Assembly (NCBI RefSeq): GCF_027594505.1
Contig: NZ_CP115149.1
Span: 1,530,503-1,594,502 of the forward strand
Source: Tepidiforma flava
Lineage (GTDB): Bacteria; Chloroflexota; Dehalococcoidia; Tepidiformales; Tepidiformaceae
DNA length: 64,000 nucleotides
Direction: 5' to 3'
Shown here: in pieces, positions 1-64,000 of the stretch
Numbering within the stretch: position 1 is the first letter of the stretch
How the letters are laid out: every line of letters begins with the position of its first letter
Notes under the pieces: generated by a model
The model's input: the letters and a program-made list of their open reading frames with translations, nothing else
Told to the model about the DNA's origin: nothing
Databases searched by the model: none
Program-made: the position numbers and the translations under genes

Positions 1-201
1 GCCAGCTGCCCCGTCTCCATGCACCGCCAGGAGTGCGCCCGAGCCGTCCTCGGCGTTCCCGCCGACTGCACCGTCGCCACCGTCCTCGCCATGGGCTACC
101 CCGATCTCAAGCACCCGCTCAGCCAGGGCCGCCAGCGGCTCCCCCTCGATGAACTCGTCTCCTGGGAGCAGTGGGGCGCCCACCGCCCCGAGACCGCTTA
201 G
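1..201 (+). CDS. nitroreductase family protein, C-terminal fragment
   Basis: The gene is open at the left window edge, and only its last 66 codons are visible. The tail has the pattern typical of FMN-dependent nitroreductases: a VPADCTV-type turn, the hydrophobic strand ending AMGYP, and then an R-x-PLDELV segment close to the end. Members of the family reduce nitro groups, quinones or flavins with NAD(P)H. The stop codon overlaps by four bases the stop of the convergent MBL hydrolase gene, so the two genes meet tail to tail with no terminator between them. The substrate cannot be read from this fragment, and the family call rests only on the C-terminal signature. Confidence 0.6.
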   Translation, partial: ASCPVSMHRQECARAVLGVPADCTVATVLAMGYPDLKHPLSQGRQRLPLDELVSWEQWGAHRPETA

Positions 202-1025
202 ACCGCCAGGCTCAGCCCGTCGCTCGCAATCACCACCGGCCCGCTGTAATGCGCCCGCGCCGTGTCCAGCAGCTCGTCCGCCCGTTCGCCCGGGTTCAGG
301 TGCGTCAGCACCAGCAGCTTCGCGCCCGCCTCCTTCGCCACCCGCGCCACGTACGCCACTTCCGCGTGCGTCTGTTCGAACGCCCGCCGGACCGCCGCGG
401 CCCGCCGCTCGTCGAACGCCGCCGTCCACCGCGCGATGCCCGCCAGCGAATAGCACTCGTGGATGAGCGCCGCCGCGCCCTCCGCCAGCGGCACCATCAC
501 CTCCGCTGCCTCCGTCGTATCGCCGCTGTAGACCACCGCCTTCCCCTCGGCTTCGAACCGCCGCGCCTCGCAGACGAGGTTCGGCGCATGGGGCACCTGC
601 TCGGTCCGCACCGTGAACGGCCCCGCCTCCCGCACGTCGCCCGGCGGGATTTCGACGACCGGCACCTCCAGCGGCTCGCCCCAGCCCCGGCCCGGCATCC
701 CCGTCACCAGCGCCGCCGTCCCGACCGCCTGGCGCGCGTAGGCCGCCGTCCCGGGCGGCCCTTGGATTTCCAGCGGCAGGTGCCCGTACGGGAAGGTCAT
801 CGCCTGCACGAAGCTCGCCAGCCCCAGCACGTGGTCCGGGTGGAGGTGGCTCAGGAAGATGCGCGAAATGCTCGCCGGCGAAACCCCCGCCATCACCAGC
901 CGGTCGTACGCCCGCGGCCCGCAATCCAGCAGCACCGATTCGCCCCCGCCCGTCAGCAGGATCGACGACCCTGCCCGGTGCGGCGTGTCCGTGCCCGCCC
1001 CGCTGCCGAGGAACTGGATGCGCAC
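198..1025 (-). CDS. MBL-fold hydrolase, RNase Z-like
   Basis: This 275-residue metallo-beta-lactamase-fold protein begins directly with the fold (MRIQFLGSGAG). It carries the HxHxDH metal motif at about residues 60-65 (HLHPDH), a SGDT aspartate site near residue 167 and a late LTHLNPG histidine near 243. The order of motifs and the length fit the RNase Z/ElaC-like and phosphodiesterase branch of the superfamily. The long exosite arm of true tRNA 3'-endonucleases is not obvious, so the substrate may be a cyclic nucleotide or another phosphodiester instead of pre-tRNA. The ATG gives the complete N-terminal strand. The gene is convergent with the nitroreductase. Confidence 0.75.
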   Translation of the reverse strand: MRIQFLGSGAGTDTPHRAGSSILLTGGGESVLLDCGPRAYDRLVMAGVSPASISRIFLSHLHPDHVLGLASFVQAMTFPYGHLPLEIQGPPGTAAYARQAVGTAALVTGMPGRGWGEPLEVPVVEIPPGDVREAGPFTVRTEQVPHAPNLVCEARRFEAEGKAVVYSGDTTEAAEVMVPLAEGAAALIHECYSLAGIARWTAAFDERRAAAVRRAFEQTHAEVAYVARVAKEAGAKLLVLTHLNPGERADELLDTARAHYSGPVVIASDGLSLAV

Positions 1026-1109
1026 GCCCCAAGCCTACCGCCCTGCGATCGTGACAACCATCCCCCCGGCAGGGTACCGTTCGCCCCGGAATCCCTCGAG
1101 GAGGAACGC

Positions 1110-1583
1110 GTGTCCACCCAGGAGTGGTATCTCTTCGGTCACCTGCTCGGTGTCTTCTTCCTGCTCGCCGCCACCGGCCTCACCACCGGCGCAGCCATCG
1201 CAGCCGGGCGCGCGACTGCCGCCAACACCGTCGTCACCCTGCTCGACCTCCAGCTCCGCTCCGAGCGCATCGTCACCTCCATCGGGGCGATCCTCGCCAT
1301 CGTCTTCGGCTCGCTCCTCGTGAACGAAGCCGGCTACTCCTTCGGCGACGCCTGGATCTCCACCGCCTACACCCTCATCATCCTCGCCCTCGCGCTCGAC
1401 CACGGCTTCTACCTCCGCAAGGTCAAAGCTGCCCGCGACGTCGCCGTCACGCTCGGCAACGGCCCCGTCACCGCTGAGCTCCGCGATAAGCTGAACGACG
1501 GCGGCGCCCGCCTCGCGGGCATCGCGCTCACCCTGCTGTGGCTCGTCTTCCTCTGGCTGATGATCGCCAAGCCCGGCGCCTGA
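1110..1583 (+). CDS. DUF2269-like integral membrane protein
   Basis: This is a 157-residue protein with four hydrophobic segments: a HLLGVFFLLAATG helix near the N-terminus, IVTSIGAILAIVFG, a third around AYTLIILALALDHGF, and ALTLLWLVFLWLMI at the end. Composition, length and the early H-x3-G pattern resemble the DUF2269 family of predicted bacterial inner-membrane proteins, whose function is unknown to me. GTG was chosen as the start because GAGGAGG lies five bases upstream; the much longer open frame upstream is only an antisense shadow of the MBL gene. It stands alone and is convergent with the glycosyltransferase gene. Confidence 0.7.
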   Translation: MSTQEWYLFGHLLGVFFLLAATGLTTGAAIAAGRATAANTVVTLLDLQLRSERIVTSIGAILAIVFGSLLVNEAGYSFGDAWISTAYTLIILALALDHGFYLRKVKAARDVAVTLGNGPVTAELRDKLNDGGARLAGIALTLLWLVFLWLMIAKPGA

Positions 1584-1597
1584 ACCGCCCCGGCCCG

Positions 1598-2566
1598 CTA
1601 ATCGCGCGCCAGCCGCCGCCCCAGCACCCCCGACGGCGACGGCTCCGGGTCGCCCGGCTCGAAGGCCAGGTGCCCGGCCAGCAGCGCCGCCTTGTCGATC
1701 GCCGCTGCCGCCGCATACGCCGCCGGCCACGGCAGCCGTTCGCCGGCCCGGTCCAGCGCCCCTGCGGCCAGCAGCGCGCCCCGCGCCAGCCCCCGGCTGA
1801 GCGCCCGCCGCCCCGGCAGCCGGCGAATCCGCCCGCCGTGCCGCTCCCACCGCCGCAGCTGCGCCCCTCGCCACGGCAGCCCCGGCGTCTCCGTCATCAG
1901 CCGCTGCGCGCCCCAGCCGTGGCAGAACTGCTTCGCCGCGAACACCCGCAGGTCCTCGTCGTGCGCGTGCTCCACCCGCATCGCCGGCGCATACCCCACC
2001 CGGAAGCCCGCCGCCTCGGCCCGCAGCCCGAACTCCGTATCCCCCACCCGCCGGTACGCTTCGTTGAAGCGCAGCCGGTCGAATACCGCGCGCCGCACCG
2101 CGAGGTTCCGTGTGTCCGTCTCCGTCGGCGAACCGGCCCGCAGCCGCCGGAACCGCGCCGCGTACCGCGCCTGGATCAGCTGCGCCGTCCGCCCGCCCGT
2201 CAGCGCCCCGGAAAACCCCTGCGCGAGGTCGAACCCGCGCTCCAGCATCGCCAGCCCGGCCGCGAACCAGCCCGGCCGCACCACGCAGTCCGCGTCGGTG
2301 AAGAACACCGCGTCGCCGCGCGCCGCCTCGACTCCCCGGTTCCGCGCCGCGTACACGCCCGGCTCCGGAACCCGCAGCAGCGTCACTCCATCGCCCCGGG
2401 CAGCGCCCTCGAGCCAGGCCGAGAACCCCGGCGCGGACCCGTTGTCGATGACGATGACCTCCACCTCAAGCCCCGGCGGCCGGTCCGCCCGCAATGAAGC
2501 GAGGCACGCCGCAATCCGCGGGTCGTCCTTCACCGGAACGATGACGCTGACCGTCCGTGCGCTCAT
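1598..2566 (-). CDS. family 2-like glycosyltransferase
   Basis: This 322-residue GT-A glycosyltransferase opens with the nucleotide-sugar binding strand SVIVPVKDD. It has a V-IDNGS strand near residue 45 and a DAD metal/donor site in FFTDADCV near residue 95. The middle has a GDTEFGLRA-type acceptor segment, and the Ala/Arg-rich C-terminus may lie against the membrane. It probably adds a sugar to a cell-surface lipid or polysaccharide. Its ATG overlaps the stop of the upstream oxidoreductase (ATGA), so the two are translationally coupled. It is the last gene of a three-gene operon with the phosphodiesterase-like and Gfo/Idh/MocA genes. Donor and acceptor are unknown. Confidence 0.85.
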   Translation of the reverse strand: MSARTVSVIVPVKDDPRIAACLASLRADRPPGLEVEVIVIDNGSAPGFSAWLEGAARGDGVTLLRVPEPGVYAARNRGVEAARGDAVFFTDADCVVRPGWFAAGLAMLERGFDLAQGFSGALTGGRTAQLIQARYAARFRRLRAGSPTETDTRNLAVRRAVFDRLRFNEAYRRVGDTEFGLRAEAAGFRVGYAPAMRVEHAHDEDLRVFAAKQFCHGWGAQRLMTETPGLPWRGAQLRRWERHGGRIRRLPGRRALSRGLARGALLAAGALDRAGERLPWPAAYAAAAAIDKAALLAGHLAFEPGDPEPSPSGVLGRRLARD

Positions 2567-3420
2567 GCCCCGTGCGCTTCCCGTTCGACCGTTTCGAGGA
2601 TCGCCGCGTGCCGCCGCACCGTCGCCGCATCCGCCAGCAGCGCCGGCCGTTCGCCCCCCGCGACGAAGCGCGCCCAGGCCCGCAGCACCTCCCGCACCCC
2701 GGCGACGTCGCGCGGCGTTTGGAACCGTTCCAGCCAGTGCAGCCGGCCGGGCCGGCGGGCCGCGGTCCGCCCCGCGCAGGCCAGCCGTTCGCGATAGCGG
2801 TCCCCATGGGCCACCCGCCACCGGAACTCCGCGCCGTCCTCCAGCTCGAAGACGCCGCTGAGCGCCCGCCCGTCACCCCGTACCCCGCGCACCCTCGCGA
2901 TGCGCCCGCCCGTCACCCATTCCGCGAGGTCGATCGCGTGCGGCAGCAGGTCGCGTGAGACCGTTTCGCACGTCGCCGCGCCCCACGCCGCGGCGTTCGT
3001 CTCGAGTTCGAAGGTCCACGCCCTCCCGCCCCGCCGCCGCGCGCGCAGGTGCGCCGGCCACGCCCGCCGCGTGTACGCCCCGGAAAACCGGTGCAGCCCC
3101 TCCGCCGGCCAGTCCGCCAGCTCCGCCGGGCGCACCGCTGCCGGCTTCTCGCACAGCACGTGCAGCCCGGCCGTCAGCGACCCCGCAACCAAAGCCCCGT
3201 TGAAGGCCGGCGGCGTCAGCACCAGCACGCCCTGCAGCGGCTCCGCCGCGAGCATCGCCTCCAGCGACGGCCACCGCCGGACGCCATCGACCTCCACCGG
3301 CCGGGGGTCTGCGACGGCCGCGAGCTCCAGCGCCGGCACCATCCGCAGCGCCGGCCGGTAGAGCCGTTCGAAGGCGCGCCCCGCGCCCGCGACGCCGATG
3401 CGAATGCGGCCTTCAGCCAC
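2563..3420 (-). CDS. Gfo/Idh/MocA family oxidoreductase
   Basis: This 285-residue NAD(P)-dependent dehydrogenase has an N-terminal Rossmann motif (GVAGAGRAF) and the family's conserved C-E-K-P tetrad (LCEKPAA) near residue 90, followed by the alpha/beta substrate domain. These enzymes oxidise or epimerise sugars and inositols, often nucleotide sugars destined for surface glycans. The GTG start was chosen because it overlaps the end of the upstream phosphodiesterase gene by eight bases and begins just before the Rossmann strand; extending further would read into that gene. At 285 residues it is shorter than the usual 330-370, mainly in the C-terminal domain. It is coupled to the downstream glycosyltransferase. 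Confidence 0.82.
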   Translation of the reverse strand: MAEGRIRIGVAGAGRAFERLYRPALRMVPALELAAVADPRPVEVDGVRRWPSLEAMLAAEPLQGVLVLTPPAFNGALVAGSLTAGLHVLCEKPAAVRPAELADWPAEGLHRFSGAYTRRAWPAHLRARRRGGRAWTFELETNAAAWGAATCETVSRDLLPHAIDLAEWVTGGRIARVRGVRGDGRALSGVFELEDGAEFRWRVAHGDRYRERLACAGRTAARRPGRLHWLERFQTPRDVAGVREVLRAWARFVAGGERPALLADAATVRRHAAILETVEREAHGA

Positions 3421-4912
3421 CTGCCGCGCACCCCGCGAACGGCTTCCCTTCGAATCCCGGCGGCGCGGGCACCCCGAGCACCGCATACGCCGTCGGCGCG
3501 AAGTCCCGCGCGTCGATCTCCGCCCGCCCGTCCAGTCCAACGCCGGTACCGGGCCGCACGTAGCAAAAGCCCCGCCCCGTATGCACCCCGTTCCGCCGCT
3601 CCTGCATCGGGTTCACCAGCCGCCGCCCCGCCGCATCGAACGCTTCCGTCACCCGCACCAGCTCCGGGCTCCCCACCAGCAGCGCATCCGGCAGCCGGTG
3701 CGCGCGCGGCCCGCTGAAGTGCTCGGCCGTCCGCCAGAGCTCCCGGTACACCGGCTCGCCCGCTCCGGTGCGAACGCCGGCTGCCGCTGCCTCGACGCGC
3801 GCGAGCAGCGCCTCCCCTTCGGCCGGGGAGATGCTGCCGTCGCGCTCACGGCCCGCGAGGTTCAGCCGCAGCGCCAGGTCGATGTCGTGGGTCACCCGGA
3901 AGACCGGCTCCCTGCCTGCCGCGCTGACCCGTCCATCGAGCTGTGCCTGCCGCGCAGCCCGCACCCGCGCCGGCAGCCGGTTCCAGGCGAACCTGTGGAC
4001 CCGGTCCGGGATGGCGTCGCGCAGCCGGCGAAGCAGGTCGGCCCGCGGCACCGCTGCAGCCGGCTCCTTCCCCAGCGCCAGCGCGAGCACCTGCACCCCG
4101 AGTTCGCTGAAATCCACCTGGTGCCGCATCCCGTGCAGCGCGAACAGCGCCACAGTCGTCCCCTCGCCAGCAGCCTGGAGCACCCGCGGCCAAGCCTCGT
4201 CGAGCGGACGGAGCACCCGGGCGACCAGGTCGAGATTCGTCACCCCCGGCACGACCTCGCACGCCTCCGCGAGGTAGTGCCCCGCCTTGTGCGTTTCGCC
4301 GAACAGCACGACCGCGAACCTGCGCGCTGGGTCCCCGGCCAGCCGCTCGAGCAGCCGCGCCCGCATCGCCACGCCGCGCGCAAGTTCGCGCGCCATCGCA
4401 GCCCGCTCCTGTCCCGACAGCGACTCGAGCGTGTCCAGCCCCAGCGGGTGCCGCCCGAACTCCCTCCGGATGTCCCGCAGGAGCCCCGGCGGCCAGCTCT
4501 CCCGCTCAACCTCGTCCTCCGTCCCCCACCCGATGACCTGCTCCGCGGCCGGCTCCCGGACCAGCGGCACATACGGCACGTCGACCACCGTCGACCGCAC
4601 GCCGGCGGCGGCGAGCCCCCGCCAGAACGGCTCGAACGCCAGCGCCGGGTGCGAAGCCCGCACGTACCGCCCCTCTTCTCCCAGCCACTGCAGCCACGCA
4701 TACCGGCCGTGTCTGCCGGGGTTGACCCCGGAGGCGAACGTCGGCCACACGCTTCCGTGGAGCAGCTCCCAGGGCCCGCGGACGCGGAACCCCGCGCTCT
4801 CCCGCATGAACGCCGCCAGGTTCGGGAGGTCGCCGCCCGCCGCCCGCCGCTCCAGCCACGAGACCTCCATCGCGTCCAGCGCGACGAGCACGAGCCGGTT
4901 CGAACCTGTCAT
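3413..4912 (-). CDS. alkaline phosphatase-superfamily phosphodiesterase/sulfatase-like protein
   Basis: This 499-residue protein belongs to the type I phosphodiesterase/nucleotide pyrophosphatase branch of the alkaline phosphatase superfamily. It starts with a LVLVALDAME strand carrying the first metal-binding aspartate. Nucleophile-region residues follow around WPTFASGVNPGRHG (near residue 57), with a second metal site near FALHGMRHQ and a C-terminal GFCYVRPG-RAEIDARDFAPTAYAVLGVP block of the kind found in this family. There is no signal peptide, so it looks cytoplasmic or a membrane-side enzyme. It heads the operon with the oxidoreductase and glycosyltransferase, which points to surface-glycan or glycolipid metabolism. 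The substrate is unknown. Confidence 0.75.
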   Translation of the reverse strand: MTGSNRLVLVALDAMEVSWLERRAAGGDLPNLAAFMRESAGFRVRGPWELLHGSVWPTFASGVNPGRHGRYAWLQWLGEEGRYVRASHPALAFEPFWRGLAAAGVRSTVVDVPYVPLVREPAAEQVIGWGTEDEVERESWPPGLLRDIRREFGRHPLGLDTLESLSGQERAAMARELARGVAMRARLLERLAGDPARRFAVVLFGETHKAGHYLAEACEVVPGVTNLDLVARVLRPLDEAWPRVLQAAGEGTTVALFALHGMRHQVDFSELGVQVLALALGKEPAAAVPRADLLRRLRDAIPDRVHRFAWNRLPARVRAARQAQLDGRVSAAGREPVFRVTHDIDLALRLNLAGRERDGSISPAEGEALLARVEAAAAGVRTGAGEPVYRELWRTAEHFSGPRAHRLPDALLVGSPELVRVTEAFDAAGRRLVNPMQERRNGVHTGRGFCYVRPGTGVGLDGRAEIDARDFAPTAYAVLGVPAPPGFEGKPFAGCAAGG

Positions 4913-4959
4913 CTCCCGGTGTCAGCCCCCGCGGCCGCCCCGCAGCGACCGCTCCAAGC

Positions 4960-6168
4960 CTACACCGCGAGCGGGTCCTCCGCGATCTGCATCAGGTGCT
5001 TGCTCACGTCCGGCAGGCGGTCGATCCCCACCTCGCCCAGCAGCCCGATGTAGTCCATCAGCTGCTTCTCGCGCAGCTTCCGGAGCCGTTCGATGCCTGC
5101 CTGGATCCGCTCCACGTCGCCCGCGAAGAGCAGCGCCAGCGCCTCCCGCTCGGGGTGGCTGTAGCGCAGCTCGATGCTCAGCGCCGCCTCCGCACGGCCC
5201 AGCCAGAACTTCGCGTTCTCCCGGCCCCGCGGGTGGTGCTGGATGTACCAGAGCAGGTGGCGCTTCCCGTACTCCAGGTGCCGCCGCGAATCCCGCGCAA
5301 GGTTGCCGAACAGCGTCCGCTCCACGTCAGTCTTCGCAAAGTCCGCGTATGCCTCGAACAGCGTCAGTTCGTACGACTTGTAGACCACGTCCAGCGCCGT
5401 GATCATCTCGGTGAACTTCAGCGCCCCGTACCACGCCCGGTAGAGCGCGCCCAGTGGCGCCTGCCCCAGCCCGCCGCCGTTCGCAAGCGCCCGCTTCCGC
5501 AGCGCCTCCACCTTGTGCCCCGCGTCGTAAATCTGCGTCCCGAGGAACAGCTTCACGTCGTGGAAGCCGTAGCTGATCGGCTCCAGCCACTTCGCGATGA
5601 TCTTCTGCTCCACCAGCCCGTGCCCGCTGTACAGCGTCGCCAGCTGGCACACGGCCCGCTCGATCTCCGCCGGCAGCTCGCTCAGCCCGTTCGTCCAGTC
5701 GAGGTCCGTCGCCGGGACCCACCGGTCCCGGATCGCGTCCTCGTACAGCTCATCCACCCCCTCCGCCCAGACCTCGACTTTGTCATAGATGTAGTAGCTG
5801 CCCGGGGCGTAGTTGTCCGGCGAGGGGTGCGAGCCGCGCGGCGTGTCGTTCTCGTACGGCCAGTGATCCGGCACCTGTCCGTAGGTGCCGATGTTGATGT
5901 CCTTCAGCAGCAGGCCCCGCTCGCCGGGCTGCGCGCGGACGCCCCGCTCCGAACGCGTCCGGATGAAGTTGAACGTCAGGTTCGGGATGCGCTCCGGGTC
6001 CCGGTCGACGAGGTCGAGGAACCCCCGCATCCGCTCCTCCGGGATGCGCATCATCGTGATGTTCGCCACCGTCGCGTCCTTCAGCGGCGAGGCCTCGATG
6101 CGGGCGATGGTCTCCTCGCTCCAGCCCAGGTCGCGGGCGCGGATCTTCGTCGCGGTGCTCAGCTGCAT
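4960..6168 (-). CDS. ferritin-like (R2-fold) paralogue without metal ligands
   Basis: This 402-residue helical protein is clearly homologous to its upstream neighbour; LFLGTQI and RKRAL-NGGG blocks align without gaps. In my hand alignment the six diiron ligands of the neighbour (E131, E163, H166, E209, E239, H242) fall on G184, A216, K219, K264, S294 and H297 here, so five of six are lost. It also carries about 50 extra residues at the N-terminus. It is therefore probably a non-catalytic partner subunit, comparable in logic to the beta subunits of bacterial multicomponent monooxygenases. The gene follows its paralogue by 37 bp in an apparent two-gene operon, with a GAAGGACGG-type ribosome site. 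The substrate is unknown. Confidence 0.8.
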   Translation of the reverse strand: MQLSTATKIRARDLGWSEETIARIEASPLKDATVANITMMRIPEERMRGFLDLVDRDPERIPNLTFNFIRTRSERGVRAQPGERGLLLKDINIGTYGQVPDHWPYENDTPRGSHPSPDNYAPGSYYIYDKVEVWAEGVDELYEDAIRDRWVPATDLDWTNGLSELPAEIERAVCQLATLYSGHGLVEQKIIAKWLEPISYGFHDVKLFLGTQIYDAGHKVEALRKRALANGGGLGQAPLGALYRAWYGALKFTEMITALDVVYKSYELTLFEAYADFAKTDVERTLFGNLARDSRRHLEYGKRHLLWYIQHHPRGRENAKFWLGRAEAALSIELRYSHPEREALALLFAGDVERIQAGIERLRKLREKQLMDYIGLLGEVGIDRLPDVSKHLMQIAEDPLAV

Positions 6169-6205
6169 CGTTCCGTCCTTCGTGTGCTCGGGGTGGCTGG
6201 CCGGC

Positions 6206-7258
6206 TCAGTTCACCGGGTCGAGGAATTCGCGCAGGCCCGGCGCCATCCGCTCCCGCCGGTCGCCCAGCCCGATCACTTCGAGCCGGTGCATGTACTCGT
6301 TCACCTGCCGCTTCCGCATCAGCATCAGCTTCGCGTAGCCCTCGTCGATATGCTCGATGCCGCCGCCGGCGAGGATGGCGAGCGCCTCGCCCGTCGTCGG
6401 GTTCGTCGTCAGGCTCGCCTGCTGGCTTTGCGCCAGCGCCCCCTCCTGGATGTCCAGGTAGTGGTGCATCTCCTCCTTCCGCCACGGCTCCGTATCCATC
6501 ACGTATTTCATGTGCGTGACGCCGAACGCCAGGTGGCGGCTTTCATCCTGCGCCGCCAGGCGGAAGATCTTCTTCTCTGCTTCGTTCTGCGCGATGAGCT
6601 CGCCCATCCGGAAGAGCGTCTGCACGAACCCCTCGCCCACCAGGTGCAGCAGCGCCGTCATCTCTGTGAAATCGTCCACCGAGAGCAGGTTGATCGCCCC
6701 GAACCCCGCATCCACCATCCCCCCGCCGTTCACCAGCGCCCGCTTCCGGAACACGTCGAGGTGCCGGCTTTCATCCATGATCTGCGTGCCCAAGAACAGC
6801 TGCGATTCGAAATGGTCCGGGTGCACCTGCTCCATGAACCGCCCCGGCAGGTCCCCCGCGATGAACTCCACCTGCGTGAGGAACGTGCACAGCGTGCACA
6901 TCGCCCACTCCAGGTCGTCCGGCAGCGGCTGGATCGTCTCCCACGGGATGTCCACCGCGCTCGACCACTGCCGCTGATTCGCCTCCTCGTAGAGCAGCAT
7001 CGCGCTCTCCGACCAGACGTCCGCCTTCGAACGGTACTGCCGCGCGTGCCGCGGCGACCGCGGGTCCGCCCAGGCGCCGCGCGGCTTGAACACCGGCGCC
7101 CCCGATGCGTCGATCTCCGCGTTCCCGTACGTCAGCGCGTTGATCTGCTCCAGCGTCAGGCCCTTCCGTCCCGCCTGGATGCGCATCCCCTGCTCCGTAT
7201 CCAGGTTCAGCCAGTCGAAATTCAGCCCGGGGACGTCCACGAATGCAGGCGACGTCAT
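6206..7258 (-). CDS. ferritin-like (R2-fold) diiron oxygenase/oxidase subunit
   Basis: This 350-residue four-helix diiron protein has a complete carboxylate-bridged ligand set: E131 (TQVEF), E163 and H166 (DESRH), E209 (GEGF), then E239 and H242 (a second DESRH). The ligand spacing (32, 3, 30, 3) is close to that of ribonucleotide reductase R2 and toluene/methane monooxygenase alpha subunits. Database names for such proteins vary (R2-like, ferritin-like), and no reductase, effector protein or nrdA lies nearby, so the reaction is open. GGAGGTG lies five bases before the ATG. The gene is first in the pair with the ligand-less paralogue and diverges from leuA. Confidence 0.82.
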   Translation of the reverse strand: MTSPAFVDVPGLNFDWLNLDTEQGMRIQAGRKGLTLEQINALTYGNAEIDASGAPVFKPRGAWADPRSPRHARQYRSKADVWSESAMLLYEEANQRQWSSAVDIPWETIQPLPDDLEWAMCTLCTFLTQVEFIAGDLPGRFMEQVHPDHFESQLFLGTQIMDESRHLDVFRKRALVNGGGMVDAGFGAINLLSVDDFTEMTALLHLVGEGFVQTLFRMGELIAQNEAEKKIFRLAAQDESRHLAFGVTHMKYVMDTEPWRKEEMHHYLDIQEGALAQSQQASLTTNPTTGEALAILAGGGIEHIDEGYAKLMLMRKRQVNEYMHRLEVIGLGDRRERMAPGLREFLDPVN

Positions 7259-7627
7259 AGGGGCACCTCCGGGGTGTGCGTGATTGGCGCAGTATATCGC
7301 ACCAATAGAACGTTCGCCGCAAGCGAAACGCCGCCCGCTGGCGTCCCCTGTTCCGATTTGCTAGCCTTTCCCTCGATGCGCCATCCCGACGCACTGCCAC
7401 GCGAGGTCGTGAACGCCCCGGACTCACCGGGGCGCGTCCTTTAGCGCCGCGGCGGCGGAACGCGGCCCGTTCGAACCTGCACCGCAGCGTTGTCCTCCCG
7501 ACCGGCGCGCATGCTGGTCTCCCGCCCGCCTCTCGCCGAAACTCCCCATAAGAATTCCGTAAGAAACTCGCCCCGGCGCACCCGCGCCGGCCGCCCGTCC
7601 CATCACCCCGCACGAGGAGACGACCCG
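7259..7627. other. divergent intergenic region upstream of leuA
   Basis: These 369 bases separate the diiron operon from leuA. Besides the palindromic promoter region on the left, they hold a perfect 8-bp hairpin at 7414-7434 (CGCCCCGG, loop ACTCA, CCGGGGCG) followed by CGTCCTTT. A possible 22-codon ORF (7376-7444) runs across that hairpin; its ATG lies eight bases after TAGCCT, as for the leaderless genes in this window. It has only two Leu codons, so classical leucine attenuation is not well supported. I see no T-box motif. Confidence 0.35.
7264..7306 (-). promoter_or_regulatory. promoter, palindrome and ribosome site of the diiron operon
   Basis: On the minus strand a TATACT hexamer (7296-7291) sits at the centre of an imperfect 24-bp inverted repeat (7283-7306). 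Its 8-bp arms, ATTGGCGC and GCACCAAT, are seven-eighths complementary, and GGAGGTG follows at 7270-7264 before the ATG at 7258. A palindrome overlapping a -10 box is the usual layout of a repressor operator. I found no convincing -35 hexamer, so the promoter assignment is moderate. Confidence 0.45.
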
Positions 7628-9178
7628 ATGCCCGAAAAGATCTACATCTTCGATACCACCCTCCGCGATGGCGAGCAGTCCGCCGGCGTCGCCTTCACCC
7701 CCGGCGAAAAGCTCGAAATCGCCCGCCAGCTCGAAAAACTCGGCGTCGATATCATCGAAGCCGGCTTCCCCTGCTCCACCCCCGGCGACCTCGAAGCCGT
7801 GCAGGCTATCGCCCGCAGCGTCCGCGGCCCCGTCATCTGCGCCCTCGCCCGCGCCGTGCCGGCCGATATCGATACCGCCTGGGAGGCCGTCAAGGAGGCC
7901 GCTGAACCCCGCATCCACGTCTTCATCAACTCCAGCGACATCCAGATGGCCCACCAGCTCCGGAAGGACCGCGAGCAGGTGCTCACCCAGGCCGAGGAGA
8001 TGGTGAAGCACGCCGCAAAGTACACCAGCAACGTCGAGTTCAGCCCGATGGACGCCACCCGGGCCGACCCCCGCTTCGTCTTCGAAATCGTCCGCCGCTG
8101 CATCGATGCCGGCGCCACCACCATCAACATCCCCGACTCCGTCGGCTACGCCATCCCCGAAGAGCTCGGCGCCTTCTTCCGCGCCCTCTTCGAAAACGTC
8201 CCCAACATCCACAAGGCCCGCGTCTCCTTCCACGGCCAGAACGACCTCGGCCTCTGCACCGCCAACACCCTCACCGCCATCCAGAACGGCGCCCGTCAGG
8301 TCGAAGTCACCATCAACGGCATCGGCGAACGCGCCGGCAACACCTCCCTCGAGGAAGTCGTCATGGCCATCAAGACCCGCAAGGACTTCCTCCCCTTCTA
8401 CACCGACATCAACACCCGCGAGATCTACCGCACCTCCAAGATGGTGGAGACCTATTCCGGCATGCCAGTCCAGTGGAACAAGGCCATCGTCGGCAAGAAC
8501 GCCTTCCGCCACGGCTCCGGCATCCACCAGGACGGCATCCTCAAGCTCCGCGAAACCTGGGAGATCATGGACCCCGCCGAAATCGGCATCCCCCAGGGCA
8601 CCCAGCTCGTCCTCGGCAAGCTCTCCGGCCGCCACGCCTTCAAAGAGCACATGCTCGAGCTCGGCTACGAACTCACCGACGAAGAGCTCAACCGCGTCTT
8701 CGCCGCCTTCAAAGAGCTCGCCGACAAGAAAATCGAAGTCGACGACCGCGACCTCGAAGCCCTCGTCAACGAAAACCTCCGCTCCATGGAAACCGCCGGC
8801 TGGCGGCTCGACCTCGTCCAGGTCTCCGCGGGCGACCACGCCGCCCCGACGGCCACCCTCCGCCTCATCGACCCCGAGGGCAACATCCGCGTCGATGCCG
8901 CCGTCGGCACCGGCCCTGTCGATGCCGTCTACCGCGCCATGAACCGCATCACCGGCCTCGCGCCGAAGCTCACCGAGTTCTCCGTCAAGAGCGTCACCGA
9001 AGGCATCGACGCCCAGGGCGACGTCACCATCCGGATCGAGGACGAGAAAGGCCGCACCTACACCGGCCGCGCCGCCGATACGGACATCATCGTCGCGAGC
9101 GCCAAGGCCTACATGAACGCCCTCAACCGGATGCTCCTCACCGGCGCCCGGCCCGCCGAGGCCCGCGCCAACCCCTAG
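7628..9178 (+). CDS. leuA: 2-isopropylmalate synthase
   Basis: This 516-residue enzyme condenses acetyl-CoA with 2-oxoisovalerate, the first committed step of leucine synthesis. The N-terminus has the HMGL-like signature IFDTTLRDGEQSAG, metal-binding residues in SFHGQNDLGL (HxN type) and GIGERAGNTSLEEVVMA, followed by the HGSGIHQDG segment. The C-terminal regulatory domain (about residues 370-510) is complete, as expected for leucine feedback. The ATG is preceded by GAGGAGA seven bases upstream. Citramalate synthase is an alternative, but length and motifs favour LeuA. No other leu genes adjoin it. Confidence 0.93.
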   Translation: MPEKIYIFDTTLRDGEQSAGVAFTPGEKLEIARQLEKLGVDIIEAGFPCSTPGDLEAVQAIARSVRGPVICALARAVPADIDTAWEAVKEAAEPRIHVFINSSDIQMAHQLRKDREQVLTQAEEMVKHAAKYTSNVEFSPMDATRADPRFVFEIVRRCIDAGATTINIPDSVGYAIPEELGAFFRALFENVPNIHKARVSFHGQNDLGLCTANTLTAIQNGARQVEVTINGIGERAGNTSLEEVVMAIKTRKDFLPFYTDINTREIYRTSKMVETYSGMPVQWNKAIVGKNAFRHGSGIHQDGILKLRETWEIMDPAEIGIPQGTQLVLGKLSGRHAFKEHMLELGYELTDEELNRVFAAFKELADKKIEVDDRDLEALVNENLRSMETAGWRLDLVQVSAGDHAAPTATLRLIDPEGNIRVDAAVGTGPVDAVYRAMNRITGLAPKLTEFSVKSVTEGIDAQGDVTIRIEDEKGRTYTGRAADTDIIVASAKAYMNALNRMLLTGARPAEARANP

Positions 9179-9244
9179 CGTTCCCCGGGAGCAGCCTTCC
9201 GCTGCCAGCCCGGGCCGATCCCGCCGTCGCCCGCGCCCGGGGCG

Positions 9245-9250
9245 TAGAAT
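9245..9250 (+). promoter_or_regulatory. -10 box, leaderless start of the MFS gene at 9259
   Basis: TAGAAT ends eight bases before the ATG and no ribosome site intervenes. This spacing places the expected transcription start on or next to the start codon. Confidence 0.5.
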
Positions 9251-9258
9251 CACCGGCC

Positions 9259-10512
9259 ATGCCGGCTGAAGCGCCCCGGGCGCGGTTCTTCTACGGCTGG
9301 GTCGTCGTCGGCGCCGTCTTCGGCGCGCTCTTCGTCGCCTTCGGCGCGGCGTACAGCTTCGCCGCCTTCTTCAACGCCCTCCGCGACGAGTTCGGCGCCA
9401 CCCGCAGCGATATCTCGCTCGTCTTCGCCCTCAGCGGCTTCCTCTACTTCGGCCTCGGCGCTGTCACCGGCCTCCTCGCCGACCGGCTCGGGCCGCGGCG
9501 GGTCATCGCCGCCGGCATCGTCTGCATCGCCGCCGGCATGGCGGCCGCCTCGCTCGCGCAGGCCGTCTGGCAGGTCTACCTCACCTACTCCCTCGGCGTC
9601 GGCGTGGGCGTCGGGCTCGTCTATGTCCCGGCTGTCGGCGTCGTCCAGCGCTGGTTCATCCGCCGCCGCGGCATGGCTTCCGGCTTCGCCGTCGCCGGCA
9701 TCGGCGCCGGCACCCTCGTCATGCCGCTCCTCGCCGCCGCTTCCATCGACGCCCTCGGCTGGCGGCCCTCCTGGGTCATCCTCGCCGCCGTCGCGCTCGT
9801 CATCGGCATCCCCGCCGTGCTCACCATCGTCCCGAACCCCGCCGACCGCGGCCTCTACCCCGACGGCGACCGCCAGCCGCCGCCCGCGCTCGGCCCCGCC
9901 GGCGGCCCGGCGGTGCGCCAGGCCATCCGCTCCGCTCCCTTCTGGCTCCTCTTCGGCGCGGGCCTCTCCACCAGCCTCGGCATCTTCATCCCCTTCGCCC
10001 ACCTCACCCCGTACGCCCGCGACCAGGGCTACTCCGATGCCTTCGGCGCCCTCCTCATCGGCTTCATCGGCATCGGATCCATCGCCGGCCGCCTCCTCCT
10101 CGGCAGCTCCGCCGACCGTCTCGGCCGCCGCCGCTCGCTGGCCGGCACCTTCGTCGCGATGGGCCTCTGCCTCGCCTGGTGGCTCACTGCCGTGCAGGCG
10201 TGGGCGCTCATCCTCTTCGCCCTCGCCTTCGGCGCCGCCTACGGCGGCTTCGTCGCGCTCATCCCGGCCCTCGCCGCCGACTACTTCGCCGGCCGCAGCT
10301 TCGGCGCCATCCTCGGCCTCATCTACACCAGCGCCGCCGTCGGCGCCCTCGCCGGCCCCACGCTCGCCGGCGCGCTCTACGACGCCCGCGAAAGCTACGA
10401 CCTCCCGATCATGCTCGGCATCGCCCTCAACGGCGTCGCCGTCCTCTGCACGCTCATCCTCCGCGACCCCGCGCCAGTCCCCCGCCCTGCCGCCGCGCCC
10501 GCAGCGCGCTAG
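9259..10512 (+). CDS. MFS transporter (monocarboxylate/oxalate-formate type)
   Basis: This 417-residue major facilitator has about 12 hydrophobic segments. The family's loop 2-3 signature is present (GLLADRLGPRRV), and a related copy (GSSADRLGRRRS) sits in the second half. The opening FFYGWVVVGAVFGALF resembles monocarboxylate porters and oxalate:formate antiporters, so a small organic acid is the likely substrate. The gene lies 80 bp after leuA but has its own TAGAAT box eight bases before the ATG, so it may be transcribed separately as a leaderless mRNA. The substrate cannot be deduced further. Confidence 0.85.
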   Translation: MPAEAPRARFFYGWVVVGAVFGALFVAFGAAYSFAAFFNALRDEFGATRSDISLVFALSGFLYFGLGAVTGLLADRLGPRRVIAAGIVCIAAGMAAASLAQAVWQVYLTYSLGVGVGVGLVYVPAVGVVQRWFIRRRGMASGFAVAGIGAGTLVMPLLAAASIDALGWRPSWVILAAVALVIGIPAVLTIVPNPADRGLYPDGDRQPPPALGPAGGPAVRQAIRSAPFWLLFGAGLSTSLGIFIPFAHLTPYARDQGYSDAFGALLIGFIGIGSIAGRLLLGSSADRLGRRRSLAGTFVAMGLCLAWWLTAVQAWALILFALAFGAAYGGFVALIPALAADYFAGRSFGAILGLIYTSAAVGALAGPTLAGALYDARESYDLPIMLGIALNGVAVLCTLILRDPAPVPRPAAAPAAR

Positions 10513-10536
10513 CCCCCGCCGCGGCACAATGAACTC

Positions 10537-11118
10537 GTGAAGCGTCTCACCAGCCTCGCCGCGCTCGCCTTCCTTTCCGTCCTCGTCCTCACTGCCTGCG
10601 GCATCAAAGACAAGTCCTACGCCACCTCGCCCTCGCTCCGCGCCCTCATCGGCACCACCATCGGCAACGTCGCCTTCCGCACCGGCGAAACTCCGCCCGC
10701 CCCAAAGGACCCGCCCGCCGGCTGGGAGCTCCACTTCTCCCTCGCCACCTTCTCCCACCTCGAAAACGACCAGCCCAGCATCCAGGTCGTCCTCCAGGTC
10801 CGCACCCACCCCGGCGCCGGCTTCGAATTCTGGCTGCTCGATGAAACCGGCGCCGTCGTCGCCCGCTGGTCCGCCGGCGCCACCACCAGCTACGTCGGCA
10901 CCGTCTGCTTCCAGCTCGAACTCGCCCGCGACGGCGAAGCCGTCCCCCTCGGCCAGGGCGACCACCGCGCTGTGGTGGCCTTCCGCGAATTCGCCGGCGA
11001 GGTCATCGCCGCCCGCGAAGCGCGCGTCACCGGCAACCCGCCCCGGCTCGAAGGCGCAACGCCGGCGCCCAACAGCCCCGTCTACCGCGACGCGCTCGCC
11101 TGCCCGAAGGGATCCTGA
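10537..11118 (+). CDS. predicted lipoprotein of unknown function
   Basis: This 193-residue secreted protein has a classic lipoprotein signal: MKR, a hydrophobic core, and the lipobox LTAC with the modified Cys near residue 21. The mature part is mostly beta-strand-like and soluble, with a WELHFSLATF segment and a central Gly/Thr-rich loop; I do not recognise a family. GTG is the start, and a CACAAT hexamer ends six bases before it with no ribosome site, so the mRNA may be leaderless. It should be acylated by the Lgt encoded at 39.6 kb. Confidence 0.7.
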   Translation: MKRLTSLAALAFLSVLVLTACGIKDKSYATSPSLRALIGTTIGNVAFRTGETPPAPKDPPAGWELHFSLATFSHLENDQPSIQVVLQVRTHPGAGFEFWLLDETGAVVARWSAGATTSYVGTVCFQLELARDGEAVPLGQGDHRAVVAFREFAGEVIAAREARVTGNPPRLEGATPAPNSPVYRDALACPKGS

Positions 11119-11133
11119 CCCGCCGCCGAACCG

Positions 11134-11529
11134 CTACGGCCGCCGCCAGGCCAGCCACTGCGTCACCCCGATGAGCAGGCAGGCGTTCGCCACCGCCGAT
11201 GCCAGCCACCGCCCTTCCGGGCTGAACCCGCCCCACGCGAACGGCGCCAGCCCCCACAGCGCCGCGCCCGTCGCCGCGTTCGCCGTCGCAACGCCCGGCA
11301 GCCAGCCGATCGCCCGCTGCCACGCCATCCACCCCAGGCCGGCGCTCGCCAGCGCGAACGCACCGCCGAGCACCCAGAACGTCTCGCGCGGCAGCCCGAA
11401 CCACCCTGCCAGGTTCGAAGCGAGCGCGAAGCACGCCGCCGCGAGGACGGCCTCGAACAGCGCATCAGCCCACAGGATGAGCACCGCGGGCGACCGGAAG
11501 GGGAGCAGGTGGCGGTTCTTGCTGGACAT
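11134..11529 (-). CDS. small four-helix membrane protein
   Basis: This 131-residue hydrophobic protein has four predicted membrane helices: VLILWADALFEAVLAAACF, ETFWVLGGAFALASAG, a central Ala/Gly-rich helix, and a last one near ASAVANACLLIGVTQWLAW. No family is recognised. A TACGCT hexamer lies six bases before the ATG on the minus strand, matching the leaderless pattern seen elsewhere in the window. It is convergent with the lipoprotein gene and downstream of proB in the same direction. Confidence 0.6.
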   Translation of the reverse strand: MSSKNRHLLPFRSPAVLILWADALFEAVLAAACFALASNLAGWFGLPRETFWVLGGAFALASAGLGWMAWQRAIGWLPGVATANAATGAALWGLAPFAWGGFSPEGRWLASAVANACLLIGVTQWLAWRRP

Positions 11530-11575
11530 GCCCCGAGCGTAGCACGCGCTCCCGCTCCGGCCCTGCAGACCCCTG

Positions 11576-12685
11576 TCACAGCAGCACCAGGTTGTCCCGG
11601 TGCACCACCTCGTCGCCGTAGCTGTAGCCCAGCGCCTCCGCGATCCGGTCCGACCGCAGCCCCCGGATCTTCTCCAGCTCCTCCGCCGCGTAGTTCACCA
11701 GCCCGGCCGCCACCCGGTGCCCCTCCGGGTCGCGAATCTCCACCGAATCCCCGCGCTGGAACGTGCCCGTCACCCCGGCGACCCCCGCCGGCAGCAGGCT
11801 CCGGCCCCGCGCCCGCAGCGCCTCCGCCGCCCCCGCATCCACCGTGATCCACCCCCCGCGCGTGATGCTCCCGAGGATCCACCGCTTCCGGCTCTCCAGC
11901 CGGTCGCCCGCCGCGGGGAAGTACGTCCCCGTCGTGTCGCCGCGCGCCGCCGCGAGCAGCGCCTCCGGCTCCCGCCCCGAGCAGATCACCACGTCCACCC
12001 CCGCCTGTGTCGCGATGTGCGCCGCCCGCAGCTTCGTCGCCATCCCGCCCGTGCCGGGGCCGTGCGCCCCGCCGCCCAGCGCCTCCACCCGGGCGTCGAT
12101 CCGCTCCACCCGCCGGATCAGCTGCGCGCCCGGGTTCGAACGCGGGTCCGCATCGTACAGCCCGGCCACATCCGTCAGGATGACCAGCAGGTCCGCATCG
12201 ATCAGGTTCGCCACATAGGCGGAGAGGCTGTCGTTCTCCCCGATGCGCGTGGCCAGCACCTGGTCGAGCGCCACGGCATCGTTCTCGTTGATGATGGGCA
12301 CCGTCCCGGCATCCAGCAGGTCGCGCAGCGTATTGCGCGCATTCAGGTACGCCAGCCGGTCCGCGAGGTCGCGCCGCGTGAGCAGCACCTGCGCCACCAC
12401 CGTATCGTGCCAGTCGAACAGCTCGTCCCAGCTCTGCATCAGGTGGCTCTGGCCCACCGAGGCGATCGCCTGCCGGCTCAGCGCCCGCACCGTCTCCGCC
12501 CGGCCGCGCAGCCGGTGCCGCCCCGCCGCCTGCGCCCCCGACGAGACCACCGCCACCTGGCAGCCCGCCTGCCGCAGCCGCACGACCTGCCCGACGAGCC
12601 GCGACATCGCCTCCAGGTCCAGCCGGTCCGACCCGGCTGTCAGCAGGCTCGTGCCGAACTTCGCCACGATTCGCCGGTAGCGCAC
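11576..12685 (-). CDS. proB: glutamate 5-kinase
   Basis: This 369-residue enzyme phosphorylates glutamate, the first step of proline synthesis. The N-terminal amino-acid kinase domain begins RIVAKFGTSLLT, with VVSSGA (phosphate/substrate loop), PIINENDAVA and the TDVAGLYDADP and GTGGMATKLRAA segments. A PUA domain occupies roughly residues 275-365, as in the long bacterial form. The start is GTG (12685). The partner proA lies about 44 kb away at 56-57.5 kb instead of in an operon. There is no obvious ribosome site, and an AT-richer TCTACT sequence just upstream may be part of a promoter. Confidence 0.93.
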   Translation of the reverse strand: MRYRRIVAKFGTSLLTAGSDRLDLEAMSRLVGQVVRLRQAGCQVAVVSSGAQAAGRHRLRGRAETVRALSRQAIASVGQSHLMQSWDELFDWHDTVVAQVLLTRRDLADRLAYLNARNTLRDLLDAGTVPIINENDAVALDQVLATRIGENDSLSAYVANLIDADLLVILTDVAGLYDADPRSNPGAQLIRRVERIDARVEALGGGAHGPGTGGMATKLRAAHIATQAGVDVVICSGREPEALLAAARGDTTGTYFPAAGDRLESRKRWILGSITRGGWITVDAGAAEALRARGRSLLPAGVAGVTGTFQRGDSVEIRDPEGHRVAAGLVNYAAEELEKIRGLRSDRIAEALGYSYGDEVVHRDNLVLL

Positions 12686-12737
12686 GCCGTAAGTAGACCG
12701 CGCCGGCCGCGAACGCGAAAGCGCCGCACCGCCCCGG

Positions 12738-13967
12738 TTACGCCGTGCGCGGCGCCACCCGCCGCAGCCCCGGCTGGAGTGCCATGCTCCCCGCCACCGC
12801 CGCCAGCGTCGCCCACGCCATCACCGGGAAGACGGCCTCCATGCTCGCTGCCTGCGCCGCCGCCCCGACCGGGAAGGCGGCCAGCATCGCGAGCCCCATC
12901 GCCAGCGGGAAGAGCCCCATCACCCGCCCCCGCATCGCCTCCTCCACCCGCTGCTGCGCAATCGTCGACGACGACACCATCGTGCTCACCAGCGCGAAGC
13001 CCAGCCCGAAGTTCGCAACGGCCGTCAGCGGCACGCTCCGCGAATAGGCGAACACCAGCGCGCACAGCCCGAACCCGACCCCCGCGCCCCAGAGCGTCAG
13101 CCCCCGCCCCGGCAGGTCGTTCCGCACGAAGTAGAACACCGAGGCCGCCATCGTGCCGAGCCCCCACGTCATCGCCATGAAGCCGAACTGCGTCTCCGAA
13201 AGCCCCAGCACGTTCCGCATCCACGACGGCCCCAGCGAAGCCGGCCCCGGCATCCCCAGCAGCTGAATCGCCAGCACCAGCACGATGACCGCGAAAATCG
13301 TCGGCTCGCCCCGCGTGTACCGCAGCCCGGCCCAGGCGTTCCGCACCACCCCGGCCCCCGCGCCGCCCTGCCCGCGCGACCGGAACCGCAGCGCGAACAG
13401 CAGCGGCAGCACCCCCGCCCACGCCAGCAGCGTCAGCGCGTACACCTCGCCGGGCTCCATCCGGCTGTTCAGGAAGCCGACCAGCGGCAGCGCCAGCGGG
13501 AACGTCACCTGCTGCGCCACCATCTGCAGCGTGATCGCCGAGGGGAGCGCTGCCATCCCCACGATGGCCGGCGTCGCCGCCTGCCGCGCCGGCTGGTCGA
13601 CGGCCATGTTCGCCGCCGCTGCGAACGTCAGCCCCAGCAGCACTGCCACGTTCGCCGCGCCGAACGGCTCTGCCAGCATCAGCGCCGCCACGCCCCCGTT
13701 GATCGCCAGCGCCGCCACCTGGCAGCCGATGAGCAGCCGCCGCCGCTCCAGCCGGTCCGCCAGCGCGCCCCCGATGAGCCCGAAGGCGATCATCGCCGAG
13801 CCCCGCGCCGCCCCCAGTAGCCCGACGAACAGCACCTCGCGCTCCGGGTGGCGCTCCTGAACCCAGAAGACCTGCGTCAGGAACTGCATCGGCATCACGA
13901 AGCTCACCAGCACCGACCCGGCGAACAGCAGCCGGAAATCGCGCGACTCGAGAGCGTTCGCGGCCAT
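12738..13967 (-). CDS. MFS transporter (enterobactin exporter-like, MFS_3 type)
   Basis: This 409-residue protein has about 12 membrane helices. Its opening (ESRDFRLLFAGSVLVSF) matches the N-terminus typical of MFS_3 exporters, where a short D/N-FRLL motif leads into helix 1. The loop 2-3 motif (GGALADRLERRRLL) and a conserved NMAVDQPARQAATP segment after helix 4 are also family features. It probably exports a drug or metabolite. TAGAGT lies eight bases before the ATG with no ribosome site, suggesting a leaderless mRNA. It is related to the MFS gene at 14.8 kb, with a VOC gene between them. Confidence 0.85.
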   Translation of the reverse strand: MAANALESRDFRLLFAGSVLVSFVMPMQFLTQVFWVQERHPEREVLFVGLLGAARGSAMIAFGLIGGALADRLERRRLLIGCQVAALAINGGVAALMLAEPFGAANVAVLLGLTFAAAANMAVDQPARQAATPAIVGMAALPSAITLQMVAQQVTFPLALPLVGFLNSRMEPGEVYALTLLAWAGVLPLLFALRFRSRGQGGAGAGVVRNAWAGLRYTRGEPTIFAVIVLVLAIQLLGMPGPASLGPSWMRNVLGLSETQFGFMAMTWGLGTMAASVFYFVRNDLPGRGLTLWGAGVGFGLCALVFAYSRSVPLTAVANFGLGFALVSTMVSSSTIAQQRVEEAMRGRVMGLFPLAMGLAMLAAFPVGAAAQAASMEAVFPVMAWATLAAVAGSMALQPGLRRVAPRTA

Positions 13968-13975
13968 CGGCCGGA

Positions 13976-13981
13976 ACTCTA
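13976..13981 (-). promoter_or_regulatory. -10 box, leaderless start of the MFS gene at 13967
   Basis: On the minus strand TAGAGT is followed by eight bases and then the ATG. No purine-rich ribosome site is present. Confidence 0.45.
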
Positions 13982-14012
13982 CGCGGCCGTTAACAATCCC
14001 GCGAGCCTGCGC

Positions 14013-14495
14013 TCAGCTCCCCCGGCCGCTCCCGAACCGCGCCAGCTCCCGCTCCAGGTCCAGCGGGCGCGTCACCGCTTCCCGGTCGTACGGCCCCCAC
14101 GCCTCCCGCGGCACGAGCCACATCACCTCGAACTCGTTCCCGTCCGGGTCGCGGCCGTAGAGCGACTTCGTCGCGCCGTGGTCCGATTGCCCGGTCAGCG
14201 CGCCGAGGTTCGCCAGCGTCACCCGCATCTCCGCCAGCTCCTCGATGGTGTCCACCTGCCAGGCGAGGTGGTAGAGCCCCACCGCCTGCCCGGTGAACGG
14301 CCCCTGCGCAGCGGGGCCGAGCGCGAACAGCCCCAGGTCGTGGTGGTTCGCCGAGCCCGCCGCCCGCAGGAAGACGGCCCGCCCGCCCACGTTCTGCACC
14401 ACCTCGAAGCCGAACGCTTCCTGGTAGAACGCCGCCGCCCGCTCCGCATCGCGCACGAACAGCACCGCATGGTTCAGCCGGCTCACCCGCGCCAT
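14013..14495 (-). CDS. VOC-superfamily protein (extradiol dioxygenase/glyoxalase-like)
   Basis: This 160-residue protein contains two paired beta-alpha-beta-beta-beta modules. Candidate metal ligands are a His in LNHAVLF (H9), a His in YHLAWQV near residue 85 and a Glu in NEFEVMW near residue 137. The H-H-E set and the [10 protein letters not shown] motif fit Fe(II) extradiol dioxygenases or glyoxalase-type lyases. It sits between two MFS genes and might act on a compound they move, which is inference only. The ATG at 14495 was chosen because a GGGGGGTGG run lies just upstream; GTG at 14504 is an alternative. A TATACT box lies at 14529-14524, at the edge of a repeat island. Confidence 0.8.
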
Positions 14496-14529
14496 CGCAT
14501 CCACCCCCCGGGAACGTTCGGCAAGTATA

Positions 14530-14805
14530 GCGGGAGACGGGAGACGGGAACCGGGAGGCGGGAGAAGGGAGAAGGGAGAAGGGAGAAGGGAGAAGGCTCT
14601 CCCAACTCCCAACTCCCAACTCCCAACTCCCAACTCCGTCGCCGCGGGGCTCCGTCCCCGCGGAGGGCCGGCGAGGCCCACCCGAACGCTCGAAGGTCAA
14701 GCTCCCGTCTCCCGCCTCCCGCCTCCCAACTCCCCACTCCCAACTCCCCACTCCCCACTCCCAACTCCCAACTCCCAACTCCCAACTCCCAACTCCCAAC
14801 TCCCG
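14530..14805. repeat. heptamer/palindrome repeat island 1
   Basis: About 275 bases fill the whole gap between the VOC promoter and the MFS stop. On the plus strand the order is: GGGAGAC/GGGAGAA units, then CCAACTC heptamers (about four copies), a palindromic element D at 14641-14698 with arms CCGCGGGG and CCCCGCGG, then mixed CTCCCGT/CTCCCGC units and about 12 more CTCCCAA/CTCCCCA units. Open frames across it (translating as repeated GVGSWEL) are spurious. Related islands lie near 18, 42, 45 and 63 kb. Confidence 0.9.
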
Positions 14806-16095
14806 CTACTGCCCGCCGGCGGCCGCCCGCGCTTCCTGCCGCACCTCCAGCGCGGCCAGCGCCCGCCGCCGGTCCTCCGCCACCCGCTCCGAGCGGCTCA
14901 TCAGCTGCAGGAGCGCCACACAGCCGATCACCACCGCGCCCATCAGCATCAGCGTCTCCCGGATCCCGATGTGGTCCGCCACGATGCCGATGGGCAGCGC
15001 AAACAGCCCGAACAGGCTCCAGCTCAGCATCGAAATCGACTGCACCCGCCCGTGGTACTCGTGGTCCGTGTTCGACATCGTCAGCGCGTTGTTCAGCCCC
15101 TGGAACCCGCTCGCCAGCGCCCCCACCGCCACCATCGCCGCCAGCCCCACCAAAAGACTCGTCGTCGCCCCCAGCAGGATCAGCGACGCCCCGAACGCCA
15201 TCGCCAGCACCGGCTGCCAGAACCAGGCCCGCCGGCTCTCCGCGAACGTCGCAACCAGCACCGTCGCCGCGACCGCGCCCACCGCGCCGAACGACTGCAG
15301 CAGCCCCAGCCCGCCCGACCCCGCACGGTAGACGTCGACCGCCACCGACGGCAGGAACGACTGGTACGGGAAGCCGACCATGATCACCGCGAAGCTCGTC
15401 AGGATGAGCAGCGCCAGCGACGGCCGCCGCCGCACGTACCGCACCCCGTCGGCGAGGTCCCGCAGCGGCGAAACCTGCGTCGCCCGCGGCTTCGGGTTCC
15501 CCGGCGGCAGCCGGAACATCGTCGCCATCGCGATGAAGAAGCCCAGCGTCGTCATCAGGTACACCCCGCCCGTCCCAATCACCGCCACCGCGATGAACGC
15601 GCCCGCCAGCGACGGCCCGATGACCCGCGTGCTGTTCATGCTCAGCTGCTGCAGCACCACCGCATTCCCGATGCTGTCCCGCCCCACGAGGTCGCCGATG
15701 AACGCCTGCCGCGCCGGCCCGATGAACGCGAACCCGGCGCCCTGCACCACGCCCGCCGCGATCAGCATCCAGTACTCGATGTGCCCGGTCTTGATCATCG
15801 TCGCGACCCACAGCGAGTTCAGCGCGATGATCCCCTGGCAGGCGATGAGCAGGTTCCGCTTCGGCAGCCGGTCGGCCAGCACGCCGCCCCAGAGCCCCAG
15901 CAGCAGCTGCGGCACCCCGAACGCGATCATCACCCCGCCGAGCGCCGTGTTCTTCCCCGTCAGCTCGAACGCCAGGTAGCCCCGCGCCACGATCTGCATC
16001 TGCATGCCGAGGAACGAAAACAGCGTGCCGATCCACAGCAGCCGAAACTGCCCGTTCTCCAGCGCATAGAACGTCCGGCGGAACCACCCGGCCAG
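14806..16095 (-). CDS. MFS transporter with apparent CTG start
   Basis: This is an MFS_3-type exporter related to the one at 12.7 kb, with a GGVLADRLPKRNLL loop motif and an FIGPARQAFIGDLV segment. The first ATG (16005) would remove half of helix 1, because the upstream frame encodes the expected FRLLWIGTLFSFLG lead-in. That frame holds no ATG, GTG or TTG before a stop at 16111-16113. A CTG at 16095 is preceded by GAGGG with a 7-nt gap, so I place the start there (429 residues); if CTG is not used, the ATG gives 399. The 3' end abuts repeat island 1. The substrate is unknown. Confidence 0.72.
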   Translation of the reverse strand: MAGWFRRTFYALENGQFRLLWIGTLFSFLGMQMQIVARGYLAFELTGKNTALGGVMIAFGVPQLLLGLWGGVLADRLPKRNLLIACQGIIALNSLWVATMIKTGHIEYWMLIAAGVVQGAGFAFIGPARQAFIGDLVGRDSIGNAVVLQQLSMNSTRVIGPSLAGAFIAVAVIGTGGVYLMTTLGFFIAMATMFRLPPGNPKPRATQVSPLRDLADGVRYVRRRPSLALLILTSFAVIMVGFPYQSFLPSVAVDVYRAGSGGLGLLQSFGAVGAVAATVLVATFAESRRAWFWQPVLAMAFGASLILLGATTSLLVGLAAMVAVGALASGFQGLNNALTMSNTDHEYHGRVQSISMLSWSLFGLFALPIGIVADHIGIRETLMLMGAVVIGCVALLQLMSRSERVAEDRRRALAALEVRQEARAAAGGQ

Positions 16096-16176
16096 GGCTT
16101 TACCCTCACGTCAAGGTTTGCGGAGAGTTCAACCCTACCACATCATCCGCGCCCGGCCCACCCGCCGGCCCGCCGG

Positions 16177-16665
16177 CTACGAACCCGTCACCGTGAACGG
16201 CGTCCGCATACCCTTCGCGTAGTGCGAAACCACTCCGCTCGTCGTCTCCTCCACCACCGTGCACGCGAGCTCGTACTCGCCCGGCTCGAGGTTCAGCTCC
16301 AGCAGCGCCGCCTCCCCCATGCCGAGGTTCCGCACCTGCCCCGCGAGCTCCCACGACCCGTCGCCCGTCTTCTTCAGCACCTGCAGGTCGTGTACCTGCC
16401 CGCCTTCATCGTGCCCGTGCGCGTGGTCCATCTCGTGCACCGCCCAGAAGACCACCTTCCCCGCGCGGGCACTCGTCACCGCCGGGTCCACCGACCAGTT
16501 CCGCAGCCCCACCCGGATCGCCCCCTCCGGCGGCGCGGCCATCGCCGACATGTGCCCGTCGCCCGGCCCGTGCCCGCCCGTCACCGTCACCGGGTTCGAA
16601 CCCCCGCACGCCGCCGCGGCAACCCCGAGGACGGCCGCGGCACCCGCGAACAGAAGCCTGCGCAT
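16177..16665 (-). CDS. cupredoxin-like copper-binding lipoprotein
   Basis: This 162-residue exported protein has a lipoprotein signal (MRRLLF, hydrophobic core, AAAC lipobox near residue 22). The mature domain resembles blue-copper cupredoxins. Its C-terminal loop has Cys, then 12 residues, then HYAKGM, giving the Cys, His and Met ligands in order; candidate partner His residues lie in the VHEMDHAHGHDE stretch, which may itself bind metal. The long Cys-to-His loop differs from plastocyanin but fits a known bacterial variant ending SHYxxGM. GGAGG sits five bases before the ATG. It probably carries electrons or copper outside the membrane. Confidence 0.75.
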   Translation of the reverse strand: MRRLLFAGAAAVLGVAAAACGGSNPVTVTGGHGPGDGHMSAMAAPPEGAIRVGLRNWSVDPAVTSARAGKVVFWAVHEMDHAHGHDEGGQVHDLQVLKKTGDGSWELAGQVRNLGMGEAALLELNLEPGEYELACTVVEETTSGVVSHYAKGMRTPFTVTGS

Positions 16666-16783
16666 GTGCACCTCCGTTGCCCGGCAGGATACCCCCCTCC
16701 CCTCTCGAGTCAATCGCCGCCCCGTCGCTCCTTTACCCCGCCTTCCGTACACTCCTCGGACCTTCCCGCCCCGGAGACGCCCC

Positions 16784-18070
16784 GTGCCCACCATCCGCGA
16801 CCTCGCCGACCGCCTCTGGAACGGCGACATCACCACCGCCGACTACCACCCCGTCGGCTGGCGCCACCCCGAAGCCGAAGAGATCGCCGAGGGCGTGCTC
16901 TTCTACAAAGGCATCGCCAGCGCCAACACCATCGATACCGGCGACGGCCTCGTCATGCTCGATACCGGCGCCGTCAACGATACCCGCCCCCTCCACGAGC
17001 AGGTGCGCCGCTGGCGCCCCGAAGCGCCCCTCCGCGCCGCCGTCTTCTCCCACCACCACGTCGACCACATCTTCGGCGTCGGCCCCTTCGAACAGGAGGC
17101 CGACGAACGCCGCTGGCCCCGGCCCATCGTCTACGGCCACGAACTGCTCGAATCGCACTTCGCCCGCTACCAGCGCACCCTCGGCTGGAACACCGCCATC
17201 AACCGCCGCCAGTTCGCCATCGATGCCCCCGGCTTCAGCTGGCCCCGGCAGTACCGCCTGCCCGATGTCACCTACACCCGGCGGCTCACCTTCCGCCAGG
17301 GCAGCCTCACCTTCGAACTCCGCCACACCCGCGGCGAGACCGAAGACGCCACCTGGACCTGGATTCCCGAGCGCAAACTCCTCGCCCCCGGCGACCTCTT
17401 CATCTGGGCCGTCCCCAACGCCGGCAACCCCCAGAAAGTCCAGCGCTACTGCGGCGAATGGGCCGCCGGCCTCCGCGAAATGGCCAGCCTCGGCGCCGAA
17501 CTCCTCCTCCCCGGCCACGGCCTCCCCATTTTCGGCGCCGACCGCATCCGCCAGGCCCTCCTCGATGCCGCCGAACTCCTCGAATCCATCGAGGACCAGG
17601 TCCTCGCCCTCATGAACACCGGCTGCACCCTCGACCGCATCCTCCACGAAGTTCAGGTGCCCGCCCGCCTCCTCGACAAGCCCTACCTCCGGCCCGTCTA
17701 CGACGACCCCCAGTTCCTCGTCCGCAACGTCTGGCGGCTCTACGGCGGCTGGTACGACGGCGAGCCCGATAACCTCCTGCCCGCCCCCCGCGCCGAGCAG
17801 GCCCGCGAATGGGTCGCCCTCGCCGGCGGCCTCGACCGCGTCCTCGAGCGTGCCGCCGCCCTCCGTGCCGAGGGCAACCTCCGCCTCGCCTGCCACCTCG
17901 TCGAATACGCCGTCATCGCCGAACCCGGCTCGCGCGCCGCCCACGACCTCCGCGCCGAGATCTACGCCGCCCGCGCCGCGCTCCAGCCCTCCTCCATGGC
18001 CCGCAACATCCTCAACCACGCCGCTCTCGCCTCCCGCCAGGGCAAACGCGACCTCGCCGGCGACTTTTAG
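16784..18070 (+). CDS. alkylsulfatase-like MBL-fold hydrolase
   Basis: This 428-residue protein has an MBL domain and a C-terminal helical region. The metal motif is SHHHVDH near residue 90, with a HTRGETEDATW segment and a LAPGDLF site as in BDS1/SdsA-type alkylsulfatases. The segment after about residue 290 resembles their dimerisation domain, but the C-terminal sterol-carrier-like domain of the full enzymes (about 650 residues) is missing. It may hydrolyse alkyl sulfates or a related ester. The GTG at 16784 follows GGAGACGCCCC, and a TACACT box lies about 30 bp upstream. The stop codon touches repeat island 2. Confidence 0.75.
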   Translation: MPTIRDLADRLWNGDITTADYHPVGWRHPEAEEIAEGVLFYKGIASANTIDTGDGLVMLDTGAVNDTRPLHEQVRRWRPEAPLRAAVFSHHHVDHIFGVGPFEQEADERRWPRPIVYGHELLESHFARYQRTLGWNTAINRRQFAIDAPGFSWPRQYRLPDVTYTRRLTFRQGSLTFELRHTRGETEDATWTWIPERKLLAPGDLFIWAVPNAGNPQKVQRYCGEWAAGLREMASLGAELLLPGHGLPIFGADRIRQALLDAAELLESIEDQVLALMNTGCTLDRILHEVQVPARLLDKPYLRPVYDDPQFLVRNVWRLYGGWYDGEPDNLLPAPRAEQAREWVALAGGLDRVLERAAALRAEGNLRLACHLVEYAVIAEPGSRAAHDLRAEIYAARAALQPSSMARNILNHAALASRQGKRDLAGDF

Positions 18071-19065
18071 GGAGAAAGGGAGAAAGGGAGAAAGGGAGAA
18101 AGGGAGAAAGGGAGAAAGGGAGAAAGGGAGAAAGGGAGAAAGGGAGAAAGGGAGAAAGGGAGAACTCTCCTCCCGAGGCCCCTCCCAACTCCCAACTCCC
18201 ATCTCCCAACTCCTCCGCCGCGGGGCTCCGTCCCCGCGGAGGGCCGGGAGGCCCGCCCGAACGTTCGCATCCACCGGTTCCCGCCGCCTCCCAACTCCGA
18301 ACTCCCACCTCCCAACTCCTCCGCCGCGGGGCTCCGTCCCCGCGGAGGGCCGGCGAGGCCCGCCCGAACGTTCGCATCCACCGGTTCCCGCCGACTCGCA
18401 ACTCCCAACTCCCGTCTCCCAACTCCCAACTCCTCCGCCGCGGGGCTCCGTCCCCGCGGAGGGCCGGCGAGGCCCGCCCGCACGCTCGCATCCACCGGTT
18501 CCCGCCGACTCCCAACTCCCAACTCCGAACTCCCAGCTCCCAACTCCCATCTCCCAACTCCTCCGCCGCGGGGCTCCGTCCCCGCGGAGGGCCGGTGAGG
18601 CCCACCCGGGAGTTCGCGTCCGCGCGCCCTCCCGCCTCCCGGTTCCCGTCTCCCGTCTCCCGGAACATCCGTTGGGCGCATGGCGCCCCGCGGGGACGGA
18701 GCCCCGCGGCTACGGTTGGAGGTTGGAGGTTGGAGGTTATCCTCCCTCCCAGCTCCCAGCTCCCAGCTCCCAGCTCCCAGCTCCCAGCTCCCAGCTCCCA
18801 GCTCCCACCTCCCAGCTCCCGGCTCCCGGCTCCCGACTCCCGACTCCCGACTCCCAGCTCCCGACTCCCAGCTCCCAACTCCCTCCTCCCCACTCCCGCC
18901 TCCACCGCCGGCGCGGAGCGGCGGCATCCCGCGGCGCCGCCGGCGAAGGCGGCCAGCCATCCCCCGCGGCGCCAGCCGCGCCACCGCGCCGGCGAAGCCG
19001 GCCAGCCATCCCCCGCGGCGCCAGCCGCGCCACCGCGCTCCCACCGCCCTCCCGCGCCACCCACC
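18071..19065. repeat. composite repeat island 2 (largest)
   Basis: About 1 kb with no gene separates the MBL and mutM genes. On the plus strand the order is: 18071-18164, nearly 12 copies of the octamer GGGAGAAA; 18165-18650, CTCCCAA-type heptamers alternating with four copies of palindromic element D (starting near 18215, 18321, 18435 and 18563); 18666-18714, the 49-bp inverted element D'; 18714-18740, GGAGGTT heptamers; 18741-18903, CTCCCAG/CTCCCGA heptamers; 18904-19048, GC-rich palindromic element E in two partial copies. The last four blocks recur in the same order in islands 4 and 5. Confidence 0.92.
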
Positions 19066-19068
19066 GCC

Positions 19069-19074
19069 TATACT
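19069..19074 (+). promoter_or_regulatory. -10 box, leaderless start of mutM
   Basis: TATACT is followed by six bases and the GTG start at 19081. It lies about 20 bases after the end of repeat element E, so any -35 contacts would fall in or next to the repeat. Confidence 0.5.
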
Positions 19075-19080
19075 CCCTCC

Positions 19081-19908
19081 GTGCCCGAAATCCCCGAGCT
19101 CGAGGCCATCCGCGGCTTCTTCCAGGAGCAGCTCCCCGGCCGCGCCATCGCCGCCGCCGCCGTCCGCATCCCCGTCGTCTTCCGCACCCCCGCCAGCGAA
19201 TTCCGCGAAACGCTCCCCGGCGACCGCTTCTCCGGCTTCCGCCGCCGCGGCAAATTCCTCCTCCTCGACCTCGCCTCCGGCCGCGTCCTCGCCGTCAATC
19301 CCATGCTCACCGGCCGCTTCCAGTACGTCGACCCCGCCGCCAAACCCCCGGCGAAGACCTGCCTCATCCTCGACATCGACGGCGGCCGCTCCCTCCGCTA
19401 CGCCGACGAGCGCCTCATGGGGAAGCTCTACCTCCTCCCCGGCGACCGCCTCGGGGCCATCCCCGGCTGGACCGACGGCGGTCCCGACCTCCTCGACCCC
19501 GCCCTTACGGAGGAAGGCTGGCTCCAGCGCATCGCGAAGTACCGCGGCGGCATCAAGAACATCCTCGTCAACGCCGCCTTCGTCCAGGGCATCGGCAACG
19601 CCTACAGCGACGAAATCCTCTGGGAAGCCCGCATCAACCCCTACACCCCGCGCACGAAGCTCAGCGAGGACGACCTCCGCCGTCTCTTCCGCGCCGCCCG
19701 CGACGTCATGGCCTGGGCCGAACCGCTCGCCCGCGCCGCCATGGTGAAGGACGGCACCCTCGACTACGAAGAGCGGCGCGACTTCCTCCGCGTCCACCGG
19801 CGCGGCGGCCAGCCCTGCCCCCGCTGCGGCACGCCGATCACCGAAATCACCGCCAACCAGCGCGTCACCAGCTTCTGCCGCCAGTGTCAGCCCGAACTGC
19901 CGGCCTGA
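19081..19908 (+). CDS. mutM: formamidopyrimidine-DNA glycosylase (Fpg/Nei family)
   Basis: This 275-residue base-excision repair enzyme removes oxidised bases and cuts the abasic site. After removal of the initiator residue the N-terminus is PEIPELE, giving the catalytic Pro and Glu. The RRRGKFLLL turn supplies the conserved Lys, and the H2TH region reads KNILVNAAFVQGIGNAYSDEILW. A C-terminal zinc finger is intact (CPRCG ... CRQC). Details of the insert loop make Fpg versus a Nei-like enzyme uncertain. The GTG start is six bases after TATACT. Its 3' end overlaps that of the large sensor kinase by 22 bp, tail to tail. Confidence 0.88.
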   Translation: MPEIPELEAIRGFFQEQLPGRAIAAAAVRIPVVFRTPASEFRETLPGDRFSGFRRRGKFLLLDLASGRVLAVNPMLTGRFQYVDPAAKPPAKTCLILDIDGGRSLRYADERLMGKLYLLPGDRLGAIPGWTDGGPDLLDPALTEEGWLQRIAKYRGGIKNILVNAAFVQGIGNAYSDEILWEARINPYTPRTKLSEDDLRRLFRAARDVMAWAEPLARAAMVKDGTLDYEERRDFLRVHRRGGQPCPRCGTPITEITANQRVTSFCRQCQPELPA

Positions 19909-22900
19909 CCGGCCCCGCCGGCTGACTCCTCCGCCCCGGTCACCCGCTCCCGGATGACCCGCGCGATATCCTCCACCCCGTACGGCTTCGCCAGCAGCTC
20001 CAGCCCGTACCGCTCCACCAGCGCCGTCACCCCCGCGTCCGTCGTCGCCCCCGTCGCGATGATTGCCCGCGGGATGAGGTGCGGCATGCGCGCCTCGAGC
20101 CCTTCGAATACCGCGTCGGCCGTCTCGGTCGCCAGCCGGTAGTCGCAGAGGATGACGTCCGGGTCGAACTCCGCCGCCAGCTCGAGCGCCCGCCCGCTGT
20201 TCTCCGCATCGAGGCACCGGTGGCCGAGGCTCTCCACCAGCCGCCGGCACACCTTCCGCAGGCTCGGCTCATCGTCGATGACCAGCACCGTCGCCTGCCG
20301 CGCGGGGGGCGGCGCCTCGACCGCCGCATCCGCAGCGCCGCCCTCCGACGGCGCCGGCAGCGTTATCACGAACGTCGTCCCCGTGCCCGGGGTCGAAATG
20401 CAGTCGATCGTCCCCCGGTGCGACTGGATGATCGAGTAGCTGAGCGGCAGGCCGAGGCCCGTCCCCACACCCTGCTTCGTCGTGAAAAACGGCTCGAAAA
20501 TCCGCGCCCGCGTTGCCTCGTCCATCCCGGTCCCCGTATCGCTCACCGCGATGCGCACGTTTCCCGCTTCGTCCGTCTCGCCCTCGATCACGATCCGCCG
20601 CACCGGCCGCCCCTCCAGCGCGTGCTCCGCATTCGTGACGAGATTCAGCAGCACCTGCGTCAGCTGGTGCTCGTTGCCCCACGCCGCGAGCCCGTCCGCC
20701 AGCCGGACCTGCACCTCGATGCCGGCCTGCTGCCAGAGCCGCTCCCGCAGCCGCTGCACATGGCCTACCACATCCGCGACCGCCACCCGGCCGTGCTCCG
20801 CCGCCCCCGGCCGCGCGATGAACAGCAGGTCGCGCACGATGTTCCGCGCCCGCAGCGCCTCCTTCTGGATGATGGCCAGCTCCTCGCCCATCTGGCCCGT
20901 CGTATCGGAGAGCGCCAGCACCTCCGCGAACCCGAGGATCGCCGTGAGCGGGTTGTTCAGCTCGTGCGCCACCCCGCCGATGAGCTCGCCGAGCGCCGCC
21001 AGCCGCGACGCCCGCTCCATCCGCGCCCGGTTCGCCGCCTCCTCCGCCTCCCGCCGCACCTCGTCCGTCACGTCCGCCGCCACCGTCAGCACCCGCATCT
21101 GCGGGTCGTCCAGCGGCACGAACTCGTAGTCGAAATGCCGGCTCTCGCCGTCGATCGCCAGTTCCGCCCGGCCGCGGGCGCCGACGCCGTCTTCGAACGC
21201 CCGCCGGAACGGCTCCCGCAGCCCCTCCGGCAGCCGCGCTGCGATGGCATCGATGTCGTTCGCCGTCTTGTCCGGGTCGATCGCCTGCACGATCTCCTGC
21301 CCCAGCGCGTTCGCGAAGATCGGCCGCCCCGTCCGGTCCGAGAGGATGACCGCCTCCGAGAGCGACCGCAGGATGAGGCCGTAGACGGCCGCCTGCCGCT
21401 CCCGCTCCTGTGTCGCGATGCTCGCTTCGATCGCCGGGCCGACCACCTGCGCCACCCGCCGGATGAGCGCGAGGTCGCGCTCCGAGAAGGCGAAGCCCGG
21501 CTCCCGGCTCGCCACCAGCAGCAGCCCCGTCGCCGCGCCCGCCGAATACGTCGCCGTGTAGCTCACCGAGGTGAATCCGAAATTCGGCCCGAAGTGCGAC
21601 GCTGGCACCGCCTCGCCCGGCACCACCACCTGCCCCACCGACCGCGCTTCGAACTCGTGCGGCAGCATCGGCAGCCGCAGCTCCCCGCCGAGCAGGTGCG
21701 GCCACGCCAGCTCGTCGCCGTCGAACCGCCCGTACGCCGCGAACGCCTTCGGCACGAACCGCTCCAGCGCCGGCGTAATCCCCAGCAGGATTGCTGTCGG
21801 CCCCTGCGCCGTCGCCGCCGTTGCGCTCACCTCCGCGAGAATCCGCTGCTCCTCGGCCTGCCGGTCCCGTTCCGCCTGCGCCGTCACCGTCTCCACCACC
21901 GGCCCCACCACCGCCGTGACCCGCCGCAGCAGCGCCAGCTCCCGCGGTCCGAACCGGAACGCCGGGTCGCGGCTCGCCACCATCAGCATCCCCGAGACGC
22001 CCCCGGCCGCGTGGTACGAAGTCAGCGCATACGCGCACAGCCCGAGTTCGCCGTAGAACGTCGCCCGGTACGGCTCCAGGTTGCCTACCCCCTGCCCCGC
22101 CGCCAGCGCCTCCCGTCCGACCGGCGAAAACCGCATCACGAGCTCGTCCCGCCCGATGACCCGCCGGCCCTCCGGGTCCGTGACCTGGTAGGCAATCGCA
22201 TCGCCCCGGACGAAGCCGTACATCGCATACGCCCCCGGCACGCGCTCCCCGAGGACCGCCGGCAGGTGGTTGACCACCTCGCCGACCGTCCGAGCGGCGG
22301 CGGCAGCAGCGGCCACGCTCGCGACGATCCGCTCGTCTTCGGCCTCCTCCAGCCGGCGGCGCCGCTCGCGGAAGTTCGCCATCGCCGGCCCGGCGATGTC
22401 TGCCACCAGCCGGCAGAGGCGCAGGTCGCGCTCCGTGAACGCGTAGGCCTCGTCGGCCGTACCGACGATGAGCACCCCGATGACTTCGCCCTCCGAGGCG
22501 GCCGCCGTCGTCACCCACCGCCGCAGGCCCCCGGCCGCAATCCGCTCGCGGTTCTCCGGCAGGATGTCCGGCGAGTCGAGCGTATCGACCGCCTGGCGGG
22601 CCTCGATCGCTCGCCGGACGCCCGGCCCGAGCGGCCACGCCTCCCCGCTCGCGGCATCCCGCAGCTGCTCGCCCTCGACGTAGAAGAAGCCCGCCATCGC
22701 CCGCGGCACCAGCCGCCGGAACGTTGCGGCCAGCCCTTCGACGAACTCCCGGTCGGTCGTCGCCCGCGCCGCCGCCGCGGCCGCATCGGCGAGGAACCGC
22801 TGCTCCTCCGCCTCCTCGATGCGGCGCCGCCGCTCGCGCAGGTTCGCCATCGCCGGCCCGAGGATGTCCGCCGCCAGCTTGATCACGCGCAGGTGGCGCG

Positions 22901-25900
22901 CCGTGAACCGGAACTCCGGGTCGCTCGTGCCCAGCCAGAGCACCCCCATGCTCACCCCGCCCGGGGCGAGCCGCGCGTTCACGCTCCGCACGATGCCGAG
23001 TTCCCGCTGCCGCTGCCGCGATGCCTCCGTCACCGCCTCCGCCGGGGTCCGCACCACCGGCTCCAGCGCGTGCGCATCCGCATAGTCGAATCCCACCGGC
23101 AGCCGCACCTCCGGGTTCACGGAACTCACCAGGCCGCCGGTCTCGTCGAAAATCAGCAGGTCCAGCCGCGCCGCCGGCACCAGCCAGCGGAACTCCCGCC
23201 CGAGCTGCTGCACCAGCTCCTGCTCCGTCGCCGCCCGGGTCGCCACCGCGGCGATGTCCGCGAGGAAGCGCTGCTCCTCCGCATCCTCGCGCGCCCGCTG
23301 GGCAGCGCGCGCATTCTCCATCGCCGGCCCGACGATCTGCGCGATGAGCCGCAGCAGCCGCAGCTCGCGCTCGCCGAACGTATAGTCCGGGTCCCGAGAG
23401 GCCACCACGAGATAGCCGATCGTCCGCCCGCCGGCCCGCGCGGCCGTCGTCGAAGCTGCTCGCGCCCCCATCGTCCAGAGCGGGCTCCGCGGGTCGAGGT
23501 CCCCCGGCAGCCGGTCCGCGTGGGTCTGGCCCTCCTCCTCCGCCAGCCGGGCGTACTGGTCCGGCGCCGTCTCGAACACCGTCCCGTCGCCAAGCGGGTA
23601 GAGAATGCGGTCGCCCTCCTTCAGGCCAAACGCCACGATCGGCAGCGGCACCAGCCGCCGCATCGGCCGCTGCAGCGCCACCACCATCGCGTCCGGGCTG
23701 CCTTCCCTTGCCGCCACCGCTGCGATCTCCGCCAGCAGCCGCTGGTCCTCCGCGTCCTGCCGCTCCCGCTCAGCCGCCCGCGCGTTCGCCATCGCCGGCC
23801 CGACGATGTCGGCGATGAGCCGCGCCAGCCGCAGCTCCCGCTCCCCCGGCGCGAACTCCGGGTCGCGCGAGCCCACGACCAGCAGGCCGACCGGCACCCC
23901 GCCCGAGCTCGCCGCCGCGATGATGTGCGCCTGGATGCCGAGCGAGTCCAGCTCCGGCAGCGCCCCCGCCGGGGATGTCCGCCGGTCCGCCGGCGGCACC
24001 ACCGCCGCACCGTCGTCCAGCGCCTGCCGGAAGTTCGGCCCGAGCTGGACCGCCGTCGCGCCCCCGGCCCGGTTCGGGAACTGCACCTGCGCCCCGTCGA
24101 GGAAGCCGAACGCCACGTACGGCTGCGGCACGAACCGCCGCGCCACAGCCTGCAGGGCGTGCGCGATCGCCAGCGGGTCCAGCTCCCGCGCGACGGCCGC
24201 TGCCGCCGCTGCCACCACCGCCTGGTCCTCCGCCTCCTGCCGCTCCCGCTCCACCGCCATCGCGTTCGCCATCGCCGGCCCCACGATGTCGGCGATGAGC
24301 CGCGCCAGCCGGGCCTCCCGCTCCCCCGGTGTGAACGCCGCGTCCCGCGTGCCGAGGAGCAGTAGCCCGGTGATTTCGCCGCGCGAATACGCCGGCGCGA
24401 CGACATGCGCCCGCAGCCCGAACCGTTCGAGCTGCGCCGCGGCCTCCGGCGTCCCGGCCGGCCCGCCGGCGAGGACCAGCGTCTCGCCCGCCAGCGCCCG
24501 CGCGAACGCCGGCCCGATCGGCAGCCGCACCTCGCCCAGCGGCCCGCCGGGGAACCAGATGTGGTCCTCCCGCGTGAACCCGAACGCCGCGAACGGCTTC
24601 GGCAGGAACGCCCGCGCGACCTGCTGCAGCCCCCGCATGATGCCGTACGCGTCGACCTCCCGCGCGACCGCCGCGGCCGCCTCGCCGATGATCCGCTGCT
24701 CCTCCGCCTCCCGCCGCTGCCGCTCCTCCGCCAGCAGGTTCGCCAGCGCGGGCCCCACGATATCGGCGATGAGCCGCACCAGCCGCGCCTCCCGCTCCCC
24801 CGCCCGGAACGCCGCGTCCCGGCTGAACACCAGCAGCAGCCCCGCCGTCTCGCCGCCCGCCCGCGCCGGCGCCACGATGCGCGTCGCAATCCCCGAGTTC
24901 TCCATCTCCGACCGCGAGACCTCGAACAGCACCGGCGCATCCGGCCCCAGCACGGCCGGCTCCCCGGTCTCGAGCGCCCGCGCCGTCGCGGGGCCGATCG
25001 GGATGCGCACCGTGTCGTCCCGCTCCCGCACCACCTCCATCTCGCTGCCCCGCAGGAACGCGATCCGCACGAGCGGCCCGGGGATGAACCCGCCGACCGC
25101 CTCCGTCAGCGCATCCGCCAGCCGCCGCGGCTCCTGCTCCCGCGCGACCGCCGCCGCAGCCTGCGCGATGATCCGCTGCTCCTCCGCCTCCGCCGCGCTC
25201 TGCTCCACCCGCCGCCGGTTCGCAATCGCATACGCCAGCAGCGCCCCCGCCAGCTCCGCGAACCGCAGCTCGTCGGCATCGAACGGCTGCGTCCCCCGCC
25301 TGCCGATCGTCAGCACCCCCTCCGGCTCGCCGCCCGCCTCCAGCAGCACGCACGCGATCCGCCCGATGCCCCCCTCGAACAGCTCCGCCGGCACGACCGG
25401 CTCATGCGCCGCCTCTTCGGCGGTCAGCTGCGCGCTCCGGACCCCGGCCTCCAGCATCCGGCGGACCCGGCCGTCGTCCACGAACACCGGCGCCGCGCCC
25501 GCGGGATCGCTCGACCGCAGCAGCCGGTAGCGCTCCCCCAGCGGCTCCCGCGCCGCGATGGACACGAGGTCGATGCCCTCCACCGCCAGCAGCAGCCGGC
25601 TCAGCCGCGCGAAATGCGCCTCGATCGGTGCCCCGTCGTTCACGAACAGCGCCAGCTCGTTCAGGATGTGCTCCTGCTGCGTCCGCCGCTGCTGCCGCAG
25701 CTGCGCCCGGTGGTTCGCGGCGGCCTGCCCCACGAGCGCCGCCACCAGCTGGATGAACTCCAGCTCCCGCTCGTCGAACCGTTCGTTCTCCAGCCGGCCG
25801 ATCGTCAGCAGTCCCTCCGGCCCCTCGTTCGACGTCATCACCGCCGTCGCTGCCCGACGGTAGCCCGCCCGCATCAGCGCCTGCGGCGTCCGGTTCGGGT

Positions 25901-28172
25901 TCTTCCGCGTCTGGTACTGCACGATGCCGCCCGCCTGCGCCGTCTCCCCGATGCTCGCCTCGCGGAAGTTCGGCTCCGCATCGATGTCCATCGGCTTCGA
26001 CCGGATCGGCCGGTACTCGCCGGTCAGCGGGTCGCGGTACGTGATCGACAGCCAGTCGAACCCCACGCCCTGCAGCAGGATGCGCGAGAGCGCCTCGAAC
26101 TGTTCCCGCAGGTCCTGCCCGCCCTGCAGCAGCGCCGTCAGTTCGGAAAGCGCCTGCCGGCGCACCGCCTCGCCGACCCGCTCGCGCACCTTCCGGTGGT
26201 TCGCCAGCGCCTGCCCGAGCAGCGCCGCCACGGCCTCCAGGTGCCCTATCGCCTCGGGGTCCAGCGGCCGGTCGGTCAGCCGCGACATCAGCAGCAGCCC
26301 CTCCTCCTCCCCCTCGTGCCGCAGCGCCACCGCCGCCACGCGCTTCACCCCCGCGGCCCGGTTCCGCTCCGCGATTGGGCCTTCGAACTCCTCGATGGGG
26401 GCCTCGATGACGCGGGTTTCCCGCAGCCGCTCCAGCAGCGCCCCGAAGCTCTCCCGCGGCGCCGTATACCCCGGCCGCGTCGACCGCCGCCGCAGGCTGT
26501 CCACCACGCGCAGGTGCCGCGGCCCGGCCGTCACCCAGAGCGCGAGGCCGTCGAAATCGACGGTCGCCTGCAGCCGCGTCGAGAGCGCCTCGAAGAAGGC
26601 CTCCGGGCCCTCGCCCCGGTTCAGCAGCAGCGCCAGCTCGTTCAGGATGCGCGCCCGCTCGTAGGCGCGCGCCGTATCGAGCAGCCGCCGCCGGTTTCCC
26701 ACGCCCACCGCCAGCAGCCGGCACAGGGTCGCCACGAACGCCCGGTCCGGCGCGTCGAACGGCTCGTCCGCGGTCCGCGCAAGGTGCAGGGTTCCGACCA
26801 GCTCCCCGCCGTCCTGCAGCAGCGCCGCCAGCCCGCGCCGGTAGCCGGCAGCCGCCACCATCCGGCCGAACTCCGTCAGCGATTCGGCCGTCCGGTACTG
26901 GTAGATGCCGTCGGCATCGAACGGCAGCCGGATGCTCGGCGCCGTCGCCCGCGGGAACGTCATCCCCGCCCGCAGCCGCCCCTCCGGCCGCGTCCCGACC
27001 ACGCGGAGCTGCTCGCCATCCGGTTCGGCCGCCGCCAGCGCGACCCAGTCGTACCGCAGCGCCTGCGGCAGCACCGCGCACAGGTCATCGAACACCTGCT
27101 CCAGCGGCGTGCCGACCGAGAGGTGCGCCGCCAGCTCGTTCAGCGCCCGCGCCCGCGAAGCCTCCACCGCCTCCCGCCGCCGCCGCGCATCGGCGGTCAG
27201 CGCCTGCGACAGCAGCGCCCGCAGCAGCCCGATGAAGCCGAGCTCCTGCTCGTCGAACCGCCGGTGCGCCCGCCGCGCCACGATGAGCAGCCCGGCCGTC
27301 TCGCTCCCCTCGCGCAGGATGCCGACGGCCGCCCGGCCGTACCCGGCCAGCGCCAGCCCGTCATCCGGGCTCGCCCCCGCCTCCGGCCGGAACTGCAGGA
27401 CATCGCCGCGCCGGCCCAGCGCTTCGATATACGCGTTCCCCTCGTCCGTCGGCGGCAGGCCGGCGTGCACGCCCGGCGGGTGCTCCCCGGCGAGCGCGAA
27501 GCCGCCCGGCCCGCGCAGGACGAGCCCCGTGTAGTCGACCGGGAGCGCCTCCGGCAGCAGCCCGGCCAGCGAAGAAAACAGCGTCTCGAACGATTCCCCG
27601 CGCGCGAGGGCCGCGCCCAGCTCCGCGGCAGCCCGGGCGCGCGCCGCCGCGGCGTTTGCGGCCCGCAGCTCCCGCTCCCGCGCGGCTGCCGCGCCCAGCA
27701 GCGCCGCCGCCTCGCGGAGGAGCGCGCACGCCCGCTCTCCCGGCAGCTCCGCCGTCCGCCAGCCGGCGACCAGCAGCCCCACCGGCTCGCCCCGCTCGAA
27801 CAGCGGGCTCACCCAGCCGGAGCCGTACCCCAGCCGCCCCAGCGAAACCGCCGCCGGGTGGTCCGCCGCCTCACCCGCGGCGAACGCAGCCCCCGCCGCC
27901 AGCTGCCCCGCGAGGTCCAGCCCCACGCTCTCCGCCGGCAGCACCCGGCCGATGACCGCCGGCTCGTGCTCCACCGGCCACGACCCGGCCACCCGCACGG
28001 CCTCGCCGCTTCCCTCGCTCACGAACAGCGTCGCGAGGGCGCACCCGGCCGCCTCGCCCAGCACCGCCGCAAACCGCGCGAACCGCTCCGGGAGCGGCCC
28101 GCCGCCCGCCGCGATCACCGCGAGCTCCTGCACGACCGCCCGGTCGCGGGATGTGAGGCCTCGGCCCGTCAT
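19887..28172 (-). CDS. giant multi-GAF hybrid sensor histidine kinase
   Basis: This is a 2,761-residue soluble sensor with no membrane helix. I count about 14 GAF-like domains over residues 1-2260, roughly 160 residues each. The first six are linked by LNELA-type helices and the last eight by very similar AEEQRI-type helices and LIADIVGPAMAN blocks. Then come a PAS domain (about 2262-2370), HisKA with phosphoacceptor H2403 in VAHELNNPL, HATPase_c (NLVTNAEHAL, DTGTGM, GTGLGLPLSY) and a receiver domain with acceptor D2677 (ILCDYRL) and a LLAKPYG lysine. It should autophosphorylate and pass phosphate to its own receiver. The GAF ligands are unknown. It is divergent from the M23 peptidase. Confidence 0.88.
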   Translation of the reverse strand: MTGRGLTSRDRAVVQELAVIAAGGGPLPERFARFAAVLGEAAGCALATLFVSEGSGEAVRVAGSWPVEHEPAVIGRVLPAESVGLDLAGQLAAGAAFAAGEAADHPAAVSLGRLGYGSGWVSPLFERGEPVGLLVAGWRTAELPGERACALLREAAALLGAAAARERELRAANAAAARARAAAELGAALARGESFETLFSSLAGLLPEALPVDYTGLVLRGPGGFALAGEHPPGVHAGLPPTDEGNAYIEALGRRGDVLQFRPEAGASPDDGLALAGYGRAAVGILREGSETAGLLIVARRAHRRFDEQELGFIGLLRALLSQALTADARRRREAVEASRARALNELAAHLSVGTPLEQVFDDLCAVLPQALRYDWVALAAAEPDGEQLRVVGTRPEGRLRAGMTFPRATAPSIRLPFDADGIYQYRTAESLTEFGRMVAAAGYRRGLAALLQDGGELVGTLHLARTADEPFDAPDRAFVATLCRLLAVGVGNRRRLLDTARAYERARILNELALLLNRGEGPEAFFEALSTRLQATVDFDGLALWVTAGPRHLRVVDSLRRRSTRPGYTAPRESFGALLERLRETRVIEAPIEEFEGPIAERNRAAGVKRVAAVALRHEGEEEGLLLMSRLTDRPLDPEAIGHLEAVAALLGQALANHRKVRERVGEAVRRQALSELTALLQGGQDLREQFEALSRILLQGVGFDWLSITYRDPLTGEYRPIRSKPMDIDAEPNFREASIGETAQAGGIVQYQTRKNPNRTPQALMRAGYRRAATAVMTSNEGPEGLLTIGRLENERFDERELEFIQLVAALVGQAAANHRAQLRQQRRTQQEHILNELALFVNDGAPIEAHFARLSRLLLAVEGIDLVSIAAREPLGERYRLLRSSDPAGAAPVFVDDGRVRRMLEAGVRSAQLTAEEAAHEPVVPAELFEGGIGRIACVLLEAGGEPEGVLTIGRRGTQPFDADELRFAELAGALLAYAIANRRRVEQSAAEAEEQRIIAQAAAAVAREQEPRRLADALTEAVGGFIPGPLVRIAFLRGSEMEVVRERDDTVRIPIGPATARALETGEPAVLGPDAPVLFEVSRSEMENSGIATRIVAPARAGGETAGLLLVFSRDAAFRAGEREARLVRLIADIVGPALANLLAEERQRREAEEQRIIGEAAAAVAREVDAYGIMRGLQQVARAFLPKPFAAFGFTREDHIWFPGGPLGEVRLPIGPAFARALAGETLVLAGGPAGTPEAAAQLERFGLRAHVVAPAYSRGEITGLLLLGTRDAAFTPGEREARLARLIADIVGPAMANAMAVERERQEAEDQAVVAAAAAAVARELDPLAIAHALQAVARRFVPQPYVAFGFLDGAQVQFPNRAGGATAVQLGPNFRQALDDGAAVVPPADRRTSPAGALPELDSLGIQAHIIAAASSGGVPVGLLVVGSRDPEFAPGERELRLARLIADIVGPAMANARAAERERQDAEDQRLLAEIAAVAAREGSPDAMVVALQRPMRRLVPLPIVAFGLKEGDRILYPLGDGTVFETAPDQYARLAEEEGQTHADRLPGDLDPRSPLWTMGARAASTTAARAGGRTIGYLVVASRDPDYTFGERELRLLRLIAQIVGPAMENARAAQRAREDAEEQRFLADIAAVATRAATEQELVQQLGREFRWLVPAARLDLLIFDETGGLVSSVNPEVRLPVGFDYADAHALEPVVRTPAEAVTEASRQRQRELGIVRSVNARLAPGGVSMGVLWLGTSDPEFRFTARHLRVIKLAADILGPAMANLRERRRRIEEAEEQRFLADAAAAAARATTDREFVEGLAATFRRLVPRAMAGFFYVEGEQLRDAASGEAWPLGPGVRRAIEARQAVDTLDSPDILPENRERIAAGGLRRWVTTAAASEGEVIGVLIVGTADEAYAFTERDLRLCRLVADIAGPAMANFRERRRRLEEAEDERIVASVAAAAAAARTVGEVVNHLPAVLGERVPGAYAMYGFVRGDAIAYQVTDPEGRRVIGRDELVMRFSPVGREALAAGQGVGNLEPYRATFYGELGLCAYALTSYHAAGGVSGMLMVASRDPAFRFGPRELALLRRVTAVVGPVVETVTAQAERDRQAEEQRILAEVSATAATAQGPTAILLGITPALERFVPKAFAAYGRFDGDELAWPHLLGGELRLPMLPHEFEARSVGQVVVPGEAVPASHFGPNFGFTSVSYTATYSAGAATGLLLVASREPGFAFSERDLALIRRVAQVVGPAIEASIATQERERQAAVYGLILRSLSEAVILSDRTGRPIFANALGQEIVQAIDPDKTANDIDAIAARLPEGLREPFRRAFEDGVGARGRAELAIDGESRHFDYEFVPLDDPQMRVLTVAADVTDEVRREAEEAANRARMERASRLAALGELIGGVAHELNNPLTAILGFAEVLALSDTTGQMGEELAIIQKEALRARNIVRDLLFIARPGAAEHGRVAVADVVGHVQRLRERLWQQAGIEVQVRLADGLAAWGNEHQLTQVLLNLVTNAEHALEGRPVRRIVIEGETDEAGNVRIAVSDTGTGMDEATRARIFEPFFTTKQGVGTGLGLPLSYSIIQSHRGTIDCISTPGTGTTFVITLPAPSEGGAADAAVEAPPPARQATVLVIDDEPSLRKVCRRLVESLGHRCLDAENSGRALELAAEFDPDVILCDYRLATETADAVFEGLEARMPHLIPRAIIATGATTDAGVTALVERYGLELLAKPYGVEDIARVIRERVTGAEESAGGAGQAGSSG

Positions 28173-28306
28173 CGCGTGTTCGCCCTCTCCCCCATCCCTG
28201 AAGTGTCGGATGCTCCCATGCCCGGGCCTATGAGGGAATTCCCCAATCAGACCGCAGTGTCAGCGGCCCCTTCGCGGTCCGCCTCCCGGCCGCCAGCCTT
28301 CCCGCC

Positions 28307-28960
28307 ATGGACACGATCACCTTCGGGCCAGCCCTCATCGACCGCGCCAACTATATCGGATTGCCGATGACCGGGACCATCACGGCAACATTCGGCAGCC
28401 GCACCATCCCCGAGCACGCCGGCGGCCACACCGGCGCCGACATCGCCGCCCCCGCCGGCACCCCGGTCCGCGCGCCGGCCCCCGGCGTCGTGCTCGAAAC
28501 CCGCAGCGGCGACCCCGTCTTCGGCAACGCCGTCGAACTCCGGCACCCCGGCGGCTGGCGGACCCTCTACGCCCACCTCAGCCGCGTCGACGTCCTGCCC
28601 GGCCAGCCCGTCCGTGCCGGCGACGGCCTCGGCCTCTGCGGCTCCACCGGCCTCAGCACCGGCCCGCACCTCCACTGGGGCCTCGCCCGCGGCCACAGCC
28701 CGGCCGTCCGCGGCCCCGGCCTCGCCGACCCCCTCGCCGTCGTCTCGCCGGCCCCGCTGCTCCTCGACGACGCCCGCCTCCTCCGCGCCGCCGCCGCGGC
28801 CATCTACGCCGGGCTCCAGGCCGCCGGCGCCCTCTTCGCCAGCCGCGCCGAAGATGACCTCGCCATCTACCCGCCCGGCTCGCCCGCCCGCCTCATCCTC
28901 GACATCCAGCGCGCCGCCAACCCGTTCCTCGCGCGCTGGCTCGCCCGGGAAGCGGAATGA
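28307..28960 (+). CDS. M23 family metallopeptidase (LytM domain)
   Basis: This 217-residue protein has a LytM-type zinc peptidase core: the HxxxD pair in GGHTGADIAAPAG (about residue 45), LYAHL, and the HxH motif in GPHLHWG (about residue 125). An Ala-rich helical tail follows from about residue 150. Enzymes of this family cut peptidoglycan cross-bridges, but no signal peptide is visible here, which is unusual for a wall hydrolase. The start is uncertain: the ATG at 28307 lacks a ribosome site, and a later ATG at 28367 would still include the whole domain. It diverges from the giant kinase across a 134-bp gap. Confidence 0.78.
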   Translation: MDTITFGPALIDRANYIGLPMTGTITATFGSRTIPEHAGGHTGADIAAPAGTPVRAPAPGVVLETRSGDPVFGNAVELRHPGGWRTLYAHLSRVDVLPGQPVRAGDGLGLCGSTGLSTGPHLHWGLARGHSPAVRGPGLADPLAVVSPAPLLLDDARLLRAAAAAIYAGLQAAGALFASRAEDDLAIYPPGSPARLILDIQRAANPFLARWLAREAE

Positions 28961-28984
28961 TTAAGGAGGCGCTAAGCAGGTGCA

Positions 28985-29051
28985 TCGACAAAACCCCGAT
29001 GGCGCGTATACTCCGCGACGGCGGGTTCTATGGCAGCTATAGAACCCGCCG
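28985..29051 (+). promoter_or_regulatory. promoter and start-site hairpin of the solute-binding protein gene
   Basis: TCGACA (28985-28990) and TATACT (29007-29012) are separated by 16 bases, the best sigma-70-type match in the window. A perfect 13-bp inverted repeat follows at 29019-29051 (arm CGGCGGGTTCTAT, 7-base loop), starting where transcription should begin. It could stabilise the mRNA 5' end or be an operator. GAGGGGG at 29059-29065 is the ribosome site. Confidence 0.6.
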
Positions 29052-29075
29052 AACGAACGAGGGGGATTGCTCAAC

Positions 29076-30899
29076 GTGCCTGACAGCAACAACTACTGGA
29101 CCCGCAGACTCGCCCGCCAGGGCATCACGCGGCGCCGCCTGCTCGGCAGCGCCGCCGTGACCGGCGTCGGCGCTGCCGCGCTCGGCCTCGTCGGCTGCGG
29201 CGGCGGCGATGACGACGACACCGGCGGCCAGCCCACCGCCACCCGCCCGGCCGGCGGCGCCTCGCCCACCGCAGCCGCCTCCCCGACGCAGGTCGCCAAG
29301 CAGAAGGGCGGCGTCGCCAAGTTCACCTCCGCCGGCAACACCTGGGACACCTTCGATATCGACCGCTCCCGCTTCACCCCGGTCTCCACGCTCTTCGGCT
29401 GGACCAACCTCGGCGTCGTCCAGTGGGACAGCTACACGAAGGGCGAAATCGGCGGCGCGCTCGCCGAGAAGTGGGAACAGCCCGACAAGCAGACCATCGT
29501 CTTCACCCTCCGGCCCAACGTCTTCTGGCACGACAAGCCGCCCGTCAACGGCCGCGCCGCCAAGGCCGAGGACATCGCCAAGTTCATCCAGCGCAACGTC
29601 GCCGGCAAGCTCCGCGACGGCACCGACGACCCGAACTTCTACCGCAAGTCCGCCTTCCAGGTCGTCGACAAGGTCGAAGTCGTCGACGAGAAGACCGTCC
29701 GGGTCACCCTCAAGAGCCCAAACCCGTTCTTCCTCAACACCCTCGCCGGCGCCTACGCCAAGGTCCAGGCCCCCGAGGCCATCGACGCCTTCGAAAAGGA
29801 CTACGCCAACCTCAAGCCCGAACTCGTCATCGGCACCGGCGGCTTCATCCTCAAGTCCTTCAAGTCCGAAGGCGAACTCGAACTCGTCCGCAACGAAAAG
29901 TTCTACAAGCAGGTGAACTGGGACGGCGTGAAGTACATGAACCTCTTCACCGACCAGACCGCCCAGCTCGCCGCCTTCGAACAGAAGCAGCTCGACTCCT
30001 TCACGCCCACCCAGAACGCCGTCGCCGATGACCTCCTGAAGCGCTACCAGGGCAAGATCACCGAGTACAAGCAGTTCTCGGCGAACCCGCAGGCCGGCAC
30101 CTACTACGGCGGCGCCGCCCCGTGGAACAACCCGAACCTCATCGGCGCCATCTTCCGCGCCTTCGACCGCCGCGCCCTCGTCCAGTCGCTCCTCCAGGGC
30201 AACGCCGTCCTCTCCGGCAACGTCCCGCCCACGCAGGCCGCCTTCACCATCACCGAGAAGGAGCTCATCACCTTCCCCGGCTACCTCGAGGACCGCGCCA
30301 AGGAAGAAGCCGAGGCCAAGAAGATGTGGGAAGCCGGCGGCGGCCCGGCCCTCGGCGAAATCATCGTCGACATCCCGGACATCTGGGAGGGCCTCTACTC
30401 CGGCGGCGCGGCCCTCATCACCAACCAGCTCCAGAAGGTCCTCGGCAACAAGTTCTCCGCCAAGATCGAGCCCTACTCCACCATCACCACCAAGATCGTC
30501 AAGCAGGAGTACGGCAACGGGAAGAACAACATCTGGTACGGCTGGATCACCGAGATCACCGACCCCGAGCCATCCCTCCTCAACTACCTGAGCTACAACT
30601 CCAAGAACCCGCAGTTCCAGCAGTTCGGCGTCAAGATCGACAAGGTCGACCAGCTCACCGACGCCCTCATGCAGGAGTTCGACATCGCCAAGCGCCAGGA
30701 GATGAACAAGGAGGTCGTCCGCGAACTCATCAAGAACTACGGCGCGGGCGTCCCCTACACCCTCGTCGGCGTCTCCCGCATCATGCGCTGGAACTACTTC
30801 AAGACCGGCGAGATCGTCCCCTTCGTCACCAGCCACCAGGCCGTCACCGAAGCCTGGTTCGACCAGACCGACCCGACCTGGCAGGGCCGCCCGGCCTAG
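29076..30899 (+). CDS. ABC transporter substrate-binding lipoprotein, family 5
   Basis: This 607-residue extracytoplasmic solute-binding protein is of the oligopeptide/dipeptide/nickel class (SBP_bac_5). The N-terminus combines a twin-arginine-like ITRRRLLGS motif with a LVGC lipobox, followed by an Asp/Thr/Pro-rich tether, so it is probably exported folded and lipid-anchored. The body contains TFTLRPNVFWHDKPPVNG-type and AEDI-KFI blocks characteristic of the family. The GTG at 29076 is preferred over TTG at 29067 because GAGGGGG lies ten bases before it and only one before the TTG. No permease or ATPase gene is adjacent. A strong terminator follows. Confidence 0.87.
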   Translation: MPDSNNYWTRRLARQGITRRRLLGSAAVTGVGAAALGLVGCGGGDDDDTGGQPTATRPAGGASPTAAASPTQVAKQKGGVAKFTSAGNTWDTFDIDRSRFTPVSTLFGWTNLGVVQWDSYTKGEIGGALAEKWEQPDKQTIVFTLRPNVFWHDKPPVNGRAAKAEDIAKFIQRNVAGKLRDGTDDPNFYRKSAFQVVDKVEVVDEKTVRVTLKSPNPFFLNTLAGAYAKVQAPEAIDAFEKDYANLKPELVIGTGGFILKSFKSEGELELVRNEKFYKQVNWDGVKYMNLFTDQTAQLAAFEQKQLDSFTPTQNAVADDLLKRYQGKITEYKQFSANPQAGTYYGGAAPWNNPNLIGAIFRAFDRRALVQSLLQGNAVLSGNVPPTQAAFTITEKELITFPGYLEDRAKEEAEAKKMWEAGGGPALGEIIVDIPDIWEGLYSGGAALITNQLQKVLGNKFSAKIEPYSTITTKIVKQEYGNGKNNIWYGWITEITDPEPSLLNYLSYNSKNPQFQQFGVKIDKVDQLTDALMQEFDIAKRQEMNKEVVRELIKNYGAGVPYTLVGVSRIMRWNYFKTGEIVPFVTSHQAVTEAWFDQTDPTWQGRPA

Positions 30900-30928
30900 G
30901 CCCCGGCCCGCACCCGGCCGTCAGCGCG

Positions 30929-30955
30929 GAGGGGCTGCCATCGCGGCAGCCCCTC
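30929..30955. terminator. bidirectional terminator hairpin
   Basis: A perfect 11-bp stem (GAGGGGCTGCC, loop ATCGC) lies between the convergent solute-binding and hypothetical genes. It lacks a long T run and is followed by CCGTCGTTCGCC. Confidence 0.7.
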
Positions 30956-30989
30956 CCGTCGTTCGCCGTCCCGCCCGGCATCCCCGGCC

Positions 30990-31817
30990 TCAGTAATAGG
31001 CCGGGCCTGGGTCCGCCCGCGTCTCCAGCTGCGCCAGCGCCGGCCAGTTCCGCGCATCCAGCCGGAGCAGCGCGGCGTACTTCCGCGCCAGCGCCAGGTG
31101 CCGCTCGTCCTTCGTCACCCGGTAGCGGTTGAAGGCATCCAGCATCTTGTCCGCGATCAGCTGCATATCGATGCCCATCACGTACCGGTCCGAGATCTCG
31201 TTCAGCGCCTCCACGTACACCTCGAAGAAGCGCGCCAGCCGCTCCAGCGTCGACCGGAGCCGCACCCACTCCGCCATGTCGTGCCGCGCCGCCATCTCGT
31301 AGTACCGCCGCCCGAGCGTGATGAAGTACTGCCGGTCCACGTGCGGCGCGCCCCCCATCCGCCCGGCCGCCCGCTTTCGCCCCAGGCTCGCCGGGAACAC
31401 CCCCGAGATGAACAGCGCGTTGTCCCCGTACTTCCGGTACGCCTCGAAGGCGTTCTGGTACGCCCCGCTCGGGTTTGCCGTCTCCTCCACCAGGTCCGCC
31501 AGGTACGGCATGTACCCCCGGCCGGGCCCCAGCGAAAGCTCCGAGGCCTGCAGATACCGCTCCAGCAGCCGCCCCAGGTAGGTCAGCGTCTCCGCGTCCC
31601 GGCTCCGCCGGTTCACGTACAGCGCCTTGATCAGGAACAGGTCCAGGATGTCGCCCAGCCGCAGCGCCGTCAGCTCATCGATGTCGTCGTAGAAATCGCT
31701 GATCAGCTGGTCCACCTTCCGCGCGAAGGCCCACGTCGCCACGTTCGAGCCGTCGTGCGCGCGGATCGTCTCCCGCAGCCCCGCAATCTCCTGCGTCAAC
31801 AGTTCCGGGTCCGCCAT
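30990..31817 (-). CDS. conserved-looking helical protein of unknown function
   Basis: This is a 275-residue, probably all-alpha soluble protein. It has no signal peptide, membrane segment or recognised catalytic motif. It is rich in Arg, Leu and aromatic residues in regularly spaced helices (LISDFYDDIDELTALRLGDIL, LGRRYYEMAARHDMAEW), suggesting a repeat-like or scaffold fold. GGAGGGAGG lies close before the ATG. It is convergent with the solute-binding protein gene and divergent from the small gene at 31979. I cannot name a family. Confidence 0.6.
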   Translation of the reverse strand: MADPELLTQEIAGLRETIRAHDGSNVATWAFARKVDQLISDFYDDIDELTALRLGDILDLFLIKALYVNRRSRDAETLTYLGRLLERYLQASELSLGPGRGYMPYLADLVEETANPSGAYQNAFEAYRKYGDNALFISGVFPASLGRKRAAGRMGGAPHVDRQYFITLGRRYYEMAARHDMAEWVRLRSTLERLARFFEVYVEALNEISDRYVMGIDMQLIADKMLDAFNRYRVTKDERHLALARKYAALLRLDARNWPALAQLETRADPGPAYY

Positions 31818-31964
31818 CGGCCTCCCTCCCTGCTGAACTTCCCTCTTATCCCTAGCGAACGGCAGTCGCGCCCGTCAAGGACATCCGGAACCTCCCCAAC
31901 ACGCGGCGCCCGGCCCCTGCGTCCCGGTCCAGCCCCGCCGTTCCCCGCTCCCCGCCGCGGGCGG

Positions 31965-31970
31965 TAAAGT
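31965..31970 (+). promoter_or_regulatory. -10 box, leaderless start at 31979
   Basis: TAAAGT is followed by eight bases and an ATG. There is no ribosome site. Confidence 0.4.
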
Positions 31971-31978
31971 CTTACGCG

Positions 31979-32197
31979 ATGACGGAAAGCCACGAACCGC
32001 TCCGCCTCGCCGCCCGCTGCCTCTACCTCCAGGTCACCATGGGCGACTTCCGCCAGGGCCGGGGCCTCCTCAACCTCTGCCGCCACATCATCCGCGACGG
32101 CCGCGAATGCGTCGGCCCCTTCCTCGAAGACACCGAAACCGCCTGCGGCCTCTGGGAAGAGCGCCCCCGCTCCGGCACCTACGGCCTCCGCGGCTGA
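31979..32197 (+). CDS. small hypothetical protein
   Basis: This 72-residue protein has three cysteines (in AARCLYL, NLCRHI and RECVG) and a fourth near the end (TACGLWE), plus basic and aromatic residues; a metal-binding or DNA-contacting role is possible but unproven. TAAAGT eight bases before the ATG suggests leaderless expression. The frameshifted acetyltransferase gene starts only four bases after its stop, so the two are probably co-transcribed. Confidence 0.5.
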   Translation: MTESHEPLRLAARCLYLQVTMGDFRQGRGLLNLCRHIIRDGRECVGPFLEDTETACGLWEERPRSGTYGLRG

Positions 32198-32201
32198 CCC
32201 G

Positions 32202-33213
32202 ATGGACGGCGCCCCCGGCTTCGAACCCCTTCCCCTCATCACCGCCGAGGAGTTCGACGCGCTCGCCCCCGAATGGGAGGCCCTCGCCGCCGCCGTCCCC
32301 GGCGCCGCGCCCTTCCACCTCCCGGCCTGGCACCGCGCCTGGCTCAGCGTCTTCGGCGCCGGGGCCGAACCCGTCGTCCTCGCCATCCGCCGCGGCGAAA
32401 CGCTCATCGGCGTCGCCGCGCTCGACCTCCAGCCCGCCGGCGCTGCGCGACCTCGGCGATCCCAACGTGCGCGACCTCGCCGGGCCGCTCGCCATCCCCG
32501 GAGAAGCGCCGGCCGTCGCCGCCGGCATCCTCGAATGGCTGCGCGAAGACTTCACCCGCGCCCTCGACGCCTGGGGCATCCCCGCCGGCGGCCCGTGGCC
32601 GGCCGCGTTCGAAGCCGCCGCCGCACGCTGGGGCTGGAGCTTCGCCGCCGAACCGGAAGCCGTCTGCCCGGGGGTCGACCTCCCGGCATCGTTCGAAGCA
32701 TTCATCGCCAGCCTCCCGAAGCACGACCGCCACGAACTCCGCCGCAAGCTGCGCAACTTCGAGGCTGCCGGCGCCGCCGCCTTCGAACGCCTCACCGGCG
32801 ACGCCGTCGCCGCCCGGCTCGGTCTGCTGTTCGAGCTGATGCGCGCCAGCAGCCCGGCCAAGGCCGCCTTCCTCACCCCCGCGATGGAGACCTTCTTCCG
32901 CGCGCTCGCCCGCGAATTCGCCCCGCGCGGCCAGCTCGCCCTCGGGCTCACCACCCTCGACGGCCGGCCCGCCGGCGTCACCCTCACCTTCGAATTCGGC
33001 GGCACCGTCTTCCTGTACAACAGCGGCTACGACCCGGCCCTCGCCCACCTCGCGCCCGGCCTCATCAGCAAAGCGTGGGCCATCCGCGACGCCATCGAGC
33101 GCGGCGTCCGCCGGTTCGATTTCCTCCGCGGCGACGAGGAGTACAAGCGCCGGCTCGGCGGCCAGCCCCGCCAGCTCCTCCGCCTCCGCCTCGAGGACCG
33201 GGCCGGCCGGTAA
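32202..33213 (+). pseudogene. CelD/BcsL-type GNAT acetyltransferase, frameshifted
   Basis: Two overlapping frames together encode one protein. The first (from ATG 32202) gives a normal N-terminus (FHLPAWHRAWLSVFG ... GETLIGVAALDLQP). The second picks up at about 32440 with LRDLGDPNVRDLAG and continues through LPKHDRHELRRKLRNFE, FLYNSGYD and RRFDFLRGDEEYKRRLGG, the FemAB/CelD-like acetyltransferase signature, to a stop at 33211-33213. The span of 1,012 bases is one more than a multiple of three, so a one-base gain (or two-base loss) near 32430-32445 breaks it. Both halves keep ordinary codon use. This may be a recent pseudogene or an assembly error. Confidence 0.72.
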
Positions 33214-33283
33214 CCTCCCGCAGGGGTCGACCGTTTCCCCCCGTGCCGCTACCGTCGAACACAGGAAGCGAAACCCCCGGAAA

Positions 33284-33379
33284 GGAGGCCCCGCGATGAG
33301 TCCCGACGGCAGTCCCGCGCTGACCGGTCCCGCCCGCGCTGCCGCGGCCGCCCGCCTCCTTTCCGCCCGCCGGCGATAA
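33284..33379 (+). CDS. 27-codon leader ORF with strong ribosome site upstream of mgtE
   Basis: AAAGGAGG at 33281-33288 is followed by a 7-base gap and ATG at 33296. The ORF runs 27 codons to TAA at 33377-33379 and begins MSPDGSPAL, then becomes Ala- and Arg-rich. The ribosome site is as good as any in the window. The position about 70 bases before mgtE and the early Pro/Asp residues recall the MgtL leader peptide of the Salmonella mgtA mRNA (recalled start MEPDPTP), where Mg2+ starvation destabilises translating ribosomes. That parallel is inference; it could also be an unrelated small protein. Confidence 0.45.
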   Translation, partial: GGPAMSPDGSPALTGPARAAAAARLLSARRR

Positions 33380-33448
33380 CGCCCGGTTCCCTCCGCGGGG
33401 AGAAGCTGGCCCCGTCCGCGGCCGCCCCAGCCCCCAAGGAGGAACCCC

Positions 33449-34792
33449 ATGACCCAGGCCATCGCCATCGACGACGTCCGCCGGCTGATCGACCGCCGCG
33501 ACTGGTTCGGCCTCCGCGCCGAGCTCGAAAGATGGAACCCCGGCGAACTCGCCGACCTCCTCGACGAACTCGACCCCCGCGAGCAGGCCCTCGTCGTCCG
33601 CCTCCTCCCCCGCGACCGCGCCTCCAACGTCATCGCGCAGGTCGGCGTCCACCGCGCCCGCCGCCTCATCGAAGGCCTCGAAGACCGCGATACCCGCCGT
33701 CTCCTCGCCTCGCTCCGCCCGGATGACCGCACGGCGCTCCTCGAAGAGCTCCCCGGCCCCCTCACCCAGCACCTGCTCAATCTCCTCCCCGCCGAGGACC
33801 TCGCCGAGGCCCGCGCCCTCCTCGGCTACCCCGAGGAGAGCATCGGCCGCGTCATGACGCCCGATTACGTCGCCGTCCGCCCCGAGTGGACCGTCGAAGA
33901 AGCGCTCGCCCACATCCGCGCCATGGCCCGCCGCGCCGAGACCGTCAACGTCATCTACGTCGTCGACCGGTCGTGGCGCCTGCTCGATGCGCTCGAACTC
34001 GCCCGCTTCATCACCGCCCGCCCCGAGCAGCGCGTCGCCGACCTCATGGACGGCCAGTACGCCGCCATCTCTGCCTTCGCCGACCGCGAAGAAGCCGTCC
34101 GCCTGATGCGCCAGTCCGACCTGCACGCGCTTCCCGTCGTCGATTCCGACAACACCCTCGTCGGCATCGTCACCATCGACGACGTCCTCGATATCGCCAG
34201 CGAAGAAGCCACCGAAGACTTCCACAAGGTCGGCGGCGTCGCTCCCCTCGATACCCGCTACCGCGATGCCAGCCTTCTCCAGCTCTACCGGAAGCGGGTG
34301 CCCTGGCTCGTCGGCCTGGTCGTGCTCAACCTCGCCTCCTCCACCGTCATCGCCGCCTACGAAGACGTGCTCGCGAGCACCATCGCCCTCGCCTTCTTCA
34401 TCCCCCTGCTCATCGACAGCGGCGGCAACACCGGCGCGCAATCCGCCACGCTCGTGGTCCGCGCGCTCGCCACCGGCGAATTCGACCGCGGCGGCTGGCT
34501 TCGCGCCTTCGCCCGCGAACTCGCCGTCGGCCTCGCCCTCGGCGCCAGCATGGCCGCGGCTGCCTCCGTTCTCGGCATCTTCCGCGGCGGGCCCGAGATC
34601 GGCCTCGTCGTCGGCATCGCCATGTGCCTCATCGTCCTCACGGCGAACCTCGTCGGCGCCGTCCTCCCCTTCCTGCTCAGCCGGCTCCGGCTCGACCCGG
34701 CCGTCGCCTCCAGCCCCCTCATCACCACCGTTGCCGACGTCGCCGGCCTCGCCATCTACTTCACCACGGCAGCCGTCATCCTCGGCGTCTGA
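33449..34792 (+). CDS. mgtE: magnesium transporter MgtE
   Basis: This 447-residue Mg2+ channel-transporter has the usual order: an N-terminal superhelical domain (residues 1-125), two CBS domains (about 130-250, VMTPDYVAV and DLMDGQYAAI), a plug helix, then five membrane helices. The pore signatures are present: IPLLIDSGGNTGAQSATL and TTVADVAGLAIYF, whose Asp corresponds to the selectivity-filter Asp in Thermus MgtE. The cytoplasmic domains normally close the pore at high Mg2+. AAGGAGG precedes the ATG. The upstream leader holds a short ORF and a possible GC hairpin; I do not see M-box (ykoK) riboswitch motifs. Confidence 0.93.
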   Translation: MTQAIAIDDVRRLIDRRDWFGLRAELERWNPGELADLLDELDPREQALVVRLLPRDRASNVIAQVGVHRARRLIEGLEDRDTRRLLASLRPDDRTALLEELPGPLTQHLLNLLPAEDLAEARALLGYPEESIGRVMTPDYVAVRPEWTVEEALAHIRAMARRAETVNVIYVVDRSWRLLDALELARFITARPEQRVADLMDGQYAAISAFADREEAVRLMRQSDLHALPVVDSDNTLVGIVTIDDVLDIASEEATEDFHKVGGVAPLDTRYRDASLLQLYRKRVPWLVGLVVLNLASSTVIAAYEDVLASTIALAFFIPLLIDSGGNTGAQSATLVVRALATGEFDRGGWLRAFARELAVGLALGASMAAAASVLGIFRGGPEIGLVVGIAMCLIVLTANLVGAVLPFLLSRLRLDPAVASSPLITTVADVAGLAIYFTTAAVILGV

Positions 34793-34802
34793 CGCCGCGC
34801 CG

Positions 34803-35558
34803 CTAGGCGCGCACCGCCCGGATGACCGCGATCGGCTGCGAAAACCCCCACGGCGCATCCCGGAGTTCGAACGCGGCCCGCAGCGCCGGCGGCGCTTCGG
34901 CAAACAGGTGGCGAATCATCGCGACCTTCTCCGGCGGCGTCCGCTGCCGCGCCGCCCAGTCCGCCCCGTCCAGCGCCAGCACCATGCGGTACACCATCTC
35001 CGCCTCGAAGCCGGCTGCCCGCAGCATCCGCAGCCACTCCGAGCCGCGGTAGTCCCGCACGTGCGACGGGTCGCGCAGGTACTCGATCGTATTCAGGAAC
35101 GTATCCGCCTTCGCATCCTCCGGCGCGACCGTATCGGCGAGGACGAAACGCCCGCCCGGCCGCAGCACCCGCCGCACCTCATCGATCACGCGCCGGACAT
35201 CCGCGAAGTGGTGGGCCGCGACCCGGCAGGTCACGGCATCGAACACCCCGTCCTCGAACGGCAGGTGCGCCGCGTCCGCCTCCTGGAACTCGATGTTCCC
35301 GATCCGCCGGCTCGCCGCGAGGTCGGCCGCCGCCGCGAGCATCTCCGGCGTGACGTCCACCGCAACCACCCGGGCCGCGTGCCGCGCGCAGGCCATCGCC
35401 GTGTGGCCCGCGCCGGTCCCCAGGTCGAGCACCGTCTCCGCGCCCGTCAGCCCGGCCGCCTCGATGATGACCGGTAGGTCCGGCCCGCTCGCGTGGTAGG
35501 AGAACGTCGCATAGGCGGCCGCCGCCTGCCCGAACTGCTCACGGACGTCGCCCGCCAT
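34803..35558 (-). CDS. class I SAM-dependent methyltransferase (UbiE-like)
   Basis: This 251-residue methyltransferase has motif I (VLDLGTGAGHTA), an acidic strand end in VAVDVTPEML, motif II around ADAAHLPFEDGVFDAVTCR and motif III in VLRPGGRFVLADT. The arrangement matches the UbiE/COQ5-type Methyltransf_11 group, which methylates quinones, lipids or small molecules. ATG at 35558 has GGGGAGG upstream; GTG at 35567 would overlap that site. It is convergent with mgtE. The substrate is unknown. Confidence 0.82.
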   Translation of the reverse strand: MAGDVREQFGQAAAAYATFSYHASGPDLPVIIEAAGLTGAETVLDLGTGAGHTAMACARHAARVVAVDVTPEMLAAAADLAASRRIGNIEFQEADAAHLPFEDGVFDAVTCRVAAHHFADVRRVIDEVRRVLRPGGRFVLADTVAPEDAKADTFLNTIEYLRDPSHVRDYRGSEWLRMLRAAGFEAEMVYRMVLALDGADWAARQRTPPEKVAMIRHLFAEAPPALRAAFELRDAPWGFSQPIAVIRAVRA

Positions 35559-35634
35559 GGCGCGCACCTCCCCGCGCAGGATGCCGCCATCGTGGCACGC
35601 CCGCCCCGCCCTGTCGATGCGCCGGGGGACCGGC

Positions 35635-36378
35635 TCAGCGCGGCGTGAACGAGGTAGTAGCCTTCCAGGACATGCCGTTCTTCGTGGCTGTCACATCAAT
35701 CACGACGGTGTAGCCCTTCGTCGCCGCCCCGATGCTCCGCGTGCACGTGGCAATGCCGTCGGGTCCGGCCGTCGTATCGCAGCTGGAGGTCGTCGACTTG
35801 AACCGCCACTTCGAGGTGACCGTCGCACCGGCGGGCGACCCGCCCGTGCAGGATAGGACCGCCGTCAGCGTGACGTCCCCGTTTTGCGGCGGAGTCGGGT
35901 CGCTCACCGATGCCGAAAGGGTGCAACTCATCGCGGGCGCCGGGACCGGGGTGTTCGTCGGCGCCGGGCGGGTCGGCGTTGCTGTCGGGGGTGGTGTGGC
36001 GGCCGCAGCTCGAGTCGGCGTCGCGGGTGCCGTGGCTGTCGGCGTCGCGGTTGGCGTTGGCGTCTGGGTCGGCGGCAGCGACGTCGCGGTTGGGGTTGGC
36101 GTCGGCGTGGACTGGGCGGCCGTCGGCGAAGGCGAAGGCGCCGTCATCGCCGCCGGCGACGCGGTGTCAGCCAGTGGGTCAGGGGAAGCCGGCGCAGCGG
36201 CTGCCGGGCCGCCCGCCGCGGCGTTTGACTGCCGCTCCTGCGCACCGCCCGAAGTGGCCGCGACCAGCAGGAACAGCGTCCCAAACCCCAGCACCGGCCC
36301 TTTGACCTTCCATGGCCACGACCAGAACTTCGCAAGCCCACGCTTCCCGTAGCTAAACACCGGCTGCAGCATCTGCAT
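35635..36378 (-). CDS. membrane-anchored Pro/Thr-rich protein with C-terminal beta domain
   Basis: This 247-residue protein has a basic N-terminus, one membrane helix (about residues 28-45), a long low-complexity stalk of Pro, Thr and Ala (about 60-150), and a C-terminal domain of about 95 residues with four cysteines (SCTLSAS, VLSCTGG, SSCDTTAG, IATCTRS) that reads like a small Ig-like fold. It should project from the outer face of the membrane, with the stalk possibly glycosylated. GGAGGA lies five bases before the ATG. The CAP-domain protein at the right window end has a similar Pro/Thr-rich segment. The function is unknown. Confidence 0.65.
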   Translation of the reverse strand: MQMLQPVFSYGKRGLAKFWSWPWKVKGPVLGFGTLFLLVAATSGGAQERQSNAAAGGPAAAAPASPDPLADTASPAAMTAPSPSPTAAQSTPTPTPTATSLPPTQTPTPTATPTATAPATPTRAAAATPPPTATPTRPAPTNTPVPAPAMSCTLSASVSDPTPPQNGDVTLTAVLSCTGGSPAGATVTSKWRFKSTTSSCDTTAGPDGIATCTRSIGAATKGYTVVIDVTATKNGMSWKATTSFTPR

Positions 36379-36453
36379 CGTTCTCCTCCGTCACATGATG
36401 TTTCGGCCACCAATTACTGCCTCGACAGCCGCCCGCCCCCTTGCGCTTCATCG

Positions 36454-36470
36454 CTCTATGGCGATAGAGT
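36454..36470 (+). promoter_or_regulatory. operator-like palindrome and -10 box of arsR
   Basis: CTCTAT, four bases, ATAGAG form a perfect 6-bp inverted repeat (36454-36469) that overlaps TAGAGT (36465-36470), seven bases before the ATG. This is the geometry of an autoregulated, leaderless arsR promoter. Confidence 0.5.
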
Positions 36471-36477
36471 TTGACGC

Positions 36478-36813
36478 ATGGCCGAGATGGTCCCGCCCCA
36501 CCTCCTCGAACCCGTCGCAGAACGCTTCCGCATCCTCGGCGATGCCACCCGCCTCGCCATCCTGCGGACCCTCATGCTCGAAGGCGAACTCAACGTTTCC
36601 CAGCTCGTCGAACGCCTCGACATGAGCCAGGCCAACATCAGCAAGCACCTCAAAATCCTCGCTGATGCCGGCATCGTCGCCCGCCGCGCTGAAGGAACGG
36701 CCGCCTTCTACCGCGTCACGGACCCGACGCTCACCACCCTCTGCGACCTCGTCTGCGGACGCCTGCGCGAACAGGCCGAAGCTGAGGCCCGGGCCTTCTC
36801 GACGACCCGCTGA
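36478..36813 (+). CDS. ArsR-family transcriptional regulator
   Basis: This 111-residue winged-helix repressor has LGDATRLAILRTL, a recognition helix in MSQANISKHLKIL and a wing at VARRAEGTAAFYRV. Its C-terminal helix carries Cys-x3-Cys in TTLCDLVCGRL. The second ArsR (60.1 kb) has the same motif in the same place, and the two may sense similar thiol-reactive signals or metals. It is the first gene before mmpL (40-bp gap) and a DUF2892 gene, which it probably controls along with itself. Confidence 0.87.
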   Translation: MAEMVPPHLLEPVAERFRILGDATRLAILRTLMLEGELNVSQLVERLDMSQANISKHLKILADAGIVARRAEGTAAFYRVTDPTLTTLCDLVCGRLREQAEAEARAFSTTR

Positions 36814-36853
36814 CCCGTAACCCCCATCACACCGCCCGCGGAGGAGCATCCCC

Positions 36854-38977
36854 TTGCCCGAACCATCGCTGCATCGTCATGAACCGGTACACTGGCGGCC
36901 CGGCCCCCTCGGCCGGGTCGGCCGCTGGATGGCCGCCCGCCGCCTCCCCGTCATCCTCGCCTGGATCCTCCTCGCCGGAGCCCTCGGCGCCTTCGCCCCG
37001 AAGCTCGAGCACGCCCTCTCCGGCGCCATGTGGGAGGTCGAAGGCTCCGACTCCCTCGCCGCCCGCCAGGTCATCGAGCGCGAATTCGGCGGCCTCTCCT
37101 CCCAGTCCGCCGTCGTCGTCATCTGGTCCGATACCGCGGCTGCCGATGACCCGGCCTTCACCGCGAAAATCGCCGCCGCCCAGGCCGTCCTCGCCGGCGA
37201 ACCAGCCCTCGGGCAGGCCCTCCCCCCTCAGCCCGGCCCCGACGGCCGCACCGTGATGATCCAGGCCGGGGCCGCCGTCAGCCCCACCGAGGCCGTCCGC
37301 GCCGCCGAGCGCATCGCCGACGACATCGGCGCTCTCGATGACCCGGACGTCCACGTCGCCCTCACCGGCTCCCCCGCGTTCTGGGCCGATTTCAACGCCG
37401 TCAACCGCGAAGGGATGATGAAGGCCGAGATGCTCACCTGGCCGGTCACGGCCCTGATCCTCGTCGTCGCCTTCGGCTCCCTCGCCGCCGCCGGCCTGCC
37501 GCTCATGCTCACCGCCGCCGGCCTCATCTCCGCTATGGGCGTCCTCTACGGCATCACCCGCGTCACCGACCTCTCCATCTGGACGCTCAACTTCGCCATC
37601 ATGTTCGCCCTCGCCCTGGGCATCGATTACGCGCTCTTCATCGTCTCCCGCTTCCGCGGCGCTATCCACGCGACCCCGGACGACCGCCTCCTCGCCGTCG
37701 CCGTCACGATGGATACCGCCGGCAAGGCCGTCCTCTTCTCCGGCCTGACGGTGCTCATCAGCCTCTCCGCCATCCTCCTCGTGCCGATCCCGGCCTTCCG
37801 CTCGATGGCCGCGGGCATGATGCTCGCCGTCGCCTTCGTCCTGCTGGCCGCGCTCACGCTGCTGCCCGCCGCCATCGGCCCCTGGATCAACCGCCTCGCC
37901 CTGCCCTGGCACTCCGTCGGCGAGCACCGCAGCCCGTGGTGGGCCGCCTTCGCCCGCCGCGTCCAGCGCCGCCGCGGCGTCCTCGCCCTCGCCTCCGTCG
38001 CCCTCCTCCTCGGGCTCTCCGCGCCGCTGCTCCGGCTCGAAACCGGCATGCCCTCCATCTCCGTCCTCCCGAAGGATGAGCAGGCCCGCGAAGGCTACGA
38101 AGCGCTTGCGACCCGCATGGGCCCCGGCGCGCCCGGCCCGATCCAGGTCATCGTCCCCGCCGACGGCGACCCCGCCGCAGTGGCGGAGGCCGTCGCCGCC
38201 ACCCCCGGCGTCGCCATGACCTACCCGCCCCAGCCCGGCGCCGGCGGCTCCCACCTCATCACCGCCGTCACCGCCTTCGACCCCTCCAGCGAGGCGATCA
38301 TGGGCGTCGTCGCCTCCCTGCGCGACCGCCTGCCCTCGCAGGTCCTCGTCGGCGGCCCCGTCGCCGAGAACTACGACCTCGACCAGGCGCTCCGCTCCAC
38401 GGCCCCGCTCGTCATCGGCATCGTCCTCGTCCTCGGCTTCCTGCTCCTCCTCCTCGCCCTCCAGGCCGTCTTCATCGCCTTCGCCGGCGTCGTCTTCAAC
38501 CTGCTCTCCGTCGGCGCGGCCTTCGGCGTCGGCGCCCTCGCCTTCCAGCACGGCTGGCTCGCCGGCCCGCTCGGCTTCGAAAGCCAGGGCTACCTGACAT
38601 CCTGGGCCCCGCTCTTCTTCTTCGCGCTCGTGTTCGCGATCTCGATGGACTACACCGTCTTCCTCCTCGCCTCGGCCCGCGAACACTTCGAGCGCTCGAA
38701 CGACCCGGACGAGGCGATCGAAGGCTCCCTCGCCCACACCGGCCGCCCCATCGTCGCCGCCGCCGGCGTCATGATCGCCGTCTTCTACACCTTCGCCCTC
38801 GCCGGCACCCTCCCGATGAAGGAGATGGGCCTCATCCTCGGCACCGCCGTCCTCGTCGATGCCTTCATCGTCCGGCTCGTCCTCGTCCCTGCCGTCATGT
38901 CCATGGTCGGGCGCCGCGCCTGGTGGCTGCCCCGCTGGGCCGACCGCGTCCTGCCCGACGTCCGCTTCGCCCACTGA
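36854..38977 (+). CDS. MMPL/RND-type transporter
   Basis: This 707-residue protein has the MMPL layout: helix 1, a soluble domain of about 130 residues, six helices, a second soluble domain, and a final set of helices. The duplicated charged motifs of the proton pathway are visible in helix 4 (ALGIDYALFIVSRFR) and helix 10 (AISMDYTVFLLASAREHFE). Such proteins export lipids, drugs or metabolites using the proton gradient. TTG at 36854 is chosen because GGAGGAG lies seven bases upstream. It is in an operon with arsR and the DUF2892 gene. The substrate is unknown. Confidence 0.88.
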   Translation: MPEPSLHRHEPVHWRPGPLGRVGRWMAARRLPVILAWILLAGALGAFAPKLEHALSGAMWEVEGSDSLAARQVIEREFGGLSSQSAVVVIWSDTAAADDPAFTAKIAAAQAVLAGEPALGQALPPQPGPDGRTVMIQAGAAVSPTEAVRAAERIADDIGALDDPDVHVALTGSPAFWADFNAVNREGMMKAEMLTWPVTALILVVAFGSLAAAGLPLMLTAAGLISAMGVLYGITRVTDLSIWTLNFAIMFALALGIDYALFIVSRFRGAIHATPDDRLLAVAVTMDTAGKAVLFSGLTVLISLSAILLVPIPAFRSMAAGMMLAVAFVLLAALTLLPAAIGPWINRLALPWHSVGEHRSPWWAAFARRVQRRRGVLALASVALLLGLSAPLLRLETGMPSISVLPKDEQAREGYEALATRMGPGAPGPIQVIVPADGDPAAVAEAVAATPGVAMTYPPQPGAGGSHLITAVTAFDPSSEAIMGVVASLRDRLPSQVLVGGPVAENYDLDQALRSTAPLVIGIVLVLGFLLLLLALQAVFIAFAGVVFNLLSVGAAFGVGALAFQHGWLAGPLGFESQGYLTSWAPLFFFALVFAISMDYTVFLLASAREHFERSNDPDEAIEGSLAHTGRPIVAAAGVMIAVFYTFALAGTLPMKEMGLILGTAVLVDAFIVRLVLVPAVMSMVGRRAWWLPRWADRVLPDVRFAH

Positions 38978-39005
38978 CCGCCGCACCCGCGAAAGGAGCC
39001 CCGCC

Positions 39006-39278
39006 ATGCAGCGCACCGCACCCGTCAGCGAACCCCGGCCCGGCCGCTTCCCCCGCCTCGTCGCCTCGAAGCCGGGCCGCCTCCTCCGCGCCGCGCTCGG
39101 CGCAACCCTCGTCGGCGCCGGCCTCTTCGCGGTCGGCGGCCCGGCGGGCATCGCCCTCGCAGTCTTCGGCCTCGTCCCCATCCTGACCGGCGCGCTCAAC
39201 CTCTGCCCGCTGGCGCCGCTCTGGGGCGGCCACTTCTTCGGCGCGAACTCCTGCGCCGCCCGCCCGCCGAAGCGCTGA
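39006..39278 (+). CDS. DUF2892-like small membrane protein
   Basis: This 90-residue protein has a basic N-terminus and two membrane helices (LLRAALGATLVGAGLFAVG and ALAVFGLVPILTGALNLCPLAPL). The NLCPL motif in helix 2 is the hallmark of DUF2892, the membrane part of YgaP-type rhodaneses. DUF2892 proteins often accompany sulfur and thiol genes. AAAGGAG precedes the ATG, and the gene lies 28 bp after mmpL, so it is third in the operon. A terminator follows. Confidence 0.78.
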   Translation: MQRTAPVSEPRPGRFPRLVASKPGRLLRAALGATLVGAGLFAVGGPAGIALAVFGLVPILTGALNLCPLAPLWGGHFFGANSCAARPPKR

Positions 39279-39309
39279 CCCGCCGCCTGCTGCGTGCGGC
39301 ATTCCCGAA

Positions 39310-39340
39310 GGGCGCCGGGCCAGTCGCTGTCCCGGCGCCC
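39310..39340. terminator. terminator hairpin between convergent operons
   Basis: A perfect 10-bp stem (GGGCGCCGGG, 11-base loop, CCCGGCGCCC) is followed by TTCGCCGTT. It separates the mmpL operon from the convergent glutaredoxin-lgt genes. Confidence 0.7.
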
Positions 39341-39348
39341 TTCGCCGT

Positions 39349-39609
39349 TCAGGGCCCGCCGCGCTCCGCCAGCAGCGCCTCCAGCTCCGCCGCCAGCGCC
39401 GGCTCTGCGATGCGCCCCCGCGCGATCACCCGCCCCTCCGCTTCGATGACCGGGATGTCGAGGAAGTACGTCGCCTCCAGCTCCGGGTCGCTCGCGATGT
39501 CCACCGTCGCCACCGCCAGCGGCAGCCGCTGCCCGATGCGCGCCAGCATCGCCTCGGCCCGGTCGCAGAGGCCGCACGCCCGGCCGCGGTAGAGCGTCAC
39601 CTGCAGCAT
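39349..39609 (-). CDS. glutaredoxin-like thiol protein
   Basis: This 86-residue thioredoxin-fold protein has the active site RACGLCDRA near residue 13 and a cis-proline in FLDIPVIEAEG. Size and motif fit the DUF836/glutaredoxin-like family. It probably reduces disulfides or mixed thiols. ATG at 39609 is ten bases after the lgt stop, so the pair is likely one transcript. A longer open frame upstream runs into lgt and is not credible. Confidence 0.8.
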   Translation of the reverse strand: MLQVTLYRGRACGLCDRAEAMLARIGQRLPLAVATVDIASDPELEATYFLDIPVIEAEGRVIARGRIAEPALAAELEALLAERGGP

Positions 39610-39619
39610 TGCCGGCCGA

Positions 39620-40576
39620 TCAGGCGCGGGTGGCCTCGGCGCCGGCCCCGGTCTGCCCCTCGTCCTTCGGCGCGATGTCCTCCGGCAGGCGGCCCCAGAC
39701 CCGCATCGCATACTCCGGCGTAATCGGCCCCGGCTTCTTGTAGAGGATGCCCGCCGCGATGACCGCGATGCCGAGCGTAATCGCCGCCGTGATCTGCGGC
39801 ACCGGCACCCCGCCGATCACCTGCTCGTCCACCCGGAAGTACGAAAGGAAGAAGCGCATGATGCCGTACATCGCCACGTACGAGCAGAACACCCAGCCCG
39901 GCACCTTGATCACCCGGTAGCAGACGAACAGCAGGATGCCGAGGATGATGAAATCCCCGATGAGCTCGTAGCCGCCCGCCACCGGGTGCACCGCATACGT
40001 ATCGAGCGGCCGCAGCGGATTGTTCGGGTCCTGGTTCAGCAGGTTGTACTGGTACTGCGGGCTGTCCGGGTGGAGGTACTTCACCCCCCACGGCAGGTCC
40101 GTCCGCTTCGCGATGTGTTCGCCGTTGATCAGGTCGCCGATGCGGCCGATGCCCTGCCCGAGGATCATCCCCGGCGCCGCCGCATCCAGCCCGATGCCGA
40201 TCGGCCATTTGTGCCAGATGGCGTAGATGAGCCCCCCGAGCACGCCGCCCACCAGCCCGCCGTAGAGGGTGATGCCGCCCTCCGTGATGCCGAACACGAT
40301 GCTCGGCAGGTCGTTCTGGAAGCGGTCCCAGTGCTCGACCACGTAGAACAGCCGCGCGCCGACGATGGCGCAGGGGACGCCCACCAGCGCGATCTCCTGC
40401 GCCACCTCCACCGGGATGCCGTCCCGCTTCGCCAGCCAGACCGAGAGCGTGACCCCGGCGAGGATGCCGATCGCCGTGAACAGCCCGTGCCAGGTCAGCG
40501 TGAACGGCCCGAACTCGGCCATCACAGGATTGATGTCGATGACGATCGCGAGGAACGGGAGGAAGATGGCGCCCAT
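39620..40576 (-). CDS. lgt: prolipoprotein diacylglyceryl transferase
   Basis: This 318-residue membrane enzyme moves a diacylglyceryl group from phosphatidylglycerol to the lipobox Cys of lipoproteins. The Lgt signature GRIGDLINGEHIAKRTDLPWGV is present, along with TWHGLF near the N-terminus, GLVGGVLGG and a HPVAGGYELIGDF region. About seven membrane helices are visible. ATG at 40576 gives the normal length; GTG at 40609 is possible, and neither has a good ribosome site. It would modify the lipoproteins seen here at 10.5, 16.2 and 29.1 kb. The glutaredoxin-like gene follows. Confidence 0.92.
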   Translation of the reverse strand: MGAIFLPFLAIVIDINPVMAEFGPFTLTWHGLFTAIGILAGVTLSVWLAKRDGIPVEVAQEIALVGVPCAIVGARLFYVVEHWDRFQNDLPSIVFGITEGGITLYGGLVGGVLGGLIYAIWHKWPIGIGLDAAAPGMILGQGIGRIGDLINGEHIAKRTDLPWGVKYLHPDSPQYQYNLLNQDPNNPLRPLDTYAVHPVAGGYELIGDFIILGILLFVCYRVIKVPGWVFCSYVAMYGIMRFFLSYFRVDEQVIGGVPVPQITAAITLGIAVIAAGILYKKPGPITPEYAMRVWGRLPEDIAPKDEGQTGAGAEATRA

Positions 40577-40648
40577 AGCTGCGCACAGGGTAGCGCCGGC
40601 CGCCCCCACGCGATAGTTCCGCCCGGCTGCTCCCCGGAAAGGCCGCGT

Positions 40649-41404
40649 TCAGGCCTGGCGCGCCGGCCGCCGCGCCCGCCGCTCCGCCGCGCGGACGGCT
40701 GCCGCGTGCGCCCGCTCCTCGGCGGCGTCATCGAGCGCCGGCAGCTCCGCGCCCGGTCCGTACCGCCGCCGCAGGGCCGCGAGGATGAGCGCATCCGCCA
40801 GCGCCGGGTTCTTCGGCAGCAGGCTCCCGTGCAGGTAGGTGCCGACCGCGTTGCCCCGGATGGCTCCCTCCGTGCCGTCCTCCGCGTTGTTCCCGAAGCC
40901 GAGCCGGACCCGCCCGAACGGCGCCTGCCCCGGCGCGAGGTACGTCCGCCCGCCGTGGTTCTCAAACCCCGCCACCTCACCGAAGGGCGTCTCCACCACG
41001 ATGTCGCCGATGCACCGGTCCGCCACCGGCCCCGGGTGCCGCGTCTCCGCATCGAACACGCCGATGCCCGGGATGACGCCCCCGTCGTGGTCGATGTACC
41101 GGTGCCCGAAGAGCTGGAAGCCCCCGCAAACCGCCAGCACCGGCAGCCCGCCCTCCACGGCCTCGCGGAGCGCCGGCCCCCGCTCCAGCAAATCCGGCGC
41201 CACCCGCCGCTGCTCCCGGTCCTGCCCTCCGCCGATGAGGACGAGGTCCGCTTCCATCGGGTCGAACGGGTCACCGATGTTCACCGGCAGCACCTCGCAG
41301 CGGATGCCCCGCCGCGCGCACCGCGCCCGGATCGCGATCGCGTTCCCGCGGTCGCCGTACAGGTTCATCACCTCCGGGTAGAGGTGCGCCACCCGCAGCT
41401 CCAT
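40649..41404 (-). CDS. gatD: GatD-type glutamine amidotransferase
   Basis: This 251-residue class I (CobB/CobQ-like) glutamine amidotransferase starts LRVAHLYPEVMNLYGDRGN, a typical GatD opening. The nucleophile is the Cys in LAVCGGFQLFG (near residue 94), with the catalytic His in GTYLHGSLLPKNP (near 190). With MurT it amidates the D-Glu of lipid II. MurT is normally encoded next to gatD but is not present here, so it must be elsewhere or the protein has another ligase partner. TACGCT seven bases before the ATG suggests a leaderless mRNA. The C-terminus is Arg/Ala-rich. Confidence 0.85.
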   Translation of the reverse strand: MELRVAHLYPEVMNLYGDRGNAIAIRARCARRGIRCEVLPVNIGDPFDPMEADLVLIGGGQDREQRRVAPDLLERGPALREAVEGGLPVLAVCGGFQLFGHRYIDHDGGVIPGIGVFDAETRHPGPVADRCIGDIVVETPFGEVAGFENHGGRTYLAPGQAPFGRVRLGFGNNAEDGTEGAIRGNAVGTYLHGSLLPKNPALADALILAALRRRYGPGAELPALDDAAEERAHAAAVRAAERRARRPARQA

Positions 41405-41411
41405 AGCCCTC

Positions 41412-41417
41412 AGCGTA
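41412..41417 (-). promoter_or_regulatory. -10 box, leaderless start of gatD
   Basis: On the minus strand TACGCT is followed by seven bases and the ATG, with no ribosome site. Confidence 0.4.
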
Positions 41418-41472
41418 TCAGGCGGGAGCGGGGAGCAGGGAGGAGGAAGGACTCTTCCCTTCCACTGCCCTG

Positions 41473-42132
41473 CTACTGCTGCTGGCCACCCTCCGGCTTC
41501 GAGCCGTTGTCGCGGCCGACAGCTGTCTTCACGACGACTTTCACGCCCTGGATCGTCCCTTCCACCGCCCGCCGGACGCGGACTGCCGCCGCTTCGCTGA
41601 TTTCGCCGGCCGCTTCGACGGCGCCGGTGGCCGCCGCGCTCGCCGCCTCCTCGGCCGTGATCGTCGCGCTCTTCGCAGCTTCGATGGCTCCTTCCACAGC
41701 GCCCACGGCCGCCGCCGTTACGTCGGCCCCGACTTTCGACGCCTCGCTCACCGCGCTCCGCGCCGAAAGCGAAATCGCCGAAACCGTCTCCGTCCCGGCT
41801 TCCGACGTCCCCCGGACCGTCCCGATGACGGCCGCTTTGGCCGCATGTCCCACCGAGGCCGCCGTCACACTCGCCGCCTCGACCGTCGTCGAAAGCGTCT
41901 TCGAGGCCGTCGTCACCGCCTTGCCGACCACCTCGCCGACCGCGTCGATGGCGCCCTTCGTCGCGTTGATGGCGAGGCTGGCAACCGCCCCGCCGGTCTC
42001 GCCCGTCTCCCGGACGATCGTCTGGACCGTATCGGCAACCGTCTCCACCGCCGCCGAGGTGATCTCCCCCGTCCCGCGGATGACCCCGATGATGCCCTCT
42101 TTCACCCGCCTGCCGATGTCGTGCTCATCCAC
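41473..42132 (-). CDS. Ala/Val/Thr-rich helical repeat protein (phasin- or LEA-like)
   Basis: This 219-residue protein has strong composition bias (Ala, Val, Thr, Ser, Glu, Gly) and loose internal repeats of about 11 residues, such as ATKGAIDAVGE, AVEGAIEAAKS and ATGAVEAAGEI; two longer copies of an (I/V)IG-(V/I)RGT-E block lie near the N-terminus and the middle. It should form long amphipathic helices, as phasins and LEA-type stress proteins do. There is no signal or membrane segment. The family is not certain. Repeat island 3 lies just upstream. Confidence 0.6.
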   Translation of the reverse strand: MDEHDIGRRVKEGIIGVIRGTGEITSAAVETVADTVQTIVRETGETGGAVASLAINATKGAIDAVGEVVGKAVTTASKTLSTTVEAASVTAASVGHAAKAAVIGTVRGTSEAGTETVSAISLSARSAVSEASKVGADVTAAAVGAVEGAIEAAKSATITAEEAASAAATGAVEAAGEISEAAAVRVRRAVEGTIQGVKVVVKTAVGRDNGSKPEGGQQQ

Positions 42133-42225
42133 GGCGCGCCTCCCGGTTCAGAATGCGCGGACCGTATCGCAGCGATATGAAAATTTCAAGACGGCGTTCG
42201 CGCCCGCCCGCGCCGCGCGCCACAG

Positions 42226-42376
42226 GAGGTCGGAGGCTGGAGGTTATTGTTGCTCCCTGCTCCCTCCTCCCTCCTCCCTTTCTCCCGTTCTCCCTTTCTC
42301 CCTTTCTCCCCTTCTCCCCTTCTCCCCTTCTCCCTTTCTCCCTTTCTCCCTTTCTCCCTCCTCCCTAATCCCTACT
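42226..42376. repeat. repeat island 3, overlapping the 3' end of mnmA
   Basis: A short GGAGGTT-type block (GGAGGCTGGAGGTT) is followed by CTCCC units with TTT, CTT or TGC spacers, about 15 copies on the plus strand. The array runs through the mnmA stop (42365-42367) into its last few codons. It is simpler than islands 2, 4 and 5 and has no D or E element. Confidence 0.8.
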
Positions 42377-43459
42377 CCCTGCTCCCTCGATCGTCCCCCC
42401 GCCCAGCACCTCCTCCCCGCGGTAAAAGGCGATCGCCTGCCCCGGCGTGAGCGCCCGCTGCCGCTTCTCGAACCGCACCACGGCCCGCCCCGGCCCGGCC
42501 TCCGCGAGCACGGCCGCCGCCGGCTCCGCCCGGTAGCGCGCCTTCGCCTCCAGCCGCGTCCCCGGCGGCGGCGCCTCCCCGGCGACCCACGTCACCTCCC
42601 CTGCCTCCACCGTGTCCGCGAACAGCGCCTCCTCCGGCCCGATGGTCACGATGTTCCGCGCGGCGTCGATGCCCGTCACGTACCGCGGCTCGCCCGCCGC
42701 GACGCCCAGCCCCCGCCGCTGCCCGATCGTGTACGCCGCGATCCCCCGGTGCTCCCCGATGACCCGCCCCGTCTCGTCGCGCAGCTCCCCGGGGGCCTGC
42801 GGCACCCGCGCCTCCACGAATGCACGGTAGTCATTCCCCGGCACGAAGCAGATCTCCACGCTGTCCGGCTTCGCCGCCACGTCCAGCCCCAGCCGCGCCG
42901 CGTGGGCCCGCACCTCCTCCTTCGTCAGCCCGCCAACCGGGAGGAGCAGCCGGCGCAGCTGCTCCTGCCCCAGCATGTAGAGCACGTACGACTGGTCCTT
43001 CGCCGGGTCGATGCCCCGCAGCAGCCGGTACTGCCCGGCGGCATCGTCGAACACCACCCGCGCATAGTGCCCCGTCGCGATGTACTCCGCCTCCAGCGCC
43101 GGCAGCCGCTCCAGCAGCGCCCGGTATTTGATGTGCTCGTTGCAGCGCACGCACGGGTTCGGCGTCCGCCCCGCCGCGTACTCGGCCACGAACCGCTCCA
43201 CCACGTGCTCGCGGAACTCCCGCTCGAAGTTCATCACGTAGTGCCGGATGCCCAGCTGCCCCGCGACCCGCCGCGCATCGTCGATGTCCTCGATGCTGCA
43301 GCACTGCTGATGCCCGCGGTACTCTTCCGGCCGCTCCTCCGTCCACAGCCGCATCGTCACGCCCACCACCTCGTAGCCCTGCTCGAGGAGCAGCGCCGCC
43401 GCGACGGAGCTGTCCACTCCGCCGGACATCCCGACCACCACCCGGGGGCGTCGCGTCAC
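42365..43459 (-). CDS. mnmA: tRNA-specific 2-thiouridylase
   Basis: This enzyme adds sulfur to U34 of Lys, Glu and Gln tRNAs. It has the PP-loop [15 protein letters not shown], the first catalytic Cys in NPCVRCN and the second in [11 protein letters not shown], with a normal C-terminal domain. I choose GTG at 43459 (364 residues), since it lies seven bases after TATGGT, as in other leaderless genes here, and gives a normal MnmA N-terminus. ATG at 43471 would overlap that box. The last few residues and the stop are made from repeat island 3 sequence. It is divergent from rsfS. Confidence 0.92.
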
Positions 43460-43506
43460 CTGTGCTACCATACCTTTCGCCCGCAGCGGCGGGCAGGAGT
43501 TCGCGT

Positions 43507-43854
43507 CTGAGTCCCGAGACCCTCGCGCAGCGCGCCGTCGATGTGCTTTCCGAGCATAAAGCGCTCGATATCGCCCTCATCGACATCTCGCGGACCGCGA
43601 CCTTCACCAACTACTTTGTCATCGCCACCGCCCAGTCGCCACTCCAGTTCGACGCCCTCGTGGAGTACCTCGAGCGCGACCTCGGCCCGCAGGGCATCCC
43701 GCTCCGCCACCGCGAAGGCTCGCCCGAGAGCGGCTGGGTGCTCCTCGATTTCGGCGACATCATCGTCCACCTGTTCACCGCCGACCAGCGCGCCTACTAC
43801 CGGCTCGAAGAGCTCTGGGGCCGAACCTCCCCGGTCGTCCGCTTCGCCGACTGA
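43507..43854 (+). CDS. rsfS: ribosomal silencing factor RsfS, apparent CTG start
   Basis: This protein of about 115 residues binds ribosomal protein uL14 and blocks subunit joining during starvation. It has the RsfS hallmarks: [11 protein letters not shown] near the start, [12 protein letters not shown], the [15 protein letters not shown] core and a YYRLEELWG end. CTG at 43507 is preceded by AGGAG with a 7-base gap, and translation from it gives [13 protein letters not shown], a normal RsfS start. The only other in-frame start, GTG at 43462, would overlap the mnmA start and add 15 unlikely residues. It is the second CTG-start candidate in the window. Confidence 0.87.
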
Positions 43855-43869
43855 CCCGCCGGCCCGCCC

Positions 43870-44748
43870 TCAGCTCCGCTCGCCCCGCGGCCGCTCGCCG
43901 TAGTCGCCGAACGGCGCATCCCGCCGCCGGATCGTCTCCCGGAAGCCCAGCTCGCGGAAGCTCTCCACCCAGCGGAGCGCCTCCTCCGTATGCCGCGTGA
44001 TGCCGTCGAACAGCGTCCCCAGCAGCTGCGTCGTGCGCAGGCCCATGTTCTCGAACGCCTGGTTGATGAGCAGCTTGTTCAGCGCCAGCTGGTTCGCCGG
44101 GATATTCCGGAACCGCCGCGCGTACGCCTCCGTCCGCTCCGCCAGCTCCTCCGCCGGGTACACGTGCGAGACCAGCCCGATCCGGTAGGCTGTCGCCGCG
44201 TCGATCTGGTCCCCCGAAAGCAGGAACTGCTTCGCGTGCTCCAGCCCCAGCCGGTAGACCCACAGCATCGTCGTCGGCGTGCCGTAAATCCGCGAGGGCG
44301 GGTAGCCGATGATCGCGTCCTCCGCCATGAAGATCAGGTCCGCGCAGAGGAGCAGGTCCGTCCCGCCGCCCAGCGCATAGCCGTGGACCTGCGCGATGAC
44401 CGGTTTGGGGCACTCCCACAGCGTCATGAACCGCCGCATGTTGTGGCCCATGAACTGGAGGTCGCGCACCGGGTCCCAGGCGCCGGGCCGCGGCTCCGGG
44501 TGCGGCGCATCGAACCGGCGCGGCCAGGGCACCCCCTCGGCGCCGGGGTTCAGGTCGTACCCCGCCGTGAACACCCGCCCCGCGCCGCGCAGCACGATCG
44601 CCGAGACGGCCGCCGAGGCCGCCGCCCGCTCCACCGCGTCCGCGATGCCCTGGATGACCGCCTCGTTCAGCGTGTTCAGCTTCTCCGGGCGGTTCAGCGT
44701 CACCACCGCGATCCCGTCCCGCTCCTCGTAGAGCACCGGCTCGGCCAT
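43870..44748 (-). CDS. enoyl-CoA hydratase/isomerase family protein
   Basis: This 292-residue crotonase-fold protein has NRPEKLNTL near residue 19, an oxyanion-hole segment in [13 protein letters not shown] and a second in [18 protein letters not shown]. The usual active-site Glu region reads [14 protein letters not shown], where neither crotonase Glu is obvious, so it may be a hydrolase or isomerase variant. About 25 extra residues ([15 protein letters not shown]) follow the first oxyanion loop. TATACT seven bases before the ATG suggests leaderless expression, and repeat island 4 begins directly upstream of that box. Confidence 0.82.
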
Positions 44749-44755
44749 CGCGCGG

Positions 44756-44761
44756 AGTATA
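44756..44761 (-). promoter_or_regulatory. -10 box, leaderless start of the enoyl-CoA hydratase gene
   Basis: On the minus strand TATACT is followed by seven bases and the ATG. Repeat island 4 starts at the next base, so the -35 region is repeat sequence. Confidence 0.5.
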
Positions 44762-45345
44762 GCGAGGGAGAAGGGAGTAGGGAGAAAGGGAGAAAGGGAG
44801 AAAGGGAGAAAGGGAGAAAGGGAGAGGGGGAGAAGACCCCGGCCCTCCCTTCTCCCGCCTCCCGGTTCCCGTCTCCCTCCTCCCGCCTCCCGGGGGCATC
44901 CGTTGGGCGCATGGCGCCCCGCGGGGACGGAGCCCCGCGGCTACGGTTGGAGGTTGGAGGTTGGAGGTTGGAGGTTGGAGGTTGGAGGTTGGAGGTTATC
45001 CCCCTCCCAGCTCCAGCTCCAGCTCCAGCTCCAACTCCCAACTCCCAACTCCCAGCTCCCAACTCCCAGCTCCCAACTCCCAACTCCCAACTCCCAACTC
45101 CCAGCTCCCAACTCCCAGCTCCCAGCTCCCAGCTCCCAGCTCCCAGCTCCCAACTCCCAACTCCCAACTCCCCGCCCCGCGCCGCCGCGGAGCGGCGGCA
45201 TCCCGCGGCGCCGCCGCCGAAGGCGGCCAGCCATCCCCGCGGCGCTAGCCGCGCCGCCGCGCCGCCGAAGGCGGCCCGCCATCCCCGGCGGCGCCAGCCG
45301 CGCCACCGCCGGCGAAGCCGGCCCGCCGCCCCTGACCAGTCAGCC
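44762..45345. repeat. composite repeat island 4
   Basis: On the plus strand the order is: GGGAGAAA octamers (about 44785-44830); CTCCCGT-type heptamers; the 49-bp element D' (44897-44945); nearly eight GGAGGTT heptamers (44945-44998); a short CTCCAG hexamer stretch and about 20 CTCCCAA/CTCCCAG heptamers (45004-45172); then element E with GCCGCC-GAA-GGCGGC hairpins (45173-45335). The order D', GGAGGTT, CTCCCAN, E matches islands 2 and 5. It fills the gap between two divergent promoters. Confidence 0.92.
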
Positions 45346-45353
45346 AGCCTACT

Positions 45354-45377
45354 TTGACGTTCGCGTCAACGTATGAT
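45354..45377 (+). promoter_or_regulatory. palindrome and -10 box of the ABC exporter operon
   Basis: TTGACG, TTCG, CGTCAA form a perfect inverted repeat (45354-45369), followed by TATGAT at 45372-45377. The TTGACG is too close to serve as a standard -35 element, so the palindrome is more likely an operator. AGGAGGG (45391-45397) is the ribosome site. Confidence 0.5.
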
Positions 45378-45405
45378 AGCGTCCCATCCGAGGAGGGACG
45401 CGCCC

Positions 45406-47340
45406 GTGCGCTGGCTGTTGCGCCTCATCCCCTACGTCAACAAATACCGCGGCCAGTTCATCGTCGCCTGGGTGTGCGTCATCCTCGCGGGCGCTTTCGT
45501 CATGGTCAGCCCGCTCCTCATCAAGTTCGCCATCGAGTTCGGCCTCCAGCCCGTCCGCGATGCCGACGGGCGCCTCACCGGCCTCGAAGGCAACGAGCGG
45601 CTCCTCATCCTCGGCTCGGCTGCCATCGTCGCCTTCGCCATCGCCCGCGGCCTCGCTGCATTCGGCCAGCAGTACCTCGGCGAAACCATCGGCCAGAACG
45701 TCGCCTACGACATCCGCAACCGGATCTACGACAACCTCCAGCGGCTCAGCTTCGCCTACCACGACAAGGTGCAGACCGGCCAGATCATGAGCCGCGCCAC
45801 CCAGGATGTGGAGAACATCCGCATCTTCTTCGCCATGGGCCTGCTGCGGTTCTCCTACATCATCCTGATGATCGTCATCTCCATCGTCGGGATGCTCATC
45901 ATCAACTGGCAGCTCGCCCTCGTCTCGTTCATCTCGCTCCCGATTCTCGCCTGGCGTTCCATCGTCACCAGCCGCCGTCTCCGCCCGATGTGGCTCCAGA
46001 TTCAGCAGAACCAGGCGGAGATGACGCAGGTCGCCGAGGAAGCCCTCACCGGCATCCGCGTCGTCAAAGCCTTCTCCCGCGAAGACTTCGAGAGCAAGAA
46101 ATTTGCCGACGCCGCGAAGAAGCAGGCCGACCTCTCCTACCAGGCCGCGATGATCCAGGCGAACAACCAGCCGCTCCTCCAGGGCATCTCCGCCGCCCAG
46201 ATCGGCCTCACCGTCGGCGTCGGCGCCTGGTTCGTCTCCCGCGGCTCGCTCCAGGCGCAGGACGTCCTCACCTTCACCCTCTGGCTCAACCTCCTCCAGC
46301 TCCCCATCCGCACTATCGGCTTCATGATCAACATCATCGCCCGCGCCATCAGCTCCGCCGAACGCGTCTTCGAACTCATCGATGCCCAGTCCGCCGTGCA
46401 GGAGAAGCCCGGCGCACTGCCCCTCACCGACGTCAAAGGCCACGTCGTCTTCGAGAACGTCAGCTTCAGCTACGACAACCTCAGCCCCGTCCTCTCCGGC
46501 GTCGATATCGATGCGAAGCCCGGCCAGGTCATCGCCCTCCTCGGCCCCACCGGCTCCGGCAAGTCCACCATCGTCAACCTCATCCCCCGCTTCTACGACG
46601 TCACCGAAGGGCGCATCCTCATCGACGGCGTCGACATCCGCGACGTCACCATCGAATCGCTCCGCAAGAACATCGGCATCGTCCAGCAGGACGTCTTCCT
46701 CTTCATCGGCACCATCCGCGACAACATCGCCTACGGGAAGCCCGATGCCACGCAGGAGGAGATCGAGCGCGCCGCAAAAGCCGCCCGCATCCACGACTTC
46801 ATCGTCTCCCTCCCCTACGGCTACGACGAATGGGTCGGCGAGCGCGGCGTCACCCTCTCCGGCGGCCAGAAACAGCGCATCGCCATCGCCCGCACCCTCC
46901 TGCTCGACCCGAAGATCCTCATCTTCGATGACTCCACCGCCAGCGTGGATACCCAGACCGAATTCCTCATCCAGCAGGCGCTCCAGGAGCTCATGAAGGG
47001 CCGCACCACCTTCGTCATCGCCCAGCGCCTCCGCACTGTGATGCGCGCCGACCAGATCATCGTGCTCGACCAGGGCCGCATCATCCAGCGCGGCACCCAC
47101 CAGGAGCTCCTCCAGCAGGAAGGCCTCTACCGCCGCATCTTCGAGCTCGAACTCAAAGACCAGGAAGAAGCGCTCGGCCGCGCCGCCACCCCCCGCGCGC
47201 CTGCCGGCGCCGACCCGGCCCTCGCCGAGCGCATCCGCGAGCGCGTGCGCAGCGGCGATACCGACGGCCTCCCTCCGCAGCTCGTCGAACGCGTCCGCGC
47301 CCGCCTCCTCGCCGAAGGCCAGGCCGGGGGAGGCGCCTGA
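45406..47340 (+). CDS. ABC exporter subunit with degenerate ATP site
   Basis: This is a half-transporter of about 644 residues with six membrane helices (residues 1-330) and an ABC domain. Walker A (GPTGSGKST) and signature (LSGGQKQ) are normal. The Walker B end is FDDST instead of DE, and the switch His is Gln (FVIAQRL), so its own ATP site should be weak. The GTG at 45406 is preferred because AGGAGGG lies eight bases upstream; the ATG at 45373 overlaps the -10 box. Its stop overlaps the start of the next ABC gene (TGATG), and the two form a heterodimer. The substrate is a drug or lipid, not known. Confidence 0.88.
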   Translation: MRWLLRLIPYVNKYRGQFIVAWVCVILAGAFVMVSPLLIKFAIEFGLQPVRDADGRLTGLEGNERLLILGSAAIVAFAIARGLAAFGQQYLGETIGQNVAYDIRNRIYDNLQRLSFAYHDKVQTGQIMSRATQDVENIRIFFAMGLLRFSYIILMIVISIVGMLIINWQLALVSFISLPILAWRSIVTSRRLRPMWLQIQQNQAEMTQVAEEALTGIRVVKAFSREDFESKKFADAAKKQADLSYQAAMIQANNQPLLQGISAAQIGLTVGVGAWFVSRGSLQAQDVLTFTLWLNLLQLPIRTIGFMINIIARAISSAERVFELIDAQSAVQEKPGALPLTDVKGHVVFENVSFSYDNLSPVLSGVDIDAKPGQVIALLGPTGSGKSTIVNLIPRFYDVTEGRILIDGVDIRDVTIESLRKNIGIVQQDVFLFIGTIRDNIAYGKPDATQEEIERAAKAARIHDFIVSLPYGYDEWVGERGVTLSGGQKQRIAIARTLLLDPKILIFDDSTASVDTQTEFLIQQALQELMKGRTTFVIAQRLRTVMRADQIIVLDQGRIIQRGTHQELLQQEGLYRRIFELELKDQEEALGRAATPRAPAGADPALAERIRERVRSGDTDGLPPQLVERVRARLLAEGQAGGGA

Positions 47341-49319
47341 TGGGCATGTGGGGCGGCGCCGGCGCAGGCGGCTGGAGCTCGGGCATCGGCGGGCAGCCCG
47401 GCGGCCCCATGGGCCGCGCCATGATGGGCCGCGGCGCCGACGGCTGGGACGACGAAGTCCTCGGCAAGGTCTACGACGCCAGGGTCGTCCGCCGCATCCT
47501 CCCCTACCTCGCCGAATACAAGCTGCAGGCCTTCATCGCCCTCGCCTGCATGGTCCTCTCCGCCCTCGCCAGCTTCTTCCAGCCCCTCCTCATCGGCCTC
47601 ACCGTCCAGGCCGGCATCAACCACGACAGCCGCCGCATCCTCACCCTCCTCGGCGTCATGCTCGGCCTCGCCGTCGTCCAGTGGCTCGCTGCCTACGGCC
47701 AGCAGCGCACCACCGCCTGGATGGGCAACCGCATCCTCATGAAGCTGCGCACCCAGATGTACGACCACATGCAGGGGCTCTCGCTCAGCTTCTACGACGA
47801 GATGGAAGTCGGCCGCATGATCTCCCGCCTCACCAGCGACGTCACCGTCATGCAGGAGCTCCTCACCTCCGGCTCCCTCACCTTCTTCGCCGACATCATC
47901 GGCCTCACCATCATCGTCATCGTCCTCCTCAACATCGACCTCACCCTCGCCCTCGTCACCTTCGCCATCGTCCCCCCGCTCGTCCTCGTCATGATCTTCT
48001 GGGCCCGCCACGCCCGGAAAGCCTTCATCAACGTCCGCATCAAAGTCTCCACCCTCTACGGCACCCTCGCCGAGAACGTCTCCGGCGTCAAAGCCGTCCA
48101 GTCCATGGCCCGCGAAGATGAAAACGCCCGCCGCTTCGACCGCCTCAACCAGGACAACCGTCGGGCCAACATCTGGGCCGGCATGCTCAGCGCCGCCATC
48201 ATGCCCGTCATCGAACTCTCCGTCGCCATCGCCACCGCCTCCGTCGTCATCGTCGGCGGCATCCGCGCCCTCCACGCCGCCGACGTCGATGTCGCCCACT
48301 TCTTCTTCGTCCTCACCTCCTTCACCCTCTACGTCGGCCGCTTCTTCGACCCGATCCGCGACCTCGTCCTCCAGTACACCATGCTCCAGCGCGCCATGGC
48401 CGGCGGCGAACGCATCTTCCAGGTCCTCGATACCGAACCGCGCGTCAAAGACCGCCCCGGCGCCATCGACCTCGACGACATCGAAGGCCGCGTCGATTTC
48501 GAAGACGTCCACTTCCACTACGTCGAAGGCGTCCCCATCCTCCGCGGCATCACCCTCCACGTCGAACCCGGCGAAACCATCGCCCTCGTCGGCGCCACCG
48601 GCGCCGGCAAGACGACCATCACCTCCCTCCTCATGCGCGGCTATGACGTCACCAGCGGCGTCATCAAGATCGACGGCCACGACATCCGCGATGTCACCCG
48701 CCGCTCCCTCACCCGCCACATGGGCGTCGTCCTCCAGAACCCCTACCTCTTCTCCGGCACCGTCCGCGAGAACATCGCCTACGGCCGGCCCGATGCCACC
48801 CAGGAGGAGATCGAGCGCGCCGCGAAGGCCGTCGGCGCCCACGACTTCATCGTGCGGCTCGAAAAGGGCTACGACACCGTCCTCCAGCAGCGCGGCCAAA
48901 ACCTCTCCGTCGGCCAGCGGCAGCTCATCAGCTTCGCGCGCGCCATCCTCGCCGCCCCCCGCATCCTCATCCTCGATGAGGCCACCGCCTACGTCGATAC
49001 GCAGACCGAAGTCATCATCCAGCAGGCCCTCCGCGAACTCCTCAAGAACCGCACCTCCTTCGTCATCGCTCACCGGCTCTCCACCATCCGCGAAGCCAGC
49101 CGCATCGTCGTCCTCGAAAAAGGCCAGATCGCCGAGATGGGCACCCACGACGAGCTCCTCGCCCGCGGCGGCATCTACGCCAACCTCTACCGGATGACCT
49201 ACGAGCAGGAGCAGGCCCGCCAGGCCGCCGCCAGCGTCTCCGAGGACGAGGCGTTCGCCTCCCGCCGCCGCGGCGAAGTCTTCGGAGCCGGCGCCGCCCA
49301 GCCCGCCGCCGGCCAGTAG
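47340..49319 (+). CDS. ABC exporter subunit with catalytic ATP site
   Basis: This 659-residue half-transporter opens with a Gly/Met/Trp-rich N-terminal extension (about 45 residues), then six membrane helices and an ABC domain. Walker A (GATGAGKTT), Walker B with catalytic Glu (ILILDEAT) and the switch His (VIAHRLST) are intact, but the signature is LSVGQ instead of LSGGQ. Paired with the first subunit this gives one complete site and one degenerate site, as in TM287/288 and BmrCD. It is translationally coupled to the first gene by a 1-base overlap. Confidence 0.9.
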   Translation: MGMWGGAGAGGWSSGIGGQPGGPMGRAMMGRGADGWDDEVLGKVYDARVVRRILPYLAEYKLQAFIALACMVLSALASFFQPLLIGLTVQAGINHDSRRILTLLGVMLGLAVVQWLAAYGQQRTTAWMGNRILMKLRTQMYDHMQGLSLSFYDEMEVGRMISRLTSDVTVMQELLTSGSLTFFADIIGLTIIVIVLLNIDLTLALVTFAIVPPLVLVMIFWARHARKAFINVRIKVSTLYGTLAENVSGVKAVQSMAREDENARRFDRLNQDNRRANIWAGMLSAAIMPVIELSVAIATASVVIVGGIRALHAADVDVAHFFFVLTSFTLYVGRFFDPIRDLVLQYTMLQRAMAGGERIFQVLDTEPRVKDRPGAIDLDDIEGRVDFEDVHFHYVEGVPILRGITLHVEPGETIALVGATGAGKTTITSLLMRGYDVTSGVIKIDGHDIRDVTRRSLTRHMGVVLQNPYLFSGTVRENIAYGRPDATQEEIERAAKAVGAHDFIVRLEKGYDTVLQQRGQNLSVGQRQLISFARAILAAPRILILDEATAYVDTQTEVIIQQALRELLKNRTSFVIAHRLSTIREASRIVVLEKGQIAEMGTHDELLARGGIYANLYRMTYEQEQARQAAASVSEDEAFASRRRGEVFGAGAAQPAAGQ

Positions 49320-49364
49320 CCGCCAGTCCGGCCCGCTCCCCCTCAAGCCGCGGCGCGCCCTGCC

Positions 49365-49393
49365 GATACTTCGTTCAGCCTCGAACGAAGGAG
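49365..49393 (+). promoter_or_regulatory. hairpin overlapping the ribosome site of the DUF1059 gene
   Basis: CTTCGTTC, six bases, GAACGAAG form an 8-bp inverted repeat (49369-49390). Its right arm includes the first three bases of the AAGGAG ribosome site (49388-49393), so folding could limit translation. GATACT at 49365-49370 is a possible -10 box. Confidence 0.4.
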
Positions 49394-49402
49394 CAAGTCA
49401 CC

Positions 49403-49579
49403 ATGAAACAGTTCAACTGCGGCGACGTCGTCCCCGGCTGCAGCGTCCGCTTCCGGTTCGAAAGCGAGGAGAAGATCCTCGAAGCCGTCGGCCAGCACGC
49501 CCGCAAAGACCACGGCCTCACCGAGATTCCGCCCCAGCTCATCGCCCAGGTCAAGGAGAAAATCCAGCCCGCCGCCTGA
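49403..49579 (+). CDS. DUF1059-like small protein
   Basis: This 58-residue protein starts MKQFNCGDVVPGC and contains an H-A-R-K-D-H-G pattern, the DUF1059 signature. The conserved Cys, Cys, His and His could bind a metal, but no function is known to me. AAGGAG lies nine bases before the ATG and partly inside a hairpin. It follows the ABC operon by 83 bp and is followed by a strong terminator. Confidence 0.75.
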   Translation: MKQFNCGDVVPGCSVRFRFESEEKILEAVGQHARKDHGLTEIPPQLIAQVKEKIQPAA

Positions 49580-49603
49580 GGCCCGCGCCAGCGCAGGCAC
49601 CCG

Positions 49604-49628
49604 CCGGGCCGGCCTCCCGCCGGCCCGG
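49604..49628. terminator. terminator hairpin
   Basis: A perfect 9-bp stem (CCGGGCCGG, 7-base loop, CCGGCCCGG) followed by TTCGCC lies between the DUF1059 gene and the convergent EAL gene. Confidence 0.65.
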
Positions 49629-49654
49629 TTCGCCGTGCTCGCGGCCCCGCGGCG

Positions 49655-50779
49655 TCAGGCGGCCGCCAGCCCGCCCGTCTTCCCCCGCCCGAGCAGCGCC
49701 TGCACCAGCCGCTCCACCCGGACCTGGCCGAGCGGGCGCCCGTCCTCGTCCGTGACCACCACCGGGTCGAACCGCTCCGGCGCCGGGCGCGTCAGCGCCC
49801 GGCGGAGCACGTCTTCGGCGCCGCAGCTCGAAGTGATGCGCAGCGGCTCGGAGCGTCGCCCGTGGTGCCACATCCGGGCCGGCCGCCCCCAGGCATCGAG
49901 CAGCACGAGCGTGCCCTCCCCGGGCACCTCGAACGCGCTTGCGAGCGGCGCCGTCTCCACCGGCTCGGCGAACTCCGCCGCCCGCAGCTCCCCGCCGCCG
50001 CCCGGCCGCAGCCGCGCGATCGCCTCCCGCACCGGCGGCGGCGTCGGTTCGAACGCCGGCGCCGGCCGGTTGAGGAAAAACCCCTGCCCCAGCGGCACCC
50101 CCAGCTGCAGCACCTCCCGCAGGTCGCCTTCCGTCTCGATCCCCTCCGCGATCACCCACGCATCCAGCCGCGAAGCGAAGTGCCCCACCAGCTCCAGCAG
50201 CGCCTGCTTCACCGGGTCGCCGCCGATGCCCGTCACGAACCCCTGGTCCACCTTCACGAACTCCGGCCGCACGTCGATCAGCCGCTTCAGGTCCGCGTAC
50301 CCCGTGCCCGTATCGTCCACGGCGATGAGCGCCCCCCGTTCGCGGAGCCGTTCGAGCAGCCCGTTCAGCCGCCCGAGGTCCGCAATCGGCGTATGCTCCG
50401 TCAGCTCGATGATGAAGCCGCCGAGGTGCTGCTCGCCCAGCAGCTGGCGGGCCACCTCCTCGTGCTCCAGCGCCGAGGGGTCCAGGTTCACCGTCAGGAA
50501 CGTGTTCATCGGCGCCTCGCTCCGCAGCCGGAGCGCCTGCCGGATCACCGCCGCCTCCAGCGCCGGCCCCAGCCCCAGCCGGTAGGCAGCCCCGAACCAG
50601 TGATGCGGCGGCGCGGCCACGAGCGGGTCCGAGAATCGCGCCAGCAGCTCGAACCCGGCCGGCACGCCCCGCGCCAGGTCCACGATCGGCTGGCGGTGGA
50701 GGGCGATGTGCGCCGGCTCCCGCAGCACGCGCGTCAGCGCCTGTTGCCAGGCGGCATCCGAGACCGGCTCGCTGCTCAC
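49655..50779 (-). CDS. EAL-domain c-di-GMP phosphodiesterase with C-terminal CBS-like domain
   Basis: This 374-residue protein has an EAL domain over residues 20-250 with the catalytic set largely kept: FELLARF in place of EALLR, VNLDPSAL, ELTEHT, VDDTGTGY, KVDQGF, AEGIET and GQGFFLNRP. It should hydrolyse c-di-GMP. The C-terminal part (about 260-374) ends with VVVTDEDGRPLGQVRVERLVQALL, which resembles a CBS half. There is no membrane segment. The GTG start overlaps the stop of the CorC-type gene (GTGA), so the pair is coupled. Confidence 0.85.
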   Translation of the reverse strand: MSSEPVSDAAWQQALTRVLREPAHIALHRQPIVDLARGVPAGFELLARFSDPLVAAPPHHWFGAAYRLGLGPALEAAVIRQALRLRSEAPMNTFLTVNLDPSALEHEEVARQLLGEQHLGGFIIELTEHTPIADLGRLNGLLERLRERGALIAVDDTGTGYADLKRLIDVRPEFVKVDQGFVTGIGGDPVKQALLELVGHFASRLDAWVIAEGIETEGDLREVLQLGVPLGQGFFLNRPAPAFEPTPPPVREAIARLRPGGGGELRAAEFAEPVETAPLASAFEVPGEGTLVLLDAWGRPARMWHHGRRSEPLRITSSCGAEDVLRRALTRPAPERFDPVVVTDEDGRPLGQVRVERLVQALLGRGKTGGLAAA

Positions 50780-52137
50780 ACCCGGGAGTTTCGGCGCTCC
50801 GCTCCTGCCTCTTCAGCCCTGCTGCCCGCCGGCTCCTGCAGCTTCACCACGAGCACCCGGTCCACCCGCCGGCCGTCCATCGCCATCACCCGGAACTGGT
50901 AGCCCGGCACCTCCACCCGGTCGCCCACCCGCGGGATGCGCCCGAGCCGCGCCATGATGAAGCCGCCCACCGTGTCGTAATCCTCGTCCGCCAGCTCGGC
51001 CCCCGTCGCATCCTCCAGGTCCGCAATCAGCGCCAGCCCCGAGACGAGGAAGTTCCCGGAAGGCAGCGCCCGCAGCGTATCGCCCCCCTGCGCCCGGCCG
51101 CCCAGCCACCGCCCCAGCAGCCGGTACAGCACCTCATCGGCCGTCAGGATGCCGCTCGTGCCGCCGTGCTCGTCCACCAGCACCACGATCTGCACCTGCT
51201 TCGCCCGCATCGCCTGCACCGCCACCTCCACGCTCACCGACTCCGGGATCGCCACCGCCGGCCGCACGAGGTGCCGCCACGCCGACTCCCCCCGCCGCAC
51301 CAGCGCCACGAGGTCCTTCACCTCGAGGATGCCCACGATATGGTCGAGGCTCTCCTCGTAGACCGGGTAGCGCGAATGGTGGTAACGCTCCACGAGCTCC
51401 AGGATCTCGTCCAGCGATGCCCCCGCCTCCACCGCCACCACCTCCGTCCGCGGGACCATGATCTGGTCCGCCTGGATGGCGCTGAACTCCAGCGCCCGCC
51501 GCGCCAGCATCAGCTCGCTCGTCGACAGCAGCCCCGCCCGCGCCGAGGCTTCGATCACCAGCTCCAGCTCCTCCGGGTCCAGCGATTGCTCTGCCTCGGA
51601 GCGCTCCCGGATGCCCAGCGCGCGCACCACCAGCGCGCCCGACCGGTGGAGGAACCAGACGAACGGCCGGAACACCTTCGCAAACACCAGCACCGGCGGC
51701 GCGACGAACAGCCCCACCCGCTCCGTCCGCGCCAGCGCCACCGACTTCGGCGCCAGCTCCGCGAAGATGATCACGAGCGCCGTCACCAGCAGGAAGGCGA
51801 TCGCCGTCGCCGCGATGCCCGCCGTCCGCGCCGGCGCCCAGGCGAGCGCCCCCGCCAGCGCCGGCTCCAGCAGCCCGGCCAGCACCGGCTCGCCGAGCCA
51901 GCCGAGCGCCAGGCCGCACATCGTGATCCCGAGCTGCGTCGCCGCGATCGTCGCATCCAGCTGCCGCAGCGCCCCCAGCAGCAGGCGCGCCCGCGCCTGC
52001 CCCGAAGCCGCCAGCTGCTCCACCCGCGTCCGCCGGACGCCGACGAAAGCAAACTCCGCCGCCACGAACAGCGCATTCAGCGCGATGAGCACGAGGAGCC
52101 CCGCGAGCCCCAGCACGACCAGCCACGCGTCTTCCAT
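50776..52137 (-). CDS. HlyC/CorC (DUF21-CBS) membrane protein
   Basis: This 453-residue protein has a DUF21/CNNM membrane domain with three or four helices (residues 5-150), a pair of CBS domains (MVPRTEVVAVEAG near residue 220 and an IVVLVDEHGGTSGILT segment) and a C-terminal CorC_HlyC domain (TVGGFIMARLGRIPRVGD). The family handles Mg2+/Co2+ export or ion homeostasis. TACAAT six bases before the ATG suggests a leaderless mRNA. It is coupled to the EAL gene. With mgtE it is the second Mg-linked CBS protein in the window. Confidence 0.88.
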   Translation of the reverse strand: MEDAWLVVLGLAGLLVLIALNALFVAAEFAFVGVRRTRVEQLAASGQARARLLLGALRQLDATIAATQLGITMCGLALGWLGEPVLAGLLEPALAGALAWAPARTAGIAATAIAFLLVTALVIIFAELAPKSVALARTERVGLFVAPPVLVFAKVFRPFVWFLHRSGALVVRALGIRERSEAEQSLDPEELELVIEASARAGLLSTSELMLARRALEFSAIQADQIMVPRTEVVAVEAGASLDEILELVERYHHSRYPVYEESLDHIVGILEVKDLVALVRRGESAWRHLVRPAVAIPESVSVEVAVQAMRAKQVQIVVLVDEHGGTSGILTADEVLYRLLGRWLGGRAQGGDTLRALPSGNFLVSGLALIADLEDATGAELADEDYDTVGGFIMARLGRIPRVGDRVEVPGYQFRVMAMDGRRVDRVLVVKLQEPAGSRAEEAGAERRNSRV

Positions 52138-52672
52138 GCGCGCATTGTAGACGGCCCGCCGGGCCGCCCCGGCGCGACCGGCAGCGTCGCCCGCGAGCCC
52201 CTGGACCGGACCGCGCCAGCCTTCCAGAGCCCCGGGAACGCCGCTCCCGTCGCCCTCGCGCGAGCCGCCGGCCGGCCCCCGATCCGGGCAAAACTCGTCA
52301 CGATCTGTCGCGAAAATTCCCTCCCACTCCCGGTCAAACCCTGCTAAAATTGGTCATGTCGCAGGGCAGTCCCACATCCGCCGGAGCAGCGCCGATCGGC
52401 CGCCCGGCCAGCTTCGAAACCACGCCCGCGCACCCATCCTGAGGAGAGGTCGCACCAAGCCCGCTCCAGCCCCGCATCCCCGTTCCACCCCATTTCTGCC
52501 AGCCCGTGCACGGCCGCCCGCGGCGGTGCGCGCAGGATCCCGCGCGCCGTCAGCCCACCCTCGAGAGTCCCCTCCCGCCCCGGCCGGGTCCGCCCCGGCC
52601 CCGGAACCTGCACCGCCCCCTCGCCGCTGCCCCCGGCAGCGGCCCGGCCACCCGTTTCCCCAGGAGGTTCCC
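52138..52672. other. long intergenic region with short leaderless ORF upstream of the MoxR gene
   Basis: These 535 bases hold an extended -10 element (TGCTAAAAT, 52342-52350), the AT-richest spot nearby. Five bases later an ATG (52356) opens a 28-codon ORF to TGA at 52440-52442, beginning MSQGSPTSAG, followed by GGAGAGG. The remaining 230 bases to the MoxR gene are C-rich with no clear hairpin. I compared the region by eye with tmRNA, SRP RNA and RNase P motifs and saw none. The ORF may be a leader peptide or nothing. Confidence 0.35.
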
Positions 52673-53746
52673 ATGTCCCCGACCCTCACCGCCCTCGCGC
52701 TCGCCATCCAGGCCCGCATCCCCGTCCTCCTCTGGGGCGCGCCCGGCACCGGCAAATCCTCGGTCATCCGCCAGCTCGGCGGCCGGCTCGGTCTCCCCGT
52801 CGAGACCGTCATCGCCTCCATCCGCGAACCCTCCGACTTCGCCGGCCTCCCCGTCGTCACCGACGGCCGCGTCCGCTTCGCCCCGCCCGACTGGGCCGTC
52901 CGCCTCGCCGACCACGGCAGCGGCCTCCTCTTCCTCGATGAAATCTCCACCGCGCCCCCGGCCGTCCAGGCCGCCCTCCTCCGCGTCGTCCTCGAACGCA
53001 CCGTCGGCGATATCGAGCTCCCGCCCGGCGTGGCCATCGTCGCCGCCGCGAACCCGGCAGCGCAGGCTGCCGGCGGCTGGGACCTGAGCGCGCCCCTCGC
53101 CAACCGCTTCCTCCACCTCGACTGGCAGGTCAACGGCCTCGCCTGGTCCGACGGTTTCCTCACCTCCTGGGCGGAGCTCGACGTCCCGGAACTCCCGGCC
53201 GGCTGGGCCGACGGGCTCCCGGCTGCGCGCGAAACAATCGCCGGCTACATCCGCCAGCGCCCCGACGCGCTCCTGAACGTGCCGGCCGACGCTGAAGCCG
53301 CCTCCCGCGCCTGGCCCTCGCCGCGCACCTGGGAGATGGCGGCGCGCCTCCTCACTGCCGCGCGCGCCATCGAAGCGCCGGCCGAGGTCGTCGAGCTGCT
53401 GCTCGCCGGCGCCGTCGGCAACGCCGCTGCCCGCGATTACTTCACCCTCCTCCGGAGGGGCGCCGCCTGGGACCTCGACACCGCCTTCAAGCGCCCCGAT
53501 GCCGTCCGCATCCCCGAGACCCCGGACGCCCTCGATGGCTTCCTCCGCGCCGTCATCGCCCGCTTCGCCGCGAAGGCCGATGAAGAGGCGTGGGAGCGCT
53601 CGTGGCAGATCCTCGCCAAAGCGGCCAGCGCCGCGGGGGTCGATGCCGTCGTGCCCCACGCCATCGCCCTCCACGAAGCCGGCAGCGAGGCCTTCCTCGT
53701 CCCCGCCGAAGCCCGCCCGCTGCTGGAGGCGATCTATGCGTCCTGA
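52673..53746 (+). CDS. MoxR-type AAA+ ATPase
   Basis: This 357-residue AAA+ protein has Walker A GAPGTGKSS near residue 23, Walker B LLFLDEIST near 86 and a sensor-like VAAANPAAQ near 125. The helical lid continues to the C-terminus. MoxR ATPases act with VWA-domain partners as chaperones or in metal insertion and stress responses. CAGGAGG lies five bases before the ATG. Its end overlaps the start of the metallopeptidase-VWA gene by 11 bp, so the two proteins are very probably partners. Confidence 0.87.
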   Translation: MSPTLTALALAIQARIPVLLWGAPGTGKSSVIRQLGGRLGLPVETVIASIREPSDFAGLPVVTDGRVRFAPPDWAVRLADHGSGLLFLDEISTAPPAVQAALLRVVLERTVGDIELPPGVAIVAAANPAAQAAGGWDLSAPLANRFLHLDWQVNGLAWSDGFLTSWAELDVPELPAGWADGLPAARETIAGYIRQRPDALLNVPADAEAASRAWPSPRTWEMAARLLTAARAIEAPAEVVELLLAGAVGNAAARDYFTLLRRGAAWDLDTAFKRPDAVRIPETPDALDGFLRAVIARFAAKADEEAWERSWQILAKAASAAGVDAVVPHAIALHEAGSEAFLVPAEARPLLEAIYAS

Positions 53747-55634
53747 CCTCTCCCGCCTCCGCGACGCGCCCGAGTTCGCCGTCATGCCCGTCGTCGTGCT
53801 GATCCAGAACGGCTTCACCACCAAACATACCGACCCGCTCGCCGGGTGGAGCCGCACGCGGCCGTATCCTGCCACCCGGGGGACGGCGCCGCTCACCCGG
53901 CCGTGGGTCCGCCTGGGCAGCGTGGTTGCCATCCGCATGTCCCTCGAACGGACGGTCACCTGCACGTTCCGCGGCGAATTCTCCCGCTGGCTCTACGTCA
54001 TCGGCCCGGTCGTCGTCGTCATCAACCGCGTCTTCGAACGCCCCGGCGAGCCGTTCGATGCCCTCTTCGGCGCCATGCGCCGGCTCCGGGCGGGGGTCCG
54101 GGTCAGCCGCGCCCTCGAGCGCCTCCTCGCGGAAGAAGTCGTCCCCGGCGACCCCGACCTCGAACTGGTCGCGGAGTACCTCCGGGCCCGCGGCATCTCG
54201 GCGCCTCCGCAGCTCGCAGCCGACGTCAACCGCTTCCTCGAACGCATCGACCCCGGCCTGCAGGAGCTGCCGCCCCGCGGCGACCGCTTCGAGCGCGCCC
54301 GCGCCGACCTCGTCGAGCGGCTGCCCTTCTTCGCCTACCTCGCCTACCACATCCGCCATACCGCCGACCCGGAGGTCCCCACCGCCGCCATCGACATCCG
54401 CGGCCGGCTCCGGACCAACCCGGCCTGGTTCGAGGCGCTCACGCGGGCCGAAGCCGCCGGCGCCGTCTACCACGAAATGGCCCATCTCCTGCGGCGCCAC
54501 TTCGACCGCGCCGAGCGCGCCGGGGCCGCCGGCGACCTCTGGAACATCGCCGCCGACCTCGAAATCAACGACGACATCCCGGCCGAGTTCGCCCTGCCGC
54601 CCGGCGCCATCGCGCCCGACGTGTTCGGCCTGCCCCGCGGCCGCACCGCCGAGGAGTACTACCGGCGGCTCAGCGCCCGCGCCGGGAAGAACCTCGACAT
54701 CGCGCGCGGCGCCGGCTGGCGTCCCTGCGGCTCCGGCTGCGGCGCACCCCGGGATGACGCGGGCACCCCCGAGACCGGCGGCGACCCCGGCCTCAGCCGC
54801 CTAGATATCGAGCACATCGCGGCGCAGGCCGCCGCCGACGCGCTCGACCACTCCGCCGAGTACCGCATGCCCTACTACTGGCGGCGGCGCGACATGCCGC
54901 CGGGCAGCATCCCCCGCGGCTGGATCCGCCATTTCGAGCGGCTGCGCGCCAGCCGGCGCGACTGGCGCCAGGAGCTCGCCCGCGCCGTCCGCGGCGCCCT
55001 CGACCGGCTCCCCGGCATGGCCGATTACACCTACGGGCGGGCGTCCCGCCGCGCAGCCGCTGTCGCTCCCGTCATCCTCCCCGGCCTCTGCAGCCCCGCG
55101 CCGGAAGTCAGCATCGTCATCGATACGTCCGGCAGCATGGGCGAGGACCTGCTCGGCCAGGCCCTCGCCGAAACCCGCGCCATCGTCCGCGCCAACGGCG
55201 GCCGCGGCGCCAACGTCCACCTCGTCGATGCCGCCCTTCACGGCACCATCCGCACCCGCACCGGCACGAACATCACGCCGCGCGGCGGCGGCGGCACCGA
55301 CATGCGCGTCGGCATCGAGGCGGCCCTCGCCGCCAATCCCCGTCCCAACGTCATCATCGTCCTGACCGACGGCTTCACGCCCTGGCCCGAGAAGCCGACG
55401 CCCGTCCCGCTGATCGTCGGCGTCGTCGGCGAAGGCCACGTCCACCCTTACCAGGCCAACGGCGTCCCGGACTGGGCGCGCGCTGTCCCCATCCCCCTGG
55501 ACCCGCGGGAGCGGGCCGCGCGCCCCGGCCCCGTGCTCACGCCCCCGTACCGCCGGCCCTTGCCGGGGTGGGCGGAGCCCCCGTTCCCCCGGCCCACCGG
55601 CATGGCCCAGGGAGGCGAGGTCATCTGCCGCTGA
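53736..55634 (+). CDS. DUF2201-like metallopeptidase-VWA protein
   Basis: This 632-residue partner of the MoxR ATPase has an N-terminal region of about 140 residues of unknown fold. A zinc peptidase-like HEMAH motif (AVYHEMAHLLRRHF) lies near residue 250 with a downstream NIAADLEIND helix. The C-terminal VWA domain has a MIDAS (DTSGSMGE, near residue 467) with a GGTDM Thr and a LTDGF Asp. The combination matches the predicted DUF2201 metallopeptidase/VWA family. ATG at 53736 has GGAGG upstream. There is no signal peptide. A strong terminator follows. Confidence 0.82.
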   Translation: MRPDLSRLRDAPEFAVMPVVVLIQNGFTTKHTDPLAGWSRTRPYPATRGTAPLTRPWVRLGSVVAIRMSLERTVTCTFRGEFSRWLYVIGPVVVVINRVFERPGEPFDALFGAMRRLRAGVRVSRALERLLAEEVVPGDPDLELVAEYLRARGISAPPQLAADVNRFLERIDPGLQELPPRGDRFERARADLVERLPFFAYLAYHIRHTADPEVPTAAIDIRGRLRTNPAWFEALTRAEAAGAVYHEMAHLLRRHFDRAERAGAAGDLWNIAADLEINDDIPAEFALPPGAIAPDVFGLPRGRTAEEYYRRLSARAGKNLDIARGAGWRPCGSGCGAPRDDAGTPETGGDPGLSRLDIEHIAAQAAADALDHSAEYRMPYYWRRRDMPPGSIPRGWIRHFERLRASRRDWRQELARAVRGALDRLPGMADYTYGRASRRAAAVAPVILPGLCSPAPEVSIVIDTSGSMGEDLLGQALAETRAIVRANGGRGANVHLVDAALHGTIRTRTGTNITPRGGGGTDMRVGIEAALAANPRPNVIIVLTDGFTPWPEKPTPVPLIVGVVGEGHVHPYQANGVPDWARAVPIPLDPRERAARPGPVLTPPYRRPLPGWAEPPFPRPTGMAQGGEVICR

Positions 55635-55663
55635 CGCCCGCCCGCGCCTGCCCGGCGACGTTC

Positions 55664-55693
55664 GCCGGCCCGGGGAACCCTCCCCGGGCCGGC
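55664..55693 (+). terminator. terminator hairpin after the MoxR-VWA operon
   Basis: A perfect 12-bp stem (GCCGGCCCGGGG, loop AACCCT) lies 30 bases after the VWA stop, just before the convergent tRNA gene. Confidence 0.7.
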
Positions 55694-55708
55694 ATCACCT
55701 GTGCGTCC

Positions 55709-55796
55709 TGGCGGAGAGGGGGAGATTCGAACTCCCGGTGGGTTGCCCCACACCGCTTTTCGAGAGCGGCACCATAAACCACTCGGACACCTCTCC
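55709..55796 (-). tRNA. tRNA-Ser (anticodon CGA)
   Basis: This is an 88-base class II tRNA on the minus strand. The acceptor arm GGAGAGG pairs with CCTCTCC, the discriminator is G and CCA is encoded. The anticodon stem GCCGC/GCGGT-type arm encloses CTCGAAA, with the anticodon at 55760-55762. A long variable arm (GTGGGGCAACCCACC region) and a T-loop TTCGAAT are present. It reads UCG codons. Confidence 0.95.
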
Positions 55797-55927
55797 ACCG
55801 CCAAGTCTACCAAGCCCCGCCGCTTCGAGGTATCCGCCGCTGTCACCGCCGACGGCGGCCGGCCCGGGACGCGCGCCTGAACTCGCTCCCCCGCAATCCC
55901 GGCGCGGGCGCCCCGCGCCGGCCCGCC

Positions 55928-56245
55928 TCAGTTCAGCCGGAACGTGTCCTCGTCGTCTTCGTCGTCGTCCAGCTCGTTGTCGCTGTAGACGCCGGCCGGC
56001 GAGCCCCGCCACACCGTGACCACGAAGTCCTCCCGGTACGGGTCCGCCGTCATCACCAGCTGCTCGTCCGTCGCATCGATGAGCTGCTGGATGCGGTCCT
56101 CGTTGGCGTCGGCCGTCGTGCAGAGCGTCGCATAGACGTTCGTGCCCTGGTAGTGCAGGTCTACCCGCCCCACGATGCTGCCGTCTTCGAAGATGGTGTA
56201 CGACTCCGAGTGGGGAGTCCGGCATTCGCGTTCGAACGTAATCAC
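55928..56245 (-). CDS. small acidic protein coupled to proA
   Basis: This 105-residue protein has a beta-rich body (FERECRTPHSESYTIFEDG, VGRVDLHYQGTNVYATLCTT) and a very acidic tail (NELDDDEDDEDTF). No family is recognised. GTG at 56245 overlaps the proA stop (GTGA), which decides the start; the longer open frame upstream lies within proA. It may be translated only by coupling. A regulatory role toward ProA is possible but not shown. Confidence 0.65.
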   Translation of the reverse strand: MITFERECRTPHSESYTIFEDGSIVGRVDLHYQGTNVYATLCTTADANEDRIQQLIDATDEQLVMTADPYREDFVVTVWRGSPAGVYSDNELDDDEDDEDTFRLN

Positions 56246-57513
56246 AGCGGTCGCACCTGCCCTCTGCCGATGATGGTCCACTTGTAGCTCGTCAGCTCCC
56301 GCAGGCCCATCGGCCCGCGGGCGTGCATCTTCTGGGTCGAAATCCCGACCTCCGCGCCGAGCCCGAACTGCGCGCCGTCGGTGAACTGCGTGCTCGCGTT
56401 CACGTACACCGCCGCCGAATCCACGACATCGAGGAATTCCAGCGCGCGGGTGTAGTTCTCCGTCAGGATCGCGTCGCTGTGGTGGCTCCCGTACCGCTCG
56501 ATGTGGTCCGTCGCCTCTTCCATCGTATCGACGACCCGCACCCCGACGCGCAGGGCGAGGTGCTCCGTGCGCCACGTGTCCTCCGTCGCCCGTTCGACCG
56601 GCGCGCCCGCGGCTTCGAGCACCGGGTAGGCCCGCTCATCGGCGATGAACGTCACCTTGCCCGCCCAGCGGGCCGCCATCCGCTGCAGGAACGGCTCCGC
56701 GATGGCCCGGTGGACGAGGAGCGTATCGACGGCGTTGCAGATGCTGTAGCGGCGCGTCTTCGCGTTGTTCACGACCGTCTCGGCGAGGTCGAGGTCGGTG
56801 AACTCATCGACATAAATTTGGACGACGGCGTCGCCGTGGGCGATGACCGGCATCGTCGCCTTCCGCCGGACGTAGTCGATGAGCTGCGGCCCGCCGCGGG
56901 GGACGATGACGTCGACGAGGTCGTTCATCTCGAGAAGCTCATCCACGTGGGCGCGGTCCGGGTCGCTGATGACCTGCACGGCGGCGGCGGGGACGGCGGA
57001 GCCGGCGAGCGCGCGCTGGATGAGCTCGCCGAGGGCCGCGTTGGAGTGCCGCGCCTCTTTGCCGCCGCGGAGGATGGCGGCGTTGCCGCTTTTCAGAGCG
57101 AGCGCCGCGATGTCGATCGTGACGTTCGGCCGCGATTCGTAGATGCAGGCCACGACGCCGAGCGGCACCCGCCGCCGGCCGATCCAGAGGCCGTTCGGCA
57201 GCGTCCGCGAATCGAACACCTCGCCCACCGGGTCGGGCAGCTGCATGACGCTGCGCGTATCGGCGGCGATGCCGCGCAGCCGCTCGGGCGTGAGGGTGAG
57301 CCGCTCGACGAAGGCATCTTCGAGGTTCGCCTCCCGGGCCGCCGCGAGGTCCTGCGCGTTCGCCGCCAGCACCGCCTCCTGCTCCTGTTCAAGGAGAGCC
57401 GCGATCCGCTCCAGCGCAGCGTTCTTCTCGGCCGTCGAGATCCGCGCCAGCACCCGGGAGGCCTGCCGGGCCGCCGTCGCCCGTTCCCGCAAAAGTGAAA
57501 CTGTCGAAGTCAT
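56242..57513 (-). CDS. proA: gamma-glutamyl phosphate reductase
   Basis: This 423-residue NADPH-dependent enzyme reduces glutamyl phosphate to glutamate semialdehyde, the second step of proline synthesis. It has GVVACIYESRPNVTIDIAALALKSGNAAILRGGKEA, the catalytic Cys in YSICNAVDTLL (near residue 253) and the C-terminal GPMGLRELTSYKW. TACACT lies seven bases before the ATG with no ribosome site, a good leaderless candidate. It is separated from proB by 44 kb. Confidence 0.94.
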   Translation of the reverse strand: MTSTVSLLRERATAARQASRVLARISTAEKNAALERIAALLEQEQEAVLAANAQDLAAAREANLEDAFVERLTLTPERLRGIAADTRSVMQLPDPVGEVFDSRTLPNGLWIGRRRVPLGVVACIYESRPNVTIDIAALALKSGNAAILRGGKEARHSNAALGELIQRALAGSAVPAAAVQVISDPDRAHVDELLEMNDLVDVIVPRGGPQLIDYVRRKATMPVIAHGDAVVQIYVDEFTDLDLAETVVNNAKTRRYSICNAVDTLLVHRAIAEPFLQRMAARWAGKVTFIADERAYPVLEAAGAPVERATEDTWRTEHLALRVGVRVVDTMEEATDHIERYGSHHSDAILTENYTRALEFLDVVDSAAVYVNASTQFTDGAQFGLGAEVGISTQKMHARGPMGLRELTSYKWTIIGRGQVRPL

Positions 57514-57520
57514 GGCCGAC

Positions 57521-57526
57521 AGTGTA
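57521..57526 (-). promoter_or_regulatory. -10 box, leaderless start of proA
   Basis: On the minus strand TACACT is followed by seven bases and the ATG of proA. The divergent gene at 57630 has its own TACACT (57618-57623). Confidence 0.5.
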
Positions 57527-57617
57527 GCAGCCCCGCGGCACGGTTCCCGCAGCGCCAGCAGCCGTTCGACCCTGTGCCGGTGCGCCATCCGCCCGGCGCG
57601 CGAGGGCCGCGGCGGCA

Positions 57618-57623
57618 TACACT
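57618..57623 (+). promoter_or_regulatory. -10 box, leaderless start at 57630
   Basis: TACACT is followed by GGAAGC and the ATG, a gap of six bases. Confidence 0.45.
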
Positions 57624-57629
57624 GGAAGC

Positions 57630-58718
57630 ATGACCAACGAAGCGCCGTCGTTCGAAACCCATCTCGCCGAAACTCTCCGCCGCGTCGCCCGCTGGGAAGC
57701 GCCGCCCGGCACCGGCATCCTCTCCGCCTACCTCGACTGGCGGCCCCAGGCCACAGGCGAGCGCCCGGGCGTCCGCTCCGGCGAAATCCACCTGAAGGAC
57801 CGCTTCCGCGAAATCGAAGCCAGCCTCGGGGTGCGCGGCCCGGCGCTCGAATCCTTCCGCGCCGATGCCGACCGCGTCCACGCCGCGCTCGCGGAGCTCG
57901 ACCCTGCCGCCCAGGGCGTCGCCGTCTTCGCCTGCTCCGCGGCCGGCCTGTTCGAACTCGTGACCGCGCCGGCCGCCTTCGAAAACCAGGTCGTCTACGA
58001 CCGCTACCCGCGCCTCTACCAGCTCGCGCGGTTCCTCGATGAGTACGAGACCGCAGTCGTCGCCGTCGCCGATACGAACACCCTGCGCCTCTTCGTCGTC
58101 CGCGGCGAACGCATCCGCGAAGTCCCGGGCAAGGACGAGGACCCCTACAACTACCAGATGCGCTCGACCTCCGGCATGAACGAGCACCGCTTCCGCCGGC
58201 ACGTCGAACAGCACCGGCGCGAGTTCGCCGAGGAGGCGGCGAAGCTCATCGAGCAGCTCTGCGACCGCGAAGGCGCGACCCGCCTCGTGATCGCCGGCGA
58301 CGAGACGGCGCTCCACCTGCTCCAGCAGGCCCTGCCCCACCAGCTCACGGCGCGCGTGGCCGAGGGCCGCTTCCACATCGACATCCGCGCCGGCGCCGAG
58401 CACGTCCGCCGGGTCGTCGAGGAGTTCCTCCTCCAGACGGAAGACGACCAGTCGCAGGAGACGGCCGACATCCTCGTCGGCGAAATTGAAGAGGGCGACC
58501 TCGGCGTCGGCGGGCTGGAGCGCACCCGCGCCGCGCTCGAAGCCGGGGCCGCGGATGTCGTGGTCATCGATGATGCGTTCGAACCGGCGGAGGCGCGCGA
58601 CGAACTGGCGCAGCTGGCTGCCCGCACCGGGGCCCGCGTCGAAGTCGTCCGCGAGCACGCCGGCCTGCGCGCCCACGGCGGCGTCGGCGCCATCCTGCGC
58701 TACCGGTTCGCGGGCTAG
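57630..58718 (+). CDS. bacterial eRF1/Vms1-like (baeRF/VLRF1) protein
   Basis: This 362-residue soluble protein resembles the bacterial archaeo-eukaryotic release factor-like (baeRF) group. The middle has an RNase H-like eRF1 domain 2 (residues 120-260) with an ALFVVRGERIREV-type strand and a long charged helix (FRRHVEQHRREFAEEAAKLIEQL); the C-terminal part (about 265-362) has a pelota domain 3-like end GGVGAILRYRF. Related proteins cleave peptidyl-tRNA on stalled ribosomes, but the eRF1 GGQ motif is not seen here. The start ATG is six bases after TACACT. Confidence 0.65.
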   Translation: MTNEAPSFETHLAETLRRVARWEAPPGTGILSAYLDWRPQATGERPGVRSGEIHLKDRFREIEASLGVRGPALESFRADADRVHAALAELDPAAQGVAVFACSAAGLFELVTAPAAFENQVVYDRYPRLYQLARFLDEYETAVVAVADTNTLRLFVVRGERIREVPGKDEDPYNYQMRSTSGMNEHRFRRHVEQHRREFAEEAAKLIEQLCDREGATRLVIAGDETALHLLQQALPHQLTARVAEGRFHIDIRAGAEHVRRVVEEFLLQTEDDQSQETADILVGEIEEGDLGVGGLERTRAALEAGAADVVVIDDAFEPAEARDELAQLAARTGARVEVVREHAGLRAHGGVGAILRYRFAG

Positions 58719-58748
58719 CGCGGGGCTGCGCCCCGGCGGCCGGGTCCC

Positions 58749-60089
58749 TCAGCGCACCGGCACGCCCAGCGCCCGGCGCACGTCGGCGGCGCCCCCGGCG
58801 ATGAACGGCCGCGCGGCGATGCCCCGGCGCTCCAGGTAGCTCGCCGCCATCGCCGCCCGCTGGCCGCTGGCGCAGCTCACCAGCACCGGGCCTTCGACGT
58901 CGCTCGCCCACTCCGGCATGGCATCGAACGGCAGCGGCCGCGCGCCCGGCACCGGCTCGTCCCGCAGCTCCTGCGCGTAGCGGACGTCGAGCACCGGCAC
59001 CCGGCCGCTCCGGAGCGCCTCCGCGATCTCCTCGGCGCTGGCGGTCTCGGTCCGGGCGGTCAGCGGCAGCTCCGCCGCCGGCGCATACCCGGCGACGTGC
59101 TCGTAGCCGATGCGGAAGAGGGCGACCGTCACCCGCTCCGCCTGCAGCCGGTCGTAGGTGACGAGCGCGATCGGCGCATCGAACGGGATGAGCCAGCCGA
59201 CGTAGGCGAGCATCGAGGTGCTCTCTTCGATCTCGAGCGAACCGGGCAGGTGGCCGGCCGCGTAGTCCTCCCGGCGGCGGACGTCGACGACCCACGTGCC
59301 GGCGCCGAGGCCGAGCAGCTCGCCCTCGCTCAGCAGCCGCGGCCGGGGCGGTTCGCCGTACACCTTCGGCCCCTTCCGGTTGATGGGGGCCATGTACTTG
59401 TAGTAGCCCGGGATCGGCATCTCGGATGCGAGGTGGAGCGCCCGGAACTCCTCGTAGCTCTTCGAAGCGAGCGCCGGGTTCCGCAGCAGCTCGGCCGCCA
59501 TCGGCCCGCAGCGCCCGAGGTCGGTGCCGGTCGCGCTGCAAAACGAGCCGGCGCCGTGGGTGGGCAGCACGTCGGCGCTCGGCGGCACCAGCCGCCGCAG
59601 CTTCTGCGCCGTCTCCCACTGGAGCCGGGTGAGCGCTTCGGTATGGTCCGGCCCGAGCAGGTCCGTCCGCCCGGCCGCGGCCATCAGCAGCGCGCCGCCC
59701 GTGAAGGCGCCGCGGACCTCGCCCGAGGGCGTGACGCCGAGGTAGGCGAGGTGTTCGTAGGTGTGGCCCGGCGCGGCCGTCACCAGCAGCTTTGCATCGC
59801 CGAGGCTGATGACGTCGCCGTCGCCGACCGGCCGGTGGGGGAATTCGAGCTTGCCCGCGGCCGGGGCGATGACCTCCGCACCGAGCGCCGCCAGCTCCCG
59901 GCCGCCCGAGACATAGTCGTTGTGGACGTGCGTCTCCACCACGTACCGGATCTCCGCCCCGTGCTCCCGCGCCGCCTTCACGAACGGCCGGATGTCCCGC
60001 TGCGGGTCGATGACCGCAGCCTCCTGCCCCGACACCACGAGGTAGGAGGCATCGCCGAGCGCCTCGGCCACGAACTGGATCGTCTTCAT
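58749..60089 (-). CDS. persulfide dioxygenase-rhodanese fusion
   Basis: This 446-residue protein has an ETHE1-like MBL domain (residues 1-240) and two rhodanese domains. The metal motif reads THVHNDY, with Tyr in place of the usual His, as I recall for this MBL-rhodanese subgroup. The first rhodanese (about 265-350) has no catalytic Cys; the second (about 360-446) has VSCASGQRA with the active Cys. It probably oxidises persulfides and transfers sulfur. GGGAGG lies before the ATG, which overlaps the arsR stop (ATGA), so the two form an operon. Confidence 0.82.
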   Translation of the reverse strand: MKTIQFVAEALGDASYLVVSGQEAAVIDPQRDIRPFVKAAREHGAEIRYVVETHVHNDYVSGGRELAALGAEVIAPAAGKLEFPHRPVGDGDVISLGDAKLLVTAAPGHTYEHLAYLGVTPSGEVRGAFTGGALLMAAAGRTDLLGPDHTEALTRLQWETAQKLRRLVPPSADVLPTHGAGSFCSATGTDLGRCGPMAAELLRNPALASKSYEEFRALHLASEMPIPGYYKYMAPINRKGPKVYGEPPRPRLLSEGELLGLGAGTWVVDVRRREDYAAGHLPGSLEIEESTSMLAYVGWLIPFDAPIALVTYDRLQAERVTVALFRIGYEHVAGYAPAAELPLTARTETASAEEIAEALRSGRVPVLDVRYAQELRDEPVPGARPLPFDAMPEWASDVEGPVLVSCASGQRAAMAASYLERRGIAARPFIAGGAADVRRALGVPVR

Positions 60090-60430
60090 GCTTGCCCTCC
60101 CGGGGTCACGCCCATCAGCGCAGCTTCGCGCGCAACCTGCTGCCGAATGCCGCCGCAGACGATGCCGCACAGCTCGGCCACGCTCGGGTCGATGACCCGG
60201 TAGTAGGCCATCGTCCCCTCCGCCCGGCGGCGCACGATGCGCGCGTCGTGGAGGAGCCGCAAATGCTTGCTGACGTTCGCCTGCGAACAGCCCGCCGCCG
60301 CCGCGATTTCGCCCACCGGCGCTTCGCCCTCACGGGCGAGGAAGCGGAGGATGCGCAGCCGCGTCGCATCGCCCAGCAGGCGGAAGCGCGTCGCGGCTTC
60401 GTCGAGCAGCGCGTCGGGCAGGTCGTGCAT
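60086..60430 (-). CDS. ArsR-family regulator of the persulfide dioxygenase operon
   Basis: This 114-residue winged-helix protein has LGDATRLRILRFL, a recognition helix CSQANVSKHLRLL and a wing ending AEGTMAYYRV. Cysteines are C48 (just before the recognition helix), C88 and C92 (LCGIVCG), the last two shared with the ArsR at 36.5 kb. The operon partner suggests a persulfide sensor like SqrR/BigR, though the Cys positions differ from those proteins as I recall them. TAGAGT seven bases before the ATG suggests a leaderless, self-regulated gene. Confidence 0.87.
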   Translation of the reverse strand: MHDLPDALLDEAATRFRLLGDATRLRILRFLAREGEAPVGEIAAAAGCSQANVSKHLRLLHDARIVRRRAEGTMAYYRVIDPSVAELCGIVCGGIRQQVAREAALMGVTPGGQA

Positions 60431-60437
60431 GTCTGTA

Positions 60438-60443
60438 ACTCTA
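60438..60443 (-). promoter_or_regulatory. -10 box, leaderless start of the second arsR
   Basis: On the minus strand TAGAGT is followed by seven bases and the ATG. The same hexamer and gap precede the other arsR (36465-36470). Confidence 0.45.
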
Positions 60444-60527
60444 TAACCATGTACTCATGGATGCAAGCATTGCGGCCGCGCCCGAGCTCCCCCACGATCG
60501 CCCAACCCCCATCTCCGGAGTGCTGCC

Positions 60528-61358
60528 GTGTCCGATGTCCTGCTCGAACGCCGCGACGGCGTCGCCCTCGTCACCCTCAACCGGCCCGAGACGCTGAACG
60601 CGATGGGCGGGGAGCTGGTGCCGCGCCTTGCGGAGGCGCTCGCCGAGTGCGAAGCCGACCCCGCCGTCCGCTGCATTGCCATCACCGGCGCCGGCCGCGC
60701 CTTCTGCGCCGGCGGCGATATCCGCGGCATGCAGGAGCGGAACGACCGGATGGCGGCGGCCGCCGCGAGCGAGGGCCCCGGCGCCGTCATCGCCGAGCTC
60801 GACCGGCTCGTGGCCGAGCTGCGCGACCGCCACCGCGCCATCACGCTGCGCATCCACCGCATGCCGAAGCCGGTCGTCGCGCTCGTCAACGGCCCGGCCG
60901 TCGGCGCCGGCTTCAGCATCGCGCTCGCCTGCGACATCCGGCTCGCCTCGGACCGCGCCCGCTTCGGCGCCGCCTTCCGGAACGTCGGCCTCCCGGGCGA
61001 TTTCGGCGGCTCGTACTTCCTCCAGCGGCTCTGCGGCGCCGGCATCGCCCGCGAGCTCTACTTCACGGCGGAGGTCATCGATGCCGCTCGCGCGCTCGAC
61101 CTCCGCATCGTCAACCGCGTGCTCCCCCATGAGGAGCTGCTGACCGAAGGGCTCGCCTTCTGCGCCCGCCTCGCCGCGGGCCCGACGGCCGCCTACGCGC
61201 GGATGAAGGAGAATCTCGCCTTCGCCGAGACGGCCACCCTCGAACAGCTGCTCGACCAGGAGGCGCTCCACATGCGCATCGCCGGCTTCTCCGCGGATTC
61301 CCGCGAGGCGGTCGCCGCCTTCCTCGAGAAGCGCGAGCCCCGCTTCGCCGGCCGCTGA
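60528..61358 (+). CDS. enoyl-CoA hydratase/isomerase
   Basis: This 276-residue crotonase-fold enzyme has NRPETLNAM, oxyanion-hole segments FCAGGDIRGM and VNGPAVGAGFSIALACDIRL, and a GLPGDFGGSYFLQRLCG active-site loop in which an Asp replaces the first crotonase Glu, as in PaaG-type isomerases (inference). It is more canonical than the paralogue at 43.9 kb. GTG at 60528 has CGGAG seven bases upstream. It diverges from the arsR operon. Confidence 0.85.
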   Translation: MSDVLLERRDGVALVTLNRPETLNAMGGELVPRLAEALAECEADPAVRCIAITGAGRAFCAGGDIRGMQERNDRMAAAAASEGPGAVIAELDRLVAELRDRHRAITLRIHRMPKPVVALVNGPAVGAGFSIALACDIRLASDRARFGAAFRNVGLPGDFGGSYFLQRLCGAGIARELYFTAEVIDAARALDLRIVNRVLPHEELLTEGLAFCARLAAGPTAAYARMKENLAFAETATLEQLLDQEALHMRIAGFSADSREAVAAFLEKREPRFAGR

Positions 61359-61376
61359 GCGGTCCCCCGGGCGGGC

Positions 61377-61814
61377 TCACACCAGGTGGACGATGTCCAG
61401 CCCGCCCCACTCCCGGGCGAGGTATTCGGCCGCCAGCCGGCGGTGGCAGCGCTCCGGCGTCGCTTCGCTGCAGAGCAGCACCGCCCCGTCGATGAGCTCG
61501 CGCGGCACCCGCTCCTCCACCCGCCGGGCCGCGAGCAGGGCGAGGTACTCGCGCTCGTACCACGGCCAGCCGCGCTTGCCCTTCCGGTAGCCGTCCAGCA
61601 GCTCCGGCGTCGGCGCGAGCAGCGGCTCCTCCGCGTACGCCATCCCGCAGACCGCCTGGAGGAAGTAGGCGAGGTCGTCCCGCTTGGCGAACCCGGCCAG
61701 CTGGGAGACGTTGTGCAGCCGGACGTCGACGAGCCGCTGCGCTCCGCTCTGCTGGAGCAGGCCGAAGAACTCCCGCGCCGATTTCTTCGTGAACCCGATG
61801 GTGGCGACGCGCAT
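61377..61814 (-). CDS. DUF488 family protein
   Basis: This 145-residue protein has the DUF488 pattern: IGFTKKSAREFF, LVDVRLHNVSQLAGFAKRDDL, and a late LLCSEATPERCHRRLAAEYL block. The family function is unknown to me; the C-x6-CHR block resembles a metal or nucleotide site. TACACT lies nine bases before the ATG. It is convergent with the enoyl-CoA hydratase gene and divergent from the SDR gene. Confidence 0.82.
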   Translation of the reverse strand: MRVATIGFTKKSAREFFGLLQQSGAQRLVDVRLHNVSQLAGFAKRDDLAYFLQAVCGMAYAEEPLLAPTPELLDGYRKGKRGWPWYEREYLALLAARRVEERVPRELIDGAVLLCSEATPERCHRRLAAEYLAREWGGLDIVHLV

Positions 61815-61893
61815 CGCGGCAGGAGTGTACTCCCCCTCCCCTCTGCTACAGTTCCCCCGCTGAATCTTTCGCCCCCTACGAAAGGACCACCCC

Positions 61894-62721
61894 ATGCTGC
61901 CCCTCGAAGGCAAGACCGCCATCGTCACCGGCGGCGCCCGCGGCATCGGCGCCGGCATCGCCGCCGTCATGGCCCGCCAGGGCGCCCGCGTCGCCATCCT
62001 CGACCTCGACGGCGAGCAGGCCGCCGCGACCGCCGCCGCCCTCCCGACCCCCGGCCTCGGCCTCGCCTGCGATGTCATCGTCGAGCCGGAGCTGCAGGAT
62101 GCCGTCCGCCGCGTCGCCGAGGCGTTCGGCGGGCTCGACATCATGGTCAACAACGCCGGCGCCGGCCGCGGCCCGGTCGACCTCGCGGCCATCGGTTCGG
62201 TGCCCGCCGCCGGCGGCCGGGTCGAGCACATGCCGCCCGAGGCCTGGGACGAGCAGCTCGCCCAGAACCTCCGCAGCACCTTCCTGGGCACGAAGGCCGC
62301 GCTGCCCTACCTGAAGCAGCGGGGCGGCGGCGCCATCGTCAACATCGCCAGCATCGCCGGCCTGCAGGCCGCCCCCACGCTCCCCGCCTACGCCGCCGCC
62401 AAGGCCGGCGTCATCTCCCTCACGAAGAGCTGCGCGCTCGAATACGCGCCGTTCGATATCCGGGTGAACGCCATCTGCCCCGGCTTCCTCTGGACGCGCG
62501 CGTGGGAGGGCATGGCGGCGATGATGCAGCGCACCGTGCCCCAGTTCGCCGGCAAATCGCCGCGCGACATCTTCCTCGAGGTGGTGAAGAGCGGCGTGCC
62601 CCTCGGCCGCGAACAGACGCCCGAGGATATCGGCGAACTCGCCGCCTTTCTCGCCAGCCCCGCGGCGCGCAACATCACCGGCCAGGCGATCGCCGTCGAC
62701 GGCGGCATCACGCTCCGCTAG
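61894..62721 (+). CDS. short-chain dehydrogenase/reductase
   Basis: This 275-residue SDR has the cofactor motif TGGARGIGAG (near residue 12), acidic LDLDGEQ at the second strand end (NAD preference), NNAG near 86, and the Ser-Tyr-Lys set in IASIAGL and AYAAAKAG (near 168). A 15-residue insert (DLAAIGSVPAAGGRV) follows the NNAG strand. It oxidises or reduces an alcohol of unknown identity. GAAAGGA lies seven bases before the ATG. The stop is directly followed by repeat island 5. Confidence 0.9.
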   Translation: MLPLEGKTAIVTGGARGIGAGIAAVMARQGARVAILDLDGEQAAATAAALPTPGLGLACDVIVEPELQDAVRRVAEAFGGLDIMVNNAGAGRGPVDLAAIGSVPAAGGRVEHMPPEAWDEQLAQNLRSTFLGTKAALPYLKQRGGGAIVNIASIAGLQAAPTLPAYAAAKAGVISLTKSCALEYAPFDIRVNAICPGFLWTRAWEGMAAMMQRTVPQFAGKSPRDIFLEVVKSGVPLGREQTPEDIGELAAFLASPAARNITGQAIAVDGGITLR

Positions 62722-63250
62722 CGGGGAAGCGGGAGACGGGAAGCGGGAAGCGGGAGGCAGCGACCGCCGGCGGAGGTTGGAGGTTGGAGGTTGGAGGTTG
62801 GAGGTTGGAGGTTGGAGGTTGGAGGTTGGAGGTTGGAGGTTGGAGGTTGGAGGTTATTCTCCCTCCCTGCTCCCAACTCCCTGCTCCCAACTCCGTAGTC
62901 GCGGGGCTCCGTCCCCGCGGAGGGCCGGCGAGGCCCGCCCGGCCGTTCGCATCCACCCGCTTCCCGGTTCCCGCCCCCGGTTCCCGGCTCCCGGAACATC
63001 CGTTGGGCGCATGGCGCCCCGCGGGGACGGAGCCCCGCGACTACGATGAGAGGTTGAAGGTTGGAGGTTGAAGGTTGAAGGTTGAAGGTTGAAGGTTGAA
63101 GGTTGAAGGTCGAGGGTTATCCTTCCTCCCAACTCCCAACTCCCAACTCCCAACTCCCAGCTCCCGCCCCCACCGCCGCCGCGGAGCGGCGGCATCCCGC
63201 GGCGCCGCCGCCGAAGGCGGCCAGCCATCCCCCGGCGGCGCCAGCCGCCT
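62722..63250. repeat. composite repeat island 5
   Basis: On the plus strand the order is: GGGAGAC/GGGAAGC units; 12 copies of GGAGGTT (62772-62855); CTCCCAA/CTCCCTG units; a D element (about 62897-62957); GGTTCCCG units; the 49-bp D' (62997-63045); about nine GGTTGAA/GGTTGGA units (63048-63118); CTCCCAA heptamers (63124-63163); and element E (63164-63250). The second half repeats the block order of islands 2 and 4. Confidence 0.92.
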
Positions 63251-63254
63251 CCCC

Positions 63255-64000
63255 CTACCCCTCCGCCGTCACGTTCGGCGCAATCGCCCGCCGGGGGAGG
63301 AACGGGTTCGACGAGGGCTGCGCGCCGCTGCCGGCCGGCGTCGGGGTTGCGGTCGGCGCCATCGTCGGCGTCGGCTGGGCCCCGCCCGCACCCGGCGGCG
63401 CAGGAGGCGAACCCCCGGGCGGCGCCGACGGGCTCGCTGGCGGCGCGGTTGGCGTCGGCGTCGGCGTCGCCGTGGGCTGCGGCGGCGGCTGCGTATCCCA
63501 CGCCTGCCCGGAATCGTCCACGTTCCCGAAGACCACGGACCAGTACGGGCCGGCGCGCCCGATGCCGGCGACCACCCACATCGTCCGCAGCATGTTCTCG
63601 CGGTGCCCGTACGGCGAGTTGACGAAGAGGTTGAACGCCTGCGGGGCGCTGCTGGCGATGGCGAGGTTCTCGCCCGCGCCGGAACTCGCATAGCCGCAAT
63701 CGCGCACGCGCTGGAAGGGGCTGCGCCCGAGGCTGTCGGTGTGGTCGAAGTACCCTTTCGCGGCCATGTCCTCCGACATCCACGCCGCCGCCCGCGAGAG
63801 GTTCGGCGAGGGCTTCAGCGGCGCGACGCCGTTCTGCGCCCGGAACTCATTGATGAGCCGCAGCAGCTCCTGCTCCGCCGCATCGAGCGCCTGCGTCGAC
63901 GTCGAGCAGTTCGTCAGCGCGAGCGCCGGTGTCGAACCGCCGCCGGGGCCCCAGCCGAGCACGGCGCCGGCGAGGAGCAGCGGCCCGGCCGCCGCAAGTA
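63255..64000 (-). CDS. CAP/SCP-domain secreted protein, N-terminus beyond window
   Basis: The visible part is 248 residues, open at the right edge. The frame continues upstream of GTG 63962 into a hydrophobic signal-like segment (LAAAGPLLLAGAVLGWG), so the true start lies outside. The CAP domain spans about 130 residues: LLRLINEFRAQNGVAPLK, AAWMSEDMAAKGYFDHTDSLG (with a conserved His), GENLAIAS and YGHRENML. A long Pro/Thr/Ser/Gly-rich tail follows. Bacterial CAP proteins are secreted and of mostly unknown activity. The 3' end abuts repeat island 5. Confidence 0.82.
   Translation of the reverse strand, partial: LAAAGPLLLAGAVLGWGPGGGSTPALALTNCSTSTQALDAAEQELLRLINEFRAQNGVAPLKPSPNLSRAAAWMSEDMAAKGYFDHTDSLGRSPFQRVRDCGYASSGAGENLAIASSAPQAFNLFVNSPYGHRENMLRTMWVVAGIGRAGPYWSVVFGNVDDSGQAWDTQPPPQPTATPTPTPTAPPASPSAPPGGSPPAPPGAGGAQPTPTMAPTATPTPAGSGAQPSSNPFLPRRAIAPNVTAEG

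Follow-up and report, generated by a model that had tools for sequence, protein, structure and literature searches.

The kinase described here carries 14 GAF domains in a row, joined by GAF-GAF junctions of equal length, and was found in a 64,000-nucleotide stretch of the Tepidiforma flava genome (hereafter "the window"). We propose, with moderate confidence, that it is a soluble hybrid histidine kinase and that a long helical spine, locked in register, forms the core of its dimer. This reading is favored by the constancy of the junctions, by the continuous helix in structural models, and by earlier work on the linkers of YF1 and PadC.

Gene and genomic neighborhood

The host, Tepidiforma (Chloroflexota), is a hot-spring bacterium, and its genome (G000) is available as one 2.77-Mb contig. 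The kinase gene, with the architecture (GAF)14-PAS-HisKA-HATPase-REC, occupies positions 19887-28172 of the window as one open frame of 2,761 aa on the minus strand (ATG at 28172, stop at 19887). The extent and length of the frame agree with those in a previous reading of the DNA alone (the "sequence-only reading"), which gave no strand. The convergent neighbor (17809-19908, plus strand) is a frame whose last ~275 codons encode a formamidopyrimidine-DNA glycosylase (Fpg/MutM); it overlaps the kinase gene by 22 bp at the stop ends (19887-19908), and the Fpg gene is kept beside the GAF array even in distant genera. The divergent neighbor is a gene for an M23 peptidase (28307-28960, plus strand). 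Two antisense open frames cover the kinase gene on the plus strand, at 20079-24365 (1,428 aa) and 24405-28370 (1,321 aa). The latter has no match in Pfam, and both are probably shadow frames of G+C-rich coding DNA.

Domain composition of the array

Residues 6-2256 are tiled by 14 consecutive units of 155-166 aa each, which form two sets, six type-A units (u1-u6) followed by eight type-B units (u7-u14). The sequence-only reading had proposed about 14 GAFs in sets of six and eight. The number is upheld by Pfam, by the similarity between units and by profiles of the A and B types, with four folds modelled, and the division by a tree of 116 units of the family, in which A and B each form one clade (SH-aLRT 100). 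In the whole protein Pfam detects nine GAF, five GAF_2 and two GAF_3 stretches, as well as PAS_4, HisKA, HATPase_c and Response_reg. When scanned singly, all 14 units match a Pfam GAF model at E<0.1, ten of them above a curated cut-off; the domain search thus does not yield far fewer GAF folds than had been claimed. The four units below the cut-off (u2, u11, u13 and u14) are called GAF by their resemblance to neighboring units (30-42% identity) and by the A and B profiles. These profiles were built from the window protein's own units, so that their scores on that protein are not independent; in full-length orthologs from the genus outside the profile-building set they recover 12 to 14 units.

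All units are encoded on the minus strand. In the A set, the Pfam GAF model matches u1 (residues 6-171, window 27660-28157; 26.1 bits, over the cut-off), u3 (337-500, 26673-27164; 30.3 bits), u4 (501-665, 26178-26672; 27.8 bits) and u5 (666-828, 25689-26177; 26.6 bits), the last of which also has a modelled GAF fold. Unit u2 (172-336, 27165-27659) reaches 16 bits, below the cut-off, and is assigned on the basis of its 28-30% similarity to u3-u5, while u6 (829-991, 25200-25688) matches GAF_3 with 27.4 bits and is further identified by a modelled fold and by the tree. In the B set, the GAF model and the tree identify u7 (992-1151, 24720-25199; 29.3 bits) and u8 (1152-1310, 24243-24719; 27.3 bits), the GAF model and modelled folds identify u9 (1311-1470, 23763-24242; 25.3 bits) and u10 (1471-1627, 23292-23762; 28.3 bits), and GAF_2 identifies u12 (1784-1939, 22356-22823; 32.5 bits). 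The match of u11 (1628-1783, 22824-23291) to GAF_2 remains below the cut-off (19.1 bits), and this unit is 42% identical to u12. Unit u13 (1940-2101, 21870-22355) reaches 14.5 bits with GAF, below the cut-off, and its best Pfam match is 2CSK_N (18.1 bits, likewise below its cut-off); it is 29-37% identical to most other B units. Finally, u14 (2102-2256, 21405-21869) scores 16.8 bits with GAF, again below the cut-off, and is 37% identical to u13.

We modelled four of the 14 units with AlphaFold2, which returned two GAF folds in u9-u10 (pLDDT 87.9) and two in u5-u6 (82.3). According to Foldseek, the nearest solved folds are the tandem GAFs of PDE2A/PDE5A (TM 0.78 to 3ibj_A) and the GAF-PHY region of phytochromes.

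PAS domain, kinase core and receiver

The array is followed, on the same minus-strand frame, by a PAS domain (residues 2268-2373, window 21054-21371; PAS_4, 28.6 bits), a HisKA/DHp domain (2394-2456, 20805-20993; 54 bits) with the phospho-acceptor His2403 in the motif AHELNNPL, a HATPase_c domain (2499-2608, 20349-20678; 82 bits) with N2514, D2545, F2562 and GTGLGL at 2570, and a receiver (2629-2740, 19953-20288; 38.3 bits) with D2633, D2677, T2707 and K2729. All four exceed their Pfam cut-offs, the H, N, G1, F and G2 boxes of the kinase are complete, and so are the DD, D, T and K positions of the receiver, which bears out the PAS domain, complete kinase core and receiver of the sequence-only reading. 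A pattern search finds most of the kinase and receiver motifs in the orthologs too. The claim that the protein has no membrane part also stands: the top 19-residue hydropathy is 1.75, i.e. no membrane helix is evident.

The kinase core with HELNNPL is common to the window kinase and to histidine kinases of the AtoS/ZraS/NtrB type, whose input domains are unrelated to it. The closest PDB sequence match is ZraS and the best NCBIfam match is AtoS, with 205 bits against a cut-off of 646; the listed NCBIfam matches are all far below their cut-offs, and none of the curated equivalog cut-offs of AtoS, VirA-like, CckA and EspA/EspC is reached.

Our search for partners revealed no Pfam receiver adjoining the kinase gene; of the ~20 receivers in the genome, the nearest other one is ~37 kb away. 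The sole Pfam Hpt match in the genome, where divergent HPts could escape Pfam, is in a 734-aa CheA-like frame with a HATPase. Because the only HPt found is CheA-like, the attached receiver may be a local regulator or a phosphate sink, and not a step in a relay. The CheA-like frame (Hpt and HATPase) adjoins two receiver matches (G000:C1:2311245-2315177); flagellar motility has been reported for Tepidiforma, and the CheA-like frame and receivers fit it. The same genome contains a second multi-GAF kinase gene (G000:C1 about 1440000-1446165; L051:5569-11166, minus strand), in which a 1,866-residue frame combines at least five GAFs with PAS and HisKA. The HATPase and receiver are in another frame (301 aa), and the gene appears frameshifted in the assembly.

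Spacing of the junctions

We defined a junction as the distance between two landmarks, one in the final helix of a unit and the other in the initial helix of its successor. In 17 sequences of the kinase's family it amounts to 16 residues in 104 of 105 cases, and the lone exception (23 residues, in G008) is longer by one heptad (+7), whereas within units the same landmarks are 135-153 residues apart, i.e. they vary by up to 18 residues. In the window protein all seven B-B junctions measure 18 residues from GPA to the following AExQ. A sliding control shows other helical core segments to be nearly free of indels as well, variation being confined to the loops and the lid. The linkers are therefore not alone in their constancy, and helix, linker and helix act as one rigid segment. 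In the AlphaFold2 models a continuous helix runs between the GAFs, with 46 residues in the B pair and 43 in the A pair. Linker hydropathy lacks a clean peak at 3.5-3.6, while peaks at 3.4 and 3.8 exceed the 95% level of shuffled sequences. A classical coiled coil thus falls short of proof, and packing alone could explain why a continuous helix of fixed length is maintained.

A comparison with 37 other GAF frames of Chloroflexota, two of which come from the window genome or its family, yielded 172 junctions with nine values in all: 16 (122 cases), 23 (23), 20 (14), 41 (7), 34 (2), and 9, 12, 29 and 58 (one each). Relative to 16, the spacing is mostly +0, +4, +7 or +25, more rarely -7, -4, +18 or +42; the junction of 29 (+13) is a misfit and comes from L070, whose remaining junctions are also odd. 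Many of these junctions share ancestry and the proteins are homologous, so that the figures describe a pattern and do not amount to a significance test. In eight arrays with 9-13 GAFs on an unrelated kinase core (L057-L062, L064 and L065) junctions of 16, 20, 23, 34, 41 and 58 occur, and their order along the array is largely conserved.

Evolution of the array

Comparison of copy number among orthologs within the same taxonomic family gave 2 to 14 GAFs. Counted as A plus B units, they comprise 6+8 (G002), 5+7 (G003 and G004), 6+6 (G001), 7+3 (G012), 5+5 (G024), 4+4 (G008), 5+2 (G016), 5+1 (G022), 3+2 (G020), 2+1 (G011, G018 and G023) and 1+1 (G006). The array of G001 is on two contigs, the pieces of which overlap at query ~1758-1803, so that no unit is lost between them; the ortholog of G010 is cut by its contig. 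Within the genus, u8 is present only in the window genome and G002, the two closest genomes, G001 lacks u7, and G003 and G004 lack u6, a pattern which implies that units have been both gained and lost. The Fpg gene adjoins orthologs with 3, 10, 12 and 14 GAFs, while on the other side of the array six loci, from the genus and two additional genera, have the M23 peptidase gene. These neighbors, common to orthologs of different length, point to one ancestral locus, at which the array grew and shrank in place. A B-type array occurs in 20 of 38 genomes of the family. It is absent from all nine genomes of the GTDB genus g13, and about half of the family genomes outside g13 have a B-type array or a short form.

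The sequence-only reading had suggested that the eight later GAFs expanded by tandem duplication, and we concur that the array grew by duplication: neighboring units are the most alike, orthologs range from 2 to 14 units, and u8 is restricted to the two closest genomes. Its description of the linkers and blocks of the B units as nearly identical goes too far; they are merely conserved. Units are 22-31% identical within A and 23-51% within B, the best DNA copies are 74-76% identical over 300 nt, and the block LIADIVGPA(L/M)AN is exact in three units only. These values indicate that the duplications took place long ago rather than recently.

Role of the individual units

The nearest named relative is an independent MAG, Tepidiforma sp. 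KatS3mg064 (L009; Chloroflexota, Dehalococcoidia), whose kinase is 88% identical over the whole length, with no indel across the 2,761 codons. In this comparison dN/dS is 0.08-0.34 in every GAF unit, i.e. all 14 are under purifying selection, and in the tree the individual units of the genus retain their identity by position. Units u2, u10 and u13-u14 are the best conserved. The lid segments are 15-20% identical between units and 61-68% between orthologs. Such a pattern, varied between units and kept between orthologs, fits the expectation for unit-specific pockets; the lid is, however, no better conserved across orthologs than strands b1-b3, so that ligand binding by each unit stays putative. 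No unit could be matched to a ligand, and the integration of many small-molecule signals in the cytosol, suggested in the sequence-only reading, is likewise putative.

These observations bear on the main alternative to a chain of sensors, namely that most of the GAFs are ligand-free spacers, forming an extended rod that serves to position the kinase or to stabilize the dimer at high temperature, so that sensing would be left to one unit or very few (perhaps u13-u14 and the PAS domain). Such a role would agree with the range of 2-14 units among relatives with the same output module, as if the exact number mattered little, and with the spine helices being the best-conserved part between B units (53-56%, compared with 12-22% for b1-b3 and lid). 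No known ligand motif is present either: the NKFDE motif (NKXnFX3DE) of cNMP-binding, PDE-type GAFs is absent as a pattern from the kinase, and six of the eight B units have no Cys. The tandem GAFs of PDE2A/PDE5A resemble the window kinase in that two GAFs share one long helix, but they differ in their phosphodiesterase output and in this motif, and are only 10-13% identical in sequence to the window GAFs. We nevertheless consider spacers rather unlikely, because selection acts on every unit, because lids that differ between units persist among orthologs, and because units retain their identity within the genus.

Bilin attachment in the GAFs of cyanobacteriochromes and phytochromes requires a Cys, which nine of the 14 units lack, and the seven Cys of the remaining five seem to lie outside the lid helices. 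Bilin is therefore very unlikely as a ligand (His, the proximal residue in heme GAFs of the DosS/DosT type, is present in most units), and we give hardly any credence to a multi-color light sensor of the cyanobacteriochrome/phytochrome kind, even though the kinase is a cytosolic multi-GAF protein, phytochromes are among its nearest folds, and Tepidiforma often occurs together with phototrophic mats (PMC10284905). The model for such a sensor would be PtxD, a cyanobacteriochrome from Nostoc punctiforme, which also has many GAFs in a row, though half as many; at least six of them bind bilin, and its output is phototaxis (PMC5812497).

Although repeats are a known assembly hazard, the chance that the array is an assembly artefact or the gene a decaying pseudogene is negligible: the genome is on a single contig, the independent MAG has the same 2,761 codons without an indel, which removes the suspicion of a collapse or expansion raised in the sequence-only reading, DNA copies at most 76% identical over 300 nt are too diverged for collapse, and all catalytic motifs are intact.

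Other long GAF arrays

The sequence-only reading implied that kinases with many GAFs are rare, which does not hold: other Chloroflexota have kinases with 13, 11, 9 and 7 GAFs. In a sample of 200 such genomes, 13-GAF kinases are found in at least six among the matches listed. Examples include L060 (2797 aa, 13 GAFs, in a single contig of 5,258,541 bp), L057 (13 GAFs), L061 (11) and L063 (7). As in the window kinase, the array is combined with PAS, a HisKA-type domain (HisKA_3 in L063) and HATPase, and the junctions are quantized. However, these arrays mix junctions of 16, 20, 23 and 41 residues, their GAFs are much closer to the Pfam consensus, and no C-terminal receiver was found in L057, L058 and L060-L063. 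In a quick tree the kinase cores of the 13-GAF proteins L057-L060 fall into a clade separate from the window kinase (support 100), so that two or more separate origins of long GAF arrays are probable.

The window kinase hence belongs to a known but little-studied kind, from which it stands out by its length series and its uniform junctions. We do not claim 14 GAFs as a record, since the survey extended to 200 other genomes of Chloroflexota and to the best matches listed from them. In the literature we found no paper naming a GAF array longer than the seven of PtxD (PMC5812497), a search that did not extend to subscription journals and leaves absence unproven.

Proposed mechanism and implications

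Turning to the register-locked spine, we infer a dimer, a coiled coil, a direction of the signal and ligand binding by some of the units, as follows. Each GAF would join the spine at both ends via helices fused to those of its neighbors, giving a helix of ~45 residues per junction. A ligand-bound unit that changes state would cause rotation or asymmetry down the spine towards the PAS and HisKA domains, where the signal would shift the balance between kinase and phosphatase activity; since all GAF-GAF junctions in the protein are equal in length, any unit might be able to pass on its signal. Phosphate would then move from His2403 to Asp2677 of the attached receiver, or to an unlinked response regulator. 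Gain or loss of whole units would preserve the register and make the length of the array evolvable, from 2 to 14 GAFs at one locus.

The idea of a spine is not new: coiled coils have been proposed before as the connections between PAS and GAF domains that follow one another at regular intervals, also as a route of signalling (PMC6798134), and in YF1 the effect of linker length is heptad-dependent (PMC6798134). The spacing figures for GAF arrays come from the present analysis. In YF1 and in phytochrome-linked diguanylate cyclases such as PadC, linker lengths are set by helical register, with a periodicity of seven residues (PMC6798134, PMC9587094); there the rule concerns one linker between sensor and effector, whereas in the window kinase it applies to 13 successive junctions between sensors. 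Tentatively, it might extend to a general helical-register rule for GAF arrays, by which sensor modules could be freely added or removed as each duplication conserves the phase of the junction. The resulting rod would integrate signals in series, with as many as 14 sensors voting on a single kinase and with a length tuned by lineage.

Sequence evidence for helical-register coupling between sensor modules is seldom as direct as this near-perfect constancy of the junctions amid freely varying domains. Moreover, the natural series of 2, 3, 5, 6, 7, 8, 10, 12 and 14 GAFs on one orthologous kinase makes it testable how far a signal reaches along stacked sensors, and whether the sensors add, gate or merely space.
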